Shown here: positions 1-64,000 of the stretch, piece by piece | How the letters are laid out: the number at the start of each line of letters is the position of its first letter | Position numbering within the stretch: the first letter of the stretch is position 1 | Assembly: GCF_003264855.1 (NCBI RefSeq) | Contig: NZ_NFZS01000004.1 | Location: forward strand, 310,001 to 374,000 | DNA length: 64,000 nucleotides | Direction: 5' to 3' | From: Dyella jiangningensis | GTDB lineage: Bacteria > Pseudomonadota > Gammaproteobacteria > Xanthomonadales > Rhodanobacteraceae | Made by a program: the position numbers and the translations under genes | The notes under the pieces: generated by a model | Database searches by the model: none | What the model saw: the letters and a program-made list of their open reading frames with translations, nothing else | Told to the model about the DNA's origin: nothing

Positions 1-1604
1 CGTTCGACTTGCCGGCGCGATTGCTTTCGCGCCTCGATGGAGAACGCGCGTTGACCAACCTGCTGCATCTGGCCGAACTGCTGCAGCATGCCGCGGCGAG
101 CCTCGACGGCGAGCAGGCGCTGGTGCGCTATCTCGCTGCACAGATGGCCATGGCGCACGATGCACAGAGCGACACCGCCGAGGACCAGATCGTCCGTCTC
201 GAGAGCGAGGATGCGCTGATCAAGGTGGTGACCATCCACAAGTCCAAGGGCCTGGAATATCCGCTGGTGCTGCTGCCGTTCGTGTGTGCTTCGCGCGAAG
301 TGAAGCCCGACGATCGTTTCGTGTGGCACGGCGACGATGGTGAAGCCCGCATGGACCTGCGTGCGGACAGCGCGGCGGTGGCCATGGCCGACCGCGAGCG
401 CCTGCAGGAAGACCTTCGACTGCTCTATGTCGCGCTTACCCGCGCGCGCTACGCCTGCTGGCTGGGCGTCGCCTGCTGCAAGAGCGGCAACAGCGCCACG
501 CCTTCGCTGCACAAGTCCGCGTTCGGTTACGTGCTGTCCGGCGACGAGATCATCCAGCCCGACGAACTGCCGGCGCGGCTGCAAGCCCTGCGCGACGACA
601 GTGCGGACATCCAGCTCGACGTGCTGTCGTTTCCCGACACGCAGCCGCTCCAGACCAGGGCAACCGATATCACGCCCTTGTGGGAGGCGCGCACATTCCA
701 GGGCCCGCCGCAGGAACGCTGGTGGGTGGCGAGCTACAGCTCGCTGAAGCTCGCGGAAGACGACGCGCCCACGGCTGCGCCGGAAACGGCTGCGCAGGAC
801 GTGCGGATGGAAGCCGACAGCGAACCCTCGATCGCCCCCATGGATGCGCCCGGCGCCGCCCGTGGCATCCACGCCTTCCACGCCGGCGCCGAGGCCGGCA
901 CGTTCCTGCACGACCTGCTCGAATGGTCGGCCGAGGAAGGCTTTGCCGCCGTGGCCGCGGATCCTTCCGGGTTGGCCAAGGAGATCACGCGACGCTGCCA
1001 GCGTCGCGGCTGGCAGTCGGACATCCCCCTGCTGATGCGTTGGCTCCCCGAACTGCTGCGCACGCCGCTGGCATTGCCCGATGGCGCGACGGCGAGCCTG
1101 GCCCAGATGGACAGCTACTACGCGGAATTGGAATTCTGGTTCGAGGCGCGCCATGTCGACACGCTTGCACTGGATCGGCTCGTCACCACGCACTCGCTGG
1201 GCGGCCTGCCTCGGCCGGCGCTGCAGGCCGAACATATCAACGGCCTGCTCAAGGGTTTCATCGATCTCGTGGCGGAACGCCGCGGGCGCTATGTCGTGAT
1301 CGACTACAAGTCGAACCGGCTTGGCAGCGATGCGGCCGCCTATACCGCCACCGCGATGCGCGATTCCATCCTGCGCGAGCGCTATGACCTGCAGTACGCG
1401 TTGTACACGCTGGCCCTGCACCGGCAGCTGCGCGCGCGGCTTCCAGACTACGACTACGAACGACACGTCGGCGGCGTCGCCTACCTTTACCTGCGTGGCG
1501 TCGACGACCAGGGCCATGGCGTCCACATCGAACGACTGCCGTTCACGCTGATCGATGCGATGGATCGCCTGTTCGCTACGGGAGGCCGCACGCATGCGGC
1601 ATGA
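1..1604 (+). CDS. recB: RecB subunit of RecBCD exonuclease V, 3' part
   Basis: C-terminal part of RecB, the 3'-5' helicase and nuclease subunit of RecBCD, which processes double-strand breaks into recombinogenic 3' ends. The frame is open from base 3, so the start lies before the window; about 533 codons of a family length near 1,200 are present. Visible helicase motifs are VTIHKSKGLEYP (about base 225-260) and LLYVALTRAR (about 420-450). The C-terminal PD-(D/E)XK nuclease follows, with GFIDLV near 1255 and VIDYKSN near 1300 carrying the catalytic acids and lysine. The last codons contain the recD start, which suggests translational coupling. Identification is firm because both domains and the recD neighbour agree. 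Confidence 0.95.
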   Translation, partial: FDLPARLLSRLDGERALTNLLHLAELLQHAAASLDGEQALVRYLAAQMAMAHDAQSDTAEDQIVRLESEDALIKVVTIHKSKGLEYPLVLLPFVCASREVKPDDRFVWHGDDGEARMDLRADSAAVAMADRERLQEDLRLLYVALTRARYACWLGVACCKSGNSATPSLHKSAFGYVLSGDEIIQPDELPARLQALRDDSADIQLDVLSFPDTQPLQTRATDITPLWEARTFQGPPQERWWVASYSSLKLAEDDAPTAAPETAAQDVRMEADSEPSIAPMDAPGAARGIHAFHAGAEAGTFLHDLLEWSAEEGFAAVAADPSGLAKEITRRCQRRGWQSDIPLLMRWLPELLRTPLALPDGATASLAQMDSYYAELEFWFEARHVDTLALDRLVTTHSLGGLPRPALQAEHINGLLKGFIDLVAERRGRYVVIDYKSNRLGSDAAAYTATAMRDSILRERYDLQYALYTLALHRQLRARLPDYDYERHVGGVAYLYLRGVDDQGHGVHIERLPFTLIDAMDRLFATGGRTHAA

Positions 1605-3576
1605 TGCCTTGTCCGCATCGCTGGACCTCGCCGCCGAACGCGGCCTGCTGCGCGCGCTCGACGTGGCGTTTGCCCACTTCCTCGCCTCGCAGGATCCTGG
1701 CGCGGCAGCTGCCCTGCCGCTGCTTGGCGCACTGGTGAGCCGCCAGCAGGCGGACGGCCATCTGTGCCTGGATCTCGCCGACTGGGCCTCGCTGGCCGAC
1801 GAAGGCGGTTGGCCTGACGGCTGGCGAGCTTCGGTCGCGACGATCGCCGGCAACCCTTCGTTGCTCGAAGCATCGGTACTGGTCGGCCTTCCCGAGGGCA
1901 CCCATGGTGGTTCGCCCCTGGTCCTCGATGGCACCCGGCTTTACCTGCGTCGCTACTGGAACCATGAGCAGCGCGTGGCCCAGGCCATTGGCCGCCGCCT
2001 TTCGCCGTCTGCGCAGATGCCTGCGCGACTGCGCGAGCAATTGGCGCGACTGTTTCCAACCAGGGACGAAGGCACACCCGATTGGCAGCGCGTGGCCTGC
2101 GCCTTGGCGGCGCGCAGTCCGTTCACCGTGATCACCGGCGGCCCGGGCACCGGCAAGACCACGACCGTGGTGCGGCTGCTTGGTCTGTTGCAGACCTTGC
2201 ATCGCACCGACGCCGCGCGACCGCTGCGCATTCGGCTGGCTGCGCCCACCGGCAAGGCGGCGGCCCGGCTGCAGGCATCGATCAGTACGCAGATCGCCCT
2301 GCTCGATGTGGACGCGGAGGTTCGCACCAGCATCCCCAGCCAGGTGGATACGCTGCATCGCCTGCTGGGTGCGCGTCCCGACAGTCGACGTTTCCGCCAT
2401 GACAGGGCGAACCCGCTGCATCTGGATGTACTGGTCATCGACGAAGCCTCGATGATCGATCTGGAAATGATGTCGGCCGTGCTCGACGCCTTGCCGGACG
2501 ACGCCCGCCTCGTGCTGCTCGGCGACAAGGACCAGCTTTCCTCGGTGGAAGCCGGCGCCGTATTGGGCGATCTATGCCTCCGCGCCGAAGCGGGCCATTA
2601 CAGCCAGGCAACAGCCGATTGGTTGCGCACGACCAGCGGCGATACGGTCGATGCGTGGATACACAGCGATGCGCTGCCGCTGGACCAGCACGTGGCCATG
2701 CTGCGCCACAGCCATCGCTTTGGCGCCGACAGCGGCATCGGCCAACTCGCCCAGCGCATCAATGAGGGCGATGCGCTGCAGGCGCTGCACCTGCTGGGCG
2801 AACCACATGGCGACATCGCCTGGATCGATGCCACCGCCAACACCGCACGGCTCGCCGAACTGGTGCTCGACGGCGGCCGTCACCGCTTCGCCGCTCATGA
2901 CGATGGCGGCGAGCCGCAGGGCTATCGGCATTACCTGCAGTGGCTGCGCGACCAGCGACCGCATGCACAGGCCGACATCGCAAGCTTCGAAGCGTGGGCA
3001 CGCGGTGTGCTGCAAACCTTCGGCAGCTTCCAACTGCTGTGTGCGTTGCGCCAGGGCCCGTTCGGCACGGAAGGCCTCAATCGCCAGATCGCGGCCATCC
3101 TGCAGCAGGCAGGCCTGATCGATGCCACGCAGGAATGGTACGAAGGCCGCCCCGTGCTGGTCACCCGCAACGACTACAGCCTGGGACTGATGAACGGCGA
3201 TATCGGCATCGCGCTGCGCGTGCCCGACGAGCAGGGCAGATTGCACCTGCGCGTCGCCTTCGAAGTGCCCGGCCAGAGCGGGGACGAAGCCACGCGTATC
3301 CGGCTCGTGCTTCCTTCGCGCCTGGGCGAACGCGAGACCGTGTACGCGATGACGGTGCACAAGTCGCAGGGTTCCGAGTTCGATCATGCAGCGCTCGTGC
3401 TACCGGACGCGGCCAGCGCCGTGCTCACGCGCGAACTGCTCTACACCGGCGTCACCCGCGCGCGGCGCTGGTTCACCTTGCTGGGATCGGAAGAGCGTGT
3501 CGCCGCCGCCATCGGGCAATCCACGCGCCGCCATTCGGGACTGTGGTCGCGTTTTTCCGCAATGACGTCAGCGTGA
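1594..3576 (+). CDS. recD: RecD subunit of RecBCD exonuclease V
   Basis: 660-residue 5'-3' superfamily 1 helicase subunit of RecBCD. Visible motifs are Walker A GGPGTGKTTT (about residue 182), the DEAS Walker B box in VIDEASMID (about 283), the LLGDKDQL motif, and the C-terminal VHKSQGSEF and LLYTGVTRAR motifs. The ATG at 1594 is preferred over an in-frame upstream start at 1555 because a good GGGAGG ribosome site sits at about 1580-1585, and the start then overlaps the recB end by 11 nt. It ends 8 bp from the oppositely oriented pseudopilin gene. The CGTGAT/ATCACG inverted repeat at 3572-3589 spans both stop codons and may form a small bidirectional hairpin. Confidence 0.95.
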   Translation: MRHDALSASLDLAAERGLLRALDVAFAHFLASQDPGAAAALPLLGALVSRQQADGHLCLDLADWASLADEGGWPDGWRASVATIAGNPSLLEASVLVGLPEGTHGGSPLVLDGTRLYLRRYWNHEQRVAQAIGRRLSPSAQMPARLREQLARLFPTRDEGTPDWQRVACALAARSPFTVITGGPGTGKTTTVVRLLGLLQTLHRTDAARPLRIRLAAPTGKAAARLQASISTQIALLDVDAEVRTSIPSQVDTLHRLLGARPDSRRFRHDRANPLHLDVLVIDEASMIDLEMMSAVLDALPDDARLVLLGDKDQLSSVEAGAVLGDLCLRAEAGHYSQATADWLRTTSGDTVDAWIHSDALPLDQHVAMLRHSHRFGADSGIGQLAQRINEGDALQALHLLGEPHGDIAWIDATANTARLAELVLDGGRHRFAAHDDGGEPQGYRHYLQWLRDQRPHAQADIASFEAWARGVLQTFGSFQLLCALRQGPFGTEGLNRQIAAILQQAGLIDATQEWYEGRPVLVTRNDYSLGLMNGDIGIALRVPDEQGRLHLRVAFEVPGQSGDEATRIRLVLPSRLGERETVYAMTVHKSQGSEFDHAALVLPDAASAVLTRELLYTGVTRARRWFTLLGSEERVAAAIGQSTRRHSGLWSRFSAMTSA

Positions 3577-3584
3577 TCCGTCAA

Positions 3585-4196
3585 TCACGATGACGCTGGA
3601 AGACAACGTTCGTCCGGCGCCAGTTGACGGCGCTGCAGGCTGCCGGAACCGTTGAGGATGAGTTCCACCCCGGGCACATCCGTGCTCGCTTCGCCTTGGG
3701 GATCGTCGCCAGACGCACGTGCGCAGACACGCCATGACACCGTGGCACGTTCGGACGTCGACTTGAACTGGCCTTGCTGGCCGAAGGTGACCACACCTGC
3801 ATCGGAGGCGGTCACCGCCATGGAGCCCGTGGGAACCGTGCGACGCAGTCGGCTGAAACCCGGCGCGTTGGCCATATAGGCGCGGTTGGCGCCCGCGACC
3901 CCGACGGGATAGGCATAGACGATCCAGCCATCGCCATAGAAAGCCTGGGTGGCGCAGGCATCGCCCGTGCTGCTTGGGCAGATGGAGACGAATGACGCGC
4001 GCTGCACGGCCTCGTGCCGCGCATAGGCCAGGTCACTGCGCAGCATCTCCGCGGCTGCATTCACGTGATGGCGACGCAACAAACCCTTCCATGAAGGCGC
4101 GACCAGCGTCACCACGATCGCCAGCACCGCCAGTGCGATCACCAGCTCCACCAGCGTGACGCCCCGGGACGGCAGCAAACGGTCGCGCGGCATCAT
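3585..4196 (-). CDS. fimT: FimT/GspH-family type IV minor pseudopilin
   Basis: 203-residue pseudopilin with a class III (type IV) leader: a short basic N-terminus, then SRG followed by VTLVELVIALAVLAIVVTLV. This has the prepilin peptidase glycine at -1, glutamate at +5 and a hydrophobic helix. FimT/FimU/GspH proteins help form the pilus tip complex, and some FimT proteins bind DNA for uptake. The chosen ATG overlaps the pilE stop as TGATG; a GTG nine bases upstream is also possible. It is the last gene of the cluster, after pilE, whereas FimT/FimU is usually encoded first, before pilV. The FimT versus FimU assignment is tentative; family membership is clear. Confidence 0.8.
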   Translation of the reverse strand: MMPRDRLLPSRGVTLVELVIALAVLAIVVTLVAPSWKGLLRRHHVNAAAEMLRSDLAYARHEAVQRASFVSICPSSTGDACATQAFYGDGWIVYAYPVGVAGANRAYMANAPGFSRLRRTVPTGSMAVTASDAGVVTFGQQGQFKSTSERATVSWRVCARASGDDPQGEASTDVPGVELILNGSGSLQRRQLAPDERCLPASS

Positions 4197-4621
4197 CACC
4201 AGCACCGTCCGTTGGTATTGCGCGATGCGTCCGCGGCGTCCGGCAAGCGCGTGCCCGTGTTGTCGATGGAAAGGGATCCACAGGCATCACCGGCCTGCAT
4301 GCCCTGCCCATTGGCCACCGCCACATAGGCCTGCCCCGCCCCATTGGTGTCCTGCACGGTGACCTGCGCCTGGTAATGGCCGGACTCGGACATGGCAGTG
4401 GCCGAGCTCGAATAACCGATCGCCACGAGATCGCCGTAACGGTTATGCACGGCGTAGTAGCGCTCCTGCGCATTGGCGATATGCATGAGCAGGGCCTGGC
4501 CTTCGGCGCGGCGCGCGCGATAGGTGTAGCGGCCATAGGACGGTATGGCGATGGCCGCGAGTATCGCGACGATGGCCACCACCACCATGAGCTCGACCAA
4601 GGTGAAACCTCGCGGATTCAT
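4196..4621 (-). CDS. pilE: Type IV minor pilin PilE
   Basis: 141-residue minor pilin. The leader MNPRG is followed by [20 protein letters not shown], with phenylalanine at +1 and glutamate at +5 as in a standard prepilin. Two cysteines near the C-terminus (in GDACGS and NGRCW) would close the pilin D-loop disulfide. A clear ribosome site (AGGAG) precedes the ATG. It sits 12 bp after pilY1 and overlaps the following pseudopilin gene by one base, so it belongs to one transcript with them. Expected role: an inner-membrane-assembled component of the PilVWXE/PilY1 tip complex that primes pilus assembly. Confidence 0.9.
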
Positions 4622-4633
4622 GAGCCACTCCTG

Positions 4634-7600
4634 TCATTGATCGTTGTTGAGAGCGCGCCATGAGCGGCGACGCCAGATGGCATCGCCCACGGAGAACGGG
4701 CTTCCATCAGACGACAGCGTGATCCCCGGCAGATATACCTGCCCGCCTCCGACACGAATGGCCGCCGGCAACGACCCGCCGGTCGGCGCGTTGGTGATGC
4801 GCGCACCGGCGTGGGCATACGCGTCGTCCCATCCGCCGACAGGCCCCAACTGGACCCCACTCGCGGCACCGCCCGTCGCGGCATCCACGACCAGCACGGC
4901 ACCTTGCGTGGTCGGATTGCACGGGTCGCTTTTCTGCGGGATGAGCGTGGTCACGATGGCGCGATTGCTGTCGAACAGCGCCGTGGCGTCCACGACCACG
5001 CGCTCGCCCGCATTGCTCTGCTTGCCGTCGACACCGGTCGTCTGCAGCAGGAAATACCAACCGCCCACCGGATTCCCCGCGCCATCCTTCAACGGCACGG
5101 CATGTGTGGTCAGGCCACGCACGTCGCCTTTTTCGTAAAGCTGTTGCTGGACCATCGGTGTCGTTCCCTCGATCACCGGCATGGCACGCGACGTGCCTGG
5201 ATCGCGAATGCCGTATACCGCCTGCACCTGCGTGGTGGCGTCGACGAGGTTGTCGCTGCTGCCCAGGTACTTGCCGGTGCCGAACAGTACGATGAAATGA
5301 CGCGTGGCAGGGTCCGGAAACAGACGTGGCATCACCGTCACCGGCCGTTGTCCGGCGACAGCGGGCTTGAACAGAAGATCCACCTTCCAGTTCGATGCGT
5401 CCTCGTCGCTGAGGTCGAAGCGCCATACATTGCCCTGCAGATCCCCAGCGAAGGCCACGTCATCGACCTGGTCGCCTTCGTAGTCGCCCAGCACCGGCGA
5501 GGTGAGACCATCGCTTGTGATGCCCATGCCTGCCACAAGGGTGGGCGTGCGCAATTCCTTCAGCAGCGTCCCTGTCTGGGCATCCAGTACGAACAGCGAA
5601 CTGACGTGACGGGCTGCGGCCGGCTCCGTGCTGCCCGTGGGGAAATAGCCGCTGGGTACGAGCACCACCCACCGTCCGTTGGCCAAGCGGCCGATGTTCG
5701 GACGTCCAAACGTATAGCCCAGGTTTGACGGGTCACCCGCCATGCTCGCGGAGGTATGATGGAATTCCCACAGCACCTTTTCCGACGGCCCCGTAGCCTC
5801 GTTCGCTCCCGCGTCGGTGATATCCAGCGCGTAGATCCCCCTGCCACCAAAGCGGACTCCCGCCACGAGGATGCTGTGCCAGCCCACGAGCGGGCCTGAA
5901 CTGAAATACACATCGCGCACCACCGGTGTGCCATCCACCGTGGGCGCATATTGAAAGTGGGTCAGCGCACTCATCCCGCGCAGCCCGCCGTAAACGCTAT
6001 AGGGCACATAAGCCCAGCGCTCCGCGCCTGGCTTCGGTGCGCTATCGACGGAGGCCGGATCGACACCGTCGGTCGTGGCATCGAAGGCATGCAGCATGCC
6101 GTCGTTGGCACCGACATACAGCGTGGGCGCCCGCTTGAGATGGTCGGCCACGAACTGCTCGTAACTGTGCAGCAGGCGGCCATCCTTCCCGACCGCCATC
6201 TCGGGCGCTGGTTCGCCCGGGCGACTGCGCCGAGAAGGAAACGTGTCGCGATAGCCGCTCGCCGGATACGCCACATATACCGCCTGCGCATTGACCACCG
6301 CACCCAGCACCGAGCTGCGCTGACGGAATGCACTGCCCTCCTTGGTACGCACACCCCGTATCCAGTCCAGCCTGTCGTTGCCCGCCGCCCCGGTCTCGAA
6401 GCCGGCATCCACGGCGTGCAGGGCTTCGAGCACCGACGCGCCCCGGAACGCCGCGCCATGGCTGGCCCCGGGTGCCGTGCTGGTGAGGATGACCCGGTCA
6501 TCGGCATTGCCGGTGCGTGCGTCGAGCAGGGCACCGGCGTTCCACCGGGACGCGCCCAGATTGCCGGACTCATCGACGCGCACCGCCTGCACCACGCCGC
6601 TCCAATCGTCGCTGCTGAAACCGGTGCGGAAATACGTGCTGTCCGTTCCCAACACGGTATGGCTTATCGCGCCGGCGGCCGATGAACCCGTCCTCGCAAC
6701 GATGCTGTTGATGACCTGTCGGATCTGGTCGATCAGCTGTTGCGGATTGTTGGCGTTGAAAAGTTCGCCACGGCTGTTGATCGCCGCATGCCAGGTGTCG
6801 TCCGTTTTCGCGGCGGTGTCCAGCAGTTCGTCGTTGGGTGGCGATGCCCAGTCGGACCACGTCTTGGTGCCCTTGCGCAGGGCGGTGAGATCGCCCGGAA
6901 AATCCAATACGCCGTCCAGGCCAAACGTCACGACGAACTGCACCAGATGCTGCCAGGTCGCCGGATCGTTGGCGGGATTGAAGTAGACCTCATCGGGCAA
7001 CGATGCCGGATCGCTACCCATGGGCGTCGAGATCGAGGCTCCCGTGATGCCCGTGGTCCTGTCGGGGAGATAAGGCACCACGTCGTTCTTGAGATCCGGC
7101 CGCAGGTCCGTGGCCCAGTAATGGAAGGCCACGTCGGCAAAGCCGGACAGGTTTCGCTGCGAGGGCCCACCGCCATAGATGGTCGCGGCGGCACTGTTCG
7201 GATCGTACTTGCGGCCGTCCGGCAAGGTGGTGATTGTCTGATCCGGGTTCGGCGCGACGGCCACATTGCCTTTCGCCCCCGTGGCGTCCGACCAGTCCCT
7301 GGTGAACCCGGCGTTTTCGTTCCATCCGCCATCGGTGACCAGCAGGCTGTAATTGCGGCGGCAGCTCAGCTCCCTGCCGGACGCCACGTCATAGTACGGA
7401 TTGTTCTCCGACAAGGCGGTGTTGGAGCGGCTGAAATAGTTGGCGACCCTGGTCATCGCGCCGCGCGTGGGCGTACCGCCGGAAGGCTGGCTGGCATAGA
7501 CGAAGTCCATCAGCTTCCGGAACTGCGTTTCATCGGTCAGAGGACGAATGATGGCGGTGTTGTCCAGCGGGCCGGTAGTCAGTCGTTGCCACTGGACACG

Positions 7601-8422
7601 GATGGTACGCGGCACGCTTTCCAGTGCGCGCGCAAGCGCCGAGCGTGCCGCCTGGTTGCGGGTCCGGTAAAAGCCGTACCAGATCGTGAAGTTCTTCTTC
7701 TGCGCGTCGCTCAGGGTCGACACATCGACCGCCACGTACTTGCGTGGATCGAACAGGTCGCGCCGGCTCGCGCGATCGCCCAGGAAGCGATAGAAGAAGG
7801 CGTGGGCGTTGTTGCCATCGGGATCAGCGAATGGAAACGGCATATAGCCATCGTCGACCTTGCATTGCATGGACGCCGGATGACTTTTGCTGGCCGGATA
7901 GATCGCCTCGGGCTGGATCGTATTGCCGCCCCACCAGTAGATGGCGTAGTCGGTGAGCAGGTTGCGAACAGCGCGCGTGCCGCCCGTATTCGCGGCGATG
8001 CCGTCTTCCCAGGCCGCCGTGAAGCTGCCCGGATCCATGGCGCTGCCATCCGGATGCTTGGGTGCGACGTAAGTCAGTTGTTCGTCGTAGTAGATGGTGT
8101 TGACTGCCGGCGAGAAATTCCATGGGTGCACCACCTTGCTCGCATCCGCGCTGTACCAGCCACACATGCGCCCGCCCGTGATCGGGTCGGTAATGAAGCC
8201 CGAGTAGGCTCCATAGGCGATGTCGCCATCGAGGTAACCCGGCACGAACGTCTTCCGCATGCTGTTGGAATCGTCGTAGGTAAGAATGATGTTCGGCGCC
8301 ACCGCCGGCGTCAGTTCGGGTGGCGTGGCCGAAAGATCCACGGTGCCCGCCTGGGTGCGCATCCCTGCGGCGCCGATGAGCAACACCATTAGCACCATCC
8401 CTGGCACTTTCATTGAACGCAT
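4634..8422 (-). CDS. pilY1: PilY1-type pilus tip adhesin
   Basis: 1,262-residue PilY1 homologue, a secreted tip-associated adhesin and calcium-dependent regulator of pilus extension and retraction. A signal peptide (residues 1-25, ending MRTQA) is followed by a von Willebrand A-like region with a MIDAS-like DDSNS at 50-54. The C-terminal half is the quinoprotein-like beta-propeller of the PilY1 family. An EF-hand-like calcium loop, DYEGDQVDDVAFAGD, lies at about 978-992. Length is normal for the family. GGGAG precedes the first ATG. It lies between pilX and pilE, as in other gammaproteobacteria. Very long open frames on the opposite strand (for example 6740-8392) are GC-driven shadows. Confidence 0.95.
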   Translation of the reverse strand: MRSMKVPGMVLMVLLIGAAGMRTQAGTVDLSATPPELTPAVAPNIILTYDDSNSMRKTFVPGYLDGDIAYGAYSGFITDPITGGRMCGWYSADASKVVHPWNFSPAVNTIYYDEQLTYVAPKHPDGSAMDPGSFTAAWEDGIAANTGGTRAVRNLLTDYAIYWWGGNTIQPEAIYPASKSHPASMQCKVDDGYMPFPFADPDGNNAHAFFYRFLGDRASRRDLFDPRKYVAVDVSTLSDAQKKNFTIWYGFYRTRNQAARSALARALESVPRTIRVQWQRLTTGPLDNTAIIRPLTDETQFRKLMDFVYASQPSGGTPTRGAMTRVANYFSRSNTALSENNPYYDVASGRELSCRRNYSLLVTDGGWNENAGFTRDWSDATGAKGNVAVAPNPDQTITTLPDGRKYDPNSAAATIYGGGPSQRNLSGFADVAFHYWATDLRPDLKNDVVPYLPDRTTGITGASISTPMGSDPASLPDEVYFNPANDPATWQHLVQFVVTFGLDGVLDFPGDLTALRKGTKTWSDWASPPNDELLDTAAKTDDTWHAAINSRGELFNANNPQQLIDQIRQVINSIVARTGSSAAGAISHTVLGTDSTYFRTGFSSDDWSGVVQAVRVDESGNLGASRWNAGALLDARTGNADDRVILTSTAPGASHGAAFRGASVLEALHAVDAGFETGAAGNDRLDWIRGVRTKEGSAFRQRSSVLGAVVNAQAVYVAYPASGYRDTFPSRRSRPGEPAPEMAVGKDGRLLHSYEQFVADHLKRAPTLYVGANDGMLHAFDATTDGVDPASVDSAPKPGAERWAYVPYSVYGGLRGMSALTHFQYAPTVDGTPVVRDVYFSSGPLVGWHSILVAGVRFGGRGIYALDITDAGANEATGPSEKVLWEFHHTSASMAGDPSNLGYTFGRPNIGRLANGRWVVLVPSGYFPTGSTEPAAARHVSSLFVLDAQTGTLLKELRTPTLVAGMGITSDGLTSPVLGDYEGDQVDDVAFAGDLQGNVWRFDLSDEDASNWKVDLLFKPAVAGQRPVTVMPRLFPDPATRHFIVLFGTGKYLGSSDNLVDATTQVQAVYGIRDPGTSRAMPVIEGTTPMVQQQLYEKGDVRGLTTHAVPLKDGAGNPVGGWYFLLQTTGVDGKQSNAGERVVVDATALFDSNRAIVTTLIPQKSDPCNPTTQGAVLVVDAATGGAASGVQLGPVGGWDDAYAHAGARITNAPTGGSLPAAIRVGGGQVYLPGITLSSDGSPFSVGDAIWRRRSWRALNNDQ

Positions 8423-8433
8423 GGGCAGCTCCC

Positions 8434-9072
8434 TTAATCGCCTTTGGCGGAAAACGTGCTTTCGAAGACACGCACCGTGTTCGCACTGCCGCCGGTCGAG
8501 CGGGCCGTGATCCGGTAAATGTGGCGGGACGTCGACGTGTAACCGACGCCGCCGGCACCGCTCGCACCGGACTCGTGCTGCACGCCGGTGTCCGGCGGCA
8601 GTTCGGGGCCGAGATCCTCGATCAGGTAGCGGGGGTTGTAGGCCAGCGCGGCGTGCCCGTCATCCGGCGCCGGCCTTGTGAAATCGATGCCGCCGTTCGC
8701 CGCCCCGTATTCGGTGCCGTAGCCGGTGACCCAGCCCTGGCTCGTGCGGAATACGCGCACCGCCTCGGCGGGACCGACGGACGGATCGTCGAGGTAACAA
8801 TCCGTCAGCACCGCCTTGCCGCAGCGCAATGCGGACGAGGTCGCGCTTGCCGTCCAGAGGCGCCACTCCGCGCCACGCAGCGCCGCTTCCGCGCCCATCT
8901 CGGCCTGCTGTGCATTGCGCAGACCACCGGCCATGCGCTGTTGCAACAAGGAATGGCTGGATGCACCGATGCTCAACAGCGTCAGAAGCAGCAGGAAGAT
9001 CAACGCGACGACGAGTACCGTCCCACGCGCGCGCCGCGCAGTTCCCATGCGAAAGAAGTTCTGATGACTCAT
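8434..9072 (-). CDS. pilX: Type IV minor pilin PilX
   Basis: 212-residue PilX-family minor pilin. The N-terminus MSHQNFFRMGTARRARG leads to TVLVVALIFLLLLTLL, a prepilin-type leader with glycine at -1. Position +5 is valine rather than the usual glutamate. The ATG at 9072 is chosen over a start at 9156 because GGAGA sits 7 nt upstream and the extra 28 residues would be far too long for a prepilin leader. It sits between pilW and pilY1 in the minor-pilin operon and is expected to join the tip-priming complex. Lack of Glu5 is visible directly; its consequence is inference. Confidence 0.88.
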   Translation of the reverse strand: MSHQNFFRMGTARRARGTVLVVALIFLLLLTLLSIGASSHSLLQQRMAGGLRNAQQAEMGAEAALRGAEWRLWTASATSSALRCGKAVLTDCYLDDPSVGPAEAVRVFRTSQGWVTGYGTEYGAANGGIDFTRPAPDDGHAALAYNPRYLIEDLGPELPPDTGVQHESGASGAGGVGYTSTSRHIYRITARSTGGSANTVRVFESTFSAKGD

Positions 9073-9112
9073 GCCAATGTCTCCGTCTGGCGGCCCCGGT
9101 GGTTTGCGGCGG

Positions 9113-10429
9113 TCAGGGGTTGTAGTTGCGCACCGAAACCAACGCGATGAACTCACGGCGCAGCTTCTGATTCACGAAGCCCTGCGCTGAGGGAGTCACC
9201 CGACGACCTGACGCATCGGGCGAAGCCGGCGCCGAGATGCCGTCGATCTGATAGGCATACATCTGCTCGCGCGGCGTAAGGGTGTAGAGCGGTTTTTCGG
9301 CTGCCATGAGCAGGTGCACCTCGATGGTCTTCACTGCGCGCCAGAGACAGCCGGGGTCGCGCTCCAGGGGCAGCGGCACGGAAGGCGGACAGGCAATCGT
9401 CGCGCCGGCATTGCTGTCGACCTCGGCGGCGGAGAGATAGCGCGTATGGCCATTGCCGTCTTCAACGCCGTAGAGAAAGTCGAGGCGCTCCACGCCACGC
9501 ACCATTTCCTGGCTTCCGGTCCGATCCTTGCGAATCAACGCGCCCGTAGTGGTGCCGTCATCGTTGGCGACCACTTTCACGAAGTAGGTCAGCGTGGCGA
9601 AGTCCTTGTTGAAATCGAAAAGTCTCGGTGCTGCCTGGCTCGAACGGGCCACCGGCGCCGTGAAGTTCTGGCTGGGGTCGGGCGTCAGGTCGGGCTTGCC
9701 GCTGACCGCAAAGACCTGCCCGCCGGAGCAGTCCGACAGCATGACCAGGTCACTGGGTTCCAGGTCGGTAAGCGGCGGCTCTCCGCTCGCGGGCGCAAGG
9801 TGAATCGACGTGATGCTTCCGGCGGTGTCGGTGACCACATAGCTGCTTGCCCCCAACGCCCAGCCCCGCGAGCCATCCACGTACCGCAGCGTCAACACGC
9901 CGGTTCCCAGCGCACGGTGGTCGACAGACTTGCCCATCGATGGCAGCACGGACGTCGGTGGATCGATGGGTGAGCAGGTCGTGCTGCTGCAGTCATATCC
10001 GCGCATCCAGAAGAAAGAGGGCAACGAATAAGGCGCCGTCGGAGCGCTGGGGTAGGTGTTGCTGCCGGACGTCGCCCCCCAACGTGTGGTGAGATCGCTC
10101 GCACCTAGTGCCGCCTGAAGGTTTCTTGCGTAGACCACCGGCGCGCGCAACCCATCTAGGCTCAGCCCGCTGCTGGTGGTCGACGCGGTACCGCCGGTGG
10201 AAGTGCAGTACTGCGCATTCGCCATGCGCAGGTCGTCCACGATCCGCCCGATCGCGTAGCGCCCTCCCTCCTGAACCTGCGCGAGCTGGCCCTGCGCGCG
10301 GCTGCTGGCCGACGTCGACAGGAAAACGCTCACGATGCCGGCGGAAACCAGCAGCCCGAGCACCATCGCCACCATGAGCTCGATCAGCGACAAGCCCGCG
10401 ACATGGCGACGGTCTGCAGGGCCGATCAT
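9113..10429 (-). CDS. pilW: Type IV minor pilin PilW
   Basis: 438-residue PilW-family minor pilin. The start at 10429 gives MIGPADRRHVAG followed by LSLIELMVAMVLGLLVSAG, a prepilin leader with glycine at -1 and glutamate at +5. This start overlaps the pilV stop as ATGA, indicating translational coupling; the longer frame to 10504 would run inside pilV. It is larger than ordinary pilins, as expected for PilW. Paired cysteines (CSSTTCS near residue 150) are visible in the head domain. Expected role: a core component of the PilVWX-PilE/PilY1 complex. Confidence 0.9.
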   Translation of the reverse strand: MIGPADRRHVAGLSLIELMVAMVLGLLVSAGIVSVFLSTSASSRAQGQLAQVQEGGRYAIGRIVDDLRMANAQYCTSTGGTASTTSSGLSLDGLRAPVVYARNLQAALGASDLTTRWGATSGSNTYPSAPTAPYSLPSFFWMRGYDCSSTTCSPIDPPTSVLPSMGKSVDHRALGTGVLTLRYVDGSRGWALGASSYVVTDTAGSITSIHLAPASGEPPLTDLEPSDLVMLSDCSGGQVFAVSGKPDLTPDPSQNFTAPVARSSQAAPRLFDFNKDFATLTYFVKVVANDDGTTTGALIRKDRTGSQEMVRGVERLDFLYGVEDGNGHTRYLSAAEVDSNAGATIACPPSVPLPLERDPGCLWRAVKTIEVHLLMAAEKPLYTLTPREQMYAYQIDGISAPASPDASGRRVTPSAQGFVNQKLRREFIALVSVRNYNP

Positions 10430-10956
10430 GGCTGGAACTCCCATGCAAACAGCTGGCTCGCCGCATCGGCGTGCTGGCGATCCCCTGCCCCGCGCTCGGT
10501 CCACGACACGGTCATCCTGCAGCTGCCACCGTAAGGCGGTCGCTGACCGATCTGGGCCGACGGGTTATAGCCCACCGCATTCATGCCTCGGCATTGGATG
10601 CGGGCGCTGGCGTCGGGCAGCTGGCTATCGAGCAGGCGACTCCACAGCACCTTATCCCGTTCAGCCACTGCTGCGGGGCCGCAGGGTGTCTGCGCGTCGC
10701 AACTTGTCGATCCACTGCTGACCGGATAGTCATCGCTGTTGTAGTCGCCGCTCCACACACCGACCGGATTCGCCCGCATGCGATCGGCCATGTTGTTCGC
10801 CAGATACGCCACCTGCGTTCGCAGATAGGCGGTTTGGTTGGATCGCGCCGACATCACCATCATGCCCGCGTGACCCACCAGGCCGATGCTGAACACGAAG
10901 ACCGCGACTAGCACTTCGATCAGCGATACACCGCGCTGGTATTGCTGGCCATCCAT
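10426..10956 (-). CDS. pilV: Type IV minor pilin PilV
   Basis: 176-residue PilV-family minor pilin. The leader MDGQQYQRG is followed by VSLIEVLVAVFVFSIGLVG, with glycine -1 and glutamate +5. GGGAG lies about 8 nt before the ATG. It is the first gene of the reverse-strand minor-pilin operon (pilV-pilW-pilX-pilY1-pilE-fimT), so the operon promoter should be in the non-coding region above 10956. Inside the region, a perfect palindrome is present at 11095-11108. No fimU/fimT gene precedes it, unlike the usual arrangement. Confidence 0.9.
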   Translation of the reverse strand: MDGQQYQRGVSLIEVLVAVFVFSIGLVGHAGMMVMSARSNQTAYLRTQVAYLANNMADRMRANPVGVWSGDYNSDDYPVSSGSTSCDAQTPCGPAAVAERDKVLWSRLLDSQLPDASARIQCRGMNAVGYNPSAQIGQRPPYGGSCRMTVSWTERGAGDRQHADAASQLFAWEFQP

Positions 10957-11094
10957 GACCGTAGCTCCCGTAACCTGGGAAAACTCTATGGTTCATGCTC
11001 TCCGGGGAACGCTGTCGCACCGACGAGCGGCGAGAAAAAGCAGACGAATGGCGCGCGCCACGGCCGATTCCATTGCGCTCGTCAGACGGCTGCG

Positions 11095-11108
11095 ACGTGG
11101 CGCCACGT
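11095..11108. promoter_or_regulatory. 14-bp perfect palindrome upstream of pilV
   Basis: ACGTGGCGCCACGT is fully self-complementary and lies about 140 bp before the pilV start. It could be an operator for the pilus operon. The sequence alone does not identify a regulator. Confidence 0.3.
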
Positions 11109-11345
11109 GAAGCTGGTCTTCTGCGACAAGCGCGCGCATGGACATGTACGGATTGCCGCGCCTGGCGCCTACATGCCATCGAGTGACGACACGAGTAGGC
11201 AAGCACGCCATGGTGTGGTTGATCTTTACGGCACCCGGCTACAGGCGAATGCATGAGCCGCGCTCAAGGGAGTGCTACCGTCAGCAGCTGTGATCGACAA
11301 CCATGTGTTTGAGTTGGAGGTTGTGGAAGGCTGAGGCACGCGGAA

Positions 11346-11369
11346 TCGCGCACTGGGTGCGCTCCTACA
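11346..11369 (-). repeat. Family-A palindromic repeat, solitary copy
   Basis: One exact 24-base arm of the family that reads TGTAGGAGCGCACCCAG... on the reverse strand. The same arm occurs as inverted pairs at 17842, 20273, 29118 and 33723, but no partner arm is found nearby here. A singlet suggests that one half of a pair was lost or never formed. Confidence 0.85.
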
Positions 11370-11489
11370 GGGGTGCCGCTCTTGATTGGGAGCGCGCCTG
11401 AGTGATGTCGCACATGCATCGATTTGGCCTCGATAGGCGCGCAGTCCTCATTCGATCGGCCACTTGCAGAATGGCCGCGATGGAAGAGG

Positions 11490-11714
11490 CTATCGATCGA
11501 CCTGCCGCATCCACTCCAGCCCACGCAGCACCGAAGCTTCGATGGCGGTCTCAACCAGGGATGGCGGCCAGTCGCCGACATAAGTGGACCCGTCGATGCT
11601 CTGCACGCAAAACCCGTCCGTCATGGTCGCGATCCAGATCGCGTCGCCATGAACGCCGCTCTCATACAAGATGCGGACTTGCGCTCCCCGAAAATCGCAG
11701 GAGAACGACGGCAT
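11490..11714 (-). CDS. Small hypothetical protein, 74 residues
   Basis: I do not recognise the family. The product is a small soluble, slightly acidic protein with no membrane segment or signal peptide; the C-terminal half contains SIDGSTYVGDWPP and a helix-like SLVETAIEASVLRGLEWMRQ. Support for it being real comes from a ribosome site (GGAAGGTG, about 9 nt before the ATG), codon usage resembling neighbouring genes, and a protein-like composition unlike the arginine/serine-rich shadow frames overlapping it. It stands alone between the pilus operon and tRNA-Thr. Confidence 0.55.
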   Translation of the reverse strand: MPSFSCDFRGAQVRILYESGVHGDAIWIATMTDGFCVQSIDGSTYVGDWPPSLVETAIEASVLRGLEWMRQVDR

Positions 11715-12032
11715 GCGGCATCACACCTTCCCCTGACTTTCATCATCGTCTGCCCGCTTGGTGAATGCTGCAAGTCGACCGTTTGGCAGACCAAGAACAG
11801 CAGGGCGCCACCAAACTTCGACTGGCTGCCGGCAAAAGGGCGCCCTTCCCGATGACCTTGCGAACGAGTCACTAACCGCGGCATGGCGCGGTGAGATCAC
11901 TGCGCGGCCATGGGGGAAATCGACCTCGGCTACTACTAGCGGTTGACCCGCGTCGACTAGACAAGCGGATCCGCCAAAAACAAAACAGCGCCATACGCTG
12001 CAATGCGTATGACGCTGTTTTTATTCGGATAC
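11715..12032. other. Non-coding interval before tRNA-Thr
   Basis: No credible coding sequence. The right end holds the tRNA-Thr terminator at 11975-12021. The remainder includes the upstream region of the small hypothetical gene, and I see nothing further in it. Confidence 0.5.
11975..12021 (-). terminator. Rho-independent terminator of tRNA-Thr
   Basis: On the reverse strand a hairpin with arms AACAGCGTCATACGC and GCGTATGGCGCTGTT (one mismatched pair in the stem) is followed by TTGTTTTT. It starts 12 nt after the tRNA 3' end, the expected place for a monocistronic tRNA terminator. Confidence 0.85.
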
Positions 12033-12108
12033 TGGTGCCGGAAACAGGAGTCGAACCTGCGACCTACGCATTACGAATGCGCCGCTCTACCAACTGAGCT
12101 ATTCCGGC
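12033..12108 (-). tRNA. tRNA-Thr (anticodon CGT)
   Basis: 76-nt tRNA on the reverse strand with encoded CCA. Acceptor arms are GCCGGAA and TTCCGGC, the D-arm contains AGCTCAGTTGGTAGAGC, the anticodon stem GCGCA/TGCGT encloses loop TTCGTAA with anticodon CGT, and the T-arm contains GGTTCGACTCC. It is transcribed from its own promoter right after ispH and has its own terminator. It reads ACG threonine codons, frequent in a GC-rich genome. Confidence 0.97.
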
Positions 12109-12120
12109 GAGGAACCGCTA

Positions 12121-12149
12121 ATTCTACGGAGGCAGGAGGGGGTGTGCAA
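12121..12149 (-). promoter_or_regulatory. Sigma70-type promoter of tRNA-Thr
   Basis: On the reverse strand TTGCAC (12144-12149), a 17-nt spacer and TAGAAT (12121-12126) form a good sigma70 match. The predicted start is a few bases before the tRNA 5' end at 12108. It begins just past the ispH stop codon. Confidence 0.75.
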
Positions 12150-12153
12150 GCTG

Positions 12154-13113
<960 letters not shown>

Positions 13114-13191
13114 GGACGCTCCGGGCCCGACTGGGCCTAATGGCAGACGGCCATTATCGCATGCCCGGTCCCATGGGACGTGACAGTACGT

Positions 13192-13686
13192 TCAGGCCCT
13201 GGATTTGCCGGCAAACAGGCCGAAAACGACGAGCGCAACCGCACCGACGGTGATGCCGCAATCGGCCACGTTGAACACCGGGTAGCTCCACTCGCGGTAG
13301 TACACCTGGATGAAATCGGTCACCTGGGCCGCGTGCAGGCGGTCGATGAGATTGCCCAGTGCGCCGCCCACGATCAGGGCCAACGGCATCGCTGTCTTCC
13401 AGTCGTTACGCGGGGTGCGATGCAGCCACACCACCAGCACCCCGCTGATCACGACCGCCAGCAATACGAAAAACCAGCGCTGCCAGCCATCGCTGCTGGC
13501 GAGGAAGCTGAAGGCGGCGCCGGTGTTGAACGCCAGCGTCCAGTTGAGGAAACCGGGAATCACCGGGTGCGGCAGGCCAGCCGGCTGCAGTGCGGTGAGC
13601 GCCCACCACTTGCTCAGCTGGTCGAGAGCGATGACGACCACCGAGAGCAGTAGCCAGGAAAGGGCGTTGGATTTGGGTTTCATCAT
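13192..13686 (-). CDS. lspA: Lipoprotein signal peptidase II
   Basis: 164-residue inner-membrane aspartyl protease that removes prolipoprotein signal peptides after lipidation. Four hydrophobic segments are visible. The two catalytic aspartates lie in GNLIDRLH and FNVADCGI, in the family order. A double ATG (MMKPK) begins the frame. It is downstream of ileS on the same strand, but about 180 bp of family-C palindromic repeat separates them, so ileS and lspA may be less tightly coupled than in E. coli, where they are nearly contiguous. Confidence 0.96.
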   Translation of the reverse strand: MMKPKSNALSWLLLSVVVIALDQLSKWWALTALQPAGLPHPVIPGFLNWTLAFNTGAAFSFLASSDGWQRWFFVLLAVVISGVLVVWLHRTPRNDWKTAMPLALIVGGALGNLIDRLHAAQVTDFIQVYYREWSYPVFNVADCGITVGAVALVVFGLFAGKSRA

Positions 13687-13708
13687 GGGTCAATCTTGCC
13701 TGGAAGCT

Positions 13709-13846
13709 CCCTCTCCCCTCCGGGGAGAGGGTTGGGGTGAGGGGACAATCTCGCGACTGGTTGGGTACGGAGCGACGCTTGCCCTTTTTGAGCTCTATCG
13801 CGAGCACCCGCCCCTCACCTCAGTCCTCTCCCCGGCGGGGAGAGGA
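13709..13846. repeat. Family-C palindromic repeat pair (lspA-ileS gap)
   Basis: Two inverted copies of an element with a CCTCTCCCC...GGGGAGAGG core hairpin and a GGGTGAGGGG tail: 13709-13744, and 13811-13846 as reverse complement. The copies are imperfect. The unit resembles REP-type intergenic repeats common in Xanthomonadales. It fills most of the interval between lspA and ileS. Confidence 0.75.
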
Positions 13847-13864
13847 AGAAGTGAAGTACTGGCG

Positions 13865-16732
13865 TCAGAACCAGCGCCTGTCCTCGCCCGGACCTTCGAC
13901 GTTGCTGATGCAGCGATCGCAGAGCTCCGGATGGTTCCCATGCGTGCCCACGTCATCGCGACGATGCCAGCAGCGCACGCACTTGGCGGCATCGCTGACG
14001 GTTGCCGAGACCCACACGTCCGCGCCTTCCAGCTCGGTCAGCACGGCATCGGCCGGCTGGCCACCGGCCAGGTCCAGGCGCAGGTCGGAGGTGATGAAGA
14101 AGAAGCGCAGCTCCGAGGCCGCCGGCTGGTAGCGTGCGACGATCGCCGGATCGGCATGGATCGCCAGCTTCGCTTCCAGCGAGGCGCCGATCTGCTCGCC
14201 TTTGCGCATGCCTTCGAGCACGCGCGAGGCGGTCTCGCGGATCGCAAGCAGGTCGGACCAGTAGCGGCGCTGCTCCGGCGAACCCTGCGTGGCGGCCAGG
14301 CCTTCGTACCAGGTTTCGAACAGCACGCTCTCGCTGCGCTCGCCTGGCAGGTACTGCCAGATTTCCTCGGCGGTGAAGCTCAGCACCGGCGCCAGCCAGC
14401 GCACCAGCGCCTCGGCGATACGGTACATCGCGCTCTGCGCGCTGCGGCGACCGTGGCTGTCGGTCGGCATCGTGTAGAGACGGTCCTTGGTGATGTCCAG
14501 GTACAGCGCGCCCAGCTCGTTGGTGCAGAAGTTCTGCACGCGCTGGACGATTTCCGGGAAGTCGTAGCGGTCGTACGCCGCCATCACCGCCTGCTGCACG
14601 TCGTACGCCTGCTGCACCGCCCACTGATCGAGCAACAGGCTCTCTTCCACTGGCACCAGGTGCTTGGCGGGATCGAAGCCGTCGAGGTTGCCGAGCAGGA
14701 AACGGGCGGTGTTGCGGATGCGGCGATACGTATCCGACACGCGCTTCAAGATCTCGTCCGACAGCGACATCTCGTTGCGGTAGTCGGTCGAGCAGATCCA
14801 CAGCCGCAGGATGTCCGCGCCCAGGTTCTTCATGATGTCCTGCGGCTCGATGCCGTTGCCCAGCGACTTGGACATCTTGCGGCCCTGCGCATCCACGGTG
14901 AAGCCGTGGGTGAGCACGTCGTTGTACGGCGCCCTGGCGAACATGGCCGACGAAGTGAGCAAGGACGACTGGAACCAGCCGCGATGCTGGTCCGAGCCTT
15001 CCAGGTACATCACCTTGTAGCTCGATGCCTTGCCCTGCTGCAGTTCGGCGCGCTGGCCGACCACGGCGAAGTGGCTGACGCCGGAATCGAACCACACGTC
15101 GAGCACGTCGAGGACTTTTTCATAATCCTTGGCCTGGTCGCCGAGCAGCTCGGCTGCATCCAGCGCGTACCACGCGTCGATGCCGCCCTGCTCCACGCGC
15201 TTGGCCACCTGCTCCAGCAGCGCGACGGAATCCGGATGCGGTTCCTGCGTGCCCTTGTGGATGAACAGCGCGATCGGCACACCCCAGGTGCGCTGGCGCG
15301 AGATGCACCAGTCGGGACGATCGCCCACCATGCCGGCGATGCGCTCCTCGCCCCAGCCCGGCACCCAGCGCACGTGCTTGATCGCATCGAGCGCGGTCGG
15401 GCGCAGGCCTTCCTTCTCCATGCTGATGAACCACTGCGGCGTGGTGCGGAAGATCACCGGCGTCTTGTGACGCCAGCAATGCGGGTAGCTGTGTTCGATC
15501 TTCGCGAAGGCCAGCAGCACGCCGCGGCGACGCAGCAGCTCGACGATCTCGTCGTTGGCCTTCCACAAGTGCTTGCCTGCGATCACCGTGCCGTCGAGCG
15601 CGGCCGGCGTATCGGCACGGTAGGTGCCGCGCGCCTCGGTGTAGTTGAGCGTCTCGATACCGTACTTGCGCGAGACGACGAAGTCTTCCACGCCATGGTC
15701 GGGCGAGGTGTGCACGGCGCCAGTGCCGTCTTCGGCCGACACATGGTCGCCGATCAGCACGGGCACTTCGCGTGCATAGAACGGATGCTTCAGCAGCACG
15801 CCTTCCAGTGACTGGCCGGCGACGTGGCCAAGCACCTTCGCCTCGCCGTCGATGCCATAGCGCTGCGCGACCTTTTCGACGAGTGCGCTGGCAACGACCA
15901 GCAGCACGCGATGTCCGTCGCGCGACGGGCCTTCGATCAGCGCGTACTCGAGTTCGCCACCCAGCGACACGGCCAAGCTTTCCGGCAGCGTCCACGGCGT
16001 GGTGGTCCAGATCGGGATGGCGACGATGGCGTTGCCCGCATCCACGCCGAACTTCTGCGCGAGCGCCTTCGCGTCCACCGCGTCGTAGGCGACGTCCACC
16101 GCCGGCGAGGTCTTGTCGGCATATTCGATCTCGGCTTCAGCCAGCGCCGAGCCGCAATCGAAGCACCAGTACACCGGCTTGGCGCCGCGCACGACGTGAC
16201 CGTTGCCGACGATCTTCGCCAGCGCGCGCACCATGTCGGCTTCGTACTTGAAGTCCATGGTGCGGTACGGGTTCTCCCAATCGCCCAGCACGCCCAGGCG
16301 CTTGAAGTCGGTGCGCTGCAGGTCGATCTGCTGCTGGGCGTATTCGCGGCACTTCTGGCGGAACGCGGCGGCATCGAGCTTGTCCCCCACGCGGCCGAAC
16401 TTCTTTTCCACCGCCACTTCGATCGGCAGGCCGTGGCAATCCCAGCCCGGCACGTACGGCGCGCGATAGCCGGCCAGCAGGCGCGACTTCACCACCACGT
16501 CCTTGAGCACCTTGTTCACCGCATGGCCCAGGTGGATCGCGCCGTTGGCGTACGGCGGGCCGTCGTGCAGCACGAACACCTTGTCGCGGTTGGCCGCGCG
16601 CTCCTGGATCTGCACGTAGCGGTTCACCTGTTGCCAGTCGGCCAGCCACTTGGGCTCGCGCTTGGGCAGGTCGCCGCGCATCGGGAATTCCGTCTGCGGC
16701 AGGTTGATGGTGTTCTTGTAGTCCTGGGTCAT
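13865..16732 (-). CDS. ileS: Isoleucyl-tRNA synthetase
   Basis: 955-residue class I aminoacyl-tRNA synthetase charging tRNA-Ile. The ATP-binding HIGH motif is present as HLGH in [11 protein letters not shown] (about residue 67), and KMSKSLGNG lies in the second half of the catalytic domain. An editing domain lies between them, and the C-terminal zinc knuckle is visible ([12 protein letters not shown] and CDRCI). Length and domain order are those of bacterial IleS of the proteobacterial type. It lies between ribF and lspA in the conserved order. Long open frames on the forward strand here are shadows. Confidence 0.98.
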
Positions 16733-16840
16733 TGCCTGGGGATGCTCTGATCGGGGTCTGGCGCGGCCTGGCGGGCGCCCTTGTTGCCTGGCGCCGCCAT
16801 GGACACGGCGGAAACGCCAACGTTACCGGATTTGGGGCCG

Positions 16841-17791
16841 TTACGCCTCGCTGAGGCGCGGATTCATGCCCAACAGTTCGCGCGCCTGGCGGGCGTCTTT
16901 GGCCATCTGGACGGTCAAATCGTCCAGGTTGTCGAATTTCTGCTCGTCACGCAGCTTGGCCACGAACTCCACCGCCATGCGCTGGCCGTAGAGGTCGCCT
17001 TCGAAGTCGAACAGATGGACCTCCAGCAGCGGCTCGGGCACCTCGTTCACCGTGGGCCGTACGCCGAGGCTGGCCACGCCTGGCCAGCTGCATTCGCTCT
17101 CGCCCAGGCCCACGCGCACCGCGAAGATGCCGTGGACGGGGCTGGATCGATCACGCAGATGGATATTGGCGGTGGGGTAACCCAGCTGCCGGCCCAACTG
17201 CTTGCCGTACTCGATCTTGCCTTCGATGACGAAGGGACGACCGAGCAGCGGTGTCGCACCGGCGAACTCGCCGGCGGCCAGCAACATGCGGACGCGGGTG
17301 GCCGAGACGCGCGCGCCTTCGAGCAGCACGGCCGGCATGGTGCGTGCGGTGAAGCCGAGTTCGCTGCCCATGTTTTCGAGCAGCGCCACGTCGCCCGCAC
17401 GCTTGTTCCCGAAACGGAAATCGCCTCCCACCCAGACCTCACGCGCCGCGAGGCGCTCGACCAGCACACGGCGCACGAAATCCTCGGCGGACATGGCGGT
17501 CAACGCGTGGTTGAAGCGCAGCAGCAGTACGTGCTCCATGCCGGCCGCATGGAAACCGCGCAACTTTTCACGCACGCTGGACAGGCGCGCCACCGGTTCA
17601 GGCGAAAAGAACGCCCGCGGAAGCGGCTCGAAACTCACCACCACCGGCGTGAGTCCGAGCGTCGAAGCCCGCTCGCGGACCTCCGCAAGCAAGGCCTGGT
17701 GACCACGATGCAGCCCATCGAACGCCCCGACGGCCACCACACTGCCACCCGGCGCCAGGCAAGGGCCGGCGACATCCCTGGAAAGTCTCAT
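16841..17791 (-). CDS. ribF: Bifunctional riboflavin kinase / FAD synthetase
   Basis: 316-residue RibF, which phosphorylates riboflavin to FMN and adenylates FMN to FAD. The N-terminal nucleotidyltransferase has VGAFDGLHRGH (HxGH motif, about residue 20), and the C-terminal kinase has the PTAN motif in GYPTANIHL. The start is set at the second of two adjacent ATGs (MRLSRD...), matching the usual MKL... start; the frame continues upstream into a family-A repeat and is unlikely to be translated there. It precedes ileS, as in E. coli. Confidence 0.96.
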   Translation of the reverse strand: MRLSRDVAGPCLAPGGSVVAVGAFDGLHRGHQALLAEVRERASTLGLTPVVVSFEPLPRAFFSPEPVARLSSVREKLRGFHAAGMEHVLLLRFNHALTAMSAEDFVRRVLVERLAAREVWVGGDFRFGNKRAGDVALLENMGSELGFTARTMPAVLLEGARVSATRVRMLLAAGEFAGATPLLGRPFVIEGKIEYGKQLGRQLGYPTANIHLRDRSSPVHGIFAVRVGLGESECSWPGVASLGVRPTVNEVPEPLLEVHLFDFEGDLYGQRMAVEFVAKLRDEQKFDNLDDLTVQMAKDARQARELLGMNPRLSEA

Positions 17792-17841
17792 CATCGGGCG
17801 AGTATAGCGGGTGAGCGCCACCTTCCCTGCTTCTGCCTCTC

Positions 17842-17952
17842 TGTAGGAGCGCACCCAGTGCGCGATCTGCGCATGATCGAAAACGGGTCTGCCCGGGTGA
17901 CCTATCGCCCGGGGGTTCTGAACGGCGATCGCGCACTGGGTGCGCTCCTACA
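17842..17952. repeat. Family-A palindromic repeat pair (murJ-ribF gap)
   Basis: Perfect 25-bp inverted repeat: left arm 17842-17866 beginning TGTAGGAGCGCACCCAG, right arm 17928-17952 its exact reverse complement, separated by 61 bp. It lies between murJ and ribF on their shared transcript strand. Each arm also contains a smaller GCGCAC...GTGCGC palindrome. Confidence 0.9.
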
Positions 17953-17969
17953 AGGCGTCGTCAGACGGC

Positions 17970-19577
17970 TCAGGCGCCGCGCAGCTCACGCATGCGGAAG
18001 CCCGCCGCGAACAGGGTCACCACATAGGCACCGCCGCCCGCCAGCACCAGCACGGCCAGGCGCCATACGCGGGTCCACTTCTCGACAGCCGTCCAATCCG
18101 GCCAGCACCACATGCCGAGCAGCAGCACGGCAATCATGACCGCGCAGGCGATCACCAGACGGAACATGTGGCGAGCCCAACCGGGCTGGCGCTGATAAAC
18201 ACCGGCCTGCTTCAGCCACCGCCACAACAGGCCCAGGTTGATATAGCTGGCCAACGCACTGGCCATGCCCAGTGCCATGTGCAGGCCCGGCACGGCGGCG
18301 ATGCCGTCCATCCAGGGCAGCTGGCGCTGCTCGGGTGTGGCCCACAGCGTGAACAGCATCGCCACGAACACCACATTGAGCACCATGTTCGCCACCAGCG
18401 AGGCCACGCCCGCACGCACCGGCGTGCGGGTGTCCTGGCGCGCATAGAACGCCGGCAGGGCGACCTTCACCAGCGCGAAGGCCGGCAGGCCGAAGCTCAA
18501 CGCCGTGATGGACAGCGTCGCCATACGGGTATCGAACGGCGTGAACTGGCCATGCTGGAACAGCGTGGCCACCAGCGGACGCGCCAGCAGCATCAGCGCG
18601 AACATCGCGGGGACGGCGATCAGCAGCGTGATGCGCAGGCCCCAGTCCAGCGCCTTGGAGAAACCGTCCTTGTCGGTGGTGACGTGGTGGCGCGACAGCG
18701 ACGGCAGGATCACCGTGCCCAGCGCCACGCCGAACAGGCCCAGCGGCAGCTCCAGGAAGCGATCAGCCTGCGACAGCCAGCTTTGCGAGCCGGTCATCAG
18801 GTAGGCGGCGATCACCGTGTCCAGCAGCAGGTTCACCTGGGCCACCGAGGAGCCGAACAGGGTCGGCACCATCAGCCGCAGGATGCGGCGCACGTCCGGA
18901 TGGCTCCAGCCCCAGCGCGGCAGGGTCAGCAGGTTCAGGCCCTTCAGCGACGGCAGCTGGAACAGCAACTGCAGGACGCCAGCCGCCAGGATGGCCCAGC
19001 CCATCGCCATGATCGGCGGGTTCAGGTAGCGCGATAGCCACAGCGCGCCACTGATCATGCAGAGGTTGAGGATCACCGGCGTCAGCGCCGGCAGCGCGAA
19101 GCGATGGAAGCTGTTGAGCGCCCCGCCGCACAGCGCCGTCAGGGACACGAACAGCAGGAACGGAAAGGTCAGGCGCAGCAGCTGGGTGGTCAGCGCGAAC
19201 TTCTCCGGCGTATCCGCCGCGCCCTGCGAGAACAGCGAAGCCACCTGCGGCGCGAAGATCACGCCCAACGCCGTGATCACCAGCAGCACGCCGCCCAGCG
19301 TGCCCGAGACGCGCGCCATCAGCTCCTTCAGGTCGTCGTGGCTGCGCTTCTCCTTCACCTCGGTGAACACGGGCACGAAGGCCGTGGAGAACGAGCCTTC
19401 CGCAAACAGGCGGCGCATGAAGTTGGGAATGCGGAAAGCCACCCAGAACGCATCCGTGGCCGCGTTGGCGCCGAACGTCGCATTGATGGACATGTCCCGG
19501 ACCAGACCGAGCACGCGCGAGATCATGGTCATGCTGCTGAAGGACAGGAGCCCGCGGAACATGCTGGGAGACTTCAT
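17970..19577 (-). CDS. murJ: Lipid II flippase MurJ
   Basis: 535-residue polytopic membrane protein of the MviN/MurJ family in the MOP superfamily, with about 14 hydrophobic segments. It moves lipid II from the cytoplasmic to the periplasmic face for peptidoglycan synthesis. The N-terminal RGLLSFSSMTMISRVLGLVRD region is the family signature, and arginines and acidic residues expected in the central cavity are present in the first helices (about residues 16-30). Divergent from rpsT, as in many gammaproteobacteria, and followed by ribF-ileS-lspA. Confidence 0.96.
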   Translation of the reverse strand: MKSPSMFRGLLSFSSMTMISRVLGLVRDMSINATFGANAATDAFWVAFRIPNFMRRLFAEGSFSTAFVPVFTEVKEKRSHDDLKELMARVSGTLGGVLLVITALGVIFAPQVASLFSQGAADTPEKFALTTQLLRLTFPFLLFVSLTALCGGALNSFHRFALPALTPVILNLCMISGALWLSRYLNPPIMAMGWAILAAGVLQLLFQLPSLKGLNLLTLPRWGWSHPDVRRILRLMVPTLFGSSVAQVNLLLDTVIAAYLMTGSQSWLSQADRFLELPLGLFGVALGTVILPSLSRHHVTTDKDGFSKALDWGLRITLLIAVPAMFALMLLARPLVATLFQHGQFTPFDTRMATLSITALSFGLPAFALVKVALPAFYARQDTRTPVRAGVASLVANMVLNVVFVAMLFTLWATPEQRQLPWMDGIAAVPGLHMALGMASALASYINLGLLWRWLKQAGVYQRQPGWARHMFRLVIACAVMIAVLLLGMWCWPDWTAVEKWTRVWRLAVLVLAGGGAYVVTLFAAGFRMRELRGA

Positions 19578-19774
19578 GCGTGGAAACAGTGCCTTTTCTG
19601 GTGAGACGCTGCGGGCACGGATCGCCCTGCCCGGGCCGAAAGGCGCGTAGTGTGACAGCCGCCCGAGCCAAGTTCACGGCCCGGGCGTGGCATAATCGGG
19701 GCTGGTTCATCCGAGCCATCGCCCACCGCAGCGACGTCTGGCGCCCATTGGCGCCTTGACAAACAGCTAAGCTG

Positions 19775-19803
19775 TTGACGCAACGGCGCATTGACCGCAT
19801 AAT
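19775..19803 (+). promoter_or_regulatory. Sigma70-type promoter of rpsT
   Basis: TTGACG (19775-19780), a 17-nt spacer and CATAAT (19798-19803) form a strong promoter 43 nt before the rpsT start. A second TTGACA lies at 19756-19761 and may be an alternative -35 element. Confidence 0.8.
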
Positions 19804-19846
19804 TGCCGTCTTTTTCCAACCCAGTCATTCATTCCGGAGTTCTACC

Positions 19847-20110
19847 TTGGCCAACATCAAGTCCGCGAAGAAGCGCGCGCGCCAGTCCGAGCAGCGCCGC
19901 CTGCGCAACGTCAGCGCCCGTTCCATGGTGCGCACCGCCCTCAAGAAGGTCGTCAAGGCCATCGAGAACAAGGACAAGGCTGCTGCTGTCGAGGCGTTCG
20001 CCGCCGCGCAGCCGGTCATGGATCGCTACGCCGCCCGCGGCCTGATCCACAAGAACAAGGCTGCTCGCCACAAGAGCCGCCTCAACGCGAAGATCCGCGA
20101 GCTGGCATAA
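19847..20110 (+). CDS. rpsT: 30S ribosomal protein S20
   Basis: 87-residue S20, which binds 16S rRNA in the small-subunit body. The sequence after initiation, [20 protein letters not shown], is diagnostic. The start is a TTG at 19847 with GGAGT at 19836-19840; an in-frame upstream extension from 19775 lies inside the promoter and is not credible. In E. coli rpsT also starts with UUG and is autoregulated at translation, so a similar control is plausible. It has its own promoter and a Rho-independent terminator, and is divergent from murJ. Confidence 0.97.
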
Positions 20111-20144
20111 GCCGGCTCCGCGTATTGCATCTCGGGTTGGTAGG

Positions 20145-20167
20145 AAAGCCGGCGCAAGCCGGCTTTT
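20145..20167 (+). terminator. Rho-independent terminator of rpsT
   Basis: GCCGGC (20148-20153), a 4-nt GCAA loop and GCCGGC, flanked by AAA on the left and TTTT on the right. It lies 35 nt after the rpsT stop. Confidence 0.85.
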
Positions 20168-20272
20168 CTGTGCGTGGAGGAAACCATGGCCGGCGAGAGC
20201 CGGTTTTTTTGCGCCCGGCATTTACCCGGGGAGAAGGGAGCGCGGCCGCCTCCGCGGGAGCCGCCAGCCTTC

Positions 20273-20355
20273 TGTAGGAGCGCACCCAGTGCGCGAAAAG
20301 CCTACAAAGCATTGCAGCCGGGGCTCAGCGGTCGCGCACTGGGTGCGCTCCTACA
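20273..20355. repeat. Family-A palindromic repeat pair (rpsT-obg gap)
   Basis: Perfect 24-bp inverted repeat with arms 20273-20296 and 20332-20355 and a 35-bp spacer. It sits between the terminators of the convergent genes rpsT and obg. Confidence 0.9.
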
Positions 20356-20383
20356 ATCATTCGAGAGTCACCCGGCCCTGAGG

Positions 20384-20413
20384 AAAAAAAGGCGGCCCTC
20401 TGGCCGCCTTTTT
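20384..20413 (-). terminator. Rho-independent terminator of the rplU-rpmA-obg operon
   Basis: GGCGGCC and GGCCGCC (20391-20408) enclose a 4-nt loop, with A7 on the left and T5 on the right. It therefore works for the reverse-strand obg transcript and could also stop forward transcription. Confidence 0.88.
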
Positions 20414-20435
20414 CTGATCAACACTCCGAAACGGC

Positions 20436-21623
<1,188 letters not shown>

Positions 21624-21625
21624 CT

Positions 21626-21658
21626 ACAAAAACAAAGGCCCCGCCGAAGCGGGGCCTT
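21626..21658 (-). terminator. Terminator-like hairpin after rpmA
   Basis: On the reverse strand AAGGCCCCGC, a 4-nt loop and GCGGGGCCTT are followed by a T-rich tract (TTTGTTTTTGT). It lies 20 nt after the rpmA stop and before obg, so it should limit read-through and make obg less abundant than the ribosomal proteins. Confidence 0.85.
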
Positions 21659-21678
21659 CGCTGCAACATCGAAGGGGA

Positions 21679-21936
21679 TTAAGCCTTGACGACGCTGACG
21701 AACTTGCGACCTTCGGCGCCGCGGGCCTTGAATTCGACGGTGCCGTCGACCAGGGCGAACAGCGTGTGGTCACGACCCAGGCCCACGCCGGTACCGGCAT
21801 GGAACTTGGTGCCGCGCTGACGCACGATGATGTTGCCGGCTTCGATGGCCTGGCCACCGTAAACCTTCACGCCGAGGTACTTCGGGTTCGAATCGCGACC
21901 GTTGCGGCTGGAACCTACGCCTTTTTTATGTGCCAT
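21679..21936 (-). CDS. rpmA: 50S ribosomal protein L27
   Basis: 85-residue L27, located near the peptidyl-transferase centre. The N-terminus [17 protein letters not shown] and the following LGVKVYGGQ segment are diagnostic. It lies 19 bp after rplU and is separated from obg by a terminator-like hairpin. Confidence 0.97.
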
Positions 21937-21955
21937 GACTCAATGCTCCAGTTGC

Positions 21956-22270
21956 TCAGGCGTTGATGCCCGTGATCTCGACTTCGGTGAAATGCTGACG
22001 ATGTCCCTGCTGCTTCTTGTGGTGCTTGCGGCGACGGAACTTGATGATGCGGACCTTGTCGGCACGGCCGTGCTTGCGCACGGTGGCGCTGACAGTGGCA
22101 CCGGCCACGACGGGCGCACCGACGGTGATCGACTCACCGGCGCCGACCAGGAGGACCTGGTCGAAGGTGAAAGCGGCGCCTTCTTCGGCGTTCAGCAGCT
22201 CCACGCGCAGGACGTCGCCCTGCTGAACGCGGTACTGCTTGCCGCCGGTCTTGATGACTGCGTAACTCAT
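21956..22270 (-). CDS. rplU: 50S ribosomal protein L21
   Basis: 104-residue L21, a 23S rRNA-binding protein. [19 protein letters not shown] is the family start. The ATG at 22270 has an AAGGGA ribosome site; an upstream in-frame start at 22324 is rejected because it adds 18 unrelated residues. It heads rplU-rpmA-obg and is driven from a strong promoter at 22338-22367, which overlaps a perfect palindrome. Confidence 0.97.
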
Positions 22271-22337
22271 GGGAATATCCCTTCTGTCGTTATTCTCTTG
22301 GGCTCGCCGAGCCGAAATGGGCACCGGCGAACTCGGG

Positions 22338-22367
22338 AGTATAGCGAGCTTCGCAGGTACTGGTCAA
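22338..22367 (-). promoter_or_regulatory. Sigma70-type promoter of rplU operon
   Basis: On the reverse strand TTGACC (22362-22367), 18 nt and TATACT (22338-22343). About 70 nt of leader precede the rplU ATG. Confidence 0.75.
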
Positions 22368-22379
22368 TTACTGACCAGT
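22359..22379. promoter_or_regulatory. Palindrome covering the rplU -35 box
   Basis: Perfect inverted repeat ACTGGTCA, 5 nt, TGACCAGT. The left arm overlaps the -35 hexamer of the rplU promoter, as an operator would. It also lies 29 nt past the DUF2059 stop, but no T-tract follows, so a terminator role is less likely. Confidence 0.45.
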
Positions 22380-22407
22380 GGCCTCTTCACGCCGGGACGG
22401 CGGCCGG

Positions 22408-23115
22408 TCACTGGCCGCCTTGGGCGGGAGCCGACTGGCTGGCGGGCTTGGCTGCCGTCGTCTTCGCCGGTGTCTTGGTCGCCGGCTTCTTGGCAGCAGG
22501 CTTCGTCGTCTTCTTGGCCGGCGCCTTCGTCTTCGCCTTGGCCGGAGCCTTGGCTGCCGGTTTGGCCGGGGCCTCCTCCGCGGCTTCGTCGTCGGCCTGC
22601 GCCGCGCCCGCTACCGCTCCCAGTGCCGGGGCGGTGGCGGCCACCTTGGAGGGACAACGGCCCCCGGCGTCCAGGCTGCCCTTCTGCTTGAGCTCGGCGA
22701 TCATCTGGTCGCTGCGCTCCTGGCTCCACTGGCGTCCCGCCTGGTTGGCCTCAGCCATGGTCGTGGGCATCTCGTTGATGACCTTCTGGCCCAGCGGCGA
22801 ACGGTAGAACTTGAGCAGTCCCTCCATTTCGTCCGCGTTGAAGTGCTTCTGGTAGACCGGCACCAGGCGGCCGATGAACTGCTGGGTGGCGTTGGCGTCC
22901 ATGTAGCCCTGCCAGTACTCGGCCGGCACGCACGGCAGCGACTGCTGCATCGTGGTCACCGCCTGGTAGTTCATCTGGCTCAACATCTTGCCCACGCCGA
23001 CGACATCCATCAGCTGGCGAACCTGGGCTTCACTGGCCGGGCCCGAGGCCGCCATCACCTGTCCGCCGGCCATTGCAAGCGCCAGGCCGACACCCCATCT
23101 CATCCACTTAAGCAT
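22408..23115 (-). CDS. Secreted DUF2059 protein with Lys/Ala/Pro-rich tail
   Basis: 235-residue protein with no experimentally known function that I recognise. A signal peptide (about residues 1-22, ending QVMA) precedes a DUF2059-type helical domain (about 25-145) containing FYRSPLGQKVINEMP. The last about 60 residues are a low-complexity tail of repeated AKAPAK, PAKK and KPAAKK units, resembling bacterial histone-H1-like or DNA-binding tails. With a signal peptide the tail would act outside the cytoplasm, perhaps on cell wall or extracellular DNA; this is inference. The ATG at 23115 is preferred over a GTG two codons upstream. It lies upstream of rplU on the same strand. Confidence 0.8.
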   Translation of the reverse strand: MLKWMRWGVGLALAMAGGQVMAASGPASEAQVRQLMDVVGVGKMLSQMNYQAVTTMQQSLPCVPAEYWQGYMDANATQQFIGRLVPVYQKHFNADEMEGLLKFYRSPLGQKVINEMPTTMAEANQAGRQWSQERSDQMIAELKQKGSLDAGGRCPSKVAATAPALGAVAGAAQADDEAAEEAPAKPAAKAPAKAKTKAPAKKTTKPAAKKPATKTPAKTTAAKPASQSAPAQGGQ

Positions 23116-23229
23116 CCGCACTCTCTACCGAATCCAAGCCAGGGCCCGTCGGGGCCAAAGAACCTATTTAGCCATAGTTGCGCCGGTCTTCCCTGAAGAC
23201 GACGGTCAGGCGTCAGGCGGGTAATAACT

Positions 23230-23251
23230 AACCTGATTGGTTTGGTATAGT
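23230..23251 (+). promoter_or_regulatory. Candidate uvrA promoter with small palindrome
   Basis: TATAGT at 23246-23251 is a fair -10 box 35 nt before the uvrA ATG; no good -35 is seen. AACC, 5 nt, GGTT (23230-23242) lies just before it. I see no standard CTGT-N8-ACAG LexA box, so SOS control is not supported by the sequence. Confidence 0.3.
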
Positions 23252-23285
23252 GCAGTTTTTCCCTTTCCCCACCTTCCCGGGCGAC

Positions 23286-26183
23286 ATGGACACCATCCGC
23301 ATCCGCGGTGCGCGCACGCACAACCTCAAGAACATCGACCTGGATCTGCCGCGTGACCGGCTGATCGTCATCACCGGCCTTTCCGGCTCAGGCAAATCCT
23401 CGCTGGCTTTCGACACGATCTATGCGGAAGGCCAGCGCCGGTATGTCGAGTCGCTGTCGGCCTACGCCCGGCAATTCCTCTCGATGATGGAGAAGCCGGA
23501 CGTCGACCACATCGAAGGTCTTTCGCCGGCCATTTCCATCGAACAGAAGTCCACCTCGCACAACCCGCGCTCCACCGTGGGCACGATCACCGAGGTGTAC
23601 GACTACCTGCGCCTGCTCTATGCCCGCGTAGGCACGCCGCGCTGCCCCGACCACGGGATTCCGCTGGAAGCGCAGACGGTGAGCCAGATGGTGGACAACA
23701 CCCTGGCGCTCGACTCCGAGAAGCGCTTCATGCTGCTTGCACCGGTCATCCGGGAGCGCAAGGGCGAACACGTGCAGGTGTTCGACCAGCTGCGCGCGCA
23801 GGGTTTCGTGCGTGCACGCGTCGATGGCACCGTGTATGACCTCGACGCCGTGCCGCCGCTCACGCTGCGCCAGAAGCACACCATCGAAGCGGTGATCGAC
23901 CGCTTCCGTCCGCGCGACGACATCAAGCAGCGCCTGGCCGAATCGTTCGAAACCGCACTGCGGCTGGGCGATGGCCTCGCCATCATCGTCGACATGGATG
24001 ACGCGAAGGCGCCGGAACAATTGTTGTCCTCGCGCTATTCATGCCCGGTGTGCGACTACTCGCTGCCGGAGCTGGAACCGCGTCTGTTCTCGTTCAACTC
24101 GCCGATCGGCGCCTGCCCCAGCTGCGATGGCCTGGGCATCACGCAGGTGTTCGACGCGGCGCGCGTGGTGGCGCATCCGGAGCTCTCGCTCGCCGGCGGC
24201 GCCATTCGCGGCTGGGATCGCCGCAACGCGCACTACTTCCAGCTGCTCATGTCGCTGGCCGGCCACTACAAGTTCGACGTAGATACGCCGTGGCGCAAGC
24301 TGCCGGCGGACGTGCAGAAGGCCGTGCTCTACGGCAGCGGCAAGGAACGCATCGCGTTCAAGTACATCACCGAGCGCGGCGGTCGCGTCACGCGCGAGCA
24401 CGCCTTCGAAGGCATCCTCCCGAACATGGAACGGCGCTACAAGGAAACCGAGTCGCCGGCCGTGCGCGAGGAACTGGCCAAGTACATCAGCGATTGCCCG
24501 TGCCCGGAGTGCGAAGGCCAGCGACTCAACCGTTCCGCACGCAATGTGTTCGTGGCCGACCACGCGCTGCCGTCGCTCACCTCGCGCTCGATCGATGATG
24601 CACTCGCTTTCTTCGAAGCGCTGAAGCTCACGGGCTGGCGCGGCGAGATCGCGGTGAAGATCGTCAAGGAGATCCGCGAGCGTCTGTCGTTCCTCAACGA
24701 TGTGGGCCTCAACTACCTCACGCTGGACCGGCAGGCCGACTCGTTGTCCGGCGGCGAAGCGCAGCGCATTCGACTCGCCTCGCAGATCGGCGCCGGCCTG
24801 GTCGGTGTGATGTACGTGCTGGACGAGCCGTCGATCGGCCTGCACCAGCGCGATAATGAGCGCCTGCTCGGCACGCTGACGCGATTGCGCGACCTCGGCA
24901 ACACGGTGATCGTGGTCGAGCACGATGAAGACGCTATCCGCATGGCCGATTACATCCTCGACATCGGTCCCGGCGCTGGCGTGCATGGCGGCGAAGTCGT
25001 GGCGCAGGGCGCGCTGAAGGACATCCTGTCCTCGTCCAGCTCCGTCACCGGCCAGTACCTGTCGGGCAAGCGTGGCATCAAGGTGCCTACCGAACGTCGC
25101 CAGCAGTTGGATGCCGATTCGTGGCTGCACCTGAAGGGCGCCAGCGGCAACAACCTCAAGAACGTCGACCTCGCCATTCCCGCCGGTCTTTTCACCTGCG
25201 TCACCGGCGTGTCCGGCTCGGGCAAGTCGACGCTGGTCAACGACACGCTGTTCCGCCTCGCCGCCGCCGAATTGAACGGATCCAGCGAGCAGCCGGCGCC
25301 GTACAAGTCGGTCGAGGGCCTGGAACTGTTCGACAAGGTGGTCGACGTCGACCAGTCGCCGATCGGCCGCACGCCGCGTTCGAACCCGGCCACGTATACC
25401 GGCCTGTTCACGCCGCTGCGCGAACTGTTCGCGCAGGTGCCCGAAGCGCGTGCGCGTGGCTACACGCCGGGTCGCTTCAGTTTCAACGTGCGCGGCGGCC
25501 GCTGCGAAGCCTGCGAAGGCGACGGCATGATCAAGGTGGAGATGCACTTCCTGCCGGACGTATACGTGCCTTGCGACGTCTGTCACGGCAAGCGCTACAA
25601 CCGCGAAACGCTCGAGGTGCACTACAAGGGCCACACGATTGCCGATGTGCTCGACATGACGGTGGAAGATGCATTGAAGCTGTTCGAGAACGTGCCGACC
25701 ATCGCACGCAAGCTCGAAACGCTGCGCGCCGTGGGCCTGGATTACATCAAGCTCGGCCAGAGCGCGACCACGCTCTCCGGTGGCGAAGCGCAGCGCGTGA
25801 AGCTCTCCAAGGAGCTCTCCAAGCGCGACACCGGCCGCACGCTGTACATCCTCGACGAACCGACTACCGGCCTGCACTTCCACGACATCGAGCAATTGCT
25901 CGACGTGCTGCACCAGCTGGTGGAACAGGGCAACACCGTGGTGGTGATCGAGCATAATCTGGACGTGATCAAGACCGCCGACTGGCTGGTCGATCTCGGC
26001 CCGGAAGGCGGTGCCGGTGGCGGTCGCATCCTGGTGACCGGCACGCCGGAGCAGGTCGCGGCCACGCCGGGTTCGCATACCGGACGTTTCCTCGCTCCCC
26101 ATCTCGACGTGAAGCCGGCCAAGGCGGCCAAGACGCAGAACCACGGCAAGAGCAAACCTGCATTACGGAAGAAGACTGCATGA
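23286..26183 (+). CDS. uvrA: Excinuclease ABC subunit A
   Basis: 965-residue UvrA, the ABC-type ATPase that detects lesions and loads UvrB in nucleotide excision repair. Walker A boxes GLSGSGKS (residues 31-38) and GVSGSGKS (second half) and two LSGGEAQR signatures are present, as is the first zinc finger (CPVCDYS...CPSCDG) and the second (CEACEGDG...CDVCHGK). The ATG at 23286 gives the family start [17 protein letters not shown]; the frame opens 12 codons earlier without homology. Its stop overlaps the following thioesterase start as ATGA. Confidence 0.98.
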
Positions 26184-26683
26184 GTTCCACCCAACCGGCG
26201 TCGGAGCAACGCACGCGCGCCCGCAAGACCGAGGCGCCGGAGCGCGCCTCGGCCATGGACAACGCCGACGCGCCCGCCAATCAGCCGCGGGCGTTGTTTG
26301 TCGCATCGATCGGCGTGCGCTGGCGCGATCTGGACGCGTTCAACCACGTCAACAATTCCAACTACCTCACCTACCTCGAAGAAGCCCGTCTGCAATGGCT
26401 GCGCCATGTGCCGGGCTGGTTCGACGAGCAGTCGATGCCGGTGCTGGCCGCGAGCGAGATCAACTATCGCCGTCCCATCGAATGGCCCGCGCAGCTGCAT
26501 GTAGAGCTGACCTGCGAGCGTCTGGGCAACAGCTCGATCACGCTGGCGCATCGCATCGTCGACGCGGATGACGACACGCAGCTGTACAGCGACGGCAAGG
26601 TGGTCATGGTGTGGATGAATCCCGCCACGGGCAAACCGGTGCCACTGCCGCGATCGATCCGCGACGCCGCCGAGGGCGCTTGA
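26180..26683 (+). CDS. Hotdog-fold acyl-CoA thioesterase
   Basis: 167-residue 4-hydroxybenzoyl-CoA thioesterase-like protein. The hotdog signature [24 protein letters not shown] holds the catalytic aspartate and the HVNN turn. It would hydrolyse acyl-CoA; the substrate is unknown. About 40 charged, low-complexity residues precede the domain, so an alternative start at Met26 (26255) is possible, but the ATGA overlap with uvrA favours the longer form. It is followed by a strong hairpin at 26689-26730. Confidence 0.85.
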
Positions 26684-26688
26684 ACGAC

Positions 26689-26730
26689 GCATCCGGCGTT
26701 CGGGGTTAAGCACCCGCGAACGCCGGATGC
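26689..26730 (+). terminator. Strong hairpin after the thioesterase gene
   Basis: GCATCCGGCGTTCG (26689-26702) pairs perfectly with 26717-26730, and the loop contains a further GGGT/ACCC pair. It begins 5 nt after the stop. No T-tract follows, so it may be a factor-independent terminator of weak type or a 3'-end stabiliser. Confidence 0.5.
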
Positions 26731-26787
26731 CCCAGCTTCATCCGACACCCGTAACATCCACGGCGACCACCCGAAAGGAGTTCGACC

Positions 26788-28251
26788 GTGCGCCCGCTTC
26801 CCCTCGCCACCCTTGCCGTTGCCATCGCCACCACTGCGTCGACCGGCGCATTGGCCGCATCATCGCCGGCCACCCATCTCACGCTCTATCGCAGCGACGA
26901 TGCCGCACTGTTCAGCGCCGGCAATGGCGGCGTGCAGGCCGGTTATGCCGTAGCCCGCGAGCCGCGCGAGCTGCAACTGAAGAACGGCGTGCAGGACATC
27001 AGCCTCGGCGGCTTGCCGCAGTATCTCGATCCGGAGGCCATGGCGTTGTCGGTCGAAGGCGATAGCGCCCACGTACTTTCCCAGCGCCTGCTGCTCGGCC
27101 AGGGGCAGAACGCCGCGCTGGCCAGCCTGGTGGGCCAGCCGGTCTCCGTGCTAGGCAGCGGCGGTCAACCGCTGGCCTCAGGGACCTTGCTTCGCGCAGG
27201 CGATGGCCTGCTGGTGCAGGGCAGCGATGGCGGCACCAGCCTCATTCGCGAGTACGCCGCGGTGCGCGCGCAGAACAGCTTCCAGACCGGCTCCCTGCTG
27301 CAGCTGCGCATCGACGCCCAGCGCGCCGGTACGGCCAGGGCCACGCTGAGCTACACCACGTCCGGCCTGGGCTGGCGTGCCGCTTATGTGGGCACCTTGC
27401 AGCCGGGCGATCGCTGCCAGATGCAGTTCGAATCGCGCGCCAGCATCGCCAACCGCAGCGGCCGCGACTGGAAGGACACACAGCTGACCCTGGTTGCCGG
27501 CGAGCCCAATTTCGCCAAGCCCTCGGCGCCTCGCCCGATGGGTGCCCCGGTCGCCTATGCGATGCGTGCGAAGGCCGATGCCGCCCCCCTGCCGGAACAG
27601 GATACGTTGGCCGATTACCGCACCTACACCCTGCCTGGTGCTGTCGATCTACCGGATGGCAGCGTCAGCCAGGTACCTCTGTATGCGACGCGCACGATCG
27701 AATGCGAACGTACGTCGCTGTTCGAGAATGGCGGCGGCTGGGTGCCGCCACAGCCGATGATCAATCGCGACTTCACGCCCGGCGGCAATGGCGCCGTCAC
27801 CAGCACCTTGCAGCTGCGCGCCTTCGACAGCTTGCCAGCGGGTTATCTGCGTGTGCTGACGGCCGACCGCAACGGCACGCCGCAATTCATCGGCGAAGGT
27901 CGCATCAACGACACGCCCAAGGGCAGCGACGCGCATATCACGCTGGGCACGGCCTTCGACTTGCGCGGCGAACGCGAACGCACGGCCTTCAGCGTGGACA
28001 AGGCCAGCCGTACGCTCGACGAGTCGTTCCGCATCACGCTCACCAATGCAGGCGACAGCGCGCGCGTGGTCACGGTGCGCGAGCATCCCTCGCGCTGGCG
28101 GCAGTGGACCCTGGTCTCCTCCAGCAGCAAGCCCAGTCAGCAGACGCCGGACACGCTGGAGTTTCGCGTGACCGTTCCGGCCGGCGGCAAGGCCACGCTG
28201 GACTATGCCGTGCGTTACCAGTGGTCCGCCGAGGACCATCCACAGGGGTAA
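26788..28251 (+). CDS. Secreted DUF4139 domain protein
   Basis: 487-residue exported protein. A signal peptide (about residues 1-23, ending GALA) precedes a beta-rich body typical of DUF4139 proteins. The central segment with STASL-like helical and beta pieces includes LSYTTSGLGWRAAYVGTL, a recognisable DUF4139 hallmark, and the C-terminal part ends with RVTVPAGGKATLDYAVRYQW. The function of the family is not known to me; several homologues are outer-membrane or periplasmic. It is preceded by AAAGGAG about 9 nt before the GTG start and is followed by an inverted repeat. Confidence 0.8.
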   Translation: MRPLPLATLAVAIATTASTGALAASSPATHLTLYRSDDAALFSAGNGGVQAGYAVAREPRELQLKNGVQDISLGGLPQYLDPEAMALSVEGDSAHVLSQRLLLGQGQNAALASLVGQPVSVLGSGGQPLASGTLLRAGDGLLVQGSDGGTSLIREYAAVRAQNSFQTGSLLQLRIDAQRAGTARATLSYTTSGLGWRAAYVGTLQPGDRCQMQFESRASIANRSGRDWKDTQLTLVAGEPNFAKPSAPRPMGAPVAYAMRAKADAAPLPEQDTLADYRTYTLPGAVDLPDGSVSQVPLYATRTIECERTSLFENGGGWVPPQPMINRDFTPGGNGAVTSTLQLRAFDSLPAGYLRVLTADRNGTPQFIGEGRINDTPKGSDAHITLGTAFDLRGERERTAFSVDKASRTLDESFRITLTNAGDSARVVTVREHPSRWRQWTLVSSSSKPSQQTPDTLEFRVTVPAGGKATLDYAVRYQWSAEDHPQG

Positions 28252-28262
28252 CCCGGCCGTGC

Positions 28263-28308
28263 GCAACGAGAGGAAGCCAGCCGCAATCGGGTTTGCTACT
28301 CTCGTTGC
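28263..28308. repeat. 10-bp inverted repeat after the DUF4139 gene
   Basis: GCAACGAGAG (28263-28272) and CTCTCGTTGC (28299-28308) are exact reverse complements with a 26-nt spacer, 11 nt after the stop. It could be a terminator hairpin without a T-tract or an operator for the following gene. Confidence 0.5.
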
Positions 28309-28344
28309 CCATCGTTGTCCTTCTTCTCCTGACGGGCCTTTGCC

Positions 28345-29100
28345 ATGCTCAACCTGATCGCGCACGACGCCATCACTGAAATCAACTTGGCGCGCCCGCC
28401 GGTGAACGCGCTCAACATCGACCTGCTGCGCGCGATCCGCCACGGCATCGACGATGCGGTTCGTGCCGGCGCACGAGGGCTGGTGTTGTCCGGTGCGCCG
28501 GGCATGTTTTCGGCCGGTGTCGATGTGCCTGCACTGCTGGGACGCGATCGCGAAGGCGTGCAGGAGTTCTGGCGGGAATTCTTCCGGACTGCCGCGAAGC
28601 TGGCGATGTCGCCGGTACCGCTGGTGGCGGCCATCACCGGCCACAGTCCGGCAGGCGGCGCGGTGCTGTCGCTGTTCTGCGACTACCGCGTCATGGCCGA
28701 AGGTCCCTTCCGCATCGGCTTGAACGAAGTGCAGGTCGGCCTCGTCGTGCCGGAAAGCATCCAGCACGCGCTACGTCGCGTCGTAGGCCCCTATCGCGCG
28801 GAACGGCTGATGGTGGCCGGCGCAATGATCGAATCGTCGGAAGCACTGGCCTGCGGCCTTGTGGACGAACTTACCAACGTCGAGCAGGTCGTGACGCGTG
28901 CGCTCCACTGGATGCAGGGCATGCTGGCCTTGCCGTCCAATGCGATGCTCAAGACCCGCGCCATCGCGCGCGCCGATCTCACCAAGGTATGGGCCGATCC
29001 GGATGCGCTGCCCATCGACGAATTCATCGACGCGTATTTCCACCCGGAAACCCAGGCGGTGCTGCAGCAATTGGTGGCGCGCCTGAAGAAGAAGGACTAA
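28345..29100 (+). CDS. Crotonase-fold protein, delta3-delta2-enoyl-CoA isomerase-like
   Basis: 251-residue crotonase-superfamily protein. The oxyanion-hole segments are visible around FSAGVD (residues about 54-59) and TGHSPAGGAVLSLFCD (about 98-113). The segment IGLNEVQVGLVVPES carries a single candidate catalytic glutamate, in the position used by mitochondrial delta3-delta2-enoyl-CoA isomerase, while the glutamate normally found in GGG(C/M)EL of hydratases is replaced (AGGAVL). This favours an isomerase, not a hydratase. It would allow beta-oxidation of unsaturated fatty acids. The exact substrate is unproven. Confidence 0.8.
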   Translation: MLNLIAHDAITEINLARPPVNALNIDLLRAIRHGIDDAVRAGARGLVLSGAPGMFSAGVDVPALLGRDREGVQEFWREFFRTAAKLAMSPVPLVAAITGHSPAGGAVLSLFCDYRVMAEGPFRIGLNEVQVGLVVPESIQHALRRVVGPYRAERLMVAGAMIESSEALACGLVDELTNVEQVVTRALHWMQGMLALPSNAMLKTRAIARADLTKVWADPDALPIDEFIDAYFHPETQAVLQQLVARLKKKD

Positions 29101-29117
29101 GCGCACCTGCCTTTTCC

Positions 29118-29200
29118 TGTAGGAGCGCACCCAGTGCGCGAAAAGCCAGCGGAGCGGTGAGATTGTTGCTCTGCGGTCGCGCACTGGGTGCGCTCCTGCA
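29118..29200. repeat. Family-A palindromic repeat pair (convergent gap)
   Basis: Arms 29118-29141 and 29177-29200, 24 bp each with one mismatch (CTGCA in place of CTACA in the right arm), separated by 35 bp. It lies between the ends of two convergent genes. Confidence 0.9.
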
Positions 29201-29215
29201 CAAAACGCGCTTGCG

Positions 29216-30097
29216 TCAGCCGGGCGATGCACCCTTGGCCACCGGCCTTGCCGGGTCGCTCACCCAGCCGCTCCACGACGGTGCATACAAGCGCGAACCC
29301 GTCAGGCCGGCATATTCCATCGCCAGCAGGTTGTGGCACGCCGTGACGCCCGAGCCGCACATGTGCACCACGTCCTGCGGCGCGTGCGTGCCAAGCAGGG
29401 CAAGAAATTCTTCGCGAAGGACAGCCGCGGGCTTGAAGCGACCATCCGCATCCAGATTGTCGGCGAACGGACGATTCAACGCCCCCGGCACATGGCCACC
29501 GACCCGGTCGATCGGCTCGACTTCACCCCGATAGCGCGGTGCGGCGCGGGCATCCAGCAGGACACGGCCTGGAGCGTCCTTCAAGCGCGCATGATCGACG
29601 AGGTATTGGTTCGCGTCGAAATGCAGATCCACTTTCGTCGGTGCACGTACGACGTCGCCGGATTCGAGCGGCAGGCCAGCTGCCACCCACGCAGGATAGC
29701 CGCCATCAAGCACGGCAACCTCGCGCACGCCAGCCAGCCTCAGCAACCACCAAAGGCGTGCCGCGGCCAACGAACCATTCGCGGCGTCGTAGCACACGAC
29801 CTGCATGCCAGCTCGCCAGCCCCAGCGCGACAGTGCCGAAGAAAACGCGGATTCCAGCGGCAACGGATGGCGCCCCAAGCCTTCGGCCTGTCGCGAAAGA
29901 TCGGACAGGTCCGTATCCAGGCTTGCATAGACGGCGCCCGGGATATGCGCCTCGCGATAATCGCGTTCGCCCTTGCCGGGATCGCGATCGCCGGTGCCGG
30001 GCGCCATCAGGTCGAACCTGCAGTCGACGATCAGCGCGGTATCCACCGGCAACGCGGCCAGATCGTCGACCGTGATCAATGTGGTCTTGAGGGTCAT
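29216..30097 (-). CDS. sseA: 3-mercaptopyruvate/thiosulfate sulfurtransferase
   Basis: 293-residue tandem-rhodanese sulfurtransferase. The active-site loop CGSGVTA (Cys about 247) in the C-terminal domain is the 3-mercaptopyruvate type, as in E. coli SseA, and differs from the CRKGVT loop of thiosulfate rhodanese. The N-terminal rhodanese domain is inactive-like (no cysteine in the loop position). It would transfer sulfur from 3-mercaptopyruvate to thiol acceptors. Its start overlaps the end of the Nudix gene as ATGA. Confidence 0.9.
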   Translation of the reverse strand: MTLKTTLITVDDLAALPVDTALIVDCRFDLMAPGTGDRDPGKGERDYREAHIPGAVYASLDTDLSDLSRQAEGLGRHPLPLESAFSSALSRWGWRAGMQVVCYDAANGSLAAARLWWLLRLAGVREVAVLDGGYPAWVAAGLPLESGDVVRAPTKVDLHFDANQYLVDHARLKDAPGRVLLDARAAPRYRGEVEPIDRVGGHVPGALNRPFADNLDADGRFKPAAVLREEFLALLGTHAPQDVVHMCGSGVTACHNLLAMEYAGLTGSRLYAPSWSGWVSDPARPVAKGASPG

Positions 30098-30696
30098 GCG
30101 CGTCCCATCCTCTGCAACAGGTTGAACACCATGGCGGCCGTGGCGCCCCAGATGCGATGCCCGCCGTGCACGAACTCCACCATGTCGCGGCTATGCCCGC
30201 GAAACTCCATCGTATAGCGCCGCAGGTTGGCCGGCTCCAGGAAGAACGACAGCGGCACCTCGAACACTTCGGCAACTTCCGCTGGCGCGGGATACAGGCG
30301 CGCCGCGGGATCGATGCGCGCCACCACCGGCGTGATGTTGTAGCCGCTGATCGTCTCGAAGCGATCGAGGAACCCCAGCGGCGTCACCAGCGAGCGCTCC
30401 AGGCCGATCTCTTCCTCGCTTTCGCGCAACGCGGTGGCCACGGCATCCACGTCGACGGGATCGCTGCCGCCCCCGGGGAAAGCCACCTGTCCCGCATGCG
30501 ACGGCAGGTCGTTGGTCCGCACCGTCAACACGACCCGCGGCTGCACGCCCTCACGCACGCCCACCAGCACGGCCGCCGGACGCCGCGGCGCATCGCCCAG
30601 CAGCTCCGTCATCTGCGCATGGTTCCAGCCCTGGCCGCTCGGCGGCGAGGACAGCGGCAACAGCGAGGCGCTGAGGTCGGCGAGCAGTGCGCTCAT
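30094..30696 (-). CDS. Nudix hydrolase, CoA pyrophosphatase type
   Basis: 200-residue Nudix protein. The box reads FPGGGSDPVDVDAVATALRESEEEIGL, with the long insertion before REXXEE seen in CoA diphosphatases (NudL-like). It would cleave CoA or related compounds to 4'-phosphopantetheine and 3',5'-ADP. It overlaps both the downstream sulfurtransferase (ATGA) and the upstream DUF1289 gene, so all three form one transcript. NudL is the likely identity; other Nudix substrates are possible. Confidence 0.85.
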   Translation of the reverse strand: MSALLADLSASLLPLSSPPSGQGWNHAQMTELLGDAPRRPAAVLVGVREGVQPRVVLTVRTNDLPSHAGQVAFPGGGSDPVDVDAVATALRESEEEIGLERSLVTPLGFLDRFETISGYNITPVVARIDPAARLYPAPAEVAEVFEVPLSFFLEPANLRRYTMEFRGHSRDMVEFVHGGHRIWGATAAMVFNLLQRMGRA

Positions 30697-30887
30697 GGCG
30701 CGACCTTGCGCGTGGGCAACACGTCGAGCATCAAGTGCAGCCGTTCGCGATCACCCATGCCACGCCAGCGCGCGATTTCGTCGCCCGTGCGCAGGCAACC
30801 GAGGCAATAGCCACGGTCGTCGAGCTTGCAGATGCCGATGCACGGCGTGAGAGGTGCGGAAGGCGGAGGGAGGGGATCGTTGAGCAT
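30693..30887 (-). CDS. DUF1289 small cysteine-rich protein
   Basis: 64-residue protein with CIGICKLDDRGYCLGCLRT, the four-cysteine DUF1289 motif likely to bind a metal or iron-sulfur cluster, followed by DEIARWRGM. Function unknown. The start at 30887 has a good GGTGGG site; an ATG four codons earlier (30899) is also possible. It overlaps the Nudix gene by 4 bp at its end, heading a DUF1289-Nudix-sulfurtransferase operon. Confidence 0.8.
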   Translation of the reverse strand: MLNDPLPPPSAPLTPCIGICKLDDRGYCLGCLRTGDEIARWRGMGDRERLHLMLDVLPTRKVAP

Positions 30888-30935
30888 GAGCCCACCCATG
30901 CTAGCCGATTCCCTGCCCTCAGGCAGGGGCGAGCG

Positions 30936-31649
30936 TCACTGCTGGATGTCGAGCAACTCGATTTCGAACACCAGCGCCTCGTTGGGACCGATGCGCGGCA
31001 AGGCACCACGCGGCCCGTAGGCGAGCTGCGGCGGAATCACCACTTTCCAGCGATCGCCCACGTGCATGCGCGGAATCACGTCCTGCCAGCCCTGGATGAC
31101 CTTGTCGACCTGGAAGCGCACCGGCGCGCCATGCGCCCAGGTGCTGTCGAATTCCGTGCCATCCACCAGCCGGCCGCTGTAGTTGACGGTGACCTGGCTG
31201 GTGACCTTGGGATTGACCGTTCCCTCGCCCTTCTTCAGCACCGCGTACTGGATGCCCGAAGGCAGCTGGATCACGCCGGGCTGCTGGCGATTGCGCTCCA
31301 TGAATTCAGTGCTCTTGCGCGCATTCGCGTCGGCGATGCGCTTGTACTCGGCCAGCGCCTTGGAATGCATTTCCTCGTCGAGCCGCTGCAACTGGTCGTG
31401 CATGTCCTGCATGGACACCGACGGCGGCTTCTTCGAATACGCGTCCTGGATGGCCTTCTGCAGCGTGGGGATGTCCACGTCCGGCTCGCCGTTGGCGAAC
31501 TGGCTGCCGATCTGGAAACCGATCGCATAGGACAACTTGGCCTTGTCCAGCCTGACCCGCGATGCGTCGGGCGAGGCGCCGCCATCCTGCGCATGCGCCA
31601 TCGCACCCCACAGCAGGATGCCCAGAGCCAGCCAACGCAGTTGTGCCAT
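30936..31649 (-). CDS. FKBP-type peptidyl-prolyl cis-trans isomerase, secreted
   Basis: 237-residue periplasmic FKBP of the FkpA/Mip type. A signal peptide (about residues 1-21, ending MAHA) precedes an N-terminal helical dimerisation domain (about 25-125) and a C-terminal FKBP domain with VTVNYSGRLVDGTEFDSTW, FQVDKVIQGWQD and IPPQLAYGPRG. It would act as a periplasmic prolyl isomerase and chaperone for outer-membrane proteins. The ATG at 31649 has a GGAG site; one four codons upstream lacks it. Confidence 0.88.
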   Translation of the reverse strand: MAQLRWLALGILLWGAMAHAQDGGASPDASRVRLDKAKLSYAIGFQIGSQFANGEPDVDIPTLQKAIQDAYSKKPPSVSMQDMHDQLQRLDEEMHSKALAEYKRIADANARKSTEFMERNRQQPGVIQLPSGIQYAVLKKGEGTVNPKVTSQVTVNYSGRLVDGTEFDSTWAHGAPVRFQVDKVIQGWQDVIPRMHVGDRWKVVIPPQLAYGPRGALPRIGPNEALVFEIELLDIQQ

Positions 31650-31708
31650 GCCTATCTCCATTGCAGCGCGAACTTAGAGGCAACCCTGGCCAAGTATCGT
31701 CGTCATAA

Positions 31709-31734
31709 TGCCTTAGTCAGTGTTGCCTTAGTCA
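31709..31734. promoter_or_regulatory. Tandem TGCCTTAGTCA direct repeat
   Basis: Two exact copies of TGCCTTAGTCA (31709-31719 and 31724-31734) with a 4-nt gap lie in the 206-bp region between the divergent FKBP and enoyl-CoA hydratase genes. A 15-bp period suggests a direct-repeat operator. No regulator is identified. Confidence 0.35.
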
Positions 31735-31855
31735 TCGTAAGCGGTCCGGGCCTATCGTGCAGCGAACGTCCGTCGACGGGGGTCCCTGCTGAGAACGCCG
31801 GGAGCTCCAAAGGTTCCCACTGGTACCATAGCCGCTTTACCTCTGGAGCGAGGCC

Positions 31856-32638
31856 ATGGCCTACCGGAACCTGGACATCACCAACCGCGGCGCGGTGCGC
31901 ACGATCACCGTCAACCGCCCGGACAAGCTCAATGCGCTCAATCGCGAGACGCTCAATGAGCTGACCCTGGCCTTCACCCAGGCTGCCCAGGACGACGCTG
32001 TCCGTGTCGTGGTATTGGCGGGTGCGGGCGAAAAGGCTTTCGTGGCCGGTGCCGACATCTCCGAAATGAACGGCTACACGCCGGTGCAGGCGCAAGGCTT
32101 CTCGCGCGCGGGCCAGCGCCTCATGAGCCTGGTCGAACGCCTCGGCAAACCGGTGATCGCACGCATCCAGGGTTTCGCCCTTGGCGGCGGCATGGAACTG
32201 GCCATGTGCTGTCATCTGCGCGTCGCCAGCGAAAAGGCCAAGTTCGGGCAGCCGGAAATCAATCTCGGACTGATCCCGGGCTTCGGTGGCACGCAGCGCC
32301 TGTTGCGCCTGGCCGGCCGCGGCGCCGCTCTGGAGCTGTGCCTGACCGGTGCGCCGATCGGCGCGCAACGCGCCTATGAGCTGGGTGTCGTCAACCGCGT
32401 AGTGGCACCGGAGGCGCTGGACGAAACGGTCAACGCCTTGGCCGACCAGCTCGCCGCGTCTGCCCCGCTGGCCGCCGCCGGCATCCTCGACGCCGTACTG
32501 CAGGGCGGCGAGACCAGCATCGACCAGGGGCTGGAGTTTGAAACGCAGGCCTTCGCCCTCGCCTTCGCCACCGAGGACATGCGCGAAGGCACCACGGCGT
32601 TCCTGGAAAAGCGCAAGCCCGAATTCAAGGGCCGCTGA
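31856..32638 (+). CDS. Enoyl-CoA hydratase
   Basis: 260-residue crotonase. Both catalytic glutamates of a hydratase are present: the first in ALGGGMELAMCCHLR (about residue 112) and the second in FGQPEINLGLIPGFGGTQRL (about 132). The oxyanion-hole segment FVAGADISEM lies at about 62-71. It adds water to trans-2-enoyl-CoA in fatty-acid or amino-acid breakdown. GGAGCGAGG precedes the ATG. It stands alone with a terminator. The nearby 28345 gene lacks one glutamate, so the two have different predicted roles. Confidence 0.9.
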   Translation: MAYRNLDITNRGAVRTITVNRPDKLNALNRETLNELTLAFTQAAQDDAVRVVVLAGAGEKAFVAGADISEMNGYTPVQAQGFSRAGQRLMSLVERLGKPVIARIQGFALGGGMELAMCCHLRVASEKAKFGQPEINLGLIPGFGGTQRLLRLAGRGAALELCLTGAPIGAQRAYELGVVNRVVAPEALDETVNALADQLAASAPLAAAGILDAVLQGGETSIDQGLEFETQAFALAFATEDMREGTTAFLEKRKPEFKGR

Positions 32639-32645
32639 AAAAGCG

Positions 32646-32676
32646 AAGGCCAGGCGATTCGATTCGCCTGGCCTTT
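32646..32676 (+). terminator. Rho-independent terminator of the enoyl-CoA hydratase gene
   Basis: AAGGCCAGGCG (32646-32656) pairs with CGCCTGGCCTT (32665-32675) around an 8-nt loop, followed by TTCT. It lies 8 nt after the stop. Confidence 0.75.
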
Positions 32677-32721
32677 CTGGGGTGTCCGCATCAGACGTTG
32701 GTCGTTGCGGTCATGCGGCGC

Positions 32722-33633
32722 TCAATGGCCGCCGCTGTATTTCTTCTCGCCCGCCGTCACCGCAAGATCCATCCGGTTCTCCGGTGGCGCCAGCGGACAG
32801 GTCGCATACGGTGTGAATGCGCACGGCGGGTTGTATGCGCGATTGAAGTCCAGCACGACCTTGCCGTCCTTCGGCAGATCCGCGTAGAGGAAGCGCGCGG
32901 CGCCGTAAGTTTCGCGACCAGACGTACGGTCGGCGATAACGAAGAACAGCGAATCCGGTTCTTCCTGGATCGGCATCAGCTCATAGGTGTGGCCATCGCG
33001 ATGGAACACCGCCTTGCCCGGCACCTTCTCCTTGTTGATGGTGCCGAGCACCGAACCGATCTCCAGTTCGTGCGGCGGATTGAACGGCACCCAGTCCGCC
33101 ACGATGCGCCACGACGGATCGGCCGGGAAATTATCCAGGCCTGCGAAATGCGTGCGCGTCTCCGCGTTGCTGTCTTTCACGCGCAACGCCTTGCGCCCAT
33201 CACGTTCGATCACCAGGAAACTCGCGCTTCCGAATGCCACCACCGACGGCGAAGCGTTGCCGGCATGCATGTCATCGACGAGATCGGCCTCCTGCACCGC
33301 CTTGCCGTCCACCGTGGCGCCACTGTTCTTGTCGAGGGCGATATGCACGGCGCCATCCTTTGCGAGCGTCACCACGCCCAGGTGCGCAGGCCCCGCCTTG
33401 AGCACGATGTCGTTGTCGGCGGCGCTGCCCACGCGGTTCGCACCTTCCTGCAACCAGTCCAGCCCGATCAGGCTGAGCCAGCCGCTCGGTGCGGTGAGGT
33501 TGTTGAGGCGCGCACTGCGCCACTGCGCGATCTGCTGCGAAAAATCGTTGACGTCGGTATGGCTGGGGGTTTGGGCGTGCACTGCGGCAACTCCAAGGCT
33601 CAAGGCGAAAGCGAAAACGGCGGTACGCAACAT
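32722..33633 (-). CDS. Secreted DUF1684 protein
   Basis: 303-residue exported protein. A signal peptide (about residues 1-20, ending VHA) is followed by the DUF1684 domain. Hallmarks include APSGWLSLIGLDWL near residue 50 and, near the C-terminus, AYNPPCAFTPYATCPLAPPENR and VTAGEKKY. The biochemical function is unknown. The ATG at 33633 is chosen because the frame further upstream reads through a family-A repeat. It lies after mutL on the same strand but with that repeat between them. Confidence 0.8.
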   Translation of the reverse strand: MLRTAVFAFALSLGVAAVHAQTPSHTDVNDFSQQIAQWRSARLNNLTAPSGWLSLIGLDWLQEGANRVGSAADNDIVLKAGPAHLGVVTLAKDGAVHIALDKNSGATVDGKAVQEADLVDDMHAGNASPSVVAFGSASFLVIERDGRKALRVKDSNAETRTHFAGLDNFPADPSWRIVADWVPFNPPHELEIGSVLGTINKEKVPGKAVFHRDGHTYELMPIQEEPDSLFFVIADRTSGRETYGAARFLYADLPKDGKVVLDFNRAYNPPCAFTPYATCPLAPPENRMDLAVTAGEKKYSGGH

Positions 33634-33722
33634 GGCAGGCCCCGTCGGAACAGGGGTCCGAGTATGGCCGTCCATTTGCCGCACTGGCAAGCGTGGGCCC
33701 CCGAGCGCACCGGTATCCCACC

Positions 33723-33804
33723 TGTAGGAGCGCACCCAGTGCGCGAAAAGCCTACGGAGCGGCAACGCCGCAACCTGCGATCGCGCATTGGGTGCGCTCC
33801 TACA
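33723..33804. repeat. Family-A palindromic repeat pair (mutL-DUF1684 gap)
   Basis: Arms 33723-33746 and 33781-33804, 24 bp with one mismatch, spacer 34 bp. It ends 10 bp before the mutL stop. Confidence 0.9.
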
Positions 33805-33814
33805 TATACGAGAT

Positions 33815-35647
33815 TCAGCGGCCGCGCAGGAACAGCCTGTCCAGCTCGGGCAGGCTCAGCTGCGTCCAGGTCGGGCGACCGTGGTTGCATTGCCCGGAGC
33901 GTTCGGTGGCTTCCATTTCACGTAGCAACGCATTCATTTCGGGCACGGTGAGACGCCGGCCCGCGCGCACCGAGCCATGACAGGCCATGGTGGCGAGCAG
34001 TTCGTTCTCCAGCTCCTGCAGGCGCCGCGAACTGCCGTGCTGCGCAAGTTCGGCCAGCACGTCGCGGCACAACTGGGCCACGTCAGCGCCTTCCAGCAAT
34101 GCCGGGATGCGCCGTACCACGACGCCCGAAGGACCACTACGCGACAGTTCCAGTCCCCAGTCGGCCAAGGCATCGGCGTGCTCTTCCGCTGCGGCGGCTT
34201 CCTTCGCGCTCACTGACACATTCAGCGGAACCAGCAACAGCTGCGATCGCAGGTTGCTGCAGGCGCGCCCTGCCTTGAGCTTTTCATAGGTGATGCGCTC
34301 GTGCGCCGCATGCATGTCGACCAGCACCAGGCCATGCGCATTTTCCGCGAGGATGTAGATGCTCTTGAGCTGCGCGATGGCGAAACCGAGTGGCGGTGCT
34401 TCGTCATCCGCCGCTTCGGGCATCGGTGTGTTCGCGGCAAAGGCCAATGAGGCGGGCGGTGCCGAAGGTTCTCCAAGCAATGCGGCGTAATCAGCCAACG
34501 GCTCGTCGCGCACACCGAGGCTGAGGCGACTCTGGCTGAAGGCGTTGGGCCATGCCGGAGCGGAAGGCGCGCCGGGTGCCGAGGCAAACGCATAAGCAGG
34601 TGGCGTTGCCGCCATCGGCTCCTGCGTTGATGCACCGAGCTGCCCTGCCCGCGTCTGCGCAAGTGCCTCATGCAGCGTGCGGAACAGGAAATCATGCACC
34701 AGCCGCTGCTCGCGAAAGCGTACTTCGTGCTTGGCCGGATGCACGTTCACGTCCACGCCGGCCGGATCGAGTTCGAGGTACAACACGAACGCCGGATGAC
34801 GACCATGGAACAACACGTCCGCGTAAGCCTGTCGCACCGCATGCGCCACCACGCGATCGCGCACCAGACGTCCGTTGACGTAGAAATACTGCGAATCGGC
34901 CTGCGAGCGCGACGCGGTCGGCAAGCCGACCCAGCCCGACAGATGCAGGCCCGCGGCGGCGTGATCGATGCGCAGGCTCTGTGCGGGGAAGTCTTCGCCC
35001 AGCACTTCGGCGACGCGCTGCAAGGCGGCGCTCTCGTCACGCGCGGCCTTGAGGATGCGGACCGGCTTGCCGTTATGGCTCAGTCGAAACTCCACCGAGC
35101 CACGCGCCAGGGCGAGCGACTTCAGCAGATCGTCGATATGCGCGAACTCCGTGCGTTCCGCGCGGAGGAATTTCCGGCGTGCCGGCACGTTGTAGAACAG
35201 GTCGCGTACTTCGACGCTGCTGCCCTGCGGATGCTGCGCCGGGCGTGCGGCCTGCATCTTGCCGCCATCCACTTCGATGCGGAACGCCGTCTCCTGGCCT
35301 TGTGCGCGCGACGTCAGCGCGAAGCGCGCCACCGACGATACCGACGCCAACGCCTCACCACGAAAGCCCATGCTGGCCACGTGTTCGAGATCGTCGAAGC
35401 TGCCGATCTTGCTGGTGGCATGGGAGGCCACGGCCAATTGCAGTTCGTCCTGCACGATGCCGCAACCATCGTCGCGCACGCGGATCAGTCGCGCGCCGCC
35501 TTGCTCGATGTCGACTTCGACGCGCGTCGCGCCAGCATCCAGGCTGTTCTCGACCAGTTCCTTGACGACGGACGAGGGACGCTCGATCACTTCGCCGGCG
35601 GCGATCTGGTTGATGAGTTCGGGAGGAAGGGGACGGATGACAGGCAT
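33815..35647 (-). CDS. mutL: DNA mismatch repair protein MutL
   Basis: 610-residue MutL. The GHKL ATPase N-terminus is clear: [41 protein letters not shown] and GFRGEAL. The C-terminal region has [12 protein letters not shown], which fits the D-x-HA-xx-E-xxxx-E endonuclease motif with Met in place of the usual Gln. This suggests a nicking MutL of the type found where MutH is absent, but mutH cannot be checked here. Follows amiC, as in E. coli (amiB-mutL). Confidence 0.97.
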
Positions 35648-35735
35648 CCGCGAAGCTTAGAGCCTGCCGCCCGGGGACGAAAGTAAAAGCGCCGCCCGAA
35701 GGCGGCGCCACCTGCACTCCCCCAACACCGATGTA

Positions 35736-37340
35736 TCAGCTGGACGGAATGGCCAACGTCATGCCGACACGCACGCCGCTGTCACTGTCCAGGCGATTGG
35801 CGGTCTTCAAGGCGTTCACGCTCACGCCGTACTGGCGGGCGATGCTGCGCAGGCTTTCGCCGCGTTCGACGCGGTGCATGTCACGCACGCCATCATCAGC
35901 CGACTTGGACGCCATGGCCTGCGCCACCGCCTTGGTGGCTTTGGCCGACGTATCGTCATCGTCGCCTTGCGAGGAGGCCACGGCCGTCGCCACGCCGCTG
36001 CGACGCGCGGCCTGCGCGGCGAACCAGCTGCCTGGCGGTGGCGTGGCTTCGAAATAACCTCTCACGCCGTTCATCACCGCCGTTGCCAGGCGCGACTGGT
36101 GCAAGGGATCGCGCAGCTTGCGCTCTTCGTCCGGATTGCTGATGAACGCCGTCTCGACCAGGATCGAAGGCACGTCCGGCGAACGCAGCACCACGAAGTT
36201 CGCGCGTTCGACATAGCCGCGATGGGTGGGGCCGAGATTACCCAGCGCCTTCAGCACGTTACCGGCCACGGTTTCGCTGGCCTGCATCGAATAGCCCTGT
36301 TGCAGGTCGAGCAACACCGCGGCCAGGCCGTCGTTCTTGTCGTCCAGCGTGACGCCGCCAATCAGGTCGGCTCGGTTCTGGCCGTCCGCCAGCCAACGGG
36401 CGGCCATGCTGGTCTTGCCTCGCGGCGACAGCACCCACACCGACGAGCCCTTCGCGTCGCCATTGATGAAGGCGTCGGCATGGATCGAGATGAACAGGTC
36501 GGCCGAATTGTTGCGGGCGATCTGGTAGCGCTGGGCCAGCGGGATGAAGAAATCCGCGCTGCGCGTCAGCACCGCGCGCATGCCCGGCTGCTGGTTGATC
36601 TGCTCGGCCAGCTGGCGCGCCACGGCGAGCGTGACGTTCTTCTCCAGCGTGCCGCCCGGACCATGGGCGCCCGGGTCCTCACCGCCATGACCGGCGTCAA
36701 TGGCGATCACCACCTTGCGCTCGCCATTCAGCATCGCGGCGGCGGCGCGGGTGGATGCCATGCCGCTCTGCGTGGGCTTGAGCGACGACTTGGCCGTGCC
36801 GCGGGACGCAACGACCGGCTCGGGAGCGGGCGATGGGGACGGCGGCGACGCTTCGGCGACCGGCGTCGGTGAGGAATTGCTGTCCTCGTCGCTGTCCCTG
36901 GCGGGCGCCGCGGGTTTGGACGAGGACTTGGTCGACGCCACCTCGTGACCCGGGTACAGATCGACCACCAGGCGATAGCCGTATTCGGCCTGCGGGCTGA
37001 GCACGAAGCTCTTGACCGTGCTGGCCGGGTCGACCTTCGCGGTCAGCCGGGCGCCACTGCCCTGCCGGGCGCCGCTCAGCCCCTTGTACAGGCCTTGTGC
37101 GGCGGGCGAGTTGAAGCTGCTGCTGATGGAACTGCCGTCCAGGTCGATGGTGACCTGGTCGCCGTCCTGCTTGATCTTGTAGGTGACCGGGCCGGAAACA
37201 TCCAGCACCACGCGGGTGTATTCGGGGCCCGCCCAGACGCGCGCGGACTTCACGTCGGCGGCTTTCGCCACGCAAAAAGACGCCAGGGCCAACAAGGCCA
37301 CTGCGCCGAGCCGAGCAGGATGCGTCCTATATCCCTTCAT
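35736..37340 (-). CDS. amiC: N-acetylmuramoyl-L-alanine amidase with AMIN and LysM
   Basis: 534-residue periplasmic amidase that cleaves stem peptides from peptidoglycan during daughter-cell separation. Order: signal peptide (about 1-27), AMIN domain (about 30-140), a Ser/Pro/Ala-rich linker, Amidase_3 catalytic domain (IDAGHGGEDPGAHGPGG, zinc residues His and Glu, SIHADAF, VETAFISNPDEE), and a C-terminal LysM (YGVSVNALKTANRL...). The AmiC/AmiB choice is tentative: C-terminal LysM is AmiB-like and AMIN is shared, while the mutL neighbour is amiB in E. coli. The start at 37340 (MKGYRTHPARLG) has a weak ribosome site. Confidence 0.88.
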   Translation of the reverse strand: MKGYRTHPARLGAVALLALASFCVAKAADVKSARVWAGPEYTRVVLDVSGPVTYKIKQDGDQVTIDLDGSSISSSFNSPAAQGLYKGLSGARQGSGARLTAKVDPASTVKSFVLSPQAEYGYRLVVDLYPGHEVASTKSSSKPAAPARDSDEDSNSSPTPVAEASPPSPSPAPEPVVASRGTAKSSLKPTQSGMASTRAAAAMLNGERKVVIAIDAGHGGEDPGAHGPGGTLEKNVTLAVARQLAEQINQQPGMRAVLTRSADFFIPLAQRYQIARNNSADLFISIHADAFINGDAKGSSVWVLSPRGKTSMAARWLADGQNRADLIGGVTLDDKNDGLAAVLLDLQQGYSMQASETVAGNVLKALGNLGPTHRGYVERANFVVLRSPDVPSILVETAFISNPDEERKLRDPLHQSRLATAVMNGVRGYFEATPPPGSWFAAQAARRSGVATAVASSQGDDDDTSAKATKAVAQAMASKSADDGVRDMHRVERGESLRSIARQYGVSVNALKTANRLDSDSGVRVGMTLAIPSS

Positions 37341-37512
37341 GGAGCGGAATTGAAGCCCAGAGCATCGCCGAAAGCAAGAGGTTTTCCCTTGAATATCCAT
37401 GACCTGCAAGAGTTTCGTCAGATGGCCTCCAGCTATCGGCTGCAACCCACGCAAACTGAAGGCTTCCGTTGAACGGCGAAGCCTGTGGAAAAATCTCAAC
37501 GACTGCAGATAC

Positions 37513-37992
37513 TTAGGTGCGGCCTGGACTTGAAGCGAGCCGGGCGACGACCTGACTGCCTCGTCCGGTACGAGGCTCCATCGACGCCTTGCGGCCCACC
37601 CCGGCATAACCGAGGTGGACGATCAGGTCAGGCGATGGCAGGGCGCCAGCCCCCCGTTCGGGCCACTCCACCAACACCAGCGCCGCAGGATCGGACAAGG
37701 CGTCGAGACCCAGCCATTCCAGTTCGCCGGGATCGGCGATGCGGTACAGATCGAGATGCCAGGCCGGCCGCCCCCGTGCCCGATAGGATTCGACCAGGCT
37801 GTAGGTCGGGCTCTTGATCCGCTCGCCAACGCCCAGGGCGCCCAGCAAGGCCCGGGCGAAACTGGTCTTGCCTGCGCCGAGGTCACCGTGCAGATAGACG
37901 ACGAGGCCGGTTTCGAGCGCGCCCGCCATGCGCGTGGCCAAGGCGGCAGTCGCTGCTTCGTCGGGGAGGTCCCAGCTGCTGTATCCCGTCAT
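37513..37992 (-). CDS. tsaE: tRNA threonylcarbamoyladenosine biosynthesis ATPase TsaE
   Basis: 159-residue P-loop ATPase needed with TsaB, TsaC and TsaD to make the t6A modification at position 37 of ANN-decoding tRNAs. Walker A is HGDLGAGKTS; SPTYSLVESY and a downstream LVEWPER segment complete the family signature. The ATG at 37992 overlaps the nnr stop as ATGA, so the two are translationally coupled, in the order nnr-tsaE as in E. coli (yjeF-yjeE). Confidence 0.95.
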   Translation of the reverse strand: MTGYSSWDLPDEAATAALATRMAGALETGLVVYLHGDLGAGKTSFARALLGALGVGERIKSPTYSLVESYRARGRPAWHLDLYRIADPGELEWLGLDALSDPAALVLVEWPERGAGALPSPDLIVHLGYAGVGRKASMEPRTGRGSQVVARLASSPGRT

Positions 37993-39473
37993 GATTCCCG
38001 TCCGTTGAGCAGCAGCCTCAGAGGTTCCAGCAGGTCGCTGGCGATCAGGCCGCGCTCGCCATGATGCCGTGCCGCGAGATCCCCGGCGCGGGCATGCAGG
38101 CCGACGCCGAGGCAGGCCGCCTGCCAGGCGTCGCACCCCTGGGCCAGGAGTGCCGCCACGATGCCGGTGAGCAGATCGCCCATGCCACCGGATGCCATCC
38201 CGGGATTGCCCCAGGGACAGACCGCAACGCGGCCATCCTGGTCGGCGACCAGGCTGCCCGCCCCTTTGAGCACCGCCACGGCGCCATAGCGGCGGGCAAG
38301 CTCGCGTACGGCGGCGAAACGATCGGCCGCAATGGTCGCGGTATCGCAGCCAAGCAAACGTGCCGCCTCGCCGGGATGCGGCGTGAGCACCGTGCTCCCG
38401 GTGAAGGGCCGCGGCTCGCGCGCCAGCAGGTTCAGTCCATCGGCGTCGAGCACCGTCGACCTGCCGGCATCGAGCGCCGTCGTCCACAGGGCATGACCCC
38501 ATGCACCCTGCCCAAGACCGGGCCCCACGGCGAGCACGGTGGCTCGCTGCATCAATTCTTCCAGCGCCTGCGGTCCATGGACTTCATGCGCCATCAACTC
38601 CGGTCGGGCCGCGTTGAGGGCCACCAGATGCTCGCCGCGGGTCGCGATGCTCACCAGCCCCGCACCCGCGCGCAGGGCCGCTTCACCACAGAGACGGATG
38701 GCGCCCGCCGTACCGTGTTCGCCGCCGATCGCCAGCACGTGCCCGTTATCGCCCTTGTGTGCCTGCCGCGGGCGCGGTGGCAAGGTGACCGGCTGCATCA
38801 GCTCCGCATCCGCATGGAAGCCTTGCCATAGCGTTTCCGGCAGCCCCAGGGGATCCCAATGCACCTGCCCGACATGGCCCGGCGCAAAACCGGTGTAGAG
38901 ACCGCGCTTGGCGGCAATGAAGGTGACCGTGGCGTCCGCGCGGATCGCCTCGCCCGGTACCGCGCCGGTGTCGGCATTCACGCCGGAAGGCACGTCCAGC
39001 GCCAGCAGCGGGCAACCCGTGGCGCGCATGCGCCGCACCAGCGTCGCGACCTCCGCACTGAGCGCGCGCTGCAATCCGGTGCCGAACAGCGCATCGACCA
39101 GCACGTCCGCCTCCGGCAACACGAGCTCGTCATGCCACGCGTGCACGACGCCGCCACTCGCCTCGAACTCGCGGCGGGCGCGTATCGCATCGTCACCGCG
39201 ACTGTCGCCCAACGCGACGACCTCGGCGTGAAAGCCAGCTTCTCGCGCCAGCATCGCCAGCAGGAACCCATCGCCACCGTTGTTGCCAGGGCCGCAGCAG
39301 ACGGCGATGCGCCGGGCCCGCGGCCAGTGGTGGCGCAGGCAGACCAACGCAGCCGCTGCGGCACGCTGCATCAGCTCGTAACCGGGAATGCCGAGTGTGT
39401 CGATGGCACGACGATCGAGTGCGCGCACCTGATCGACGGTGTAGAGCTCATGGCGGTGGGCGCTGGCGGTCAT
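37989..39473 (-). CDS. nnr: Bifunctional NAD(P)H-hydrate epimerase/dehydratase
   Basis: 494-residue Nnr that repairs hydrated NAD(P)H. The N-terminal YjeF_N epimerase has CCGPGNNGGDGFLLAML; the C-terminal ADP/ATP-dependent dehydratase has the GxGDxL-type box GGMGDLLTGIVAALL. The ATG at 39473 (MTASAHRHELYT) lies exactly 6 nt past a TATAAT box and has no Shine-Dalgarno sequence, so the mRNA is probably leaderless. An in-frame upstream start at 39512 would run through the promoter and is not credible. Divergent from queG. Confidence 0.93.
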   Translation of the reverse strand: MTASAHRHELYTVDQVRALDRRAIDTLGIPGYELMQRAAAAALVCLRHHWPRARRIAVCCGPGNNGGDGFLLAMLAREAGFHAEVVALGDSRGDDAIRARREFEASGGVVHAWHDELVLPEADVLVDALFGTGLQRALSAEVATLVRRMRATGCPLLALDVPSGVNADTGAVPGEAIRADATVTFIAAKRGLYTGFAPGHVGQVHWDPLGLPETLWQGFHADAELMQPVTLPPRPRQAHKGDNGHVLAIGGEHGTAGAIRLCGEAALRAGAGLVSIATRGEHLVALNAARPELMAHEVHGPQALEELMQRATVLAVGPGLGQGAWGHALWTTALDAGRSTVLDADGLNLLAREPRPFTGSTVLTPHPGEAARLLGCDTATIAADRFAAVRELARRYGAVAVLKGAGSLVADQDGRVAVCPWGNPGMASGGMGDLLTGIVAALLAQGCDAWQAACLGVGLHARAGDLAARHHGERGLIASDLLEPLRLLLNGRES

Positions 39474-39479
39474 GCACGA

Positions 39480-39485
39480 ATTATA
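39480..39485 (-). promoter_or_regulatory. -10 box of nnr (leaderless start)
   Basis: TATAAT on the reverse strand, followed by 6 nt and the nnr ATG (39473). Spacing puts the transcription start at or next to the start codon. No good -35 hexamer is seen. Confidence 0.6.
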
Positions 39486-39492
39486 GGCATGC

Positions 39493-39513
39493 GGTGCGAA
39501 GGCTCCACGCACC
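39493..39513. promoter_or_regulatory. Inverted repeat between nnr and queG promoters
   Basis: GGTGCG (39493-39498) and CGCACC (39508-39513) with 9 nt between. It sits in the middle of the 59-bp divergent interval, at the place where both -35 regions would fall. Candidate shared operator. Confidence 0.35.
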
Positions 39514-39520
39514 GAGCGCC

Positions 39521-39526
39521 TACAAT
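39521..39526 (+). promoter_or_regulatory. -10 box of queG (leaderless start)
   Basis: TACAAT followed by exactly 6 nt and the queG ATG (39533). The same spacing occurs on the other strand for nnr. No convincing -35 box. Confidence 0.55.
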
Positions 39527-39532
39527 AGGCAT

Positions 39533-40603
39533 ATGACCGCCGCCCCGACCACCTCCACCGACTACGCCGCCCTGGCGCGCGACATCAAGCGCTGGGCGCG
39601 CGAGCTGGGTTTTGCCGACGTCGGCATCGCCGGCACGGACCTCGGCGACGACGAGCTGCACCTCAAGCGCTGGCTTGATGCGGGCCATCACGGCGAGATG
39701 GATTACATGGCGCGCCACGGCGACAAGCGCAGCCGCCCCGGCGAACTGGAGCCGGGCACGGTGCGCGTGATCACCGTGCGCATGGACTATGTGCCGCCGG
39801 GCACGCGCAACGCGTGGAACGTGCTGGAAGACGCCGAAGCCGGTTACGTGGCGCGCTATGCGCTCGGTCGCGACTATCACAAGCTGATGCGCCATCGCCT
39901 GCAGAAACTGGCGACGCGCATCCACGACGCCATCGGTGACTTCGGTTATCGCGCCTTTGTCGATTCCGCTCCGGTGCTGGAGAAGGCGCTGGCCCGCAAC
40001 GCAGGTCTCGGCTGGATCGGCAAGCACACGGTGCTGATCAACCGGCGCGCCGGCTCGTACTTTTTCCTTGGCGAGCTCTACACCGACCTGCCCTTGCCGA
40101 TCGACGAGCCGGCCAGCGCGCATTGCGGCAGTTGCCGTCGCTGCATCGACATCTGCCCGACGCAGGCCATCATCGCGCCGTACAAACTCGACGCGCGTCG
40201 TTGCATTTCCTACCTCACCATCGAACTGCGCGGCAGCATTCCAGAGGAATTACGCGCACCGATGGGCAACCGCATCTTCGGCTGCGACGACTGCCAGCTC
40301 ATCTGTCCCTGGAACAAGTTCGCACAGGACGCCACCGAACCCGACTTCGCGCCACGCCATCAACTGGACGGCGCGAAGCTGGTGGAGTTGTTCGCATGGA
40401 GCGAGCAGGCATTCCTGCAGCGCACGGAAGGCATGGCGATCCGCCGCACCGGTTACGAAGGCTGGTTGCGCAATATCGCGGTCGCGCTGGGCAACGCGCC
40501 CACCTCACCGGATGTGCTGGCATCGTTGCAGTCGCGCGCGAACGATGCTTCGCCCATCGTGCGCGAACACGTCGCGTGGGCGCTGGCCAGGCACAACGGC
40601 TAG
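39533..40603 (+). CDS. queG: Epoxyqueuosine reductase
   Basis: 356-residue cobalamin- and iron-sulfur-dependent enzyme that reduces epoxyqueuosine to queuosine at the wobble position of tRNA. Two 4Fe-4S cysteine sets are visible: CGSCRRCIDICPTQAI (about residues 198-213) and GCDDCQLICPWNK (about 245-257). The C-terminal part is helical, HEAT-like, with ANDASPIVREHVAWAL. Normal length. The ATG at 39533 is favoured; the frame continues upstream inside the nnr promoter and gene. QueG is also divergent from the nnr homologue in E. coli. Confidence 0.95.
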   Translation: MTAAPTTSTDYAALARDIKRWARELGFADVGIAGTDLGDDELHLKRWLDAGHHGEMDYMARHGDKRSRPGELEPGTVRVITVRMDYVPPGTRNAWNVLEDAEAGYVARYALGRDYHKLMRHRLQKLATRIHDAIGDFGYRAFVDSAPVLEKALARNAGLGWIGKHTVLINRRAGSYFFLGELYTDLPLPIDEPASAHCGSCRRCIDICPTQAIIAPYKLDARRCISYLTIELRGSIPEELRAPMGNRIFGCDDCQLICPWNKFAQDATEPDFAPRHQLDGAKLVELFAWSEQAFLQRTEGMAIRRTGYEGWLRNIAVALGNAPTSPDVLASLQSRANDASPIVREHVAWALARHNG

Positions 40604-40624
40604 GCCAGCACGCGCGGCTCCGGC

Positions 40625-42280
40625 TCAACGATCGTGCTTGGCCAGGGTAAGCCGGCGGTCGTGGATGGTTTCGAGCAGGACCTGGGTCGACAGGTCGAAC
40701 GCCGAGATATTGGCGCCCTCGTTTTCCAGTGCCGGCAGGATCTGCCGCGCGATGGACTTGCCGAGCTCCACGCCCCACTGGTCGAACGCGTTGATGCCCC
40801 ACAGGTGGCCGAGCATGAACACCTTGTGCTCGTAGAGCGCAATCAGCGCGCCGAGGCTTTCCGGCGTGAGCTGGTCGAGCAGGATCACGGTGCTGGGGCG
40901 ATCGCCCGGGAAGGTGCGCTGCGCGGCCAGCACGCGACGCTCCTCGTCGCTGCCCTGCTTCGCCTCGGCCAGCGCTTCGTCGACGGTCTTACCCAGCGCC
41001 AGTGCCGCGGCCTGCGCGAGCAGGTTCGACAGCAGCGCGTCGTGGTTGGCGACGAGATGATGCGCCGGCTTCACCACGCCGATGAACTCCAGCGGCACCA
41101 CATCGGTGCCCTGGTGCAACGACTGGAAATACGCATGCTGCGCATTGGTGCCCACGCTGCCCCACACCACCGGCGACGTGGATTGCGCGACCGGCTTGCC
41201 CTGCGGTGTCACCTGCTTGCCGAGGCTCTCCATTTCCAGCTGCTGAAGGTAGGACGTCAGGTCCATCAGCAGATCCGCGTAGGGCACCACGGCGCGACTG
41301 CCGCGCCCCTGCGCGTTGCGGTTCCACAGCTCCACGAGGCTCAGCAGCACGGGCAGGTTTTCCTGCCATGGCGCCGTGCGGAAATGGTCGTCGACCAGGG
41401 CCGCGCCTTTCAGCAGCGCATGGAAGTTGTAGCAACCGATCGCCAGCGCGAGCGAGAGACCCACCGCCGACCACAGCGAGAAACGGCCACCGACGAAATC
41501 CCACATCGGATAGACCTGCGCCGCCGGCACGCCCCACGCTTCGGCGGCGGCGACATTCGCGCTCACCGCCAGGAAATGGCGGGAAACGGCGGTTACTTCA
41601 CCTTCGTAGGCGCGGCTGATCCAGTCGCGCATCACGTTGCCGTTGAGCAGCGTCTCCTGCGTGGTGAACGTCTTGGACACCATTACGATCAACGTGCGCT
41701 TGGGATCGAGCTGGTGCATCAGCTCGTACGCCGACTGGCCGTCGACATTGGTGAGGAAATGGCTGCGCAGGCCTGGCACGTGATACGGCGCCAGCGCGCG
41801 TTCGGCCAGGCGCGGGCCGAGATCGGAACCGCCAATGCCGATATTGACCACATCGGTAATGCCGGGCGCCACGCCGAAGGCCGAGGCGTCGCCCAGGCCG
41901 ACCGCGTGCACCAGCGTATCGATGCGCTTGAGGGTCTCGGCGATTTCATCCAACGCTTCGCGCGGCGCCGGCGATGGCAATTTGGAGCCGCTCGCGCGCA
42001 GTGCGGTATGCAGTACCGCGCGATCTTCGGAGGTGTTGATCGGGGCGCCGGCGAACATCGCGTCGCGCGCTGCCTGCCAGCCGCTGGCCTCGATATGCGC
42101 ACCGAGCGCATCCAATGCCGCGACATCCAGCTTCTGCCGGCTCAGATCCAGCAAAAGCGGACCGAGCCGGTGTCGCAGGCGTTTGCCGCGCGTGGCGTCC
42201 TTCAGCAATTCACGCAGGTGGGTGCGTGCGAGACGGTCGACGTGCTCTGCCAGGAAGGACGAACGTTGGTCGGGCGACAT
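40625..42280 (-). CDS. pgi: Glucose-6-phosphate isomerase
   Basis: 551-residue isomerase interconverting glucose 6-phosphate and fructose 6-phosphate. Family signatures include NIGIGGSDLGPRL, the SKTFTTQETL segment, GGRFSLWSAVGLS and, near the C-terminus, LLGHLWGINAFDQWGVELGK (with M in place of the first L). Length is normal. It is the last gene of the pcnB-folK-panB-panC-panD-pgi set, 111 bp after panD with a GC-rich hairpin between, so it may be partly independently expressed. Confidence 0.97.
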   Translation of the reverse strand: MSPDQRSSFLAEHVDRLARTHLRELLKDATRGKRLRHRLGPLLLDLSRQKLDVAALDALGAHIEASGWQAARDAMFAGAPINTSEDRAVLHTALRASGSKLPSPAPREALDEIAETLKRIDTLVHAVGLGDASAFGVAPGITDVVNIGIGGSDLGPRLAERALAPYHVPGLRSHFLTNVDGQSAYELMHQLDPKRTLIVMVSKTFTTQETLLNGNVMRDWISRAYEGEVTAVSRHFLAVSANVAAAEAWGVPAAQVYPMWDFVGGRFSLWSAVGLSLALAIGCYNFHALLKGAALVDDHFRTAPWQENLPVLLSLVELWNRNAQGRGSRAVVPYADLLMDLTSYLQQLEMESLGKQVTPQGKPVAQSTSPVVWGSVGTNAQHAYFQSLHQGTDVVPLEFIGVVKPAHHLVANHDALLSNLLAQAAALALGKTVDEALAEAKQGSDEERRVLAAQRTFPGDRPSTVILLDQLTPESLGALIALYEHKVFMLGHLWGINAFDQWGVELGKSIARQILPALENEGANISAFDLSTQVLLETIHDRRLTLAKHDR

Positions 42281-42361
42281 GGGGGCTCATGCTTGGCGGA
42301 TGGGAACCCCGATCTTACGCAGCTTTCCGCGTCCCATGCCAGCAGATTGTTGCACCGCAAC

Positions 42362-42384
42362 CATGCCCCGCCCGAAGCGGGGCG
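42362..42384 (-). terminator. GC-rich hairpin between panD and pgi
   Basis: GCCCCGC and GCGGGGC (42365-42383) form a short stem with a 5-nt loop, 8 nt after the panD stop on the reverse strand. The following bases are not T-rich, so it may be only an attenuator. Confidence 0.4.
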
Positions 42385-42391
42385 CGAGGTT

Positions 42392-42778
42392 TTACGCCGC
42401 AGCCATCTGCTTGGGGATGGAGCGATTGGTATGCGAGATGCGGTTGTCCGCGTCCACGTAGACCAGGGTCGGCTGGAACTGCTCGACCTCGGCCTCGGAC
42501 AGCTGGGCGAACGCGGCGATGATCACCAGGTCGCCCGGCTGGGCGCGATGGGCGGCGCTGCCGTTGACCGAAATGATGCCGGAACCCTCTTCGGCACGCA
42601 GCGCGTAGGTCACGAAGCGCTTGCCGTTGTTGATGTTCCACGCATGGATCTGCTCGTACTCGCGGATGCCGGAGGCATCGAGCAGCAGGCCGTCGATCGC
42701 GATGGAGCCTTCGTAATGGAGCTCGGCATGGGTCACCGTCGCGCGGTGGATCTTGGCCTTGAGCATGTTCAGGTTCAT
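42392..42778 (-). CDS. panD: Aspartate 1-decarboxylase proenzyme
   Basis: 128-residue pyruvoyl-dependent enzyme making beta-alanine from aspartate for pantothenate. The self-cleavage site Gly24-Ser25 is visible in [11 protein letters not shown], and the N-terminus [12 protein letters not shown] is the family start. Length is normal. It follows panC with a 98-bp gap. Confidence 0.97.
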
Positions 42779-42876
42779 GACTTCATTTCCGCAGGTACAG
42801 CCTGCCTAGCACGCCATTATCCGGCCGGGGAACGTCGCGCTGCAACATGGCCGGTCCGGCTCCGATATGGGGCCGC

Positions 42877-43722
42877 TCAGTCGAACGGCAAGTTGTCGAT
42901 GAGGCGGGTGGTGCCCAGGCGGGCGGCGATGAGCGCCACCAGGCCCTCCTGCTCGCCATCGGCGGGCTCGGCGAGGTCCTCGATGCGGCGGATGGCGGCA
43001 TAGTCGACCTCGAACCCGGCCCGGGCCAGCTTGGACGCGGCCGCCTGCTCCACCACCGTACGGGCGTGGCCCTTGGCGATGAGCTCGCGCATCTGCAGCA
43101 GGGTCGCGTGGATCTGTGGCGCCAGGGCGCGGTGCTCGGCCGACAGGTACTGGTTGCGCGAGCTGAGGGCCAGGCCGTCCTCGGCGCGCAGCGTCGGCGC
43201 CGCCATGATCTTCACCGGCAACGACAGGTCGCGCACCATCCGCTCGATCACCTTGAGCTGCTGGAAATCCTTCTGGCCGAATACGGCAAGGTCCGGCTGC
43301 ACCAGATTGAACAGTTTGCACACGACCGTGGCCACGCCATCGAAATGACCGGGACGGTAGGCCCCTTCCAGCGTTTCGGTCAGCTGCGGAACGTGGATGC
43401 TCACGCTGCTGGCGGCGCCGAAGGGGTAGAGCGTGGTCACATCCGGCGCGAACAGCAGATCGCAGTCGTGCTCGGCGAGTCCGACCTGGTCCTGCACGAG
43501 CGTGCGCGGATAGCGCTCGAAATCCTCGTTTGGCCCGAACTGGGTGGGATTGACGAACACGCTCGCCACCACGCGATCGGCGCGGGCGCGAGCCAGCTTG
43601 ATCAACGAATGATGGCCCGCGTGCAGGTTGCCCATGGTGGGCACGAAGCCCACGGTCTGGCCCTGGCCGCGCCAACCGCGGATCACGGCGCGTAGCGCCG
43701 CGGCGTCTTGCACTGTTTGCAT
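42877..43722 (-). CDS. panC: Pantothenate synthetase
   Basis: 281-residue ligase joining pantoate and beta-alanine through a pantoyl adenylate. The N-terminal VPTMGNLHAGHHSLI contains the HxGH nucleotide-binding motif; FGQKDFQQL and SSRNQYLS (KMSKS-like loop) follow. It lies between panB and panD in one pantothenate set. Confidence 0.97.
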   Translation of the reverse strand: MQTVQDAAALRAVIRGWRGQGQTVGFVPTMGNLHAGHHSLIKLARARADRVVASVFVNPTQFGPNEDFERYPRTLVQDQVGLAEHDCDLLFAPDVTTLYPFGAASSVSIHVPQLTETLEGAYRPGHFDGVATVVCKLFNLVQPDLAVFGQKDFQQLKVIERMVRDLSLPVKIMAAPTLRAEDGLALSSRNQYLSAEHRALAPQIHATLLQMRELIAKGHARTVVEQAAASKLARAGFEVDYAAIRRIEDLAEPADGEQEGLVALIAARLGTTRLIDNLPFD

Positions 43723-43742
43723 GGATGCTCTGCTCTATGGCT

Positions 43743-44573
43743 TCAGTCGAAGCTGTGTTCCGCCGCCGGGAAGGCGCCGTTGCGCACGTCTTCGGCGTAG
43801 GCCGCGATCGCTGCGGCCACAGAATCGCGTCCTGCGAGGAAATCCTTGCTGAACTTCGGGCGCTTGCCCGGAGTGACGCCCAGCATGTCGTGCAGCACCA
43901 GCACCTGCCCGTCGCAATGCGGTCCGGCACCGATGCCGATGGTCGGGATGGAGACGGCGCGCGTGATGCGCTCGCCCAGCGAGGTCGGAATGCCCTCCAG
44001 TACCAGCAGCTCGGCACCGGCCGCCTCGACGGCCTCGGCCTGGGCCACGAGATGGTCGGCCGCGTCCTGCGCCCGTCCCTGGATGCGGAAGCCGCCGAAC
44101 TTGTGCACGGATTGCGGCGTGAGGCCCAGGTGAGCACACACCGGGATGGCGCGTGCCACCAGGGCGGAAATCGCATCGAGGATATGCGGTGCGGCGCCTT
44201 CGATCTTCACCATGGCGGCACCGCCCTCGCCCACCAGTTGCGCGCCCGCTTCGAGTGCATGCCCGACGTCACGATCGGCCATGAACGGCAGGTCGGCGAC
44301 CAGCAAGGTCGAGCCCAGGCCTCGGGCCACGATGCTGGTGTGATAGACCATGTGGTCCAGCGTCACGGGCAGTGTGCTCGCATGCCCCTGCACCACCATG
44401 CCCAGTGAATCACCCACCAAGGCTACGTCCACGCCGGCCATTTCCAGCTGGGCCGCGAAGCTGGCGTCGTAGACAGTCAGCATGACGATGCGGCGACCTT
44501 CCGCCTTCATGGCGCGCAGCGATGGCACGGTGACCGGCTTGCGCGTGGGGGCATTCGCTTTCTGTGCGTACAC
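43743..44573 (-). CDS. panB: 3-methyl-2-oxobutanoate hydroxymethyltransferase
   Basis: 276-residue enzyme that adds a hydroxymethyl group from methylene-tetrahydrofolate to alpha-ketoisovalerate, the first pantothenate step. [26 protein letters not shown] and VKIEGA are characteristic. It is 20 bp before panC. The folK neighbour upstream supplies folate, its cofactor, a plausible reason for the linkage. Confidence 0.97.
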
Positions 44574-44629
44574 AGAGGTTCCTCAGGGCGGAAACAGACG
44601 CCGATTATCCCGTGTGGGACGTGAAGGGC

Positions 44630-45112
44630 TCAAGGCAACCGCTCGAGCCCCGTCGTATCAAGTGACGCCAGCAAGGCAGCAACGCGGCCCTGGCCGGCAA
44701 GCTCCAGATCCGGCGCCAGGTCGTTGAGCGGCATCAGCACGAAAGCGCGGTCGCGGATGCGCGGGTGCGGCAGGGTGAGCCGCTCATCCTGCAGGGCGAC
44801 GCCGTCCATGTGCAGGATGTCGAGATCGAGCGTGCGCGGCCCCCAACGCTCGCCGTCGCGAACCCTGCCCGCCGCGCGCTCGATGGCCAGCAAGGCATCC
44901 AGCAACGCATGCGGCGGCAAGGTCGTGTCGACGCGTGCCACCGCGTTGATGAACGGCGGTTGCTCCAGCACGCCCCAGGGGGGCGTGAGATAGAGATGCG
45001 AGCGAGCGTCCAGGCGCGTGCCCGACAGATGCGCCAGGGCATCGAAGGCGCTCAGCACATGTCCGCGCGCATCGCCGAGGTTGCTGCCCAGCGCAATGTA
45101 GGCTTTCGTCAC
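44630..45112 (-). CDS. folK: 6-hydroxymethyl-7,8-dihydropterin pyrophosphokinase
   Basis: 160-residue HPPK of folate synthesis, transferring pyrophosphate from ATP to 6-hydroxymethyl-dihydropterin. Family segments are AYIALGSNLGD near the start and RWGPRTLDLDILHMDG, with the magnesium-binding aspartates. It starts with GTG overlapping the pcnB stop as GTGA, so it is translationally coupled to pcnB, the same pair as in E. coli. Confidence 0.95.
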   Translation of the reverse strand: MTKAYIALGSNLGDARGHVLSAFDALAHLSGTRLDARSHLYLTPPWGVLEQPPFINAVARVDTTLPPHALLDALLAIERAAGRVRDGERWGPRTLDLDILHMDGVALQDERLTLPHPRIRDRAFVLMPLNDLAPDLELAGQGRVAALLASLDTTGLERLP

Positions 45113-46464
45113 GCGTGGTCCGATTTGTTGCCCGACTTGCCGGCCGGCTTGCGGCGGCGACGCTTGCGAGGTTTCGCAGGAGCGACGCTCTCCGCGGGGG
45201 CGCCGGCGGAACTGCCCGCCAGTGCCGCCGCGAGGGTCTCATGCGGCAACTGCTGCGCATGCGCCCACCAGTCGCCGAGCTCCTTGACGGCCGGCGATTC
45301 GGCAGCGCGCAGCAGCAGGAAGTCGAAGGCCGCGCGGAAACGCGGGTGCGCCATCAGCCGGAACACGCGCTTGCGCTGCACCTGCTCGAAGCGAGGCTGC
45401 AACGCCCAGATTTCTTCCATGGTGAGGGTGAAGCGCCGCGGGATCGCCACGCGCTGGCATTGCTCGCCGATCACGTGGACCGCTGCCCGTTCCCATGCGG
45501 CATTGGGTTCCAGGCCCTTGGTGATCCAGGTATGCGCAAGATCGCGCACCTCGCCCCACAGCAGCACGGCGAACAGGAAGGCCGGCGTCACCGACTTGCC
45601 TTCCGCCACGCGCGCATCGGTGTTGGCGAGACCTTGCTCGACCAGCGCACGCAGTGCCTTGTCACCACGCTTGAGCGCGCGCGCCGTGGCCGGGAACATG
45701 AACTTCAGCAGCCCGGTCTGCTCAAGCATGCGGAAGCTCTTGAGGCCATGGCCGGCCAGGAACAGCTTGAGCGACTCGTCGAACAAACGCGCCGGCGCGG
45801 CGTCAGCCAGCAGCGGGCCGAGTTCGTCGAATGGCGCAGCCGCGGCGGCATCGATGCGGAAACCCAGCTTGGCGGCAAGGCGCACCGCGCGCAGCATGCG
45901 CACCGGGTCTTCGCGATAACGCGTGGCCGGATCACCGATCAGGTGCAGCACGCGATCTTCCACGTCCTGCATGCCGCCGACGTAATCGCGCACCGAGAAG
46001 TCACTGATGTCGTAGTAGAGGGCGTTGACGCGGAAGTCGCGACGAATGGCGTCCTCTTCAATCGTGCCCCACACGTTGTCGCGCACGATGCGGCCGTCGA
46101 CGATGTGACGATCGCCCTCGCCTTCCTCCTCGCCGGTGCCGCGGAAGGTGGCGACCTCGATGATCTCCGGCCCGTACACGACATGCGCGAGGCGGAAGCG
46201 GCGACCGATCAGGCGTGAATTGCGAAAGAGCTTCTTCACCTCGTCCGGCGTGGCATTGGTGGCTACGTCGAAATCCTTGGGGTGTCCGCCCAACAACAGG
46301 TCGCGCACGGCGCCGCCCACCAGATAGGCCTGGTAGCCGGCCTCGTTGAGGCGATACAGCACGCGCAGCGCTGCCTTGCTGATGTTCTTGCGCGAGATCA
46401 CATGCTGCTCGCGCGGAATGATGCGCAGTGCAGGCTTGGCGGTGGTCCTTGCGTCTTGACTCAA
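45109..46464 (-). CDS. pcnB: Poly(A) polymerase I
   Basis: 451-residue class II nucleotidyltransferase that adds poly(A) to RNA 3' ends and promotes decay. The head has AYLVGGAVRDLLLGGHPKDFDVATNATPDEV (GG and DxD residues of the catalytic core), followed by RRFRLAHV. The basic tail RKRRRRKPAGKSGNK is typical of PcnB and helps separate it from CCA-adding enzymes. It heads the operon and is divergent from tRNA-Glu. Confidence 0.94.
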   Translation of the reverse strand: MSQDARTTAKPALRIIPREQHVISRKNISKAALRVLYRLNEAGYQAYLVGGAVRDLLLGGHPKDFDVATNATPDEVKKLFRNSRLIGRRFRLAHVVYGPEIIEVATFRGTGEEEGEGDRHIVDGRIVRDNVWGTIEEDAIRRDFRVNALYYDISDFSVRDYVGGMQDVEDRVLHLIGDPATRYREDPVRMLRAVRLAAKLGFRIDAAAAAPFDELGPLLADAAPARLFDESLKLFLAGHGLKSFRMLEQTGLLKFMFPATARALKRGDKALRALVEQGLANTDARVAEGKSVTPAFLFAVLLWGEVRDLAHTWITKGLEPNAAWERAAVHVIGEQCQRVAIPRRFTLTMEEIWALQPRFEQVQRKRVFRLMAHPRFRAAFDFLLLRAAESPAVKELGDWWAHAQQLPHETLAAALAGSSAGAPAESVAPAKPRKRRRRKPAGKSGNKSDHA

Positions 46465-46596
46465 GCGGTTTGGATCCTTGCAGGCGCTGTGCGCCGTTCA
46501 AAGCGATCAATCGCGGCATCGCCGCATCCACGTCCCACCTTGCCTTCTATGGCTGGCGGGACCGTTTCGCGAAGGGGCCAAAGTCGGCCCCGGGCA

Positions 46597-46624
46597 TTGC
46601 CGGGCGAAACAATTCCGTTATACT
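46597..46624 (+). promoter_or_regulatory. Sigma70-type promoter of tRNA-Glu
   Basis: TTGCCG (46597-46602), 16 nt and TATACT (46619-46624), about 20 nt before the tRNA 5' end. Confidence 0.7.
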
Positions 46625-46644
46625 ACCGCGCTCCGGTGCATTTC

Positions 46645-46720
46645 GCTCCCTTCGTCTAGTGGTCTAGGACACCGCCCTCTCAAGGCGGGAACACGAGTTC
46701 GAACCTCGTAGGGAGCGCCA
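46645..46720 (+). tRNA. tRNA-Glu (anticodon CTC)
   Basis: 76-nt tRNA with encoded CCA. Acceptor arms GCTCCCT and AGGGAGC, anticodon stem CCGCC/GGCGG enclosing CTCTCAA with anticodon CTC, and T-arm GAGTTCGAACCTC. It reads GAG glutamate codons. The start of fdxA is 49 bp downstream with no terminator between. Confidence 0.97.
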
Positions 46721-46769
46721 CTTCCGGCCTGGCACGGGCCGCAGCCCATCTGAACAGGCTCGCGACAGT

Positions 46770-47093
46770 ATGACTTTTGTCGTCACCGACAACTGCATCA
46801 AGTGCAAGTACACCGATTGCGTCGAGGTTTGTCCGGTCGACGCCTTCCATGAAGGCCCCAACTTCCTCGTCATCAATCCCGACGAGTGCATCGACTGCAC
46901 CTTGTGCGAGCCCGAGTGCCCGATCAACGCGATCTACCCCGAGGACGACGTGCCCGGTGGCCAGGAATCGTTCGTGGCGCTGAACGCGGAGCTGTCCAAG
47001 AGCTGGCCGGTGATCACCGAACGCAAGGACGCCCTGGCCGACGCCAAGGACTGGGAAAACAAGCCCGACAAGATCGGCCTGCTCGAACGCTGA
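46770..47093 (+). CDS. fdxA: 7Fe-8S ferredoxin FdxA
   Basis: 107-residue ferredoxin with a 3Fe-4S and a 4Fe-4S cluster. [16 protein letters not shown] and [17 protein letters not shown] are the two cysteine sets, in the Azotobacter FdI-like arrangement, followed by the typical acidic C-terminal extension ([13 protein letters not shown]). It could donate electrons to reductases. The ribosome site is weak. It lies 49 bp past tRNA-Glu on the same strand, so the two may share a transcript. A clear terminator follows. Confidence 0.95.
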
Positions 47094-47141
47094 GCCCCGC
47101 GCACGACGTCGCGCCAGTGCCGGCGCAACCGGCCAGCGCAT

Positions 47142-47170
47142 AAAAAAGCCGCCTCGAGGGCGGCTTTTTC
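47142..47170 (+). terminator. Bidirectional Rho-independent terminator of fdxA
   Basis: AAAAAGCCGCC, 4 nt, GGCGGCTTTTT, with A-rich left and T-rich right flanks. It serves fdxA and may also end the reverse-strand bamC transcript. Confidence 0.88.
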
Positions 47171-47187
47171 GTGGCTTTGCGAAGGAC

Positions 47188-47781
47188 TCAACCGCCGCCG
47201 AGGCGCCCCTTGAGCGTATCGATGACCTTGGCCACCGCCGCCGCGTCGCCCTGCGCGCGCACTTCGCTCGCCTTCTCGCCGCTGCTGCTGATGGTCAGCT
47301 GGACCGGCTTAGGCGCAGCGCCCGGGGCATCAGCCGACTGCTTGGACTTGCCGTTGAACATGCTGCTGAAGAAGCCCTTCTTGCCACCGGTCTCGTCCGA
47401 CGCCATCACGCTCAGCGAATAGGTGTGCGCATCGTCGTCGTGCGCGACCACCTGGCCGATGTCACCCTTTTCCAGCGTCTGGGCCACTCGGCGATAGGTG
47501 TTCTCGACGGTGTCGTTCAGCACGAAGCCGTCCGCGATCTGGCTGGCGCCCTGGCCCACGTGGGCAGTGGCACCGTTGGAGGTGGGGTTGTTGGCGCCCT
47601 GCTCCGGAATCACCAGCGCGGCGTTGCTGGACGGCGTGTCCAGGCCCGGCGGAATTTCGAGCGGCGATTCCTGTTTGGCGGTTTCCCAGGCCTTCTGCGA
47701 ACGGAACATGCCGCAGCCGGAGAGCAACAGGGCAGACACGGCCAGCACCGGCAGGGCCACGACGAGCGGGGATTTCTTCAT
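47188..47781 (-). CDS. bamC: BamC-like lipoprotein
   Basis: 197-residue lipoprotein. The signal peptide ends in the lipobox LLSGC (cysteine at residue 23), followed by a flexible segment (ESPLEIPPGLDTPS), a BamC-like feature. The remaining domain resembles one BamC-type repeat, so it is much shorter than E. coli BamC (about 340 residues). The call rests on the position next to dapA, as in E. coli dapA-bamC, and on the lipoprotein form. Role in the BAM outer-membrane protein machinery is therefore probable, not certain. Confidence 0.7.
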   Translation of the reverse strand: MKKSPLVVALPVLAVSALLLSGCGMFRSQKAWETAKQESPLEIPPGLDTPSSNAALVIPEQGANNPTSNGATAHVGQGASQIADGFVLNDTVENTYRRVAQTLEKGDIGQVVAHDDDAHTYSLSVMASDETGGKKGFFSSMFNGKSKQSADAPGAAPKPVQLTISSSGEKASEVRAQGDAAAVAKVIDTLKGRLGGG

Positions 47782-47819
47782 GTAAGCAGATTCCGTAGGA
47801 GTATCAGGTGCCCGAAACT

Positions 47820-48713
47820 TCAGGCCGCATTCGCCAAGGATGCCAGAGCCGCCACCGCTTCGCGAAGTCGCGCACGATCCGGCCCCTCTTCCAGTTCCAC
47901 CAGGGGCAGACGCGGCGCCGCCAACCCCAGCCCGAGCGACGGCAGGCCCGCCTTCACCGCAATCGGATTCGGCGCGCAGTTGAGCGCCTGCACCAGCGGC
48001 TCCAGGACGGCATCGCAACGCTGCGCCTCGAGCCGGTCACCGGCCGTGGCCGCGTCGCACAACATGCGGAACGCACGAGGCGCCAGATTGGCTACCACCG
48101 AGATGGTGCCAGCGCCGCCCGCGAGCATGGCCTTGCAGGCCGTACCGTCATCGCCGGACAGATAGACGAAATCCGGGCGCGCAAGTTCCGCAGAGGCCCG
48201 AATGCGCTCATCGGTCGAAAGGGCCTCCTTGATACCGATGATGGCGGGATGGTCGCGGAGTTGGGCGGTTGTTTCAGGCAGCAGGTCGCAGGCGGTGCGG
48301 GTAGGCACGTTGTACAGCAGTACCGGCAGGCCGCCATGGTCGGCCACTTCCAGGAAATGGCGGCGCAGGCCTTCCTGCGTGGGGCGCACGTAATACGGCG
48401 CCACCACCAGCGCCGCGTCGGCGCCGAGCGACTTGGCGCGACGCGTCAGGGCCACCGTCTTGGCGGTGCCGGCGTCACCGGTACCGGCAATCACCGGAAT
48501 GCGCTGTGCAACGCGCTCCACGGCGAACGCGAGCAGGCGATCGTATTCATCGTGCTCGAGCATGTGCGCCTCACCGGTGGAACCGGCGACGACCACGCCC
48601 TCCGTGCCGGCCGCGATCTGGAAGTCGAGCAGGCGCCCGAATGCCTCCAGATCGAGTGCGCCGTCCGCCGTGAAGGGCGTCACCAGGGCACAGATGCTTC
48701 CGCGAATGTTCAA
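47820..48713 (-). CDS. dapA: 4-hydroxy-tetrahydrodipicolinate synthase
   Basis: 297-residue class I aldolase of the lysine/diaminopimelate pathway, condensing pyruvate with aspartate semialdehyde. The N-terminal SICALVTPFTADGALD, GSTGEAHML, YNVPTRTACDL (tyrosine of the catalytic triad) and IIGIKEAL (Schiff-base lysine) are visible. It is followed by bamC and is divergent from gcvR. An inverted repeat covers its promoter at 48744-48777. Confidence 0.97.
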   Translation of the reverse strand: MNIRGSICALVTPFTADGALDLEAFGRLLDFQIAAGTEGVVVAGSTGEAHMLEHDEYDRLLAFAVERVAQRIPVIAGTGDAGTAKTVALTRRAKSLGADAALVVAPYYVRPTQEGLRRHFLEVADHGGLPVLLYNVPTRTACDLLPETTAQLRDHPAIIGIKEALSTDERIRASAELARPDFVYLSGDDGTACKAMLAGGAGTISVVANLAPRAFRMLCDAATAGDRLEAQRCDAVLEPLVQALNCAPNPIAVKAGLPSLGLGLAAPRLPLVELEEGPDRARLREAVAALASLANAA

Positions 48714-48743
48714 GACCTGCTCCGGACAAAATCCAAGCCCTGC

Positions 48744-48773
48744 ATATTACTTGCGGCTTTACAGGGGCGACAA
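48744..48773 (-). promoter_or_regulatory. Sigma70-type promoter of dapA
   Basis: On the reverse strand TTGTCG (48768-48773), 18 nt and TAATAT (48744-48749), about 30 nt before the dapA start. Both hexamers overlap the arms of the inverted repeat TTACTTG (48747-48753) and CAAGTAA (48771-48777). Confidence 0.5.
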
Positions 48774-48833
48774 GTAAGCTCGGAAGATCGATGTTTACCC
48801 CGCCACGGCGGGGGCTGCCACAGGTGGACCTCC

Positions 48834-49391
48834 TTGAATCGTTCCTCCACGCGCACGGGCAGCGACAACCAGCTGCTGATCCAGACGCTGACCCCTGCCC
48901 CGCGCACGCCGCTGCTCACGCTGGCCAAGCGGATCGCCGAGGCGGGCTGCAACCTGGCCGACGCGCGGGTCGCCACCATCGGCACCGACACGTCGTTGAC
49001 CCTGCTCGCCACGGGCGCGTGGGACGCGGTGGCCAAGCTGGAATCCGCACTGACCAAGCTGGCGCGCGACGAAGATCTGCGCCTGGTGCACTACCGCACC
49101 GGTCCGCGCGAACAGCATTCGCACCTGCTGCCTTATCTGGTGGAAGTGATCTCGGCCGATCGCCCGGGCATCCTCGTGAAGATCATCGATTTCTTCGATC
49201 GGCGCGACATCGTGATCGAGCAGCTCAGTTCGCTGCGTTACCAGGCCATGCAAACGGGCGCGGACATGTTCCAGGCGCAGATCACCATCGGCATTCCCGC
49301 AGCGACGCACATCGCCGGGCTGCGCGACGATTTCCTGGAATTCTGCGACGGGTTGAACCTCGACGCGATCATGGATCCAGTGAAGTTCTGA
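48834..49391 (+). CDS. gcvR: Glycine cleavage system regulator GcvR-like ACT protein
   Basis: 185-residue protein with two ACT domains (about 18-90 and 97-178), the second around YLVEVISADRPGILVKIIDFFDRRDI. In E. coli GcvR binds glycine and GcvA to repress glycine cleavage. The start is a TTG at 48834 (NRSSTRTG follows) with AGGTGG upstream; the frame is open far upstream only as a shadow over dapA. dapA on the other side and bcp downstream match E. coli order. Confidence 0.85.
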   Translation: MNRSSTRTGSDNQLLIQTLTPAPRTPLLTLAKRIAEAGCNLADARVATIGTDTSLTLLATGAWDAVAKLESALTKLARDEDLRLVHYRTGPREQHSHLLPYLVEVISADRPGILVKIIDFFDRRDIVIEQLSSLRYQAMQTGADMFQAQITIGIPAATHIAGLRDDFLEFCDGLNLDAIMDPVKF

Positions 49392-49677
49392 TCCACGCGG
49401 CCGTTGCGCGCGATGCCTTGAAAATCCGTTTTTGCGGGACAGGCATCGGGTTCTTGAGGATGCCCCCTGCCGGCATGCCATGCAAGGGGTTTCATTCGTC
49501 GTCGCACGCGCTAGTCTCTGTCTCCAGGCAGTACCGGAGAGCGCGCATGCAACGAGCGGGTCGAGCAGCACCGATCACAGGTCGCAAGCTTCCCGCCGGC
49601 ACGTCTTTCCTCGCTGCCTGTCTTCCCCTCGATTCCAGCCATGCGTCGAAGCCGGCCCCGGCTTCGCAGGAGAACCC

Positions 49678-50139
49678 ATGCCCGAAGTTGGCAAGAAAGC
49701 CCCCAAACTCAAAGGCCTTACCGGTGATGGCAACGAGCTGAAGCTCGACAGCCTCAAGGGCCAGTGGGTCGTGGTGTACTTCTATCCGAAGGACAGCACG
49801 CCCGGTTGCACCACTGAAGCGAAGGATTTTCGCGATCTGTACCCGAAGTTCCAGAAGCGCCACGCGCAGATCATCGGCGTCTCGCGCGACTCGGTGAAGT
49901 CCCATGCGAATTTCGCCACCAAGCAGGAGCTGCCGTTCCCGCTGGTCTCCGACCCCGACGAAAGCTGGTGCCAGGCCTTCGACGTGATCCACGAGAAGGT
50001 GCTGTATGGAAAACGTCACATGGGTGTCGTACGAAGTACCTTCCTGATCGATCCCGAAGGAAGGCTGGCCCAGGAATGGCGAAACGTGAAAGTCACCGGA
50101 CACGCCCAAGCCGTGCTCGACGCCATCCCCGCCAAGTGA
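49678..50139 (+). CDS. bcp: Thiol peroxidase Bcp (peroxiredoxin Q)
   Basis: 153-residue peroxiredoxin reducing hydrogen peroxide and organic hydroperoxides. The peroxidatic cysteine is Cys44 in STPGCTTEAKDF. The second cysteine common five residues later in E. coli Bcp is absent; Cys98 (ESWCQAF) is the only other one, so the resolving mechanism may differ. AGGAGA precedes the ATG. It follows gcvR with a 286-bp gap in which I find no clear feature. Confidence 0.93.
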   Translation: MPEVGKKAPKLKGLTGDGNELKLDSLKGQWVVVYFYPKDSTPGCTTEAKDFRDLYPKFQKRHAQIIGVSRDSVKSHANFATKQELPFPLVSDPDESWCQAFDVIHEKVLYGKRHMGVVRSTFLIDPEGRLAQEWRNVKVTGHAQAVLDAIPAK

Positions 50140-50287
50140 TCGACGACCTAGCCTCCCGCCGCGTTTTCCATCGCCCACGGCGATCGGGAAACGCCGCGCA
50201 CGGCACACCGGCCGGAACGGCCGGCTTCCCGCGGTGCACCCCGCGCCGCGGTTCCTTCACCTCGCACGCCCAAGAGGTTCCTTCCGT

Positions 50288-51667
50288 ATGACCGGAAGCA
50301 AGCGCATCTACGCTCTCGACACCAACGTCCTGCTGCACGATCCGACCTCGCTGTTCCGCTTCGAGGAACACGACATCTTCATACCCATGACAGTGCTGGA
50401 GGAACTGGACGAAAAGAAGAAAGGCGCTTCGGAAGTCTCGCGCAACGGCCGCCAGGTCAGTCGTTTCCTCAACGAGTTGATCGTACGCGGCAACGGCCAC
50501 GGCATCAGCAACGGGCTTGAGCTGATCAGTCCCGAAGGCGTCAACCTCAAGCGCGGCAAGGGCGTGGGCCGGCTGTACTTCCAGCAGCGCACGACCAACG
50601 GCCACGGCAAGGCGGACAACCTGATCCTGTCGGCGGTGATCGAGCTGCGCGACCAGAATCCGGAACGTTCGGTGGTGCTGGTCACCAAGGACATCAACCT
50701 GCGCATCAAGGCCAAGATCTACGGTATCGATGCGGAGGATTACGAGAACGATCGCGCGCTCGACGATTTCACCCTGCTCTACACGGGCTCGTCCGAACTC
50801 AGCGAAGACTTCTGGGACCACCACCCGGAGGTACAGTCGTGGAACGAGCGCGGCCGCACCTTCTACAAACTCGACCGCCGCGAAGACGAAGACTGGTATC
50901 CCAACCAGTGCCTGTTTCTGCCCGGCGACAACAGCGTGGAACTGCGCGTGCTGCACGTGGACGACAGCAAGGCCACGCTGGTGTTGCTGGACGACCACAG
51001 CCACGCGAACCACGCCGTATGGGGCATCGCCGCACGCAATCGCGAGCAGAATTTCGCGCTCAACGTGCTGATGGATCCGGACGTCGACTTCGTCACCCTG
51101 CTCGGCACCGCCGGCACCGGCAAGACGCTGCTGGCGCTCGCCGCCGGCCTCGCGCAAGTGATGGACCAGCAGCGTTATCGCGAGATCATCATGACGCGCG
51201 CGACCGTGCCGGTCGGCGAGGACATCGGCTTCCTGCCAGGCACCGAAGAAGAGAAGATGACGCCGTGGATGGGCGCACTCACCGACAACCTCGAAGTGCT
51301 CGCCAATCCCGAGGAAGGCGGCAGCTGGGGACGCCAGGCCACCAACGACCTGCTCGCTTCGCGCATCAAGATCCGCTCGCTCAACTTCATGCGGGGACGC
51401 ACCTTCCTCTCGCGCTACCTGATCATCGACGAAGCGCAGAACCTCACGCCCAAGCAGATGAAGACGCTGATCACCCGCGCGGGCCCCGGCACCAAGATCG
51501 TGTGCCTGGGCAACGTGGAGCAGATCGACACGCCGTATCTCACGGAAACGACGTCGGGCCTGACGTACGCGGTGGATCGCTTCAAGCACTGGGAGCACTC
51601 GGCGCACATCACGCTGCGTCGCGGTGAGCGTTCGCGCCTGGCGGATTTCGCGTCGGAGGCCTTGTAG
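50288..51667 (+). CDS. PIN-PhoH family ATPase/ribonuclease
   Basis: 459-residue protein with an N-terminal PIN nuclease domain (YALDTNVLLHDP, about residues 7-18, carrying acidic active-site residues) and a C-terminal PhoH-type P-loop ATPase with GTAGTGKTLLALAAGL and YLIIDEAQNL. PIN-PhoH proteins act as RNA helicase-ribonucleases in other bacteria; the pairing in this organism is by homology. The ATG at 50288 is chosen because it starts MTGSKRIYALDTN; GAGG lies about 12 nt upstream. Follows bcp. Confidence 0.9.
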   Translation: MTGSKRIYALDTNVLLHDPTSLFRFEEHDIFIPMTVLEELDEKKKGASEVSRNGRQVSRFLNELIVRGNGHGISNGLELISPEGVNLKRGKGVGRLYFQQRTTNGHGKADNLILSAVIELRDQNPERSVVLVTKDINLRIKAKIYGIDAEDYENDRALDDFTLLYTGSSELSEDFWDHHPEVQSWNERGRTFYKLDRREDEDWYPNQCLFLPGDNSVELRVLHVDDSKATLVLLDDHSHANHAVWGIAARNREQNFALNVLMDPDVDFVTLLGTAGTGKTLLALAAGLAQVMDQQRYREIIMTRATVPVGEDIGFLPGTEEEKMTPWMGALTDNLEVLANPEEGGSWGRQATNDLLASRIKIRSLNFMRGRTFLSRYLIIDEAQNLTPKQMKTLITRAGPGTKIVCLGNVEQIDTPYLTETTSGLTYAVDRFKHWEHSAHITLRRGERSRLADFASEAL

Positions 51668-51716
51668 GGCCTATTCGATGTAGCTGTACGAGCCGACACC
51701 CAAAGGAGACAGCGCC

Positions 51717-52010
51717 ATGGATTGGCGACGGCCTTGCGTATACATCTTGGCGAGCGGTCGCAATGGCACGCTCTACGTCGGTGTCACCAGCGATCTGGTC
51801 AAGCGTGTCTGGCAGCACCGTAACGAGGTGACCAAGGGCTTCACCTCGCAGCATCACGTCTACAACCTCGTATGGTATGAGCTGCATGAGACCATGGAAT
51901 CAGCCATCCTCCGCGAAAAGCGACTCAAGGACTGGAAGCGAGTTTGGAAGTTGCGGCTGATTGAAGGTGAAAATCCCGAATGGGTCGACCTTTACCCAAC
52001 GCTCACGTAA
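51717..52010 (+). CDS. Small GIY-YIG nuclease-family protein
   Basis: 97-residue stand-alone GIY-YIG domain. The signature is VYILASGRNGTLYVGVTSDLVKR, where VYI and YVG match the GIY and YIG elements and Arg follows in VKRVWQH. The expected catalytic glutamate lies in AILREKRLKDW. AAAGGAG precedes the ATG. No target or partner is known; such small proteins are related to UPF0213/SLX1-like nucleases. Its TAA stop is part of the left arm of a 33-bp perfect inverted repeat (52006-52096), so gene and repeat are physically joined. Confidence 0.88.
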   Translation: MDWRRPCVYILASGRNGTLYVGVTSDLVKRVWQHRNEVTKGFTSQHHVYNLVWYELHETMESAILREKRLKDWKRVWKLRLIEGENPEWVDLYPTLT

Positions 52011-52096
52011 CTGGATTCCGGCCTGCGCCGGAATGACGATCAAGAGCAAGGCTTCGTACTTGCCGTCATTCCGGCGCAGGCCGGAATCCAGTTACG
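52006..52096. repeat. Family-B palindromic element at the GIY-YIG gene end
   Basis: Perfect 33-bp inverted repeat: left arm 52006-52038, right arm 52064-52096, spacer 25 nt. Each arm has its own hairpin (TTCCGGC, 4 nt, GCCGGAA). The left arm includes the GIY-YIG stop codon. Structure is that of a REP/BIME-like pair. Confidence 0.92.
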
Positions 52097-52147
52097 ACAG
52101 AGGCTGGTATTACGATAAGCCGCCACCGCCTTTGAACCGACGGAATC

Positions 52148-52933
52148 ATGCCCCCCGCCACGCCCCCCATCGCCCTCACTATCGCCGGCTCCGATTCCGG
52201 AGGTGGTGCAGGCATCCAGGCCGACCTCAAGACCTTCCATGCGCGAGAAGTGCATGGACTGTCGGTGATCGCGGCGATCACTTCGCAAAACACCCGCGGC
52301 GTCACCGCGGTGCACACGGTGCCGCTGAAACACATCCGCAGCCAGATCGACGCGGTGTTCGATGACTTTCCCATCGGCGCGGTGAAGACCGGCATGCTCG
52401 GCAGCGCCTCCGTCACCCGACTGGTCGCAAAAGAGATGAGCACGCGCCAGCCGGCCTGGCTGGTGGTGGATCCGGTGATGATTTCCACCAGCGGCGCGCG
52501 CCTGCTCGATGAGGACGCCGTGGAAGCGATGGTCGAAGAGCTGATTCCGCTCGCGGATATCCTCACGCCCAACCTGCCCGAGGCCGAAGCCCTGCTCGGG
52601 CGCAAGCTGCGCAGCCCCAAGGATTACGACAAGGCCGGCGAGCTGCTGCTCGAACTCGGCGCGACGGCCGTGCTGCTCAAGGGTGGCCACGCCAGCGAAC
52701 GGGAAGTGGTGGATCGTTACTACGACGCCAAGGGCACCATGGAATTGCGCCACCCGCGCCTGGCGATCGAAGGCCACGGCACGGGCTGCACCCTGGCCTC
52801 CGCCATCGCCGCGGAGCTGGCAAGGGGACACGCGCCACGCTCCGCCGTGCGGCGTGCCGTGGGCTATGTCCATCGCGCACTGGCTCGCAGCTACCGTCCG
52901 GGCGGCGGGCCCGTGCATGTACTTGGGCATTGA
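52148..52933 (+). CDS. thiD: Hydroxymethylpyrimidine/phosphomethylpyrimidine kinase
   Basis: 261-residue ribokinase-fold kinase of thiamine synthesis, phosphorylating HMP and HMP-P. The signature SDSGGGAGIQADLKTF and the C-terminal GTGCTLASAIAAELARG (anion hole and catalytic aspartate region; here GHGTGCT) are present. Normal length. It is 52 bp after the family-B repeat. Confidence 0.95.
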   Translation: MPPATPPIALTIAGSDSGGGAGIQADLKTFHAREVHGLSVIAAITSQNTRGVTAVHTVPLKHIRSQIDAVFDDFPIGAVKTGMLGSASVTRLVAKEMSTRQPAWLVVDPVMISTSGARLLDEDAVEAMVEELIPLADILTPNLPEAEALLGRKLRSPKDYDKAGELLLELGATAVLLKGGHASEREVVDRYYDAKGTMELRHPRLAIEGHGTGCTLASAIAAELARGHAPRSAVRRAVGYVHRALARSYRPGGGPVHVLGH

Positions 52934-53015
52934 GCCCCGACTGAACCGTAGCTCAGGGCTCACGGCTGGCCTGGCGTTACACTAGGCACTTCGACCCTTG
53001 GCTGCGCCTTCGTCC

Positions 53016-53960
53016 ATGATCCTCGCCCCGCGCCTCGTCCTGCTGATCCTGCTGCTGTTCTTCGTGCTCTGCGTGCTGCTCGTGCACCTGCGCGGGCGCG
53101 CCAAGCTGCGCTTCGACCGCCAACTGGTGGATCACTCGGCGGTGTTCGCGCCGTACAACCTGTTGATGTACGCGTTCTCGGCAGTGCCGGCCACGCCCAT
53201 CCTCGATCGCCGCGGCTTCCCGCAGCTCGACCTGCTGCAGGCGAACTGGCAGGCCATCCGCGAAGAAGCCTTGCACCTGTTCGACGAGGGCTACATCCGC
53301 GCGGCGGAGAAGCACAACGACGCCAGCTTCAACAGTTTCTTCAAGCAGGGCTGGAAGCGCTTTTACCTGAAGTGGTACGGCGAGCCGCTGTCGTCCGCCG
53401 AGGCGCTTTGCCCCAAGACGGTGGAGCTGCTCAACGCGATTCCCAGCGTGAAGGCGGCGATGTTCGCGTTGCTGCCGCCGGGCAGCAAGCTCAACCCGCA
53501 CCGTGACCCATTCGCCGGTTCGCTGCGCTACCACCTTGGCCTGATCACGCCGAACTCCGATGACTGCCGCATCTTCGTCGACGGCGAGATCCACAGCTGG
53601 GGCGACGGCAAGGACGTGGTGTTTGATGAAACCTACGTGCACTGGGCGGAAAACCGTACCGACCAGACCCGCGTGATCCTGTTCGCCGACGTGGAGCGCC
53701 CGCTGCGCACGCGCTTCATGAACGCGATCAACCACCGCGTCGGCGCCTTCATGGGCAAGATCACCGCCTCGCCCAACACCGAGTCGCCGGAAGAGAAGAC
53801 CGGTTTCGTGAATCGCATGTTCGCGCTCAACCAGCGCAGCCGCGAGCGCAACCGCGCCTTCAAGAAGAAGCATCCGAAGCTGTTCCGCGTGGCCAAGTAC
53901 ATCGGCATGTTGCTGCTGATCTGGCTGATCTTCCTGGCGCCCTGGCCGCTGGTGCGCTGA
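53016..53960 (+). CDS. lpxO: LpxO-like aspartyl/asparaginyl beta-hydroxylase, membrane-anchored
   Basis: 314-residue protein with an N-terminal membrane helix (ILAPRLVLLILLLFFVLCVLLV) and a C-terminal one (LFRVAKYIGMLLLIWLIFLAPW). The central Asp/Asn beta-hydroxylase domain has the iron ligands in NPHRDPFAGSLRYHLG and the later histidine in DETYVHWAENRTDQTR. Members such as LpxO hydroxylate lipid A acyl chains. The LpxO assignment is likely, with the substrate unproven. The ATG at 53016 is preferred; an alternative TTG is 18 nt upstream. Its stop lies 1 nt before the ECF promoter. Confidence 0.82.
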   Translation: MILAPRLVLLILLLFFVLCVLLVHLRGRAKLRFDRQLVDHSAVFAPYNLLMYAFSAVPATPILDRRGFPQLDLLQANWQAIREEALHLFDEGYIRAAEKHNDASFNSFFKQGWKRFYLKWYGEPLSSAEALCPKTVELLNAIPSVKAAMFALLPPGSKLNPHRDPFAGSLRYHLGLITPNSDDCRIFVDGEIHSWGDGKDVVFDETYVHWAENRTDQTRVILFADVERPLRTRFMNAINHRVGAFMGKITASPNTESPEEKTGFVNRMFALNQRSRERNRAFKKKHPKLFRVAKYIGMLLLIWLIFLAPWPLVR

Positions 53961-53961
53961 C

Positions 53962-53988
53962 GGTCACGAATCGCCACACTCGCGCGTC
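53962..53988 (+). promoter_or_regulatory. ECF41-type promoter of the sigma factor gene
   Basis: GGTCACG (53962-53968), exactly 16 nt and CGTC (53985-53988). This matches the ECF41 group motif TGTCACA-N16-CGTC (as I recall it) at five of seven -35 bases and all four -10 bases. It is 29 nt before the sigma ATG, and supports autoregulation. Confidence 0.65.
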
Positions 53989-54017
53989 CTTGAGTGGAGT
54001 CTCCCGAGGAACCCTCC

Positions 54018-54917
54018 ATGGACCATGCCACCGCTCTATTCCAGCAACACCGGCCCCGCCTGCTGGGGCTGGCTTATCGCATGCTCGGCACGCAGGCCGA
54101 CGCCGAAGACGTGCTGCACGATGCCTGGCTGCGGTGGCACCAGCAGGATACGGAGACACTCGACGATGCCGAGGCCTGGCTGGTGACGGTCACCACGCGC
54201 ATCGCGCTCGATCGCCTGCGTCGGGCGAAGACCGAGCGCGAGCACTACACAGGCCCCTGGCTGCCGGAACCGCTGATCGAAGACGTCGACCAGCCCGAAG
54301 CAGCGCTGGAGCGCGTGGAGAGCCTGAATCTTTCCTTCCTTGCCCTGCTCGAACGCCTCAGCCCGGAAGAACGCGCGGCATTCCTGCTCGTGCAGGTGTT
54401 CGATTACAGCCATGCCGAGGCGGCGCGCATGCTCGAGATCGCTGAAGACGCCTGTCGGCAGCGCGTGCATCGCGCCCGCCAGCGCCTGCGCGAGGGGCGC
54501 CCCCGTTTCACGCATGCGCCGGACGTACAGCGGCGTCTCCTGGAGAAGTTCCGCGACGCGCTGGAGCAGGCCAACGTGCCGGCGCTGCAGGCGCTGTTCG
54601 CGGCGGATGCCGTCCATCTCGCCGACGGCGGCGGCAAGGCCACGGCCACACTGCGCCCGCTGCATGGCGGCGATCGCCTGGTGCGTCTGTATTCGATCAT
54701 CGCGCAGCGCTACCGCGATTTGCCCATCGTGCATCGCCTGCAGTGGATCAACGGGGCCCCTGCCCTGCTCACCTGGGTAGATGCCACGCTGGCGACGGTG
54801 GCATGGATCGAAACCGACGGCGAACGCATCACCAGCATCCACTCGCTGCGCAACCCCGAAAAACTCGCCCGCCTGGAAGCCGTCACGAATCCGCCGGCTG
54901 GTACGTCCTTGTCATGA
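54018..54917 (+). CDS. ECF41-type RNA polymerase sigma factor (SigJ-like)
   Basis: 299-residue ECF sigma factor. Region 2 (LFQQHRPRLLGLAYRMLGTQADAEDVLHDAWLRW) and region 4 (ERAAFLLVQVFDYSHAEAARMLEI) are followed by a SnoaL-like C-terminal extension holding the ECF41-type DGGGK motif (in HLADGGGKATATL). In ECF41 factors this extension controls activity, in place of an anti-sigma factor. The ATG at 54018 has GAGGA; a GTG eight codons upstream lies in the transcription start region. It is followed by its CMD partner gene, the usual ECF41 context. Confidence 0.88.
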   Translation: MDHATALFQQHRPRLLGLAYRMLGTQADAEDVLHDAWLRWHQQDTETLDDAEAWLVTVTTRIALDRLRRAKTEREHYTGPWLPEPLIEDVDQPEAALERVESLNLSFLALLERLSPEERAAFLLVQVFDYSHAEAARMLEIAEDACRQRVHRARQRLREGRPRFTHAPDVQRRLLEKFRDALEQANVPALQALFAADAVHLADGGGKATATLRPLHGGDRLVRLYSIIAQRYRDLPIVHRLQWINGAPALLTWVDATLATVAWIETDGERITSIHSLRNPEKLARLEAVTNPPAGTSLS

Positions 54918-54934
54918 GCGGCCAATGTGGCCGC
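54918..54934 (+). repeat. Hairpin between the sigma and CMD genes
   Basis: GCGGCC, 5 nt, GGCCGC directly after the sigma stop codon (54915-54917). It may tune relative expression of the two genes. Confidence 0.5.
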
Positions 54935-54951
54935 ATTCCAAGGAGTCCGCC

Positions 54952-55419
54952 ATGTCCAAGCGCTTTTCCATCATGAAGTATCCCCAAGCCCTCAAGCCGC
55001 TGCTCGACTACGGTGTGGCATTGCATCAGTGCGGCCTGGAGGCCTCTCTGGTCGAACTCGTGCAGATGCGCGTGTCGCAAATCAACGGCTGCGCGTATTG
55101 CCTGGACATGCACAGCAAGGACGCACGTGCAGCTGGCGAGACCGAGCAGCGCCTCTACATGCTTGCCGGCTGGCGCGAAGCGTCCTCGATCTACAGCGAG
55201 CGCGAATGCGCGGCCTTTGCGTGGGCCGAAGCAGTGACGCGCCTCGACGCAAACGGCATACCCGACGAGGTTTACCAGCGCGCCCTCGCCGCCTTCAGCG
55301 AAGAAGAACTGCTGAACCTCACGCTGGGGGTCAATCTGATCAACACATGGAACCGCATCAACGTGTCCTTCCAGACACCGGGCGGCAGCTATCGCCCGGC
55401 GGTAAGGCACGCAGCCTGA
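54952..55419 (+). CDS. Carboxymuconolactone decarboxylase (AhpD-like) protein
   Basis: 155-residue CMD/AhpD-family protein. The CxxC motif is CAYC in QINGCAYCLDMHSKDAR, with the histidine three residues on; these are the AhpD-type redox residues, so a peroxide-related function is more likely than true carboxymuconolactone decarboxylation. CMD genes beside ECF41 sigma factors are the usual targets of that sigma group. AAGGAG precedes the ATG. A bidirectional terminator follows. Confidence 0.88.
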   Translation: MSKRFSIMKYPQALKPLLDYGVALHQCGLEASLVELVQMRVSQINGCAYCLDMHSKDARAAGETEQRLYMLAGWREASSIYSERECAAFAWAEAVTRLDANGIPDEVYQRALAAFSEEELLNLTLGVNLINTWNRINVSFQTPGGSYRPAVRHAA

Positions 55420-55423
55420 AGCA

Positions 55424-55454
55424 TAAAAAAAGCCCCTCGAACGAGGGGCTTTTT
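55424..55454. terminator. Bidirectional terminator between CMD and icd
   Basis: A-rich flank, AGCCCCTCG, 3-nt loop, CGAGGGGCT, TTTTT. It separates the convergent CMD and isocitrate dehydrogenase genes and can serve both. Confidence 0.88.
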
Positions 55455-55473
55455 CATCCTGCCGGATCAGCGG

Positions 55474-56487
55474 TCAGGCGCGCACGCGCTTGACGATGGC
55501 GTCGCCGAAGGTGTCCGTGGTGCCCTTGCCGCCGATGTCCGGCGTAACGCTGTCACGATCGTTGGTCATCACGTCGCGAATGGCGTTGCGCACCTTGTCG
55601 CCCTTGTCGACCATGCCGAGGTGGTCGAGCATGTCGGCCGCGGCCAGCAGCAGCGCGCACGGGTTGGCGATGCCCTTGCCGGCGATGTCCGGCGCGGAGC
55701 CGTGCACCGCTTCGAAGATCGCCGCTTCGGTACCGATGTTGTCACCCGGGGCCAGGCCCAGGCCGCCGACGAGGCCGGCACACAGGTCCGAAAGGATGTC
55801 GCCGAACAGGTTGGTGGTGACGATGACGTCGAACTGTTCCGGCTTCATCACCAGCTGCATGCAGGCGTTGTCGACGATCATCTCGTTGAACTCGATCTGC
55901 GGGTATTCCTTAGCGATCTCGCGCGCCACGTTGAGGAACAGGCCCGACGCAGTCTTGATGATGTTGGCCTTGTGCACGGCCGTGACCTTCTTGCGGCCCT
56001 TCTTCACGGCCAGTTCGAAGGCATAGCGCACGATGCGGCTGGAGCCCTTGCGGGTATTGCGCACCATCGAGATCGCGGTCTCGCCGTCTTCCGACAGGGT
56101 CTGGCCCTCGGAAAGGTACGCACCTTCGGTGTTCTCGCGCACCGTGATGATGTCGATGTTCTCGAAGCGCGACTTGGTGCCCGGGAAGCTGATCGCCGGA
56201 CGCACGTTGGCGTACAGGTCGAAGTGGCGGCGCAGGGTGACGTTGATCGAGGTGAAGCCACCGCCCACTGGCGTGGTCAGCGGGCCCTTCAGTGCCACCT
56301 TGTGCTTGGCGATGGCGTCGAGCGTCGGCTGCGGCAGGAGGTCACCGCTCTTCTCCAGCGCGACCATGCCGGCATCGACGAACTCGTAGGACAGACCGCA
56401 GTCCAGCGCATCGAGCACGCGCAGCGTGGCTTTCATGATCTCGGGGCCGATACCGTCGCCCGGAATCACGGCAATGGTCTTGCTCAT
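55474..56487 (-). CDS. NAD-type isocitrate dehydrogenase
   Basis: 337-residue beta-decarboxylating dehydrogenase of the short NAD-isocitrate type, making 2-oxoglutarate. Visible segments are AVIPGDGIGPEIM, RENTEGAYLSEGQ, VTAVHKANIIK, DNACMQLV, TTNLFGDILSDL and EAVHGSAPDIAGKGIANP. It is shorter than E. coli NADP-Icd (about 416). Among family members, isopropylmalate and homoisocitrate dehydrogenases are alternatives; the NV-type active-site loop and lack of leu neighbours favour isocitrate. Convergent with the CMD gene. Confidence 0.85.
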   Translation of the reverse strand: MSKTIAVIPGDGIGPEIMKATLRVLDALDCGLSYEFVDAGMVALEKSGDLLPQPTLDAIAKHKVALKGPLTTPVGGGFTSINVTLRRHFDLYANVRPAISFPGTKSRFENIDIITVRENTEGAYLSEGQTLSEDGETAISMVRNTRKGSSRIVRYAFELAVKKGRKKVTAVHKANIIKTASGLFLNVAREIAKEYPQIEFNEMIVDNACMQLVMKPEQFDVIVTTNLFGDILSDLCAGLVGGLGLAPGDNIGTEAAIFEAVHGSAPDIAGKGIANPCALLLAAADMLDHLGMVDKGDKVRNAIRDVMTNDRDSVTPDIGGKGTTDTFGDAIVKRVRA

Positions 56488-56694
56488 GGGGACACTCCTT
56501 GGGATATGAGTCGTGCAACCCTGACACGGGGGAGATCAGGGCCATAAATCCCTTCAATTATCCCCCATGCGCCCGCGTGCGGCCATAGCGAAGGCCGCGG
56601 CAGCCGTTGCAAATCCTCGCATGCAGCATTGAATAAACTCGCACGCGTCAACGGAGCGGCAAGGAGCCCGCCACTCCGCGTGTGTCCAAGGGGC

Positions 56695-57096
56695 TCAGCC
56701 GTGGCTGGCGCAGTCCGCCCCGGCAGCCCCGCCGGATTCGAGCTGGTCGAGGAAATCCACGGCGCGGCGCAAGTGCGGGATCACGATGGACCCCCCCACC
56801 ACCAGGCCGACACTGAAGGTCTCGAAAAACTCTTCGCGCGTCACGCCGGCCTCCTTGCACTGGGCGACGTGGTAGCTGATGCAGTCATCGCAGCGCAGCA
56901 CCATCGAGGCCACCAGGCCCAGCAGCTCCTTGGTCTTCACGTCCAGGGCGCCGGGCTTGTAGGTCTGCGTGTCCAGCGCGAAGAAGCGCCTGACGACCTG
57001 GTTGTCCTCCGAGAGGATGCGCTCGTTCATGCGCTGGCGGAACGCGGTGAATTCCGCGACGCGATCCTTGCCGGCCTGCTCGTCGGACTTGCTCAT
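56695..57096 (-). CDS. Second CMD/AhpD-like protein
   Basis: 133-residue CMD-family protein. It has an AhpD-like active site: ELLGLVASMVLRCDDCISYHV, with Glu, CxxC (CDDC, about residues 69-72) and His, then VGGSIVIPHLRRAVDFLDQL. It is smaller than the CMD protein at 54952 and not in an ECF context. Its ATG overlaps the end of the glutaredoxin gene as ATGA, so the two are translationally coupled. A redox partnership with the glutaredoxin is a reasonable inference. Confidence 0.85.
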   Translation of the reverse strand: MSKSDEQAGKDRVAEFTAFRQRMNERILSEDNQVVRRFFALDTQTYKPGALDVKTKELLGLVASMVLRCDDCISYHVAQCKEAGVTREEFFETFSVGLVVGGSIVIPHLRRAVDFLDQLESGGAAGADCASHG

Positions 57097-57356
57097 GCGG
57101 TGGTCTCCAGCAGCTGGGCGAGCTTGCCGTTGCGATCGGCCGCGGCGAGATCGTCGAAACCGCCCACGTGGTGACCGTTGATGAAGATCTGCGGCACCGT
57201 GCGACGGCCGCCGCTGCGCGCCAGCATGATCTCGCGCTGCGCGGGATCGCTATCGACGCGCACTTCCGTCCACTCCAGTCCCTTGGACTTGAGCAGGTTC
57301 TTGGCGGACACGCAGTAAGGGCACACTGCGGTGGAATAGACCTCGATCTTGGGCAC
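57093..57356 (-). CDS. grxC: Glutaredoxin 3
   Basis: 87-residue glutaredoxin. The active site is CPYC in YSTAVCPYCVSAKNLL, followed by TVPQIFINGHHVGGFDDL, giving the cis-proline and glutathione-binding segments. The short length and CPYC favour GrxC. It precedes and overlaps the CMD gene, and is divergent from the BepA-like protease. Confidence 0.95.
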   Translation of the reverse strand: MPKIEVYSTAVCPYCVSAKNLLKSKGLEWTEVRVDSDPAQREIMLARSGGRRTVPQIFINGHHVGGFDDLAAADRNGKLAQLLETTA

Positions 57357-57614
57357 GACAAACTCCGAAACCGAAAATTAATACGACTGTTTGAAGATGG
57401 GGCTGGCCACCCGGCTAAACAAGCCAATGGATGCTGAACTGACGCCTTCAGCGGGTGTCCCACAATGGTATTGTCGCTGACCTATGCGAATGGCACCACG
57501 CCCCGCCTTCAAAGCCCCAGGACCCGTTGCCGTCCATGCACCAGACCACCGGCGCATGGTCGATCCAAGGACAGCAGAACGCATGCCGACACCGTTTTCC
57601 GGGGCAGGACGCCC

Positions 57615-59297
57615 ATGAACCGCCTTTCGCTCTCCCGCCTGGCGACGGCGTTGCTTTGCGCCGGACTGACGTTCAGCGCACAGGCGCAGGATCGCGACGT
57701 GCGCCTGCCCGACCTCGGCAGTTCAGCCAATGCGCTGATCTCCCCGCAGGAGGCCCAGGATTACGGCGCCGCCATGCTGCGCCAGATGCGCTCGCTCGAC
57801 ATGGTGCTGGACGACGCCCTGCTCGACGACTACATCAACGACCTGGGCTATCGCCTGGTGTCCGGCAGCGAGAAGCCCAAGGATCATTTCCATTTCTTCA
57901 TCGCGAAGGAAAACATCATCAACGCGTTCGCCGCGCCGGGCGGCTATATCGCGGTGAATTCGGGCCTGATCGTTCTCACCAACAACGAGAGCGAACTGGC
58001 CGGCGTGATCGCCCACGAAATCGGCCACATCACGCAGAACCACCTGCAACGCGCGTTCGAAGCATCGAAGAAGGACACGCCACTGATGGCGCTGGTACTG
58101 CTGGGCGCCATCGCCGCGGGTGCGGGCGCCGGTGCGGGCGATGCGGCCGGCGCCATCCTGATGGGCGGCCAGGGCCTGCTGATGCAACGCCAGATCAACT
58201 TCACCCGCAAGGACGAAATCGAAGCCGACCGCGCGGGCATCCAGACACTGGCCAACGCCGGTTACGACCCGGCGGCCATGGCCTCGTTCTTCGGCCGCAT
58301 GGAAGACACGCTGCGCGTAGGCACCGGCGGCGACCTGGGCGATACGCCGGCGCTGCTGCAGGACCACCCCGTCACCATGGACCGCATCAGCGACGCCAAG
58401 GCGCGCGCCGGCACCCTGGCGGCACGCCAGAAGCAGCGTCCCAACGGCTCGACGCTGGACAAGACGCACTGGGAAAAGACAACGGCGCCCATCGCCTTCG
58501 TGAAGGATCCGACGTCGCTCATCAATCGCGACACGGACGGCGTGGACAACTTCCTGCTGATGCGCGAGCGCGTCCGCGTGCTGTCCAACGATCCGGGCCA
58601 GATGACGTCGTACTACGCCTCCAGCCTGAAGAACGACCACAATTTCGACGTTCCTTCCAACCGCTACGGCTATGCACTCGCACTGATACGCAGCAACAAC
58701 GGCAACAAGGCCGCGGAAGAGCTGCAGCCGCTGCTGACGGCCCATCCGGGCAACCAGGTGCTGCGCCTGGCCATGGCCGACGCCAAGCTGCAGGCGGGGC
58801 GCCGCGCAGAAGCGCTCGGCATCTACGCCGATCTCAACCAGCAGTCACCGCGCAATCGTGCGATCGCGCTGGGCTATGCCAAGGCGCTGATCGAAGGAGG
58901 CAGCCAGGACGACAGCCGGCAGGCGGCCGCCATGCTGATGCCGATGCTGGACAACAACGACGAGCCCGAGCTCTACCGCACCTATGCGCGAGCCAGCGAC
59001 AAGGCCGGCGACACGGTGCGGGCCGGCGAGGCCTATGCCGATGCCTCCTATCTGTCTGGCCGTCCGTTTGACGCCATGGAGCAGCTCAAGCGACTGCTGA
59101 AGCGCCCCGACCTCGACTACTACGCCCGGGCGCGCATCCAGGCGCGCATCAACGACCTCACGCCGCTGGTGATGGAACTGCGCAAGCGCAGGGTGCAGAC
59201 GGACGACAACCCCGACGGGCGAAGCCAGCAGCCGCTGCAAAACGGTTCGGCGTGCCAGGGCCGCGTCTGTTTCAGCGCCAACGAAGCGCGCCGCTGA
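57615..59297 (+). CDS. bepA: BepA-like M48 metalloprotease with TPR repeats
   Basis: 560-residue exported zinc protease. A signal peptide (about residues 1-25, ending AQA) precedes the M48 domain with HEIGH at residues 134-138 and a downstream EADRAGIQTL glutamate. The C-terminal half is TPR-like helical repeats. E. coli BepA is about 490 residues and acts on outer-membrane LptD and BAM; this one is longer. The ATG at 57615 is chosen because it gives a clean signal peptide; the frame opens 50 codons earlier without one. Confidence 0.88.
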   Translation: MNRLSLSRLATALLCAGLTFSAQAQDRDVRLPDLGSSANALISPQEAQDYGAAMLRQMRSLDMVLDDALLDDYINDLGYRLVSGSEKPKDHFHFFIAKENIINAFAAPGGYIAVNSGLIVLTNNESELAGVIAHEIGHITQNHLQRAFEASKKDTPLMALVLLGAIAAGAGAGAGDAAGAILMGGQGLLMQRQINFTRKDEIEADRAGIQTLANAGYDPAAMASFFGRMEDTLRVGTGGDLGDTPALLQDHPVTMDRISDAKARAGTLAARQKQRPNGSTLDKTHWEKTTAPIAFVKDPTSLINRDTDGVDNFLLMRERVRVLSNDPGQMTSYYASSLKNDHNFDVPSNRYGYALALIRSNNGNKAAEELQPLLTAHPGNQVLRLAMADAKLQAGRRAEALGIYADLNQQSPRNRAIALGYAKALIEGGSQDDSRQAAAMLMPMLDNNDEPELYRTYARASDKAGDTVRAGEAYADASYLSGRPFDAMEQLKRLLKRPDLDYYARARIQARINDLTPLVMELRKRRVQTDDNPDGRSQQPLQNGSACQGRVCFSANEARR

Positions 59298-59326
59298 GCC
59301 ATTTCGTGACGCCATGAGGCTGCCGT

Positions 59327-59343
59327 CACGTTGCGGCAACGTG
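59327..59343. promoter_or_regulatory. 17-bp palindrome before phoB
   Basis: CACGTTGC, one G, GCAACGTG: perfect palindrome, 30 nt after the bepA stop and 72 nt before phoB. It may be an operator or part of a terminator. Confidence 0.4.
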
Positions 59344-59346
59344 AAA

Positions 59347-59365
59347 TGTCATCGCGGCGTAACAT
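59347..59365 (+). promoter_or_regulatory. Candidate Pho box of phoB
   Basis: TGTCAT (59347) and, 11 nt later, GTAACAT resemble the 11-nt-spaced TGTCAT-like repeats bound by PhoB, so autoregulation is plausible. The match is partial. Confidence 0.35.
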
Positions 59366-59414
59366 TCCCCCGTTGCAATAATTGCGTCATAGGCCCCCAC
59401 AGCGGACCCCACGC

Positions 59415-60104
59415 GTGCACAAACGCATCCTGATCGTCGAAGACGAAGCCTCGATCCGCGACATGGTCGCCTTTGCCCTCCGCAAGGCGGGCATGGACGC
59501 CATCCACGCCGCCGACGCCCGCGCTGCCCAGTTGGCCATTGCCGAACAGGTACCGGACCTGATCCTGCTCGACTGGATGCTGCCCGGCACCAGCGGCCTG
59601 GAACTGGCCCGCCGCCTGCGCAAGGAAGAGCTGAGCCGCGAAGTACCCATCATCATGCTCACCGCCCGCGGCGAGGAGATGGATCGCGTCAACGGACTGG
59701 AAGCCGGCGTGGACGATTACGTCGTCAAGCCGTTCTCCACCCGCGAACTGGTGGCGCGCATCAAGGCGGTGCTGCGCCGCAGCCAGGGCGACGATGGCTC
59801 GGGCATGGTCGAACTCGGCGGCCTGCGCATTGACGGTCCGGCGCACCGCGTGTTCGCCGGCGACGATGCGGTGACGATCGGGCCGACCGAATATCGCTTG
59901 TTGTACTTCTTCATGACGCATCCCGAGCGTGTCTACTCGCGCGCGCAGCTGCTCGACCACGTGTGGGGCGGCAGCGTGTACGTGGAAGAACGCACCGTGG
60001 ACGTGCACATCCGCCGCCTGCGCAAGACGCTGGAACCATGGAAGCTCGACGACATGGTGCAGACCGTTCGTGGCGCGGGTTACCGTTTCTCCGCCAGCCC
60101 CTGA
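59415..60104 (+). CDS. phoB: Phosphate regulon response regulator PhoB
   Basis: 229-residue OmpR-type response regulator. The receiver has acidic residues Glu9-Asp10, phosphoacceptor Asp53 in LLDWMLPG, Thr83 and Lys105. The C-terminal winged helix contains [18 protein letters not shown] and [12 protein letters not shown]. The start is a GTG at 59415 ([12 protein letters not shown] follows). It controls phosphate-starvation genes with PhoR. phoB-phoR-ppk-ppx forms a phosphate module. Confidence 0.95.
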
Positions 60105-60193
60105 GGCGCCTGCGCCCGACAGCGCTATTGCGGGCAAGCAGGCTTTTGCCGATGCTGGCGCACCGCCAGCCCGGCATCGATGACTGACCGCCC

Positions 60194-61462
60194 ATGCCTT
60201 ACCTCTTCGACCGCTCGTGGAAGCTGCCGGCCGCACTGGTCGCCGGATGGCTCGTGGGCGGCGTTTTGGGCTGGCTTGCCGGAGGCCATGTGGCCACGGG
60301 CGTAGCGCTGGTCGCCATCGCGGAAATCGTCTTGCTTCTGACCCAAATCCGTCATCAAGCGCAGCACATGATGACGCAAAGTTCCACGGTGACCTCCCTT
60401 CAGCATGACCGTTTCATGACGCGCTCCCGCCGCATCGCCTCCAGTCTGCGCGACTTGCGCAGCGCCGCCGGCAGCCTGCCGGATGCGGTCGTCCTGCTCG
60501 ACACCGAGCAGCACGTCCGCTGGTTCAACCATGCCGCCGAAGACCTGCTGGGCCTGCGCCGCCCGCAGGATCGCGGCGCGCATCTGGATGAACGCCTCAG
60601 CACGACGGAACTCGCCGGATGGCTGAAGGAAGGCGCGCGCGAGCCGCTCAACGACGTGGCGGCGCCGGGCCATCCCAATCGCCACATCAACGTCACGCTG
60701 CTGCCGTTCGGTCGTCGCCAGCGCCTGCTGCTTGCCCGCGACATCAGCCACCTCACGCGACTGGAACAGATCCGTCGCGACTTCGTGGCCAACGTATCGC
60801 ACGAACTGCGCACGCCGCTCACGGTGATCCACGGCTATCTCGAACTGATCGATCCGGAAGACGTGCCGGAACTCGCACCGGTGCTCAGCGAAATGCGCGC
60901 GCAATCCAAGCGCATGGGACAGATCGTCGAAGACCTGCTCACCCTCTCTCGCCTGGAAACCCAGGACCACGTGCAGGACGAGCGCGTGCAGATGACGCCG
61001 CTGCTGGCCACCATCCGCAAGGAAGCCGAAGCGTTGAGCCAGGGCCGCCACCAGATCACGGTCGAGTCCACCGCCGAGTCGGATCTGCTCGGCTCGGTGA
61101 AGGATCTGCACAGTGCGTTCTCGAACCTGGTGAGCAACGCGGTTCGCTACACGCCCACCGGCGGCCGCATCACGGTGCGCTGGCGCCGCACGCCGGAAGG
61201 CGCGGTGTATTCGGTGAGCGATACCGGCTACGGCATTCCGGCGACGCATCTGGCACGCCTTACCGAACGCTTCTATCGCGTCTCGTCCAGTCGGTCGCGC
61301 GAAAGCGGCGGCACCGGCCTGGGCCTGTCCATCGTCAAGCATGTGTTGAACCTGCACCAGGCACGCCTGGACATCCAGAGCGAACCGGGCCAAGGGTCCA
61401 CGTTCTCGTGCTGGTTCAGCCAGGAAAGGCTGCTGACGCCGGGCGGCACCGATCCGGATTGA
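60194..61462 (+). CDS. phoR: Phosphate regulon sensor histidine kinase PhoR
   Basis: 422-residue membrane sensor kinase. Two hydrophobic segments near the N-terminus (about 10-55) are followed by a PAS-like domain and the kinase core: H box with His203 in VANVSHELRTPLT, N box FSNLVSNAVRYTP, and G boxes DTGYGIP and GTGLGLSIVKH. The short periplasmic part is typical of PhoR, which senses through the Pst transporter and PhoU, not found in this window. 89 bp after phoB. Confidence 0.95.
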   Translation: MPYLFDRSWKLPAALVAGWLVGGVLGWLAGGHVATGVALVAIAEIVLLLTQIRHQAQHMMTQSSTVTSLQHDRFMTRSRRIASSLRDLRSAAGSLPDAVVLLDTEQHVRWFNHAAEDLLGLRRPQDRGAHLDERLSTTELAGWLKEGAREPLNDVAAPGHPNRHINVTLLPFGRRQRLLLARDISHLTRLEQIRRDFVANVSHELRTPLTVIHGYLELIDPEDVPELAPVLSEMRAQSKRMGQIVEDLLTLSRLETQDHVQDERVQMTPLLATIRKEAEALSQGRHQITVESTAESDLLGSVKDLHSAFSNLVSNAVRYTPTGGRITVRWRRTPEGAVYSVSDTGYGIPATHLARLTERFYRVSSSRSRESGGTGLGLSIVKHVLNLHQARLDIQSEPGQGSTFSCWFSQERLLTPGGTDPD

Positions 61463-61549
61463 CGCTAGCCCGGGACGCCAGCTGAACGGCCGTCACAGTC
61501 CGCGGCACTGCGCCATGTAACAAAACGCCGCATCGGCCAGAATGTCGGG

Positions 61550-63652
61550 ATGCGCCGCAAACCTGCCACTCCTTCGCCCGTTGCCGATCGTGCTGCCCCT
61601 GAGCTCTACCTCAGCCGTGAACTGGCGGCGCTCGAATTCAATTTCCGCGTGCTGGCCCAGGCACGCGACACGCGCATCCCGCTGCTGGAACGCCTGCGCT
61701 TCCTGAGCATCGTCGCCAACAACCTCGACGAATTCTTCGAGGTGCGCGTGGCCATGCTCAAGCACCATCACATGTTCGGCTCGGCCGCGCCGGGACCGGA
61801 CGGCCTGTCGTCGGGCGATCTGCTGTCGCGCATCCGCAAGCGCGTGCTCGACCTGGTGACCCAGCAATACACCACCTGGCAAGAGGAATTGCGCCCCGCG
61901 CTGGATGCCGAGGGCATCCATTTCCTCACCCGGTCGCACTGGACCGAGCGCCAGAAGCGCTGGCTGCAGGGCTACTTCGAGAACGAAGTGATGCCGGTGC
62001 TTTCGCCGCTGGGCCTGGATCCGGCGCATCCCTTCCCGCGCATCCTCAACAAGACGCTCAACATCGCCGTCGTACTCAAGGGCCGCGATGCGTTCGGTCG
62101 CGAAGGGCACATGGCGCTGGTCCGCGCGCCGCGCTCGCTGCCACGCATCATCCGCCTGCCCGACGAGGTTTGCGACGGCGGCGTGCATTACATCTTCCTC
62201 GCCGAACTGCTGCAGGGATTCGTCGACCTGATGTTCCCCGGCTTCAAGGTGGCCGGCGCCTACCAGTTCCGCGTCACCCGCAACAGCGAGTTGATGGTGG
62301 AAGAGGCCGAAGTCGACAACCTCGCACGCGCACTGAGCGAGGAATTGCTGGGCCGCGGTTATGCGCGGCCGGTGCGGCTGGAAATCGGCAACGACTGCCC
62401 GAAGTCCATCGTCTCCATGCTCATCGCCAATTTCGAGCTGGAGGAAACGGACGTCTATCGTTGCGACGGCCCGGTCAACATCATCCGCGCCGGCACCATC
62501 TATGACGGACTGGATCGCCCGGAACTGAAGTTCCCGCGATTCATCCCGCAGTTGCCCGCGATATTCAACGACAGCCGCTGCAAGTTCGAAGTGCTGCGCC
62601 AGCGCGACGTGCTGCTGCACCATCCGTACGAATCCTTCGCCGCGGTGGTGGACCTGCTGCGCCAGGCCGCGCAGGACCCCGCCGTGCTCGCGATCAAGCA
62701 GACGCTCTACCGCGCCGGCGTGGACACGCCGCTGGTGGACCTGCTGGTGGAGGCCGCGCGCAACGGCAAGGACGTCACGGTGGTGATCGAGCTGCGCGCG
62801 CGTTTCGACGAAGAGGCCAACATTCGCCTTGCCACGCGCCTGCAGGAAGCCGGCGTGCAGGTGGTGTATGGCGTCGTGGGCTTCAAGACGCATGCCAAGA
62901 TGCTGCTGATCGTGCGCCGCGAAGACGACAGCCTGCGCCGCTACGTGCATCTGTCGACCGGCAACTATCACCAGGCCAACAGCCGCACCTATACCGACAT
63001 CGGCTTGATGACCGCGCATCCGGGCATCGGTGAAGACCTGCACAAGGTGTTCCAGCAGTTGTCGGGCCTGGGGCCGGTGATCGAGCTGCATCACCTGCTG
63101 CATTCGCCGTTCACGCTCTACCGCAATGTGCTGGAGAAGATCGAACGCGAGACGAACCATGCGCTGGCCGGCAAGCCCGCGCGCATCGTCGCCAAGCTCA
63201 ACGCGTTGAACGAAGCGCACGTGATCCAGGCGCTCTATCGCGCATCGCAGGCCGGCGTGGAAATCGACCTGATCGTGCGCGGCGCGTGCACGCTGCGCCC
63301 TGGCCTGCCGGGCGTGTCGGAGCGCATCCGCGTGCGCTCGATCGTGGGACGCTTCCTCGAACACAGCCGCGTGTATTGGTTCGCCAACGACGGCGCGCCG
63401 GAGCTCTACTGCGGCAGCGCGGACTGGATGGAGCGCAACCTGATGCGCCGCATCGAGGTCGCCTTTCCCATCCTCGACCCGGCGCTGGCCAAGCGCGTGT
63501 ACGACGAAACGCTGGCGAATTATCTTGCCGACAACGTCGACGCCTGGCTGCTGGACGGCAAGGGGCGCTACACGCGGGCCCAGGCCGGCGATGCCCCGCC
63601 GCACAGTGCCCAGCAGTGGCTGCTCGACAAGCTGGTGCCGGCCACGGCGTGA
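61550..63652 (+). CDS. ppk: Polyphosphate kinase 1
   Basis: 700-residue PPK1, reversibly polymerising phosphate from ATP. The N-terminal ELAALEFNFRVLAQA and the C-terminal phospholipase D-like domains with the autophosphorylated histidine in VGFKTHAKMLLI and the segment YVHLSTGNYH are diagnostic. Length is typical. Transcribed with phoBR and followed by ppx, so polyphosphate synthesis and breakdown are under one locus. Confidence 0.97.
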   Translation: MRRKPATPSPVADRAAPELYLSRELAALEFNFRVLAQARDTRIPLLERLRFLSIVANNLDEFFEVRVAMLKHHHMFGSAAPGPDGLSSGDLLSRIRKRVLDLVTQQYTTWQEELRPALDAEGIHFLTRSHWTERQKRWLQGYFENEVMPVLSPLGLDPAHPFPRILNKTLNIAVVLKGRDAFGREGHMALVRAPRSLPRIIRLPDEVCDGGVHYIFLAELLQGFVDLMFPGFKVAGAYQFRVTRNSELMVEEAEVDNLARALSEELLGRGYARPVRLEIGNDCPKSIVSMLIANFELEETDVYRCDGPVNIIRAGTIYDGLDRPELKFPRFIPQLPAIFNDSRCKFEVLRQRDVLLHHPYESFAAVVDLLRQAAQDPAVLAIKQTLYRAGVDTPLVDLLVEAARNGKDVTVVIELRARFDEEANIRLATRLQEAGVQVVYGVVGFKTHAKMLLIVRREDDSLRRYVHLSTGNYHQANSRTYTDIGLMTAHPGIGEDLHKVFQQLSGLGPVIELHHLLHSPFTLYRNVLEKIERETNHALAGKPARIVAKLNALNEAHVIQALYRASQAGVEIDLIVRGACTLRPGLPGVSERIRVRSIVGRFLEHSRVYWFANDGAPELYCGSADWMERNLMRRIEVAFPILDPALAKRVYDETLANYLADNVDAWLLDGKGRYTRAQAGDAPPHSAQQWLLDKLVPATA

Positions 63653-63722
63653 GTCACTGCGGCTTCGCGACAGCCTGCCAGCGTGAGAGAATCCACACCT
63701 TGCAGCCCGACGTGAGTCCCGC

Positions 63723-64000
63723 ATGAGCCAAGGCGATCAGACCCCAATCAAGGACGGCGAACTGATCGCCGCCGTGGACATGGGATCCAACAGCTACCAC
63801 ATGGTGGTGGCGCGGGTGGAACACGGCGAACCCCGCGTGATCGATCGCCTGCGTGAAACGGTACGCATGGCCGCCGGCCTGCGCGCCGACGGCACCTTGG
63901 ATGCGGAACATCGCGCCCGCGCGCTCAACTGCCTCGCCCGCTTCGGCCAACGCATCGCGGGCGTACCGTCGATCCGCGTGCGCGCGGTCGCCACCAATAC
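63723..64000 (+). CDS. ppx: Exopolyphosphatase, 5' part
   Basis: First 92 codons of Ppx/GppA-family exopolyphosphatase. The N-terminal phosphate-binding motif is ELIAAVDMGSNSYHMVVARV, with Ser and Asn residues of the actin-like fold. The gene continues past the window end. About 500 residues would be expected in full. Follows ppk by 70 bp, so polyphosphate production and removal are linked. The GppA paralogue cannot be excluded from this fragment, but the ppk neighbour favours ppx. Confidence 0.93.
   Translation, partial: MSQGDQTPIKDGELIAAVDMGSNSYHMVVARVEHGEPRVIDRLRETVRMAAGLRADGTLDAEHRARALNCLARFGQRIAGVPSIRVRAVATN

Follow-up and report, generated by a model that had tools for sequence, protein, structure and literature searches.

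The window analysed here is a stretch of 64,000 nucleotides from Dyella jiangningensis (genome G000 in what follows), and in it, between a PhoH-type gene and thiD, lies a small gene for a GIY-YIG endonuclease whose stop codon falls within an inverted repeat made up of two REP sequences. The features of this locus, each with the basis of its assignment, are the following.

50288 to 51667, forward strand: PIN-PhoH (PhoH2-like) gene, the upstream neighbour and a marker of the conserved locus (profile searches, locus comparison)
51717 to 52010, forward strand: gene for the 97-residue GIY-YIG endonuclease (open reading frame, PF01541, conserved residues, AlphaFold2)
52006 to 52038, forward strand: left arm of a perfect 33-bp inverted repeat, containing the stop codon TAA at 52008 to 52010 (sequence)
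52011 to 52038, forward strand: first REP, with tail CTGG, stem ATTCCGGC/GCCGGAAT and a 4-nt loop (sequence, pattern match, fold)
52035 to 52038: tag GACG of the first REP, directed away from the gene (sequence)
52039 to 52063, no strand: spacer of the REP pair, 25 nt (sequence)
52064 to 52096, reverse strand: right arm, which is the second REP (sequence, pattern match, fold)
52064 to 52067: tag CGTC of the second REP, turned toward the first REP (sequence)
52148 to 52933, forward strand: thiD (hydroxymethylpyrimidine/phosphomethylpyrimidine kinase), the downstream neighbour and a marker of the conserved locus (profile searches, locus comparison)

The protein belongs to the GIY-YIG superfamily, matching PF01541 at E 2.6e-15 (56.9 bits, where the cut-off is 22.6). 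This is the only Pfam family that it matches, and the match spans residues 6 to 78 of the 97, such that the protein scarcely exceeds a single GIY-YIG domain; none of the NCBIfam profiles matched at E <= 0.001. The catalytic motif of GIY-YIG enzymes consists of a Tyr, a Tyr-x-Gly, an Arg, a Glu and a C-terminal Asn, and in an alignment of homologues Y9, Y20, G22, R30, E67 and N86 are invariant in 30 of 30 sequences; in other words, the catalytic residues are in place. The AlphaFold2 model of the protein has a mean pLDDT of 94. By profile and by fold alike the nearest solved structure is the UPF0213 protein 1zg2, Foldseek giving with the model only modest matches (TM 0.56 for 1zg2) and none at E <= 0.001. 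The protein has the fold of UPF0213 (PDB 1zg2, 1ywl), the UvrC N-domain and Slx1, from which the weakness of the similarity sets it apart: for 1zg2, E is 2.7e-6 in the profile search and 2.7e-3 in the fold search. UvrC and Slx1 work in repair. The window genome has only one close homologue of the gene, and phage records contain a single weak homologue, listed under two accessions.

A preliminary description of this DNA, made from its letters, had spoken of a perfect 33-bp palindrome joined to the gene. The 33-bp unit is indeed perfect, since the two arms are exact reverse complements over their whole length, but the structure is strictly an inverted repeat, with the palindrome lying inside each arm; a repeat search lengthens the arms to 46 nt at 87% identity. 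The description was right to place the stop codon inside the left arm and to give each arm a hairpin of its own. Folded separately, each arm gives a hairpin of 8 bp closed by a 4-nt loop (−8.7 and −8.9 kcal/mol, z −4.0 and −3.9). The entire 91 nt folds into one long hairpin of −49.7 kcal/mol (z −15), which none of 200 shuffles equalled. The repeat carries the marks of a CGTC-tagged REP, namely the CGTC tag, a stem of 8–9 bp starting AT, a loop of 4–5 nt and a CCA tail. At this locus the REPs lie downstream of the gene only, the upstream REP being absent.

Such REPs are dispersed in many copies. Across the genome, the strict pattern ATTCCNGCNNNNGCNGGAATGACG gives 38 matches at 36 places and a relaxed pattern gives 62 matches at 58 places (four places match on both strands), where the corresponding reversed-pattern controls give none; the numerous copies that the preliminary description, which saw one pair in the window, had named as support are therefore present. 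Some of the 30 matches whose flanks were read are pairs with their tags outward. Four REP-spacer-REP pairs, of 123–129 bp, have interiors that resemble each other weakly but consistently (in each of the six comparisons, 0 to 7 of 200 shuffles did as well). When a 123-bp element of this kind was compared by BLAST with the genus, 61 of 109 tallied matches started within 1 bp and ended within 2 bp of the tags, where the 109 are a hand tally among the matches listed, omit matches at the orthologous locus and four short matches to query positions 739–803, and include single places matched on both strands. That matches stop at the tags is partly to be expected, since a REP has its own end at that point.

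The association of gene and repeat is not confined to this locus. Among 153 testable homologue loci (of 159 located, six being dropped), a set in which some loci come from close relatives and two or more are entered twice, 65 have a hairpin with an outward tag on both sides, 54 on one side and 34 on neither; for 864 control placements along those contigs the corresponding numbers are 1, 58 and 805. In other words, at least one tagged hairpin adjoins 119 of the 153 loci versus 59 of the 864 placements, and the two-sided units have a median length of about 0.4 kb. It had been proposed in the preliminary description that homologues would be repeatedly flanked by the palindrome, and that homologues never next to it would speak against the idea; flanking by repeats of this type does indeed recur. 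The fusion of gene and repeat also recurs, with the stop codon joined to CTGGAT at 18 of 149 loci, a junction that 1 of 1383 other open frames shows (loci with the stop more than 60 nt away or near a contig end were dropped from the 159); six of the 18 belong to the window's genus, and one, L164, has no REP afterwards. Counting CGTCA/TGACG near the gene with no hairpin demanded gave both sides in 43 of 76 loci versus 41 of 715 placements, and 22 of 76 in the reversed orientation, a result weak by itself, such that hairpins were made an added requirement.

Inverted repeats across the gene give the same picture. A named set, consisting of the best 80 loci found with an alignment built from the set of genomes of the order, and partly overlapping with the latter (L061/L147, L170/L221), left 75 testable loci after five with short flanks were dropped; in 53 of these the gene lies between inverted repeat arms that match at 18/22 or better, an arrangement seen at 6 of 693 placements on those contigs (Fisher 6e-57), and 22 show no such repeat. 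Within the overlap, L170 (Dyella sp. C9) and L221 (G161, of the window's genus) encode the same protein and share both neighbours. By record title, the loci with an inverted repeat include some from Gamma-, Beta- and Deltaproteobacteria, from two Planctomycetes records and from metagenome-assembled genomes (MAGs) with the labels Elusimicrobia, Bipolaricaulota and Nitrospinae; no such repeat was present in one Anaerolineae MAG or in another, third Planctomycetes record of the named set. In the 151 genomes of the order, 30 of the 67 strong matches examined have an ATTCC/ATCCC-type REP within 300 bp, 21 of them on each side. A further 38 matches mostly lack such a REP, and in 25 of them inverted repeat arms on the two sides of the gene agree at 18/22 or better, five shuffles of each reaching at most 17/22; several of the 38 loci bear CGTCAT or TGTCAT with other stems.

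The stems are indeed diverse. Upstream arms, which by the design of the search start [CT]GTC[AG], have at different homologue loci the stems ATTCCCGC, ATTCCGGC, ATTCCTGC, ATACCGGC, ATCCCGGC, ATGCCGGA and others. Within a genome, moreover, the two arms of one gene tend to match each other. In 14 multi-copy genomes, hand-picked as having two or more strong loci each, the mean match was 19.2/22 for arms of the same gene versus 16.9/22 for arms of different genes, and scores of at least 18 were reached in 26 of 33 comparisons within a locus versus 19 of 54 between genes (p 3e-5). This is a tendency, with misfits on both sides: 7 of the 33 loci fall below 18 within the locus and the 19 cross-comparisons reach it. 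Distinct, internally matched stems for each gene copy are clearest in G105, G091 and G123, and G118 has five loci with two stem groups. The ATACCGGC stem occurs in 4 of the 151 genomes, every one of which has a strong homologue; of its 13 matches, 5 have such a homologue no more than about 250 bp away. Outside the order, a homologue from Neisseria gonorrhoeae is 65% identical over 89 residues and has CGTCATTCCCGC repeats on either side.

Gene and REPs also occur together at the level of whole genomes. If a strong homologue is one with E <= 1e-20 and a REP-rich genome one with at least five ATTCC-type matches, then 23 of the 48 genomes of the order with a strong homologue are REP-rich, versus 7 of the 103 without (p 1.6e-8); the corresponding figures are 11 of 12 versus 2 of 13 in the window's family (p 2e-4) and 12 of 36 versus 5 of 90 in the rest of the order (p 1e-4), all these p values counting related genomes as independent. 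The PF01797 transposases (RAYTs, IS200) were considered as the source of the REPs and rejected, as their presence does not follow REP number among the same 151 genomes (22/108 versus 8/43, p 1); the window genome itself has one weak PF01797 match, at E 3.1e-4. One genome of the order set, G060, has eighteen PF01797 matches in 3.5 Mb, many with equal scores, which suggests an IS200-like expansion.

The preliminary description had also held that palindromes in genomes with no GIY-YIG gene would count against the link, and this objection applies in part: 7 of the 30 REP-rich genomes of the order have no strong homologue, and in the genus G156 has 373 REP matches with the gene absent. Within the 20 genomes of the genus the median number of REP matches is 160 in the 12 with the gene and 79.5 in the 8 without, a difference that is not significant (p 0.08). 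A close homologue overlooked in those 8 genomes was considered and dismissed, since in each of them PF01541 picks up a frame as long as UvrC, a second GIY-YIG frame and nothing more. REP-laden genomes that lack the gene imply that REPs can outlive, or exist without, a resident gene.

The interval between phoH and thiD is itself variable. In the 20 genomes of the genus it contains the gene in 6 (in one of which, G162, only the phoH side shares a contig with it), a 6-bp spacer in 6 and other gene-less sequence in 7, and in 1 it is split over contigs; the gene-less sequence in G158 and G161 has REP-like hairpins. Two genomes of another genus have the gene likewise between phoH and thiD. In G157 an upstream REP stands immediately before the start codon at this locus, giving a complete unit, whereas G000 has none, and a three-way alignment of filled and empty phoH-thiD sites revealed nothing further. 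Since the upstream REP is absent and the same locus is occupied in several species, the focal copy is, as far as such comparisons indicate, probably a long-resident nuclease gene rather than an element that is now jumping. At the same locus in G154 (L103) the arms of the inverted repeat after the gene are far longer, and the stretch that is extra in one is found in the other as well, as though templated repair had held the two alike.

Evidence on movement comes from a small number of comparisons. In G118, two units that have no neighbours in common are 88% identical over 413 bp, with homology that begins at the upstream tag, apart from a mismatch in its first base, and stops where the downstream tag stops, and it seems that a unit bounded by outward tags has been copied within one genome; this is the sole clean tag-to-tag pair, and each of its members lies on a short contig, the assembly being fragmented. 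A second pair, L137 and L166 (a Pseudomonadota MAG and a Desulfobacterales MAG), is 90% identical with no common neighbour, and the homology begins 2 bp outside the upstream tag and resumes beyond the downstream (right) tag. Among the 53 homologue pairs with at least 80% identity, 39 have a common neighbour (two of the 39 being one locus entered twice), which implies that the gene moves rarely. The REP pairs also differ in presence at one site. At the orthologous site C1:1114279, compared in 20 species, 17 hold 9–21 bp between its two genes, and G000 and G154 each have a REP pair, the stems of which are different; an exact target duplication is not resolvable there because the flanks have diverged. 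Of the variable insertion sites which the preliminary description had anticipated, what stands is thus a difference in REP-pair presence at one orthologous site, between species, and the movement by the nuclease that it had in mind may lie behind such differences. At the same site G164 (L228) has a 273-bp insert with inverted repeats that is unlike the REP pair of G000. Movement at the level of strains was sought in five records of Rhizobium plasmids and set aside, the two indels found there being uninformative: one had removed sequence between direct repeats, and the other was an insert of 82 bp made up of another repeat.

Parts of this picture are already known. CGTC-tagged REPs have been surveyed in five phyla (Di Nocera et al. 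2013, PMC3733652), with the Neisseria dRS3 sequences included as CGTC-1 elements, and the repeats described here resemble them in the CGTC tag, the 8-bp stem opening AT, the 4-nt loop, the CCA tail, the dimers and the dispersed copies. That survey assigns no dedicated enzyme to CGTC REPs, transposase partners having been sought and only a few fortuitous associations found; here, by contrast, a GIY-YIG gene is a regular neighbour of the REP. The same source describes the cleavage of GTAG by RAYTs, and the layout of the present units, with tagged REP hairpins on either side of a small enzyme gene, is that of the RAYT/REPtron system, the focal gene having its REPs downstream only and 65 of the 153 homologue loci having them on both sides. 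The units differ from that system in their enzyme, a GIY-YIG nuclease with no PF01797 match instead of an HUH tyrosine transposase, and in their tag, CGTC instead of GTAG. Another parallel may be the Ssn GIY-YIG nucleases, which reportedly (Nat Commun, 2025) cut single-stranded DNA at a Neisseria repeat; they too would combine a GIY-YIG protein with a multi-copy cognate repeat, and the Neisseria gonorrhoeae homologue described above, which may be an Ssn protein, is a close one. A nuclease family with cognate repeats is, by that report, known as well. A literature search at the level of titles and abstract openings found nothing that joins GIY-YIG genes to REPs, and a tag-bounded unit with a nuclease in place of a transposase was found neither in that search nor in the portions used here of PMC12306157, PMC1564403, PMC6006769 and PMC3733652.

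The overall emerging picture is that the GIY-YIG family is the best candidate for a dedicated enzyme of CGTC REPs and, judged from sequence comparison, probably their missing partner. We consider it reasonably likely that the focal gene encodes the cognate nuclease of the CGTC REPs in its genome, that it nicks near the tag, and that host repair then spreads the tag-bounded piece. In this scheme the complete unit, of which relatives such as G157 provide examples, is CGTC-hairpin, gene, hairpin-GACG, with both tags outward; the tags would delimit what is copied, and short REP-spacer-REP pairs would be its gene-less forms. Most likely the protein would recognise tag and hairpin in single-stranded DNA and place its nick near the tag, and host repair would copy or insert the piece at a new place. 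A preference for single strands is suggested by analogy, both with the reported work on a Neisseria protein and with the cleavage of GTAG by RAYTs. GIY-YIG enzymes hydrolyse DNA and form no covalent intermediate, and therefore spreading would need other enzymes and depend on repair; the cleavage of REPs by the protein, its preference for single strands and the spread through repair are what we infer. A bolder extension, which we hold only tentatively and at somewhat worse than even chances, is that the REP-GIY-REP units of about 0.4 kb are a minimal class of bacterial mobile elements, in which tag-bounded hairpin DNA is moved by a hydrolytic nuclease in place of a transposase, host repair assisting, and that the CGTC REPs of several phyla are their gene-less passengers.

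The strongest competitor, though an improbable one in our estimate, is a host system that is not mobile, in which the REPs serve as chromosomal markers and as the sites where the nuclease cuts single-stranded DNA, whether incoming or in replication, for example in tuning natural transformation, the process on which a Neisseria protein reportedly acts. The settled habit of the gene fits such a role, in that the focal copy keeps its locus across several species and close homologues for the most part have neighbours in common, as does the Neisseria gonorrhoeae homologue, 65% identical and with repeats on both sides; it is harder to reconcile with the tag-to-tag duplicated unit in G118, with a REP-spacer-REP family whose limits are at the tags, with stems that differ between gene copies in one genome, and with the absence of the gene from 8 of the 20 genomes of the genus. 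Less probable again is a free-standing homing endonuclease that has the REP as its target and inserts between REP arms, the repeats being spread by something else. The GIY-YIG superfamily does include homing endonucleases (PMC1564403), and gene-less REP pairs could be unoccupied sites, but such REPs far outnumber gene copies (62 matches against one close homologue in the genome), REP number in the order follows the gene and not the PF01797 transposases, and arms match better within than between the gene copies of a genome.

Finally, the repeats could be only transcription terminators or mRNA-stabilising hairpins that stand beside the gene by chance. A strongly folding pair at a stop codon would suit that function, and hairpin-like sequence of other kinds occurs between phoH and thiD in several species; against this, many homologue loci have upstream hairpins too, with outward tags, and a two-sided arrangement arose at just 1 of 864 placements, such that we regard this explanation as very improbable. 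Returning to the cognate nuclease, its importance would lie in a question that the 2013 survey (PMC3733652) left open, that of which enzyme, if any, moves CGTC REPs: a regular nuclease partner makes the question testable and gives predicted pairs of enzyme and target in many genomes. It would also mean that an unrelated enzyme has arrived at an arrangement like that of REPs and RAYTs.

Several homologues adjoin repeats of other kinds. At L068, L095 (G093) and L084 (G043) the repeats are of the CGTC[AG]TC[CT]TCGGGCTTG type, with a very different stem and a similar tag, and at L086, L087 and L089 (G133, G028 and G008) they are long and of the GTCATTGCGAGGAGG type; L087 has the gene twice in tandem, 476 bp apart. 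The repeats near L212 (Sinorhizobium) and L213 (Rhizobium) include hairpins of the CCTCATCCCTGTGC and CCTCATTCCTGTGC types, the tag of which is CCTC, not CGTC. The Neisseria gonorrhoeae record that contains L211, NZ_CP119140.1, is filed as a plasmid and at 2.17 Mb is probably the chromosome.
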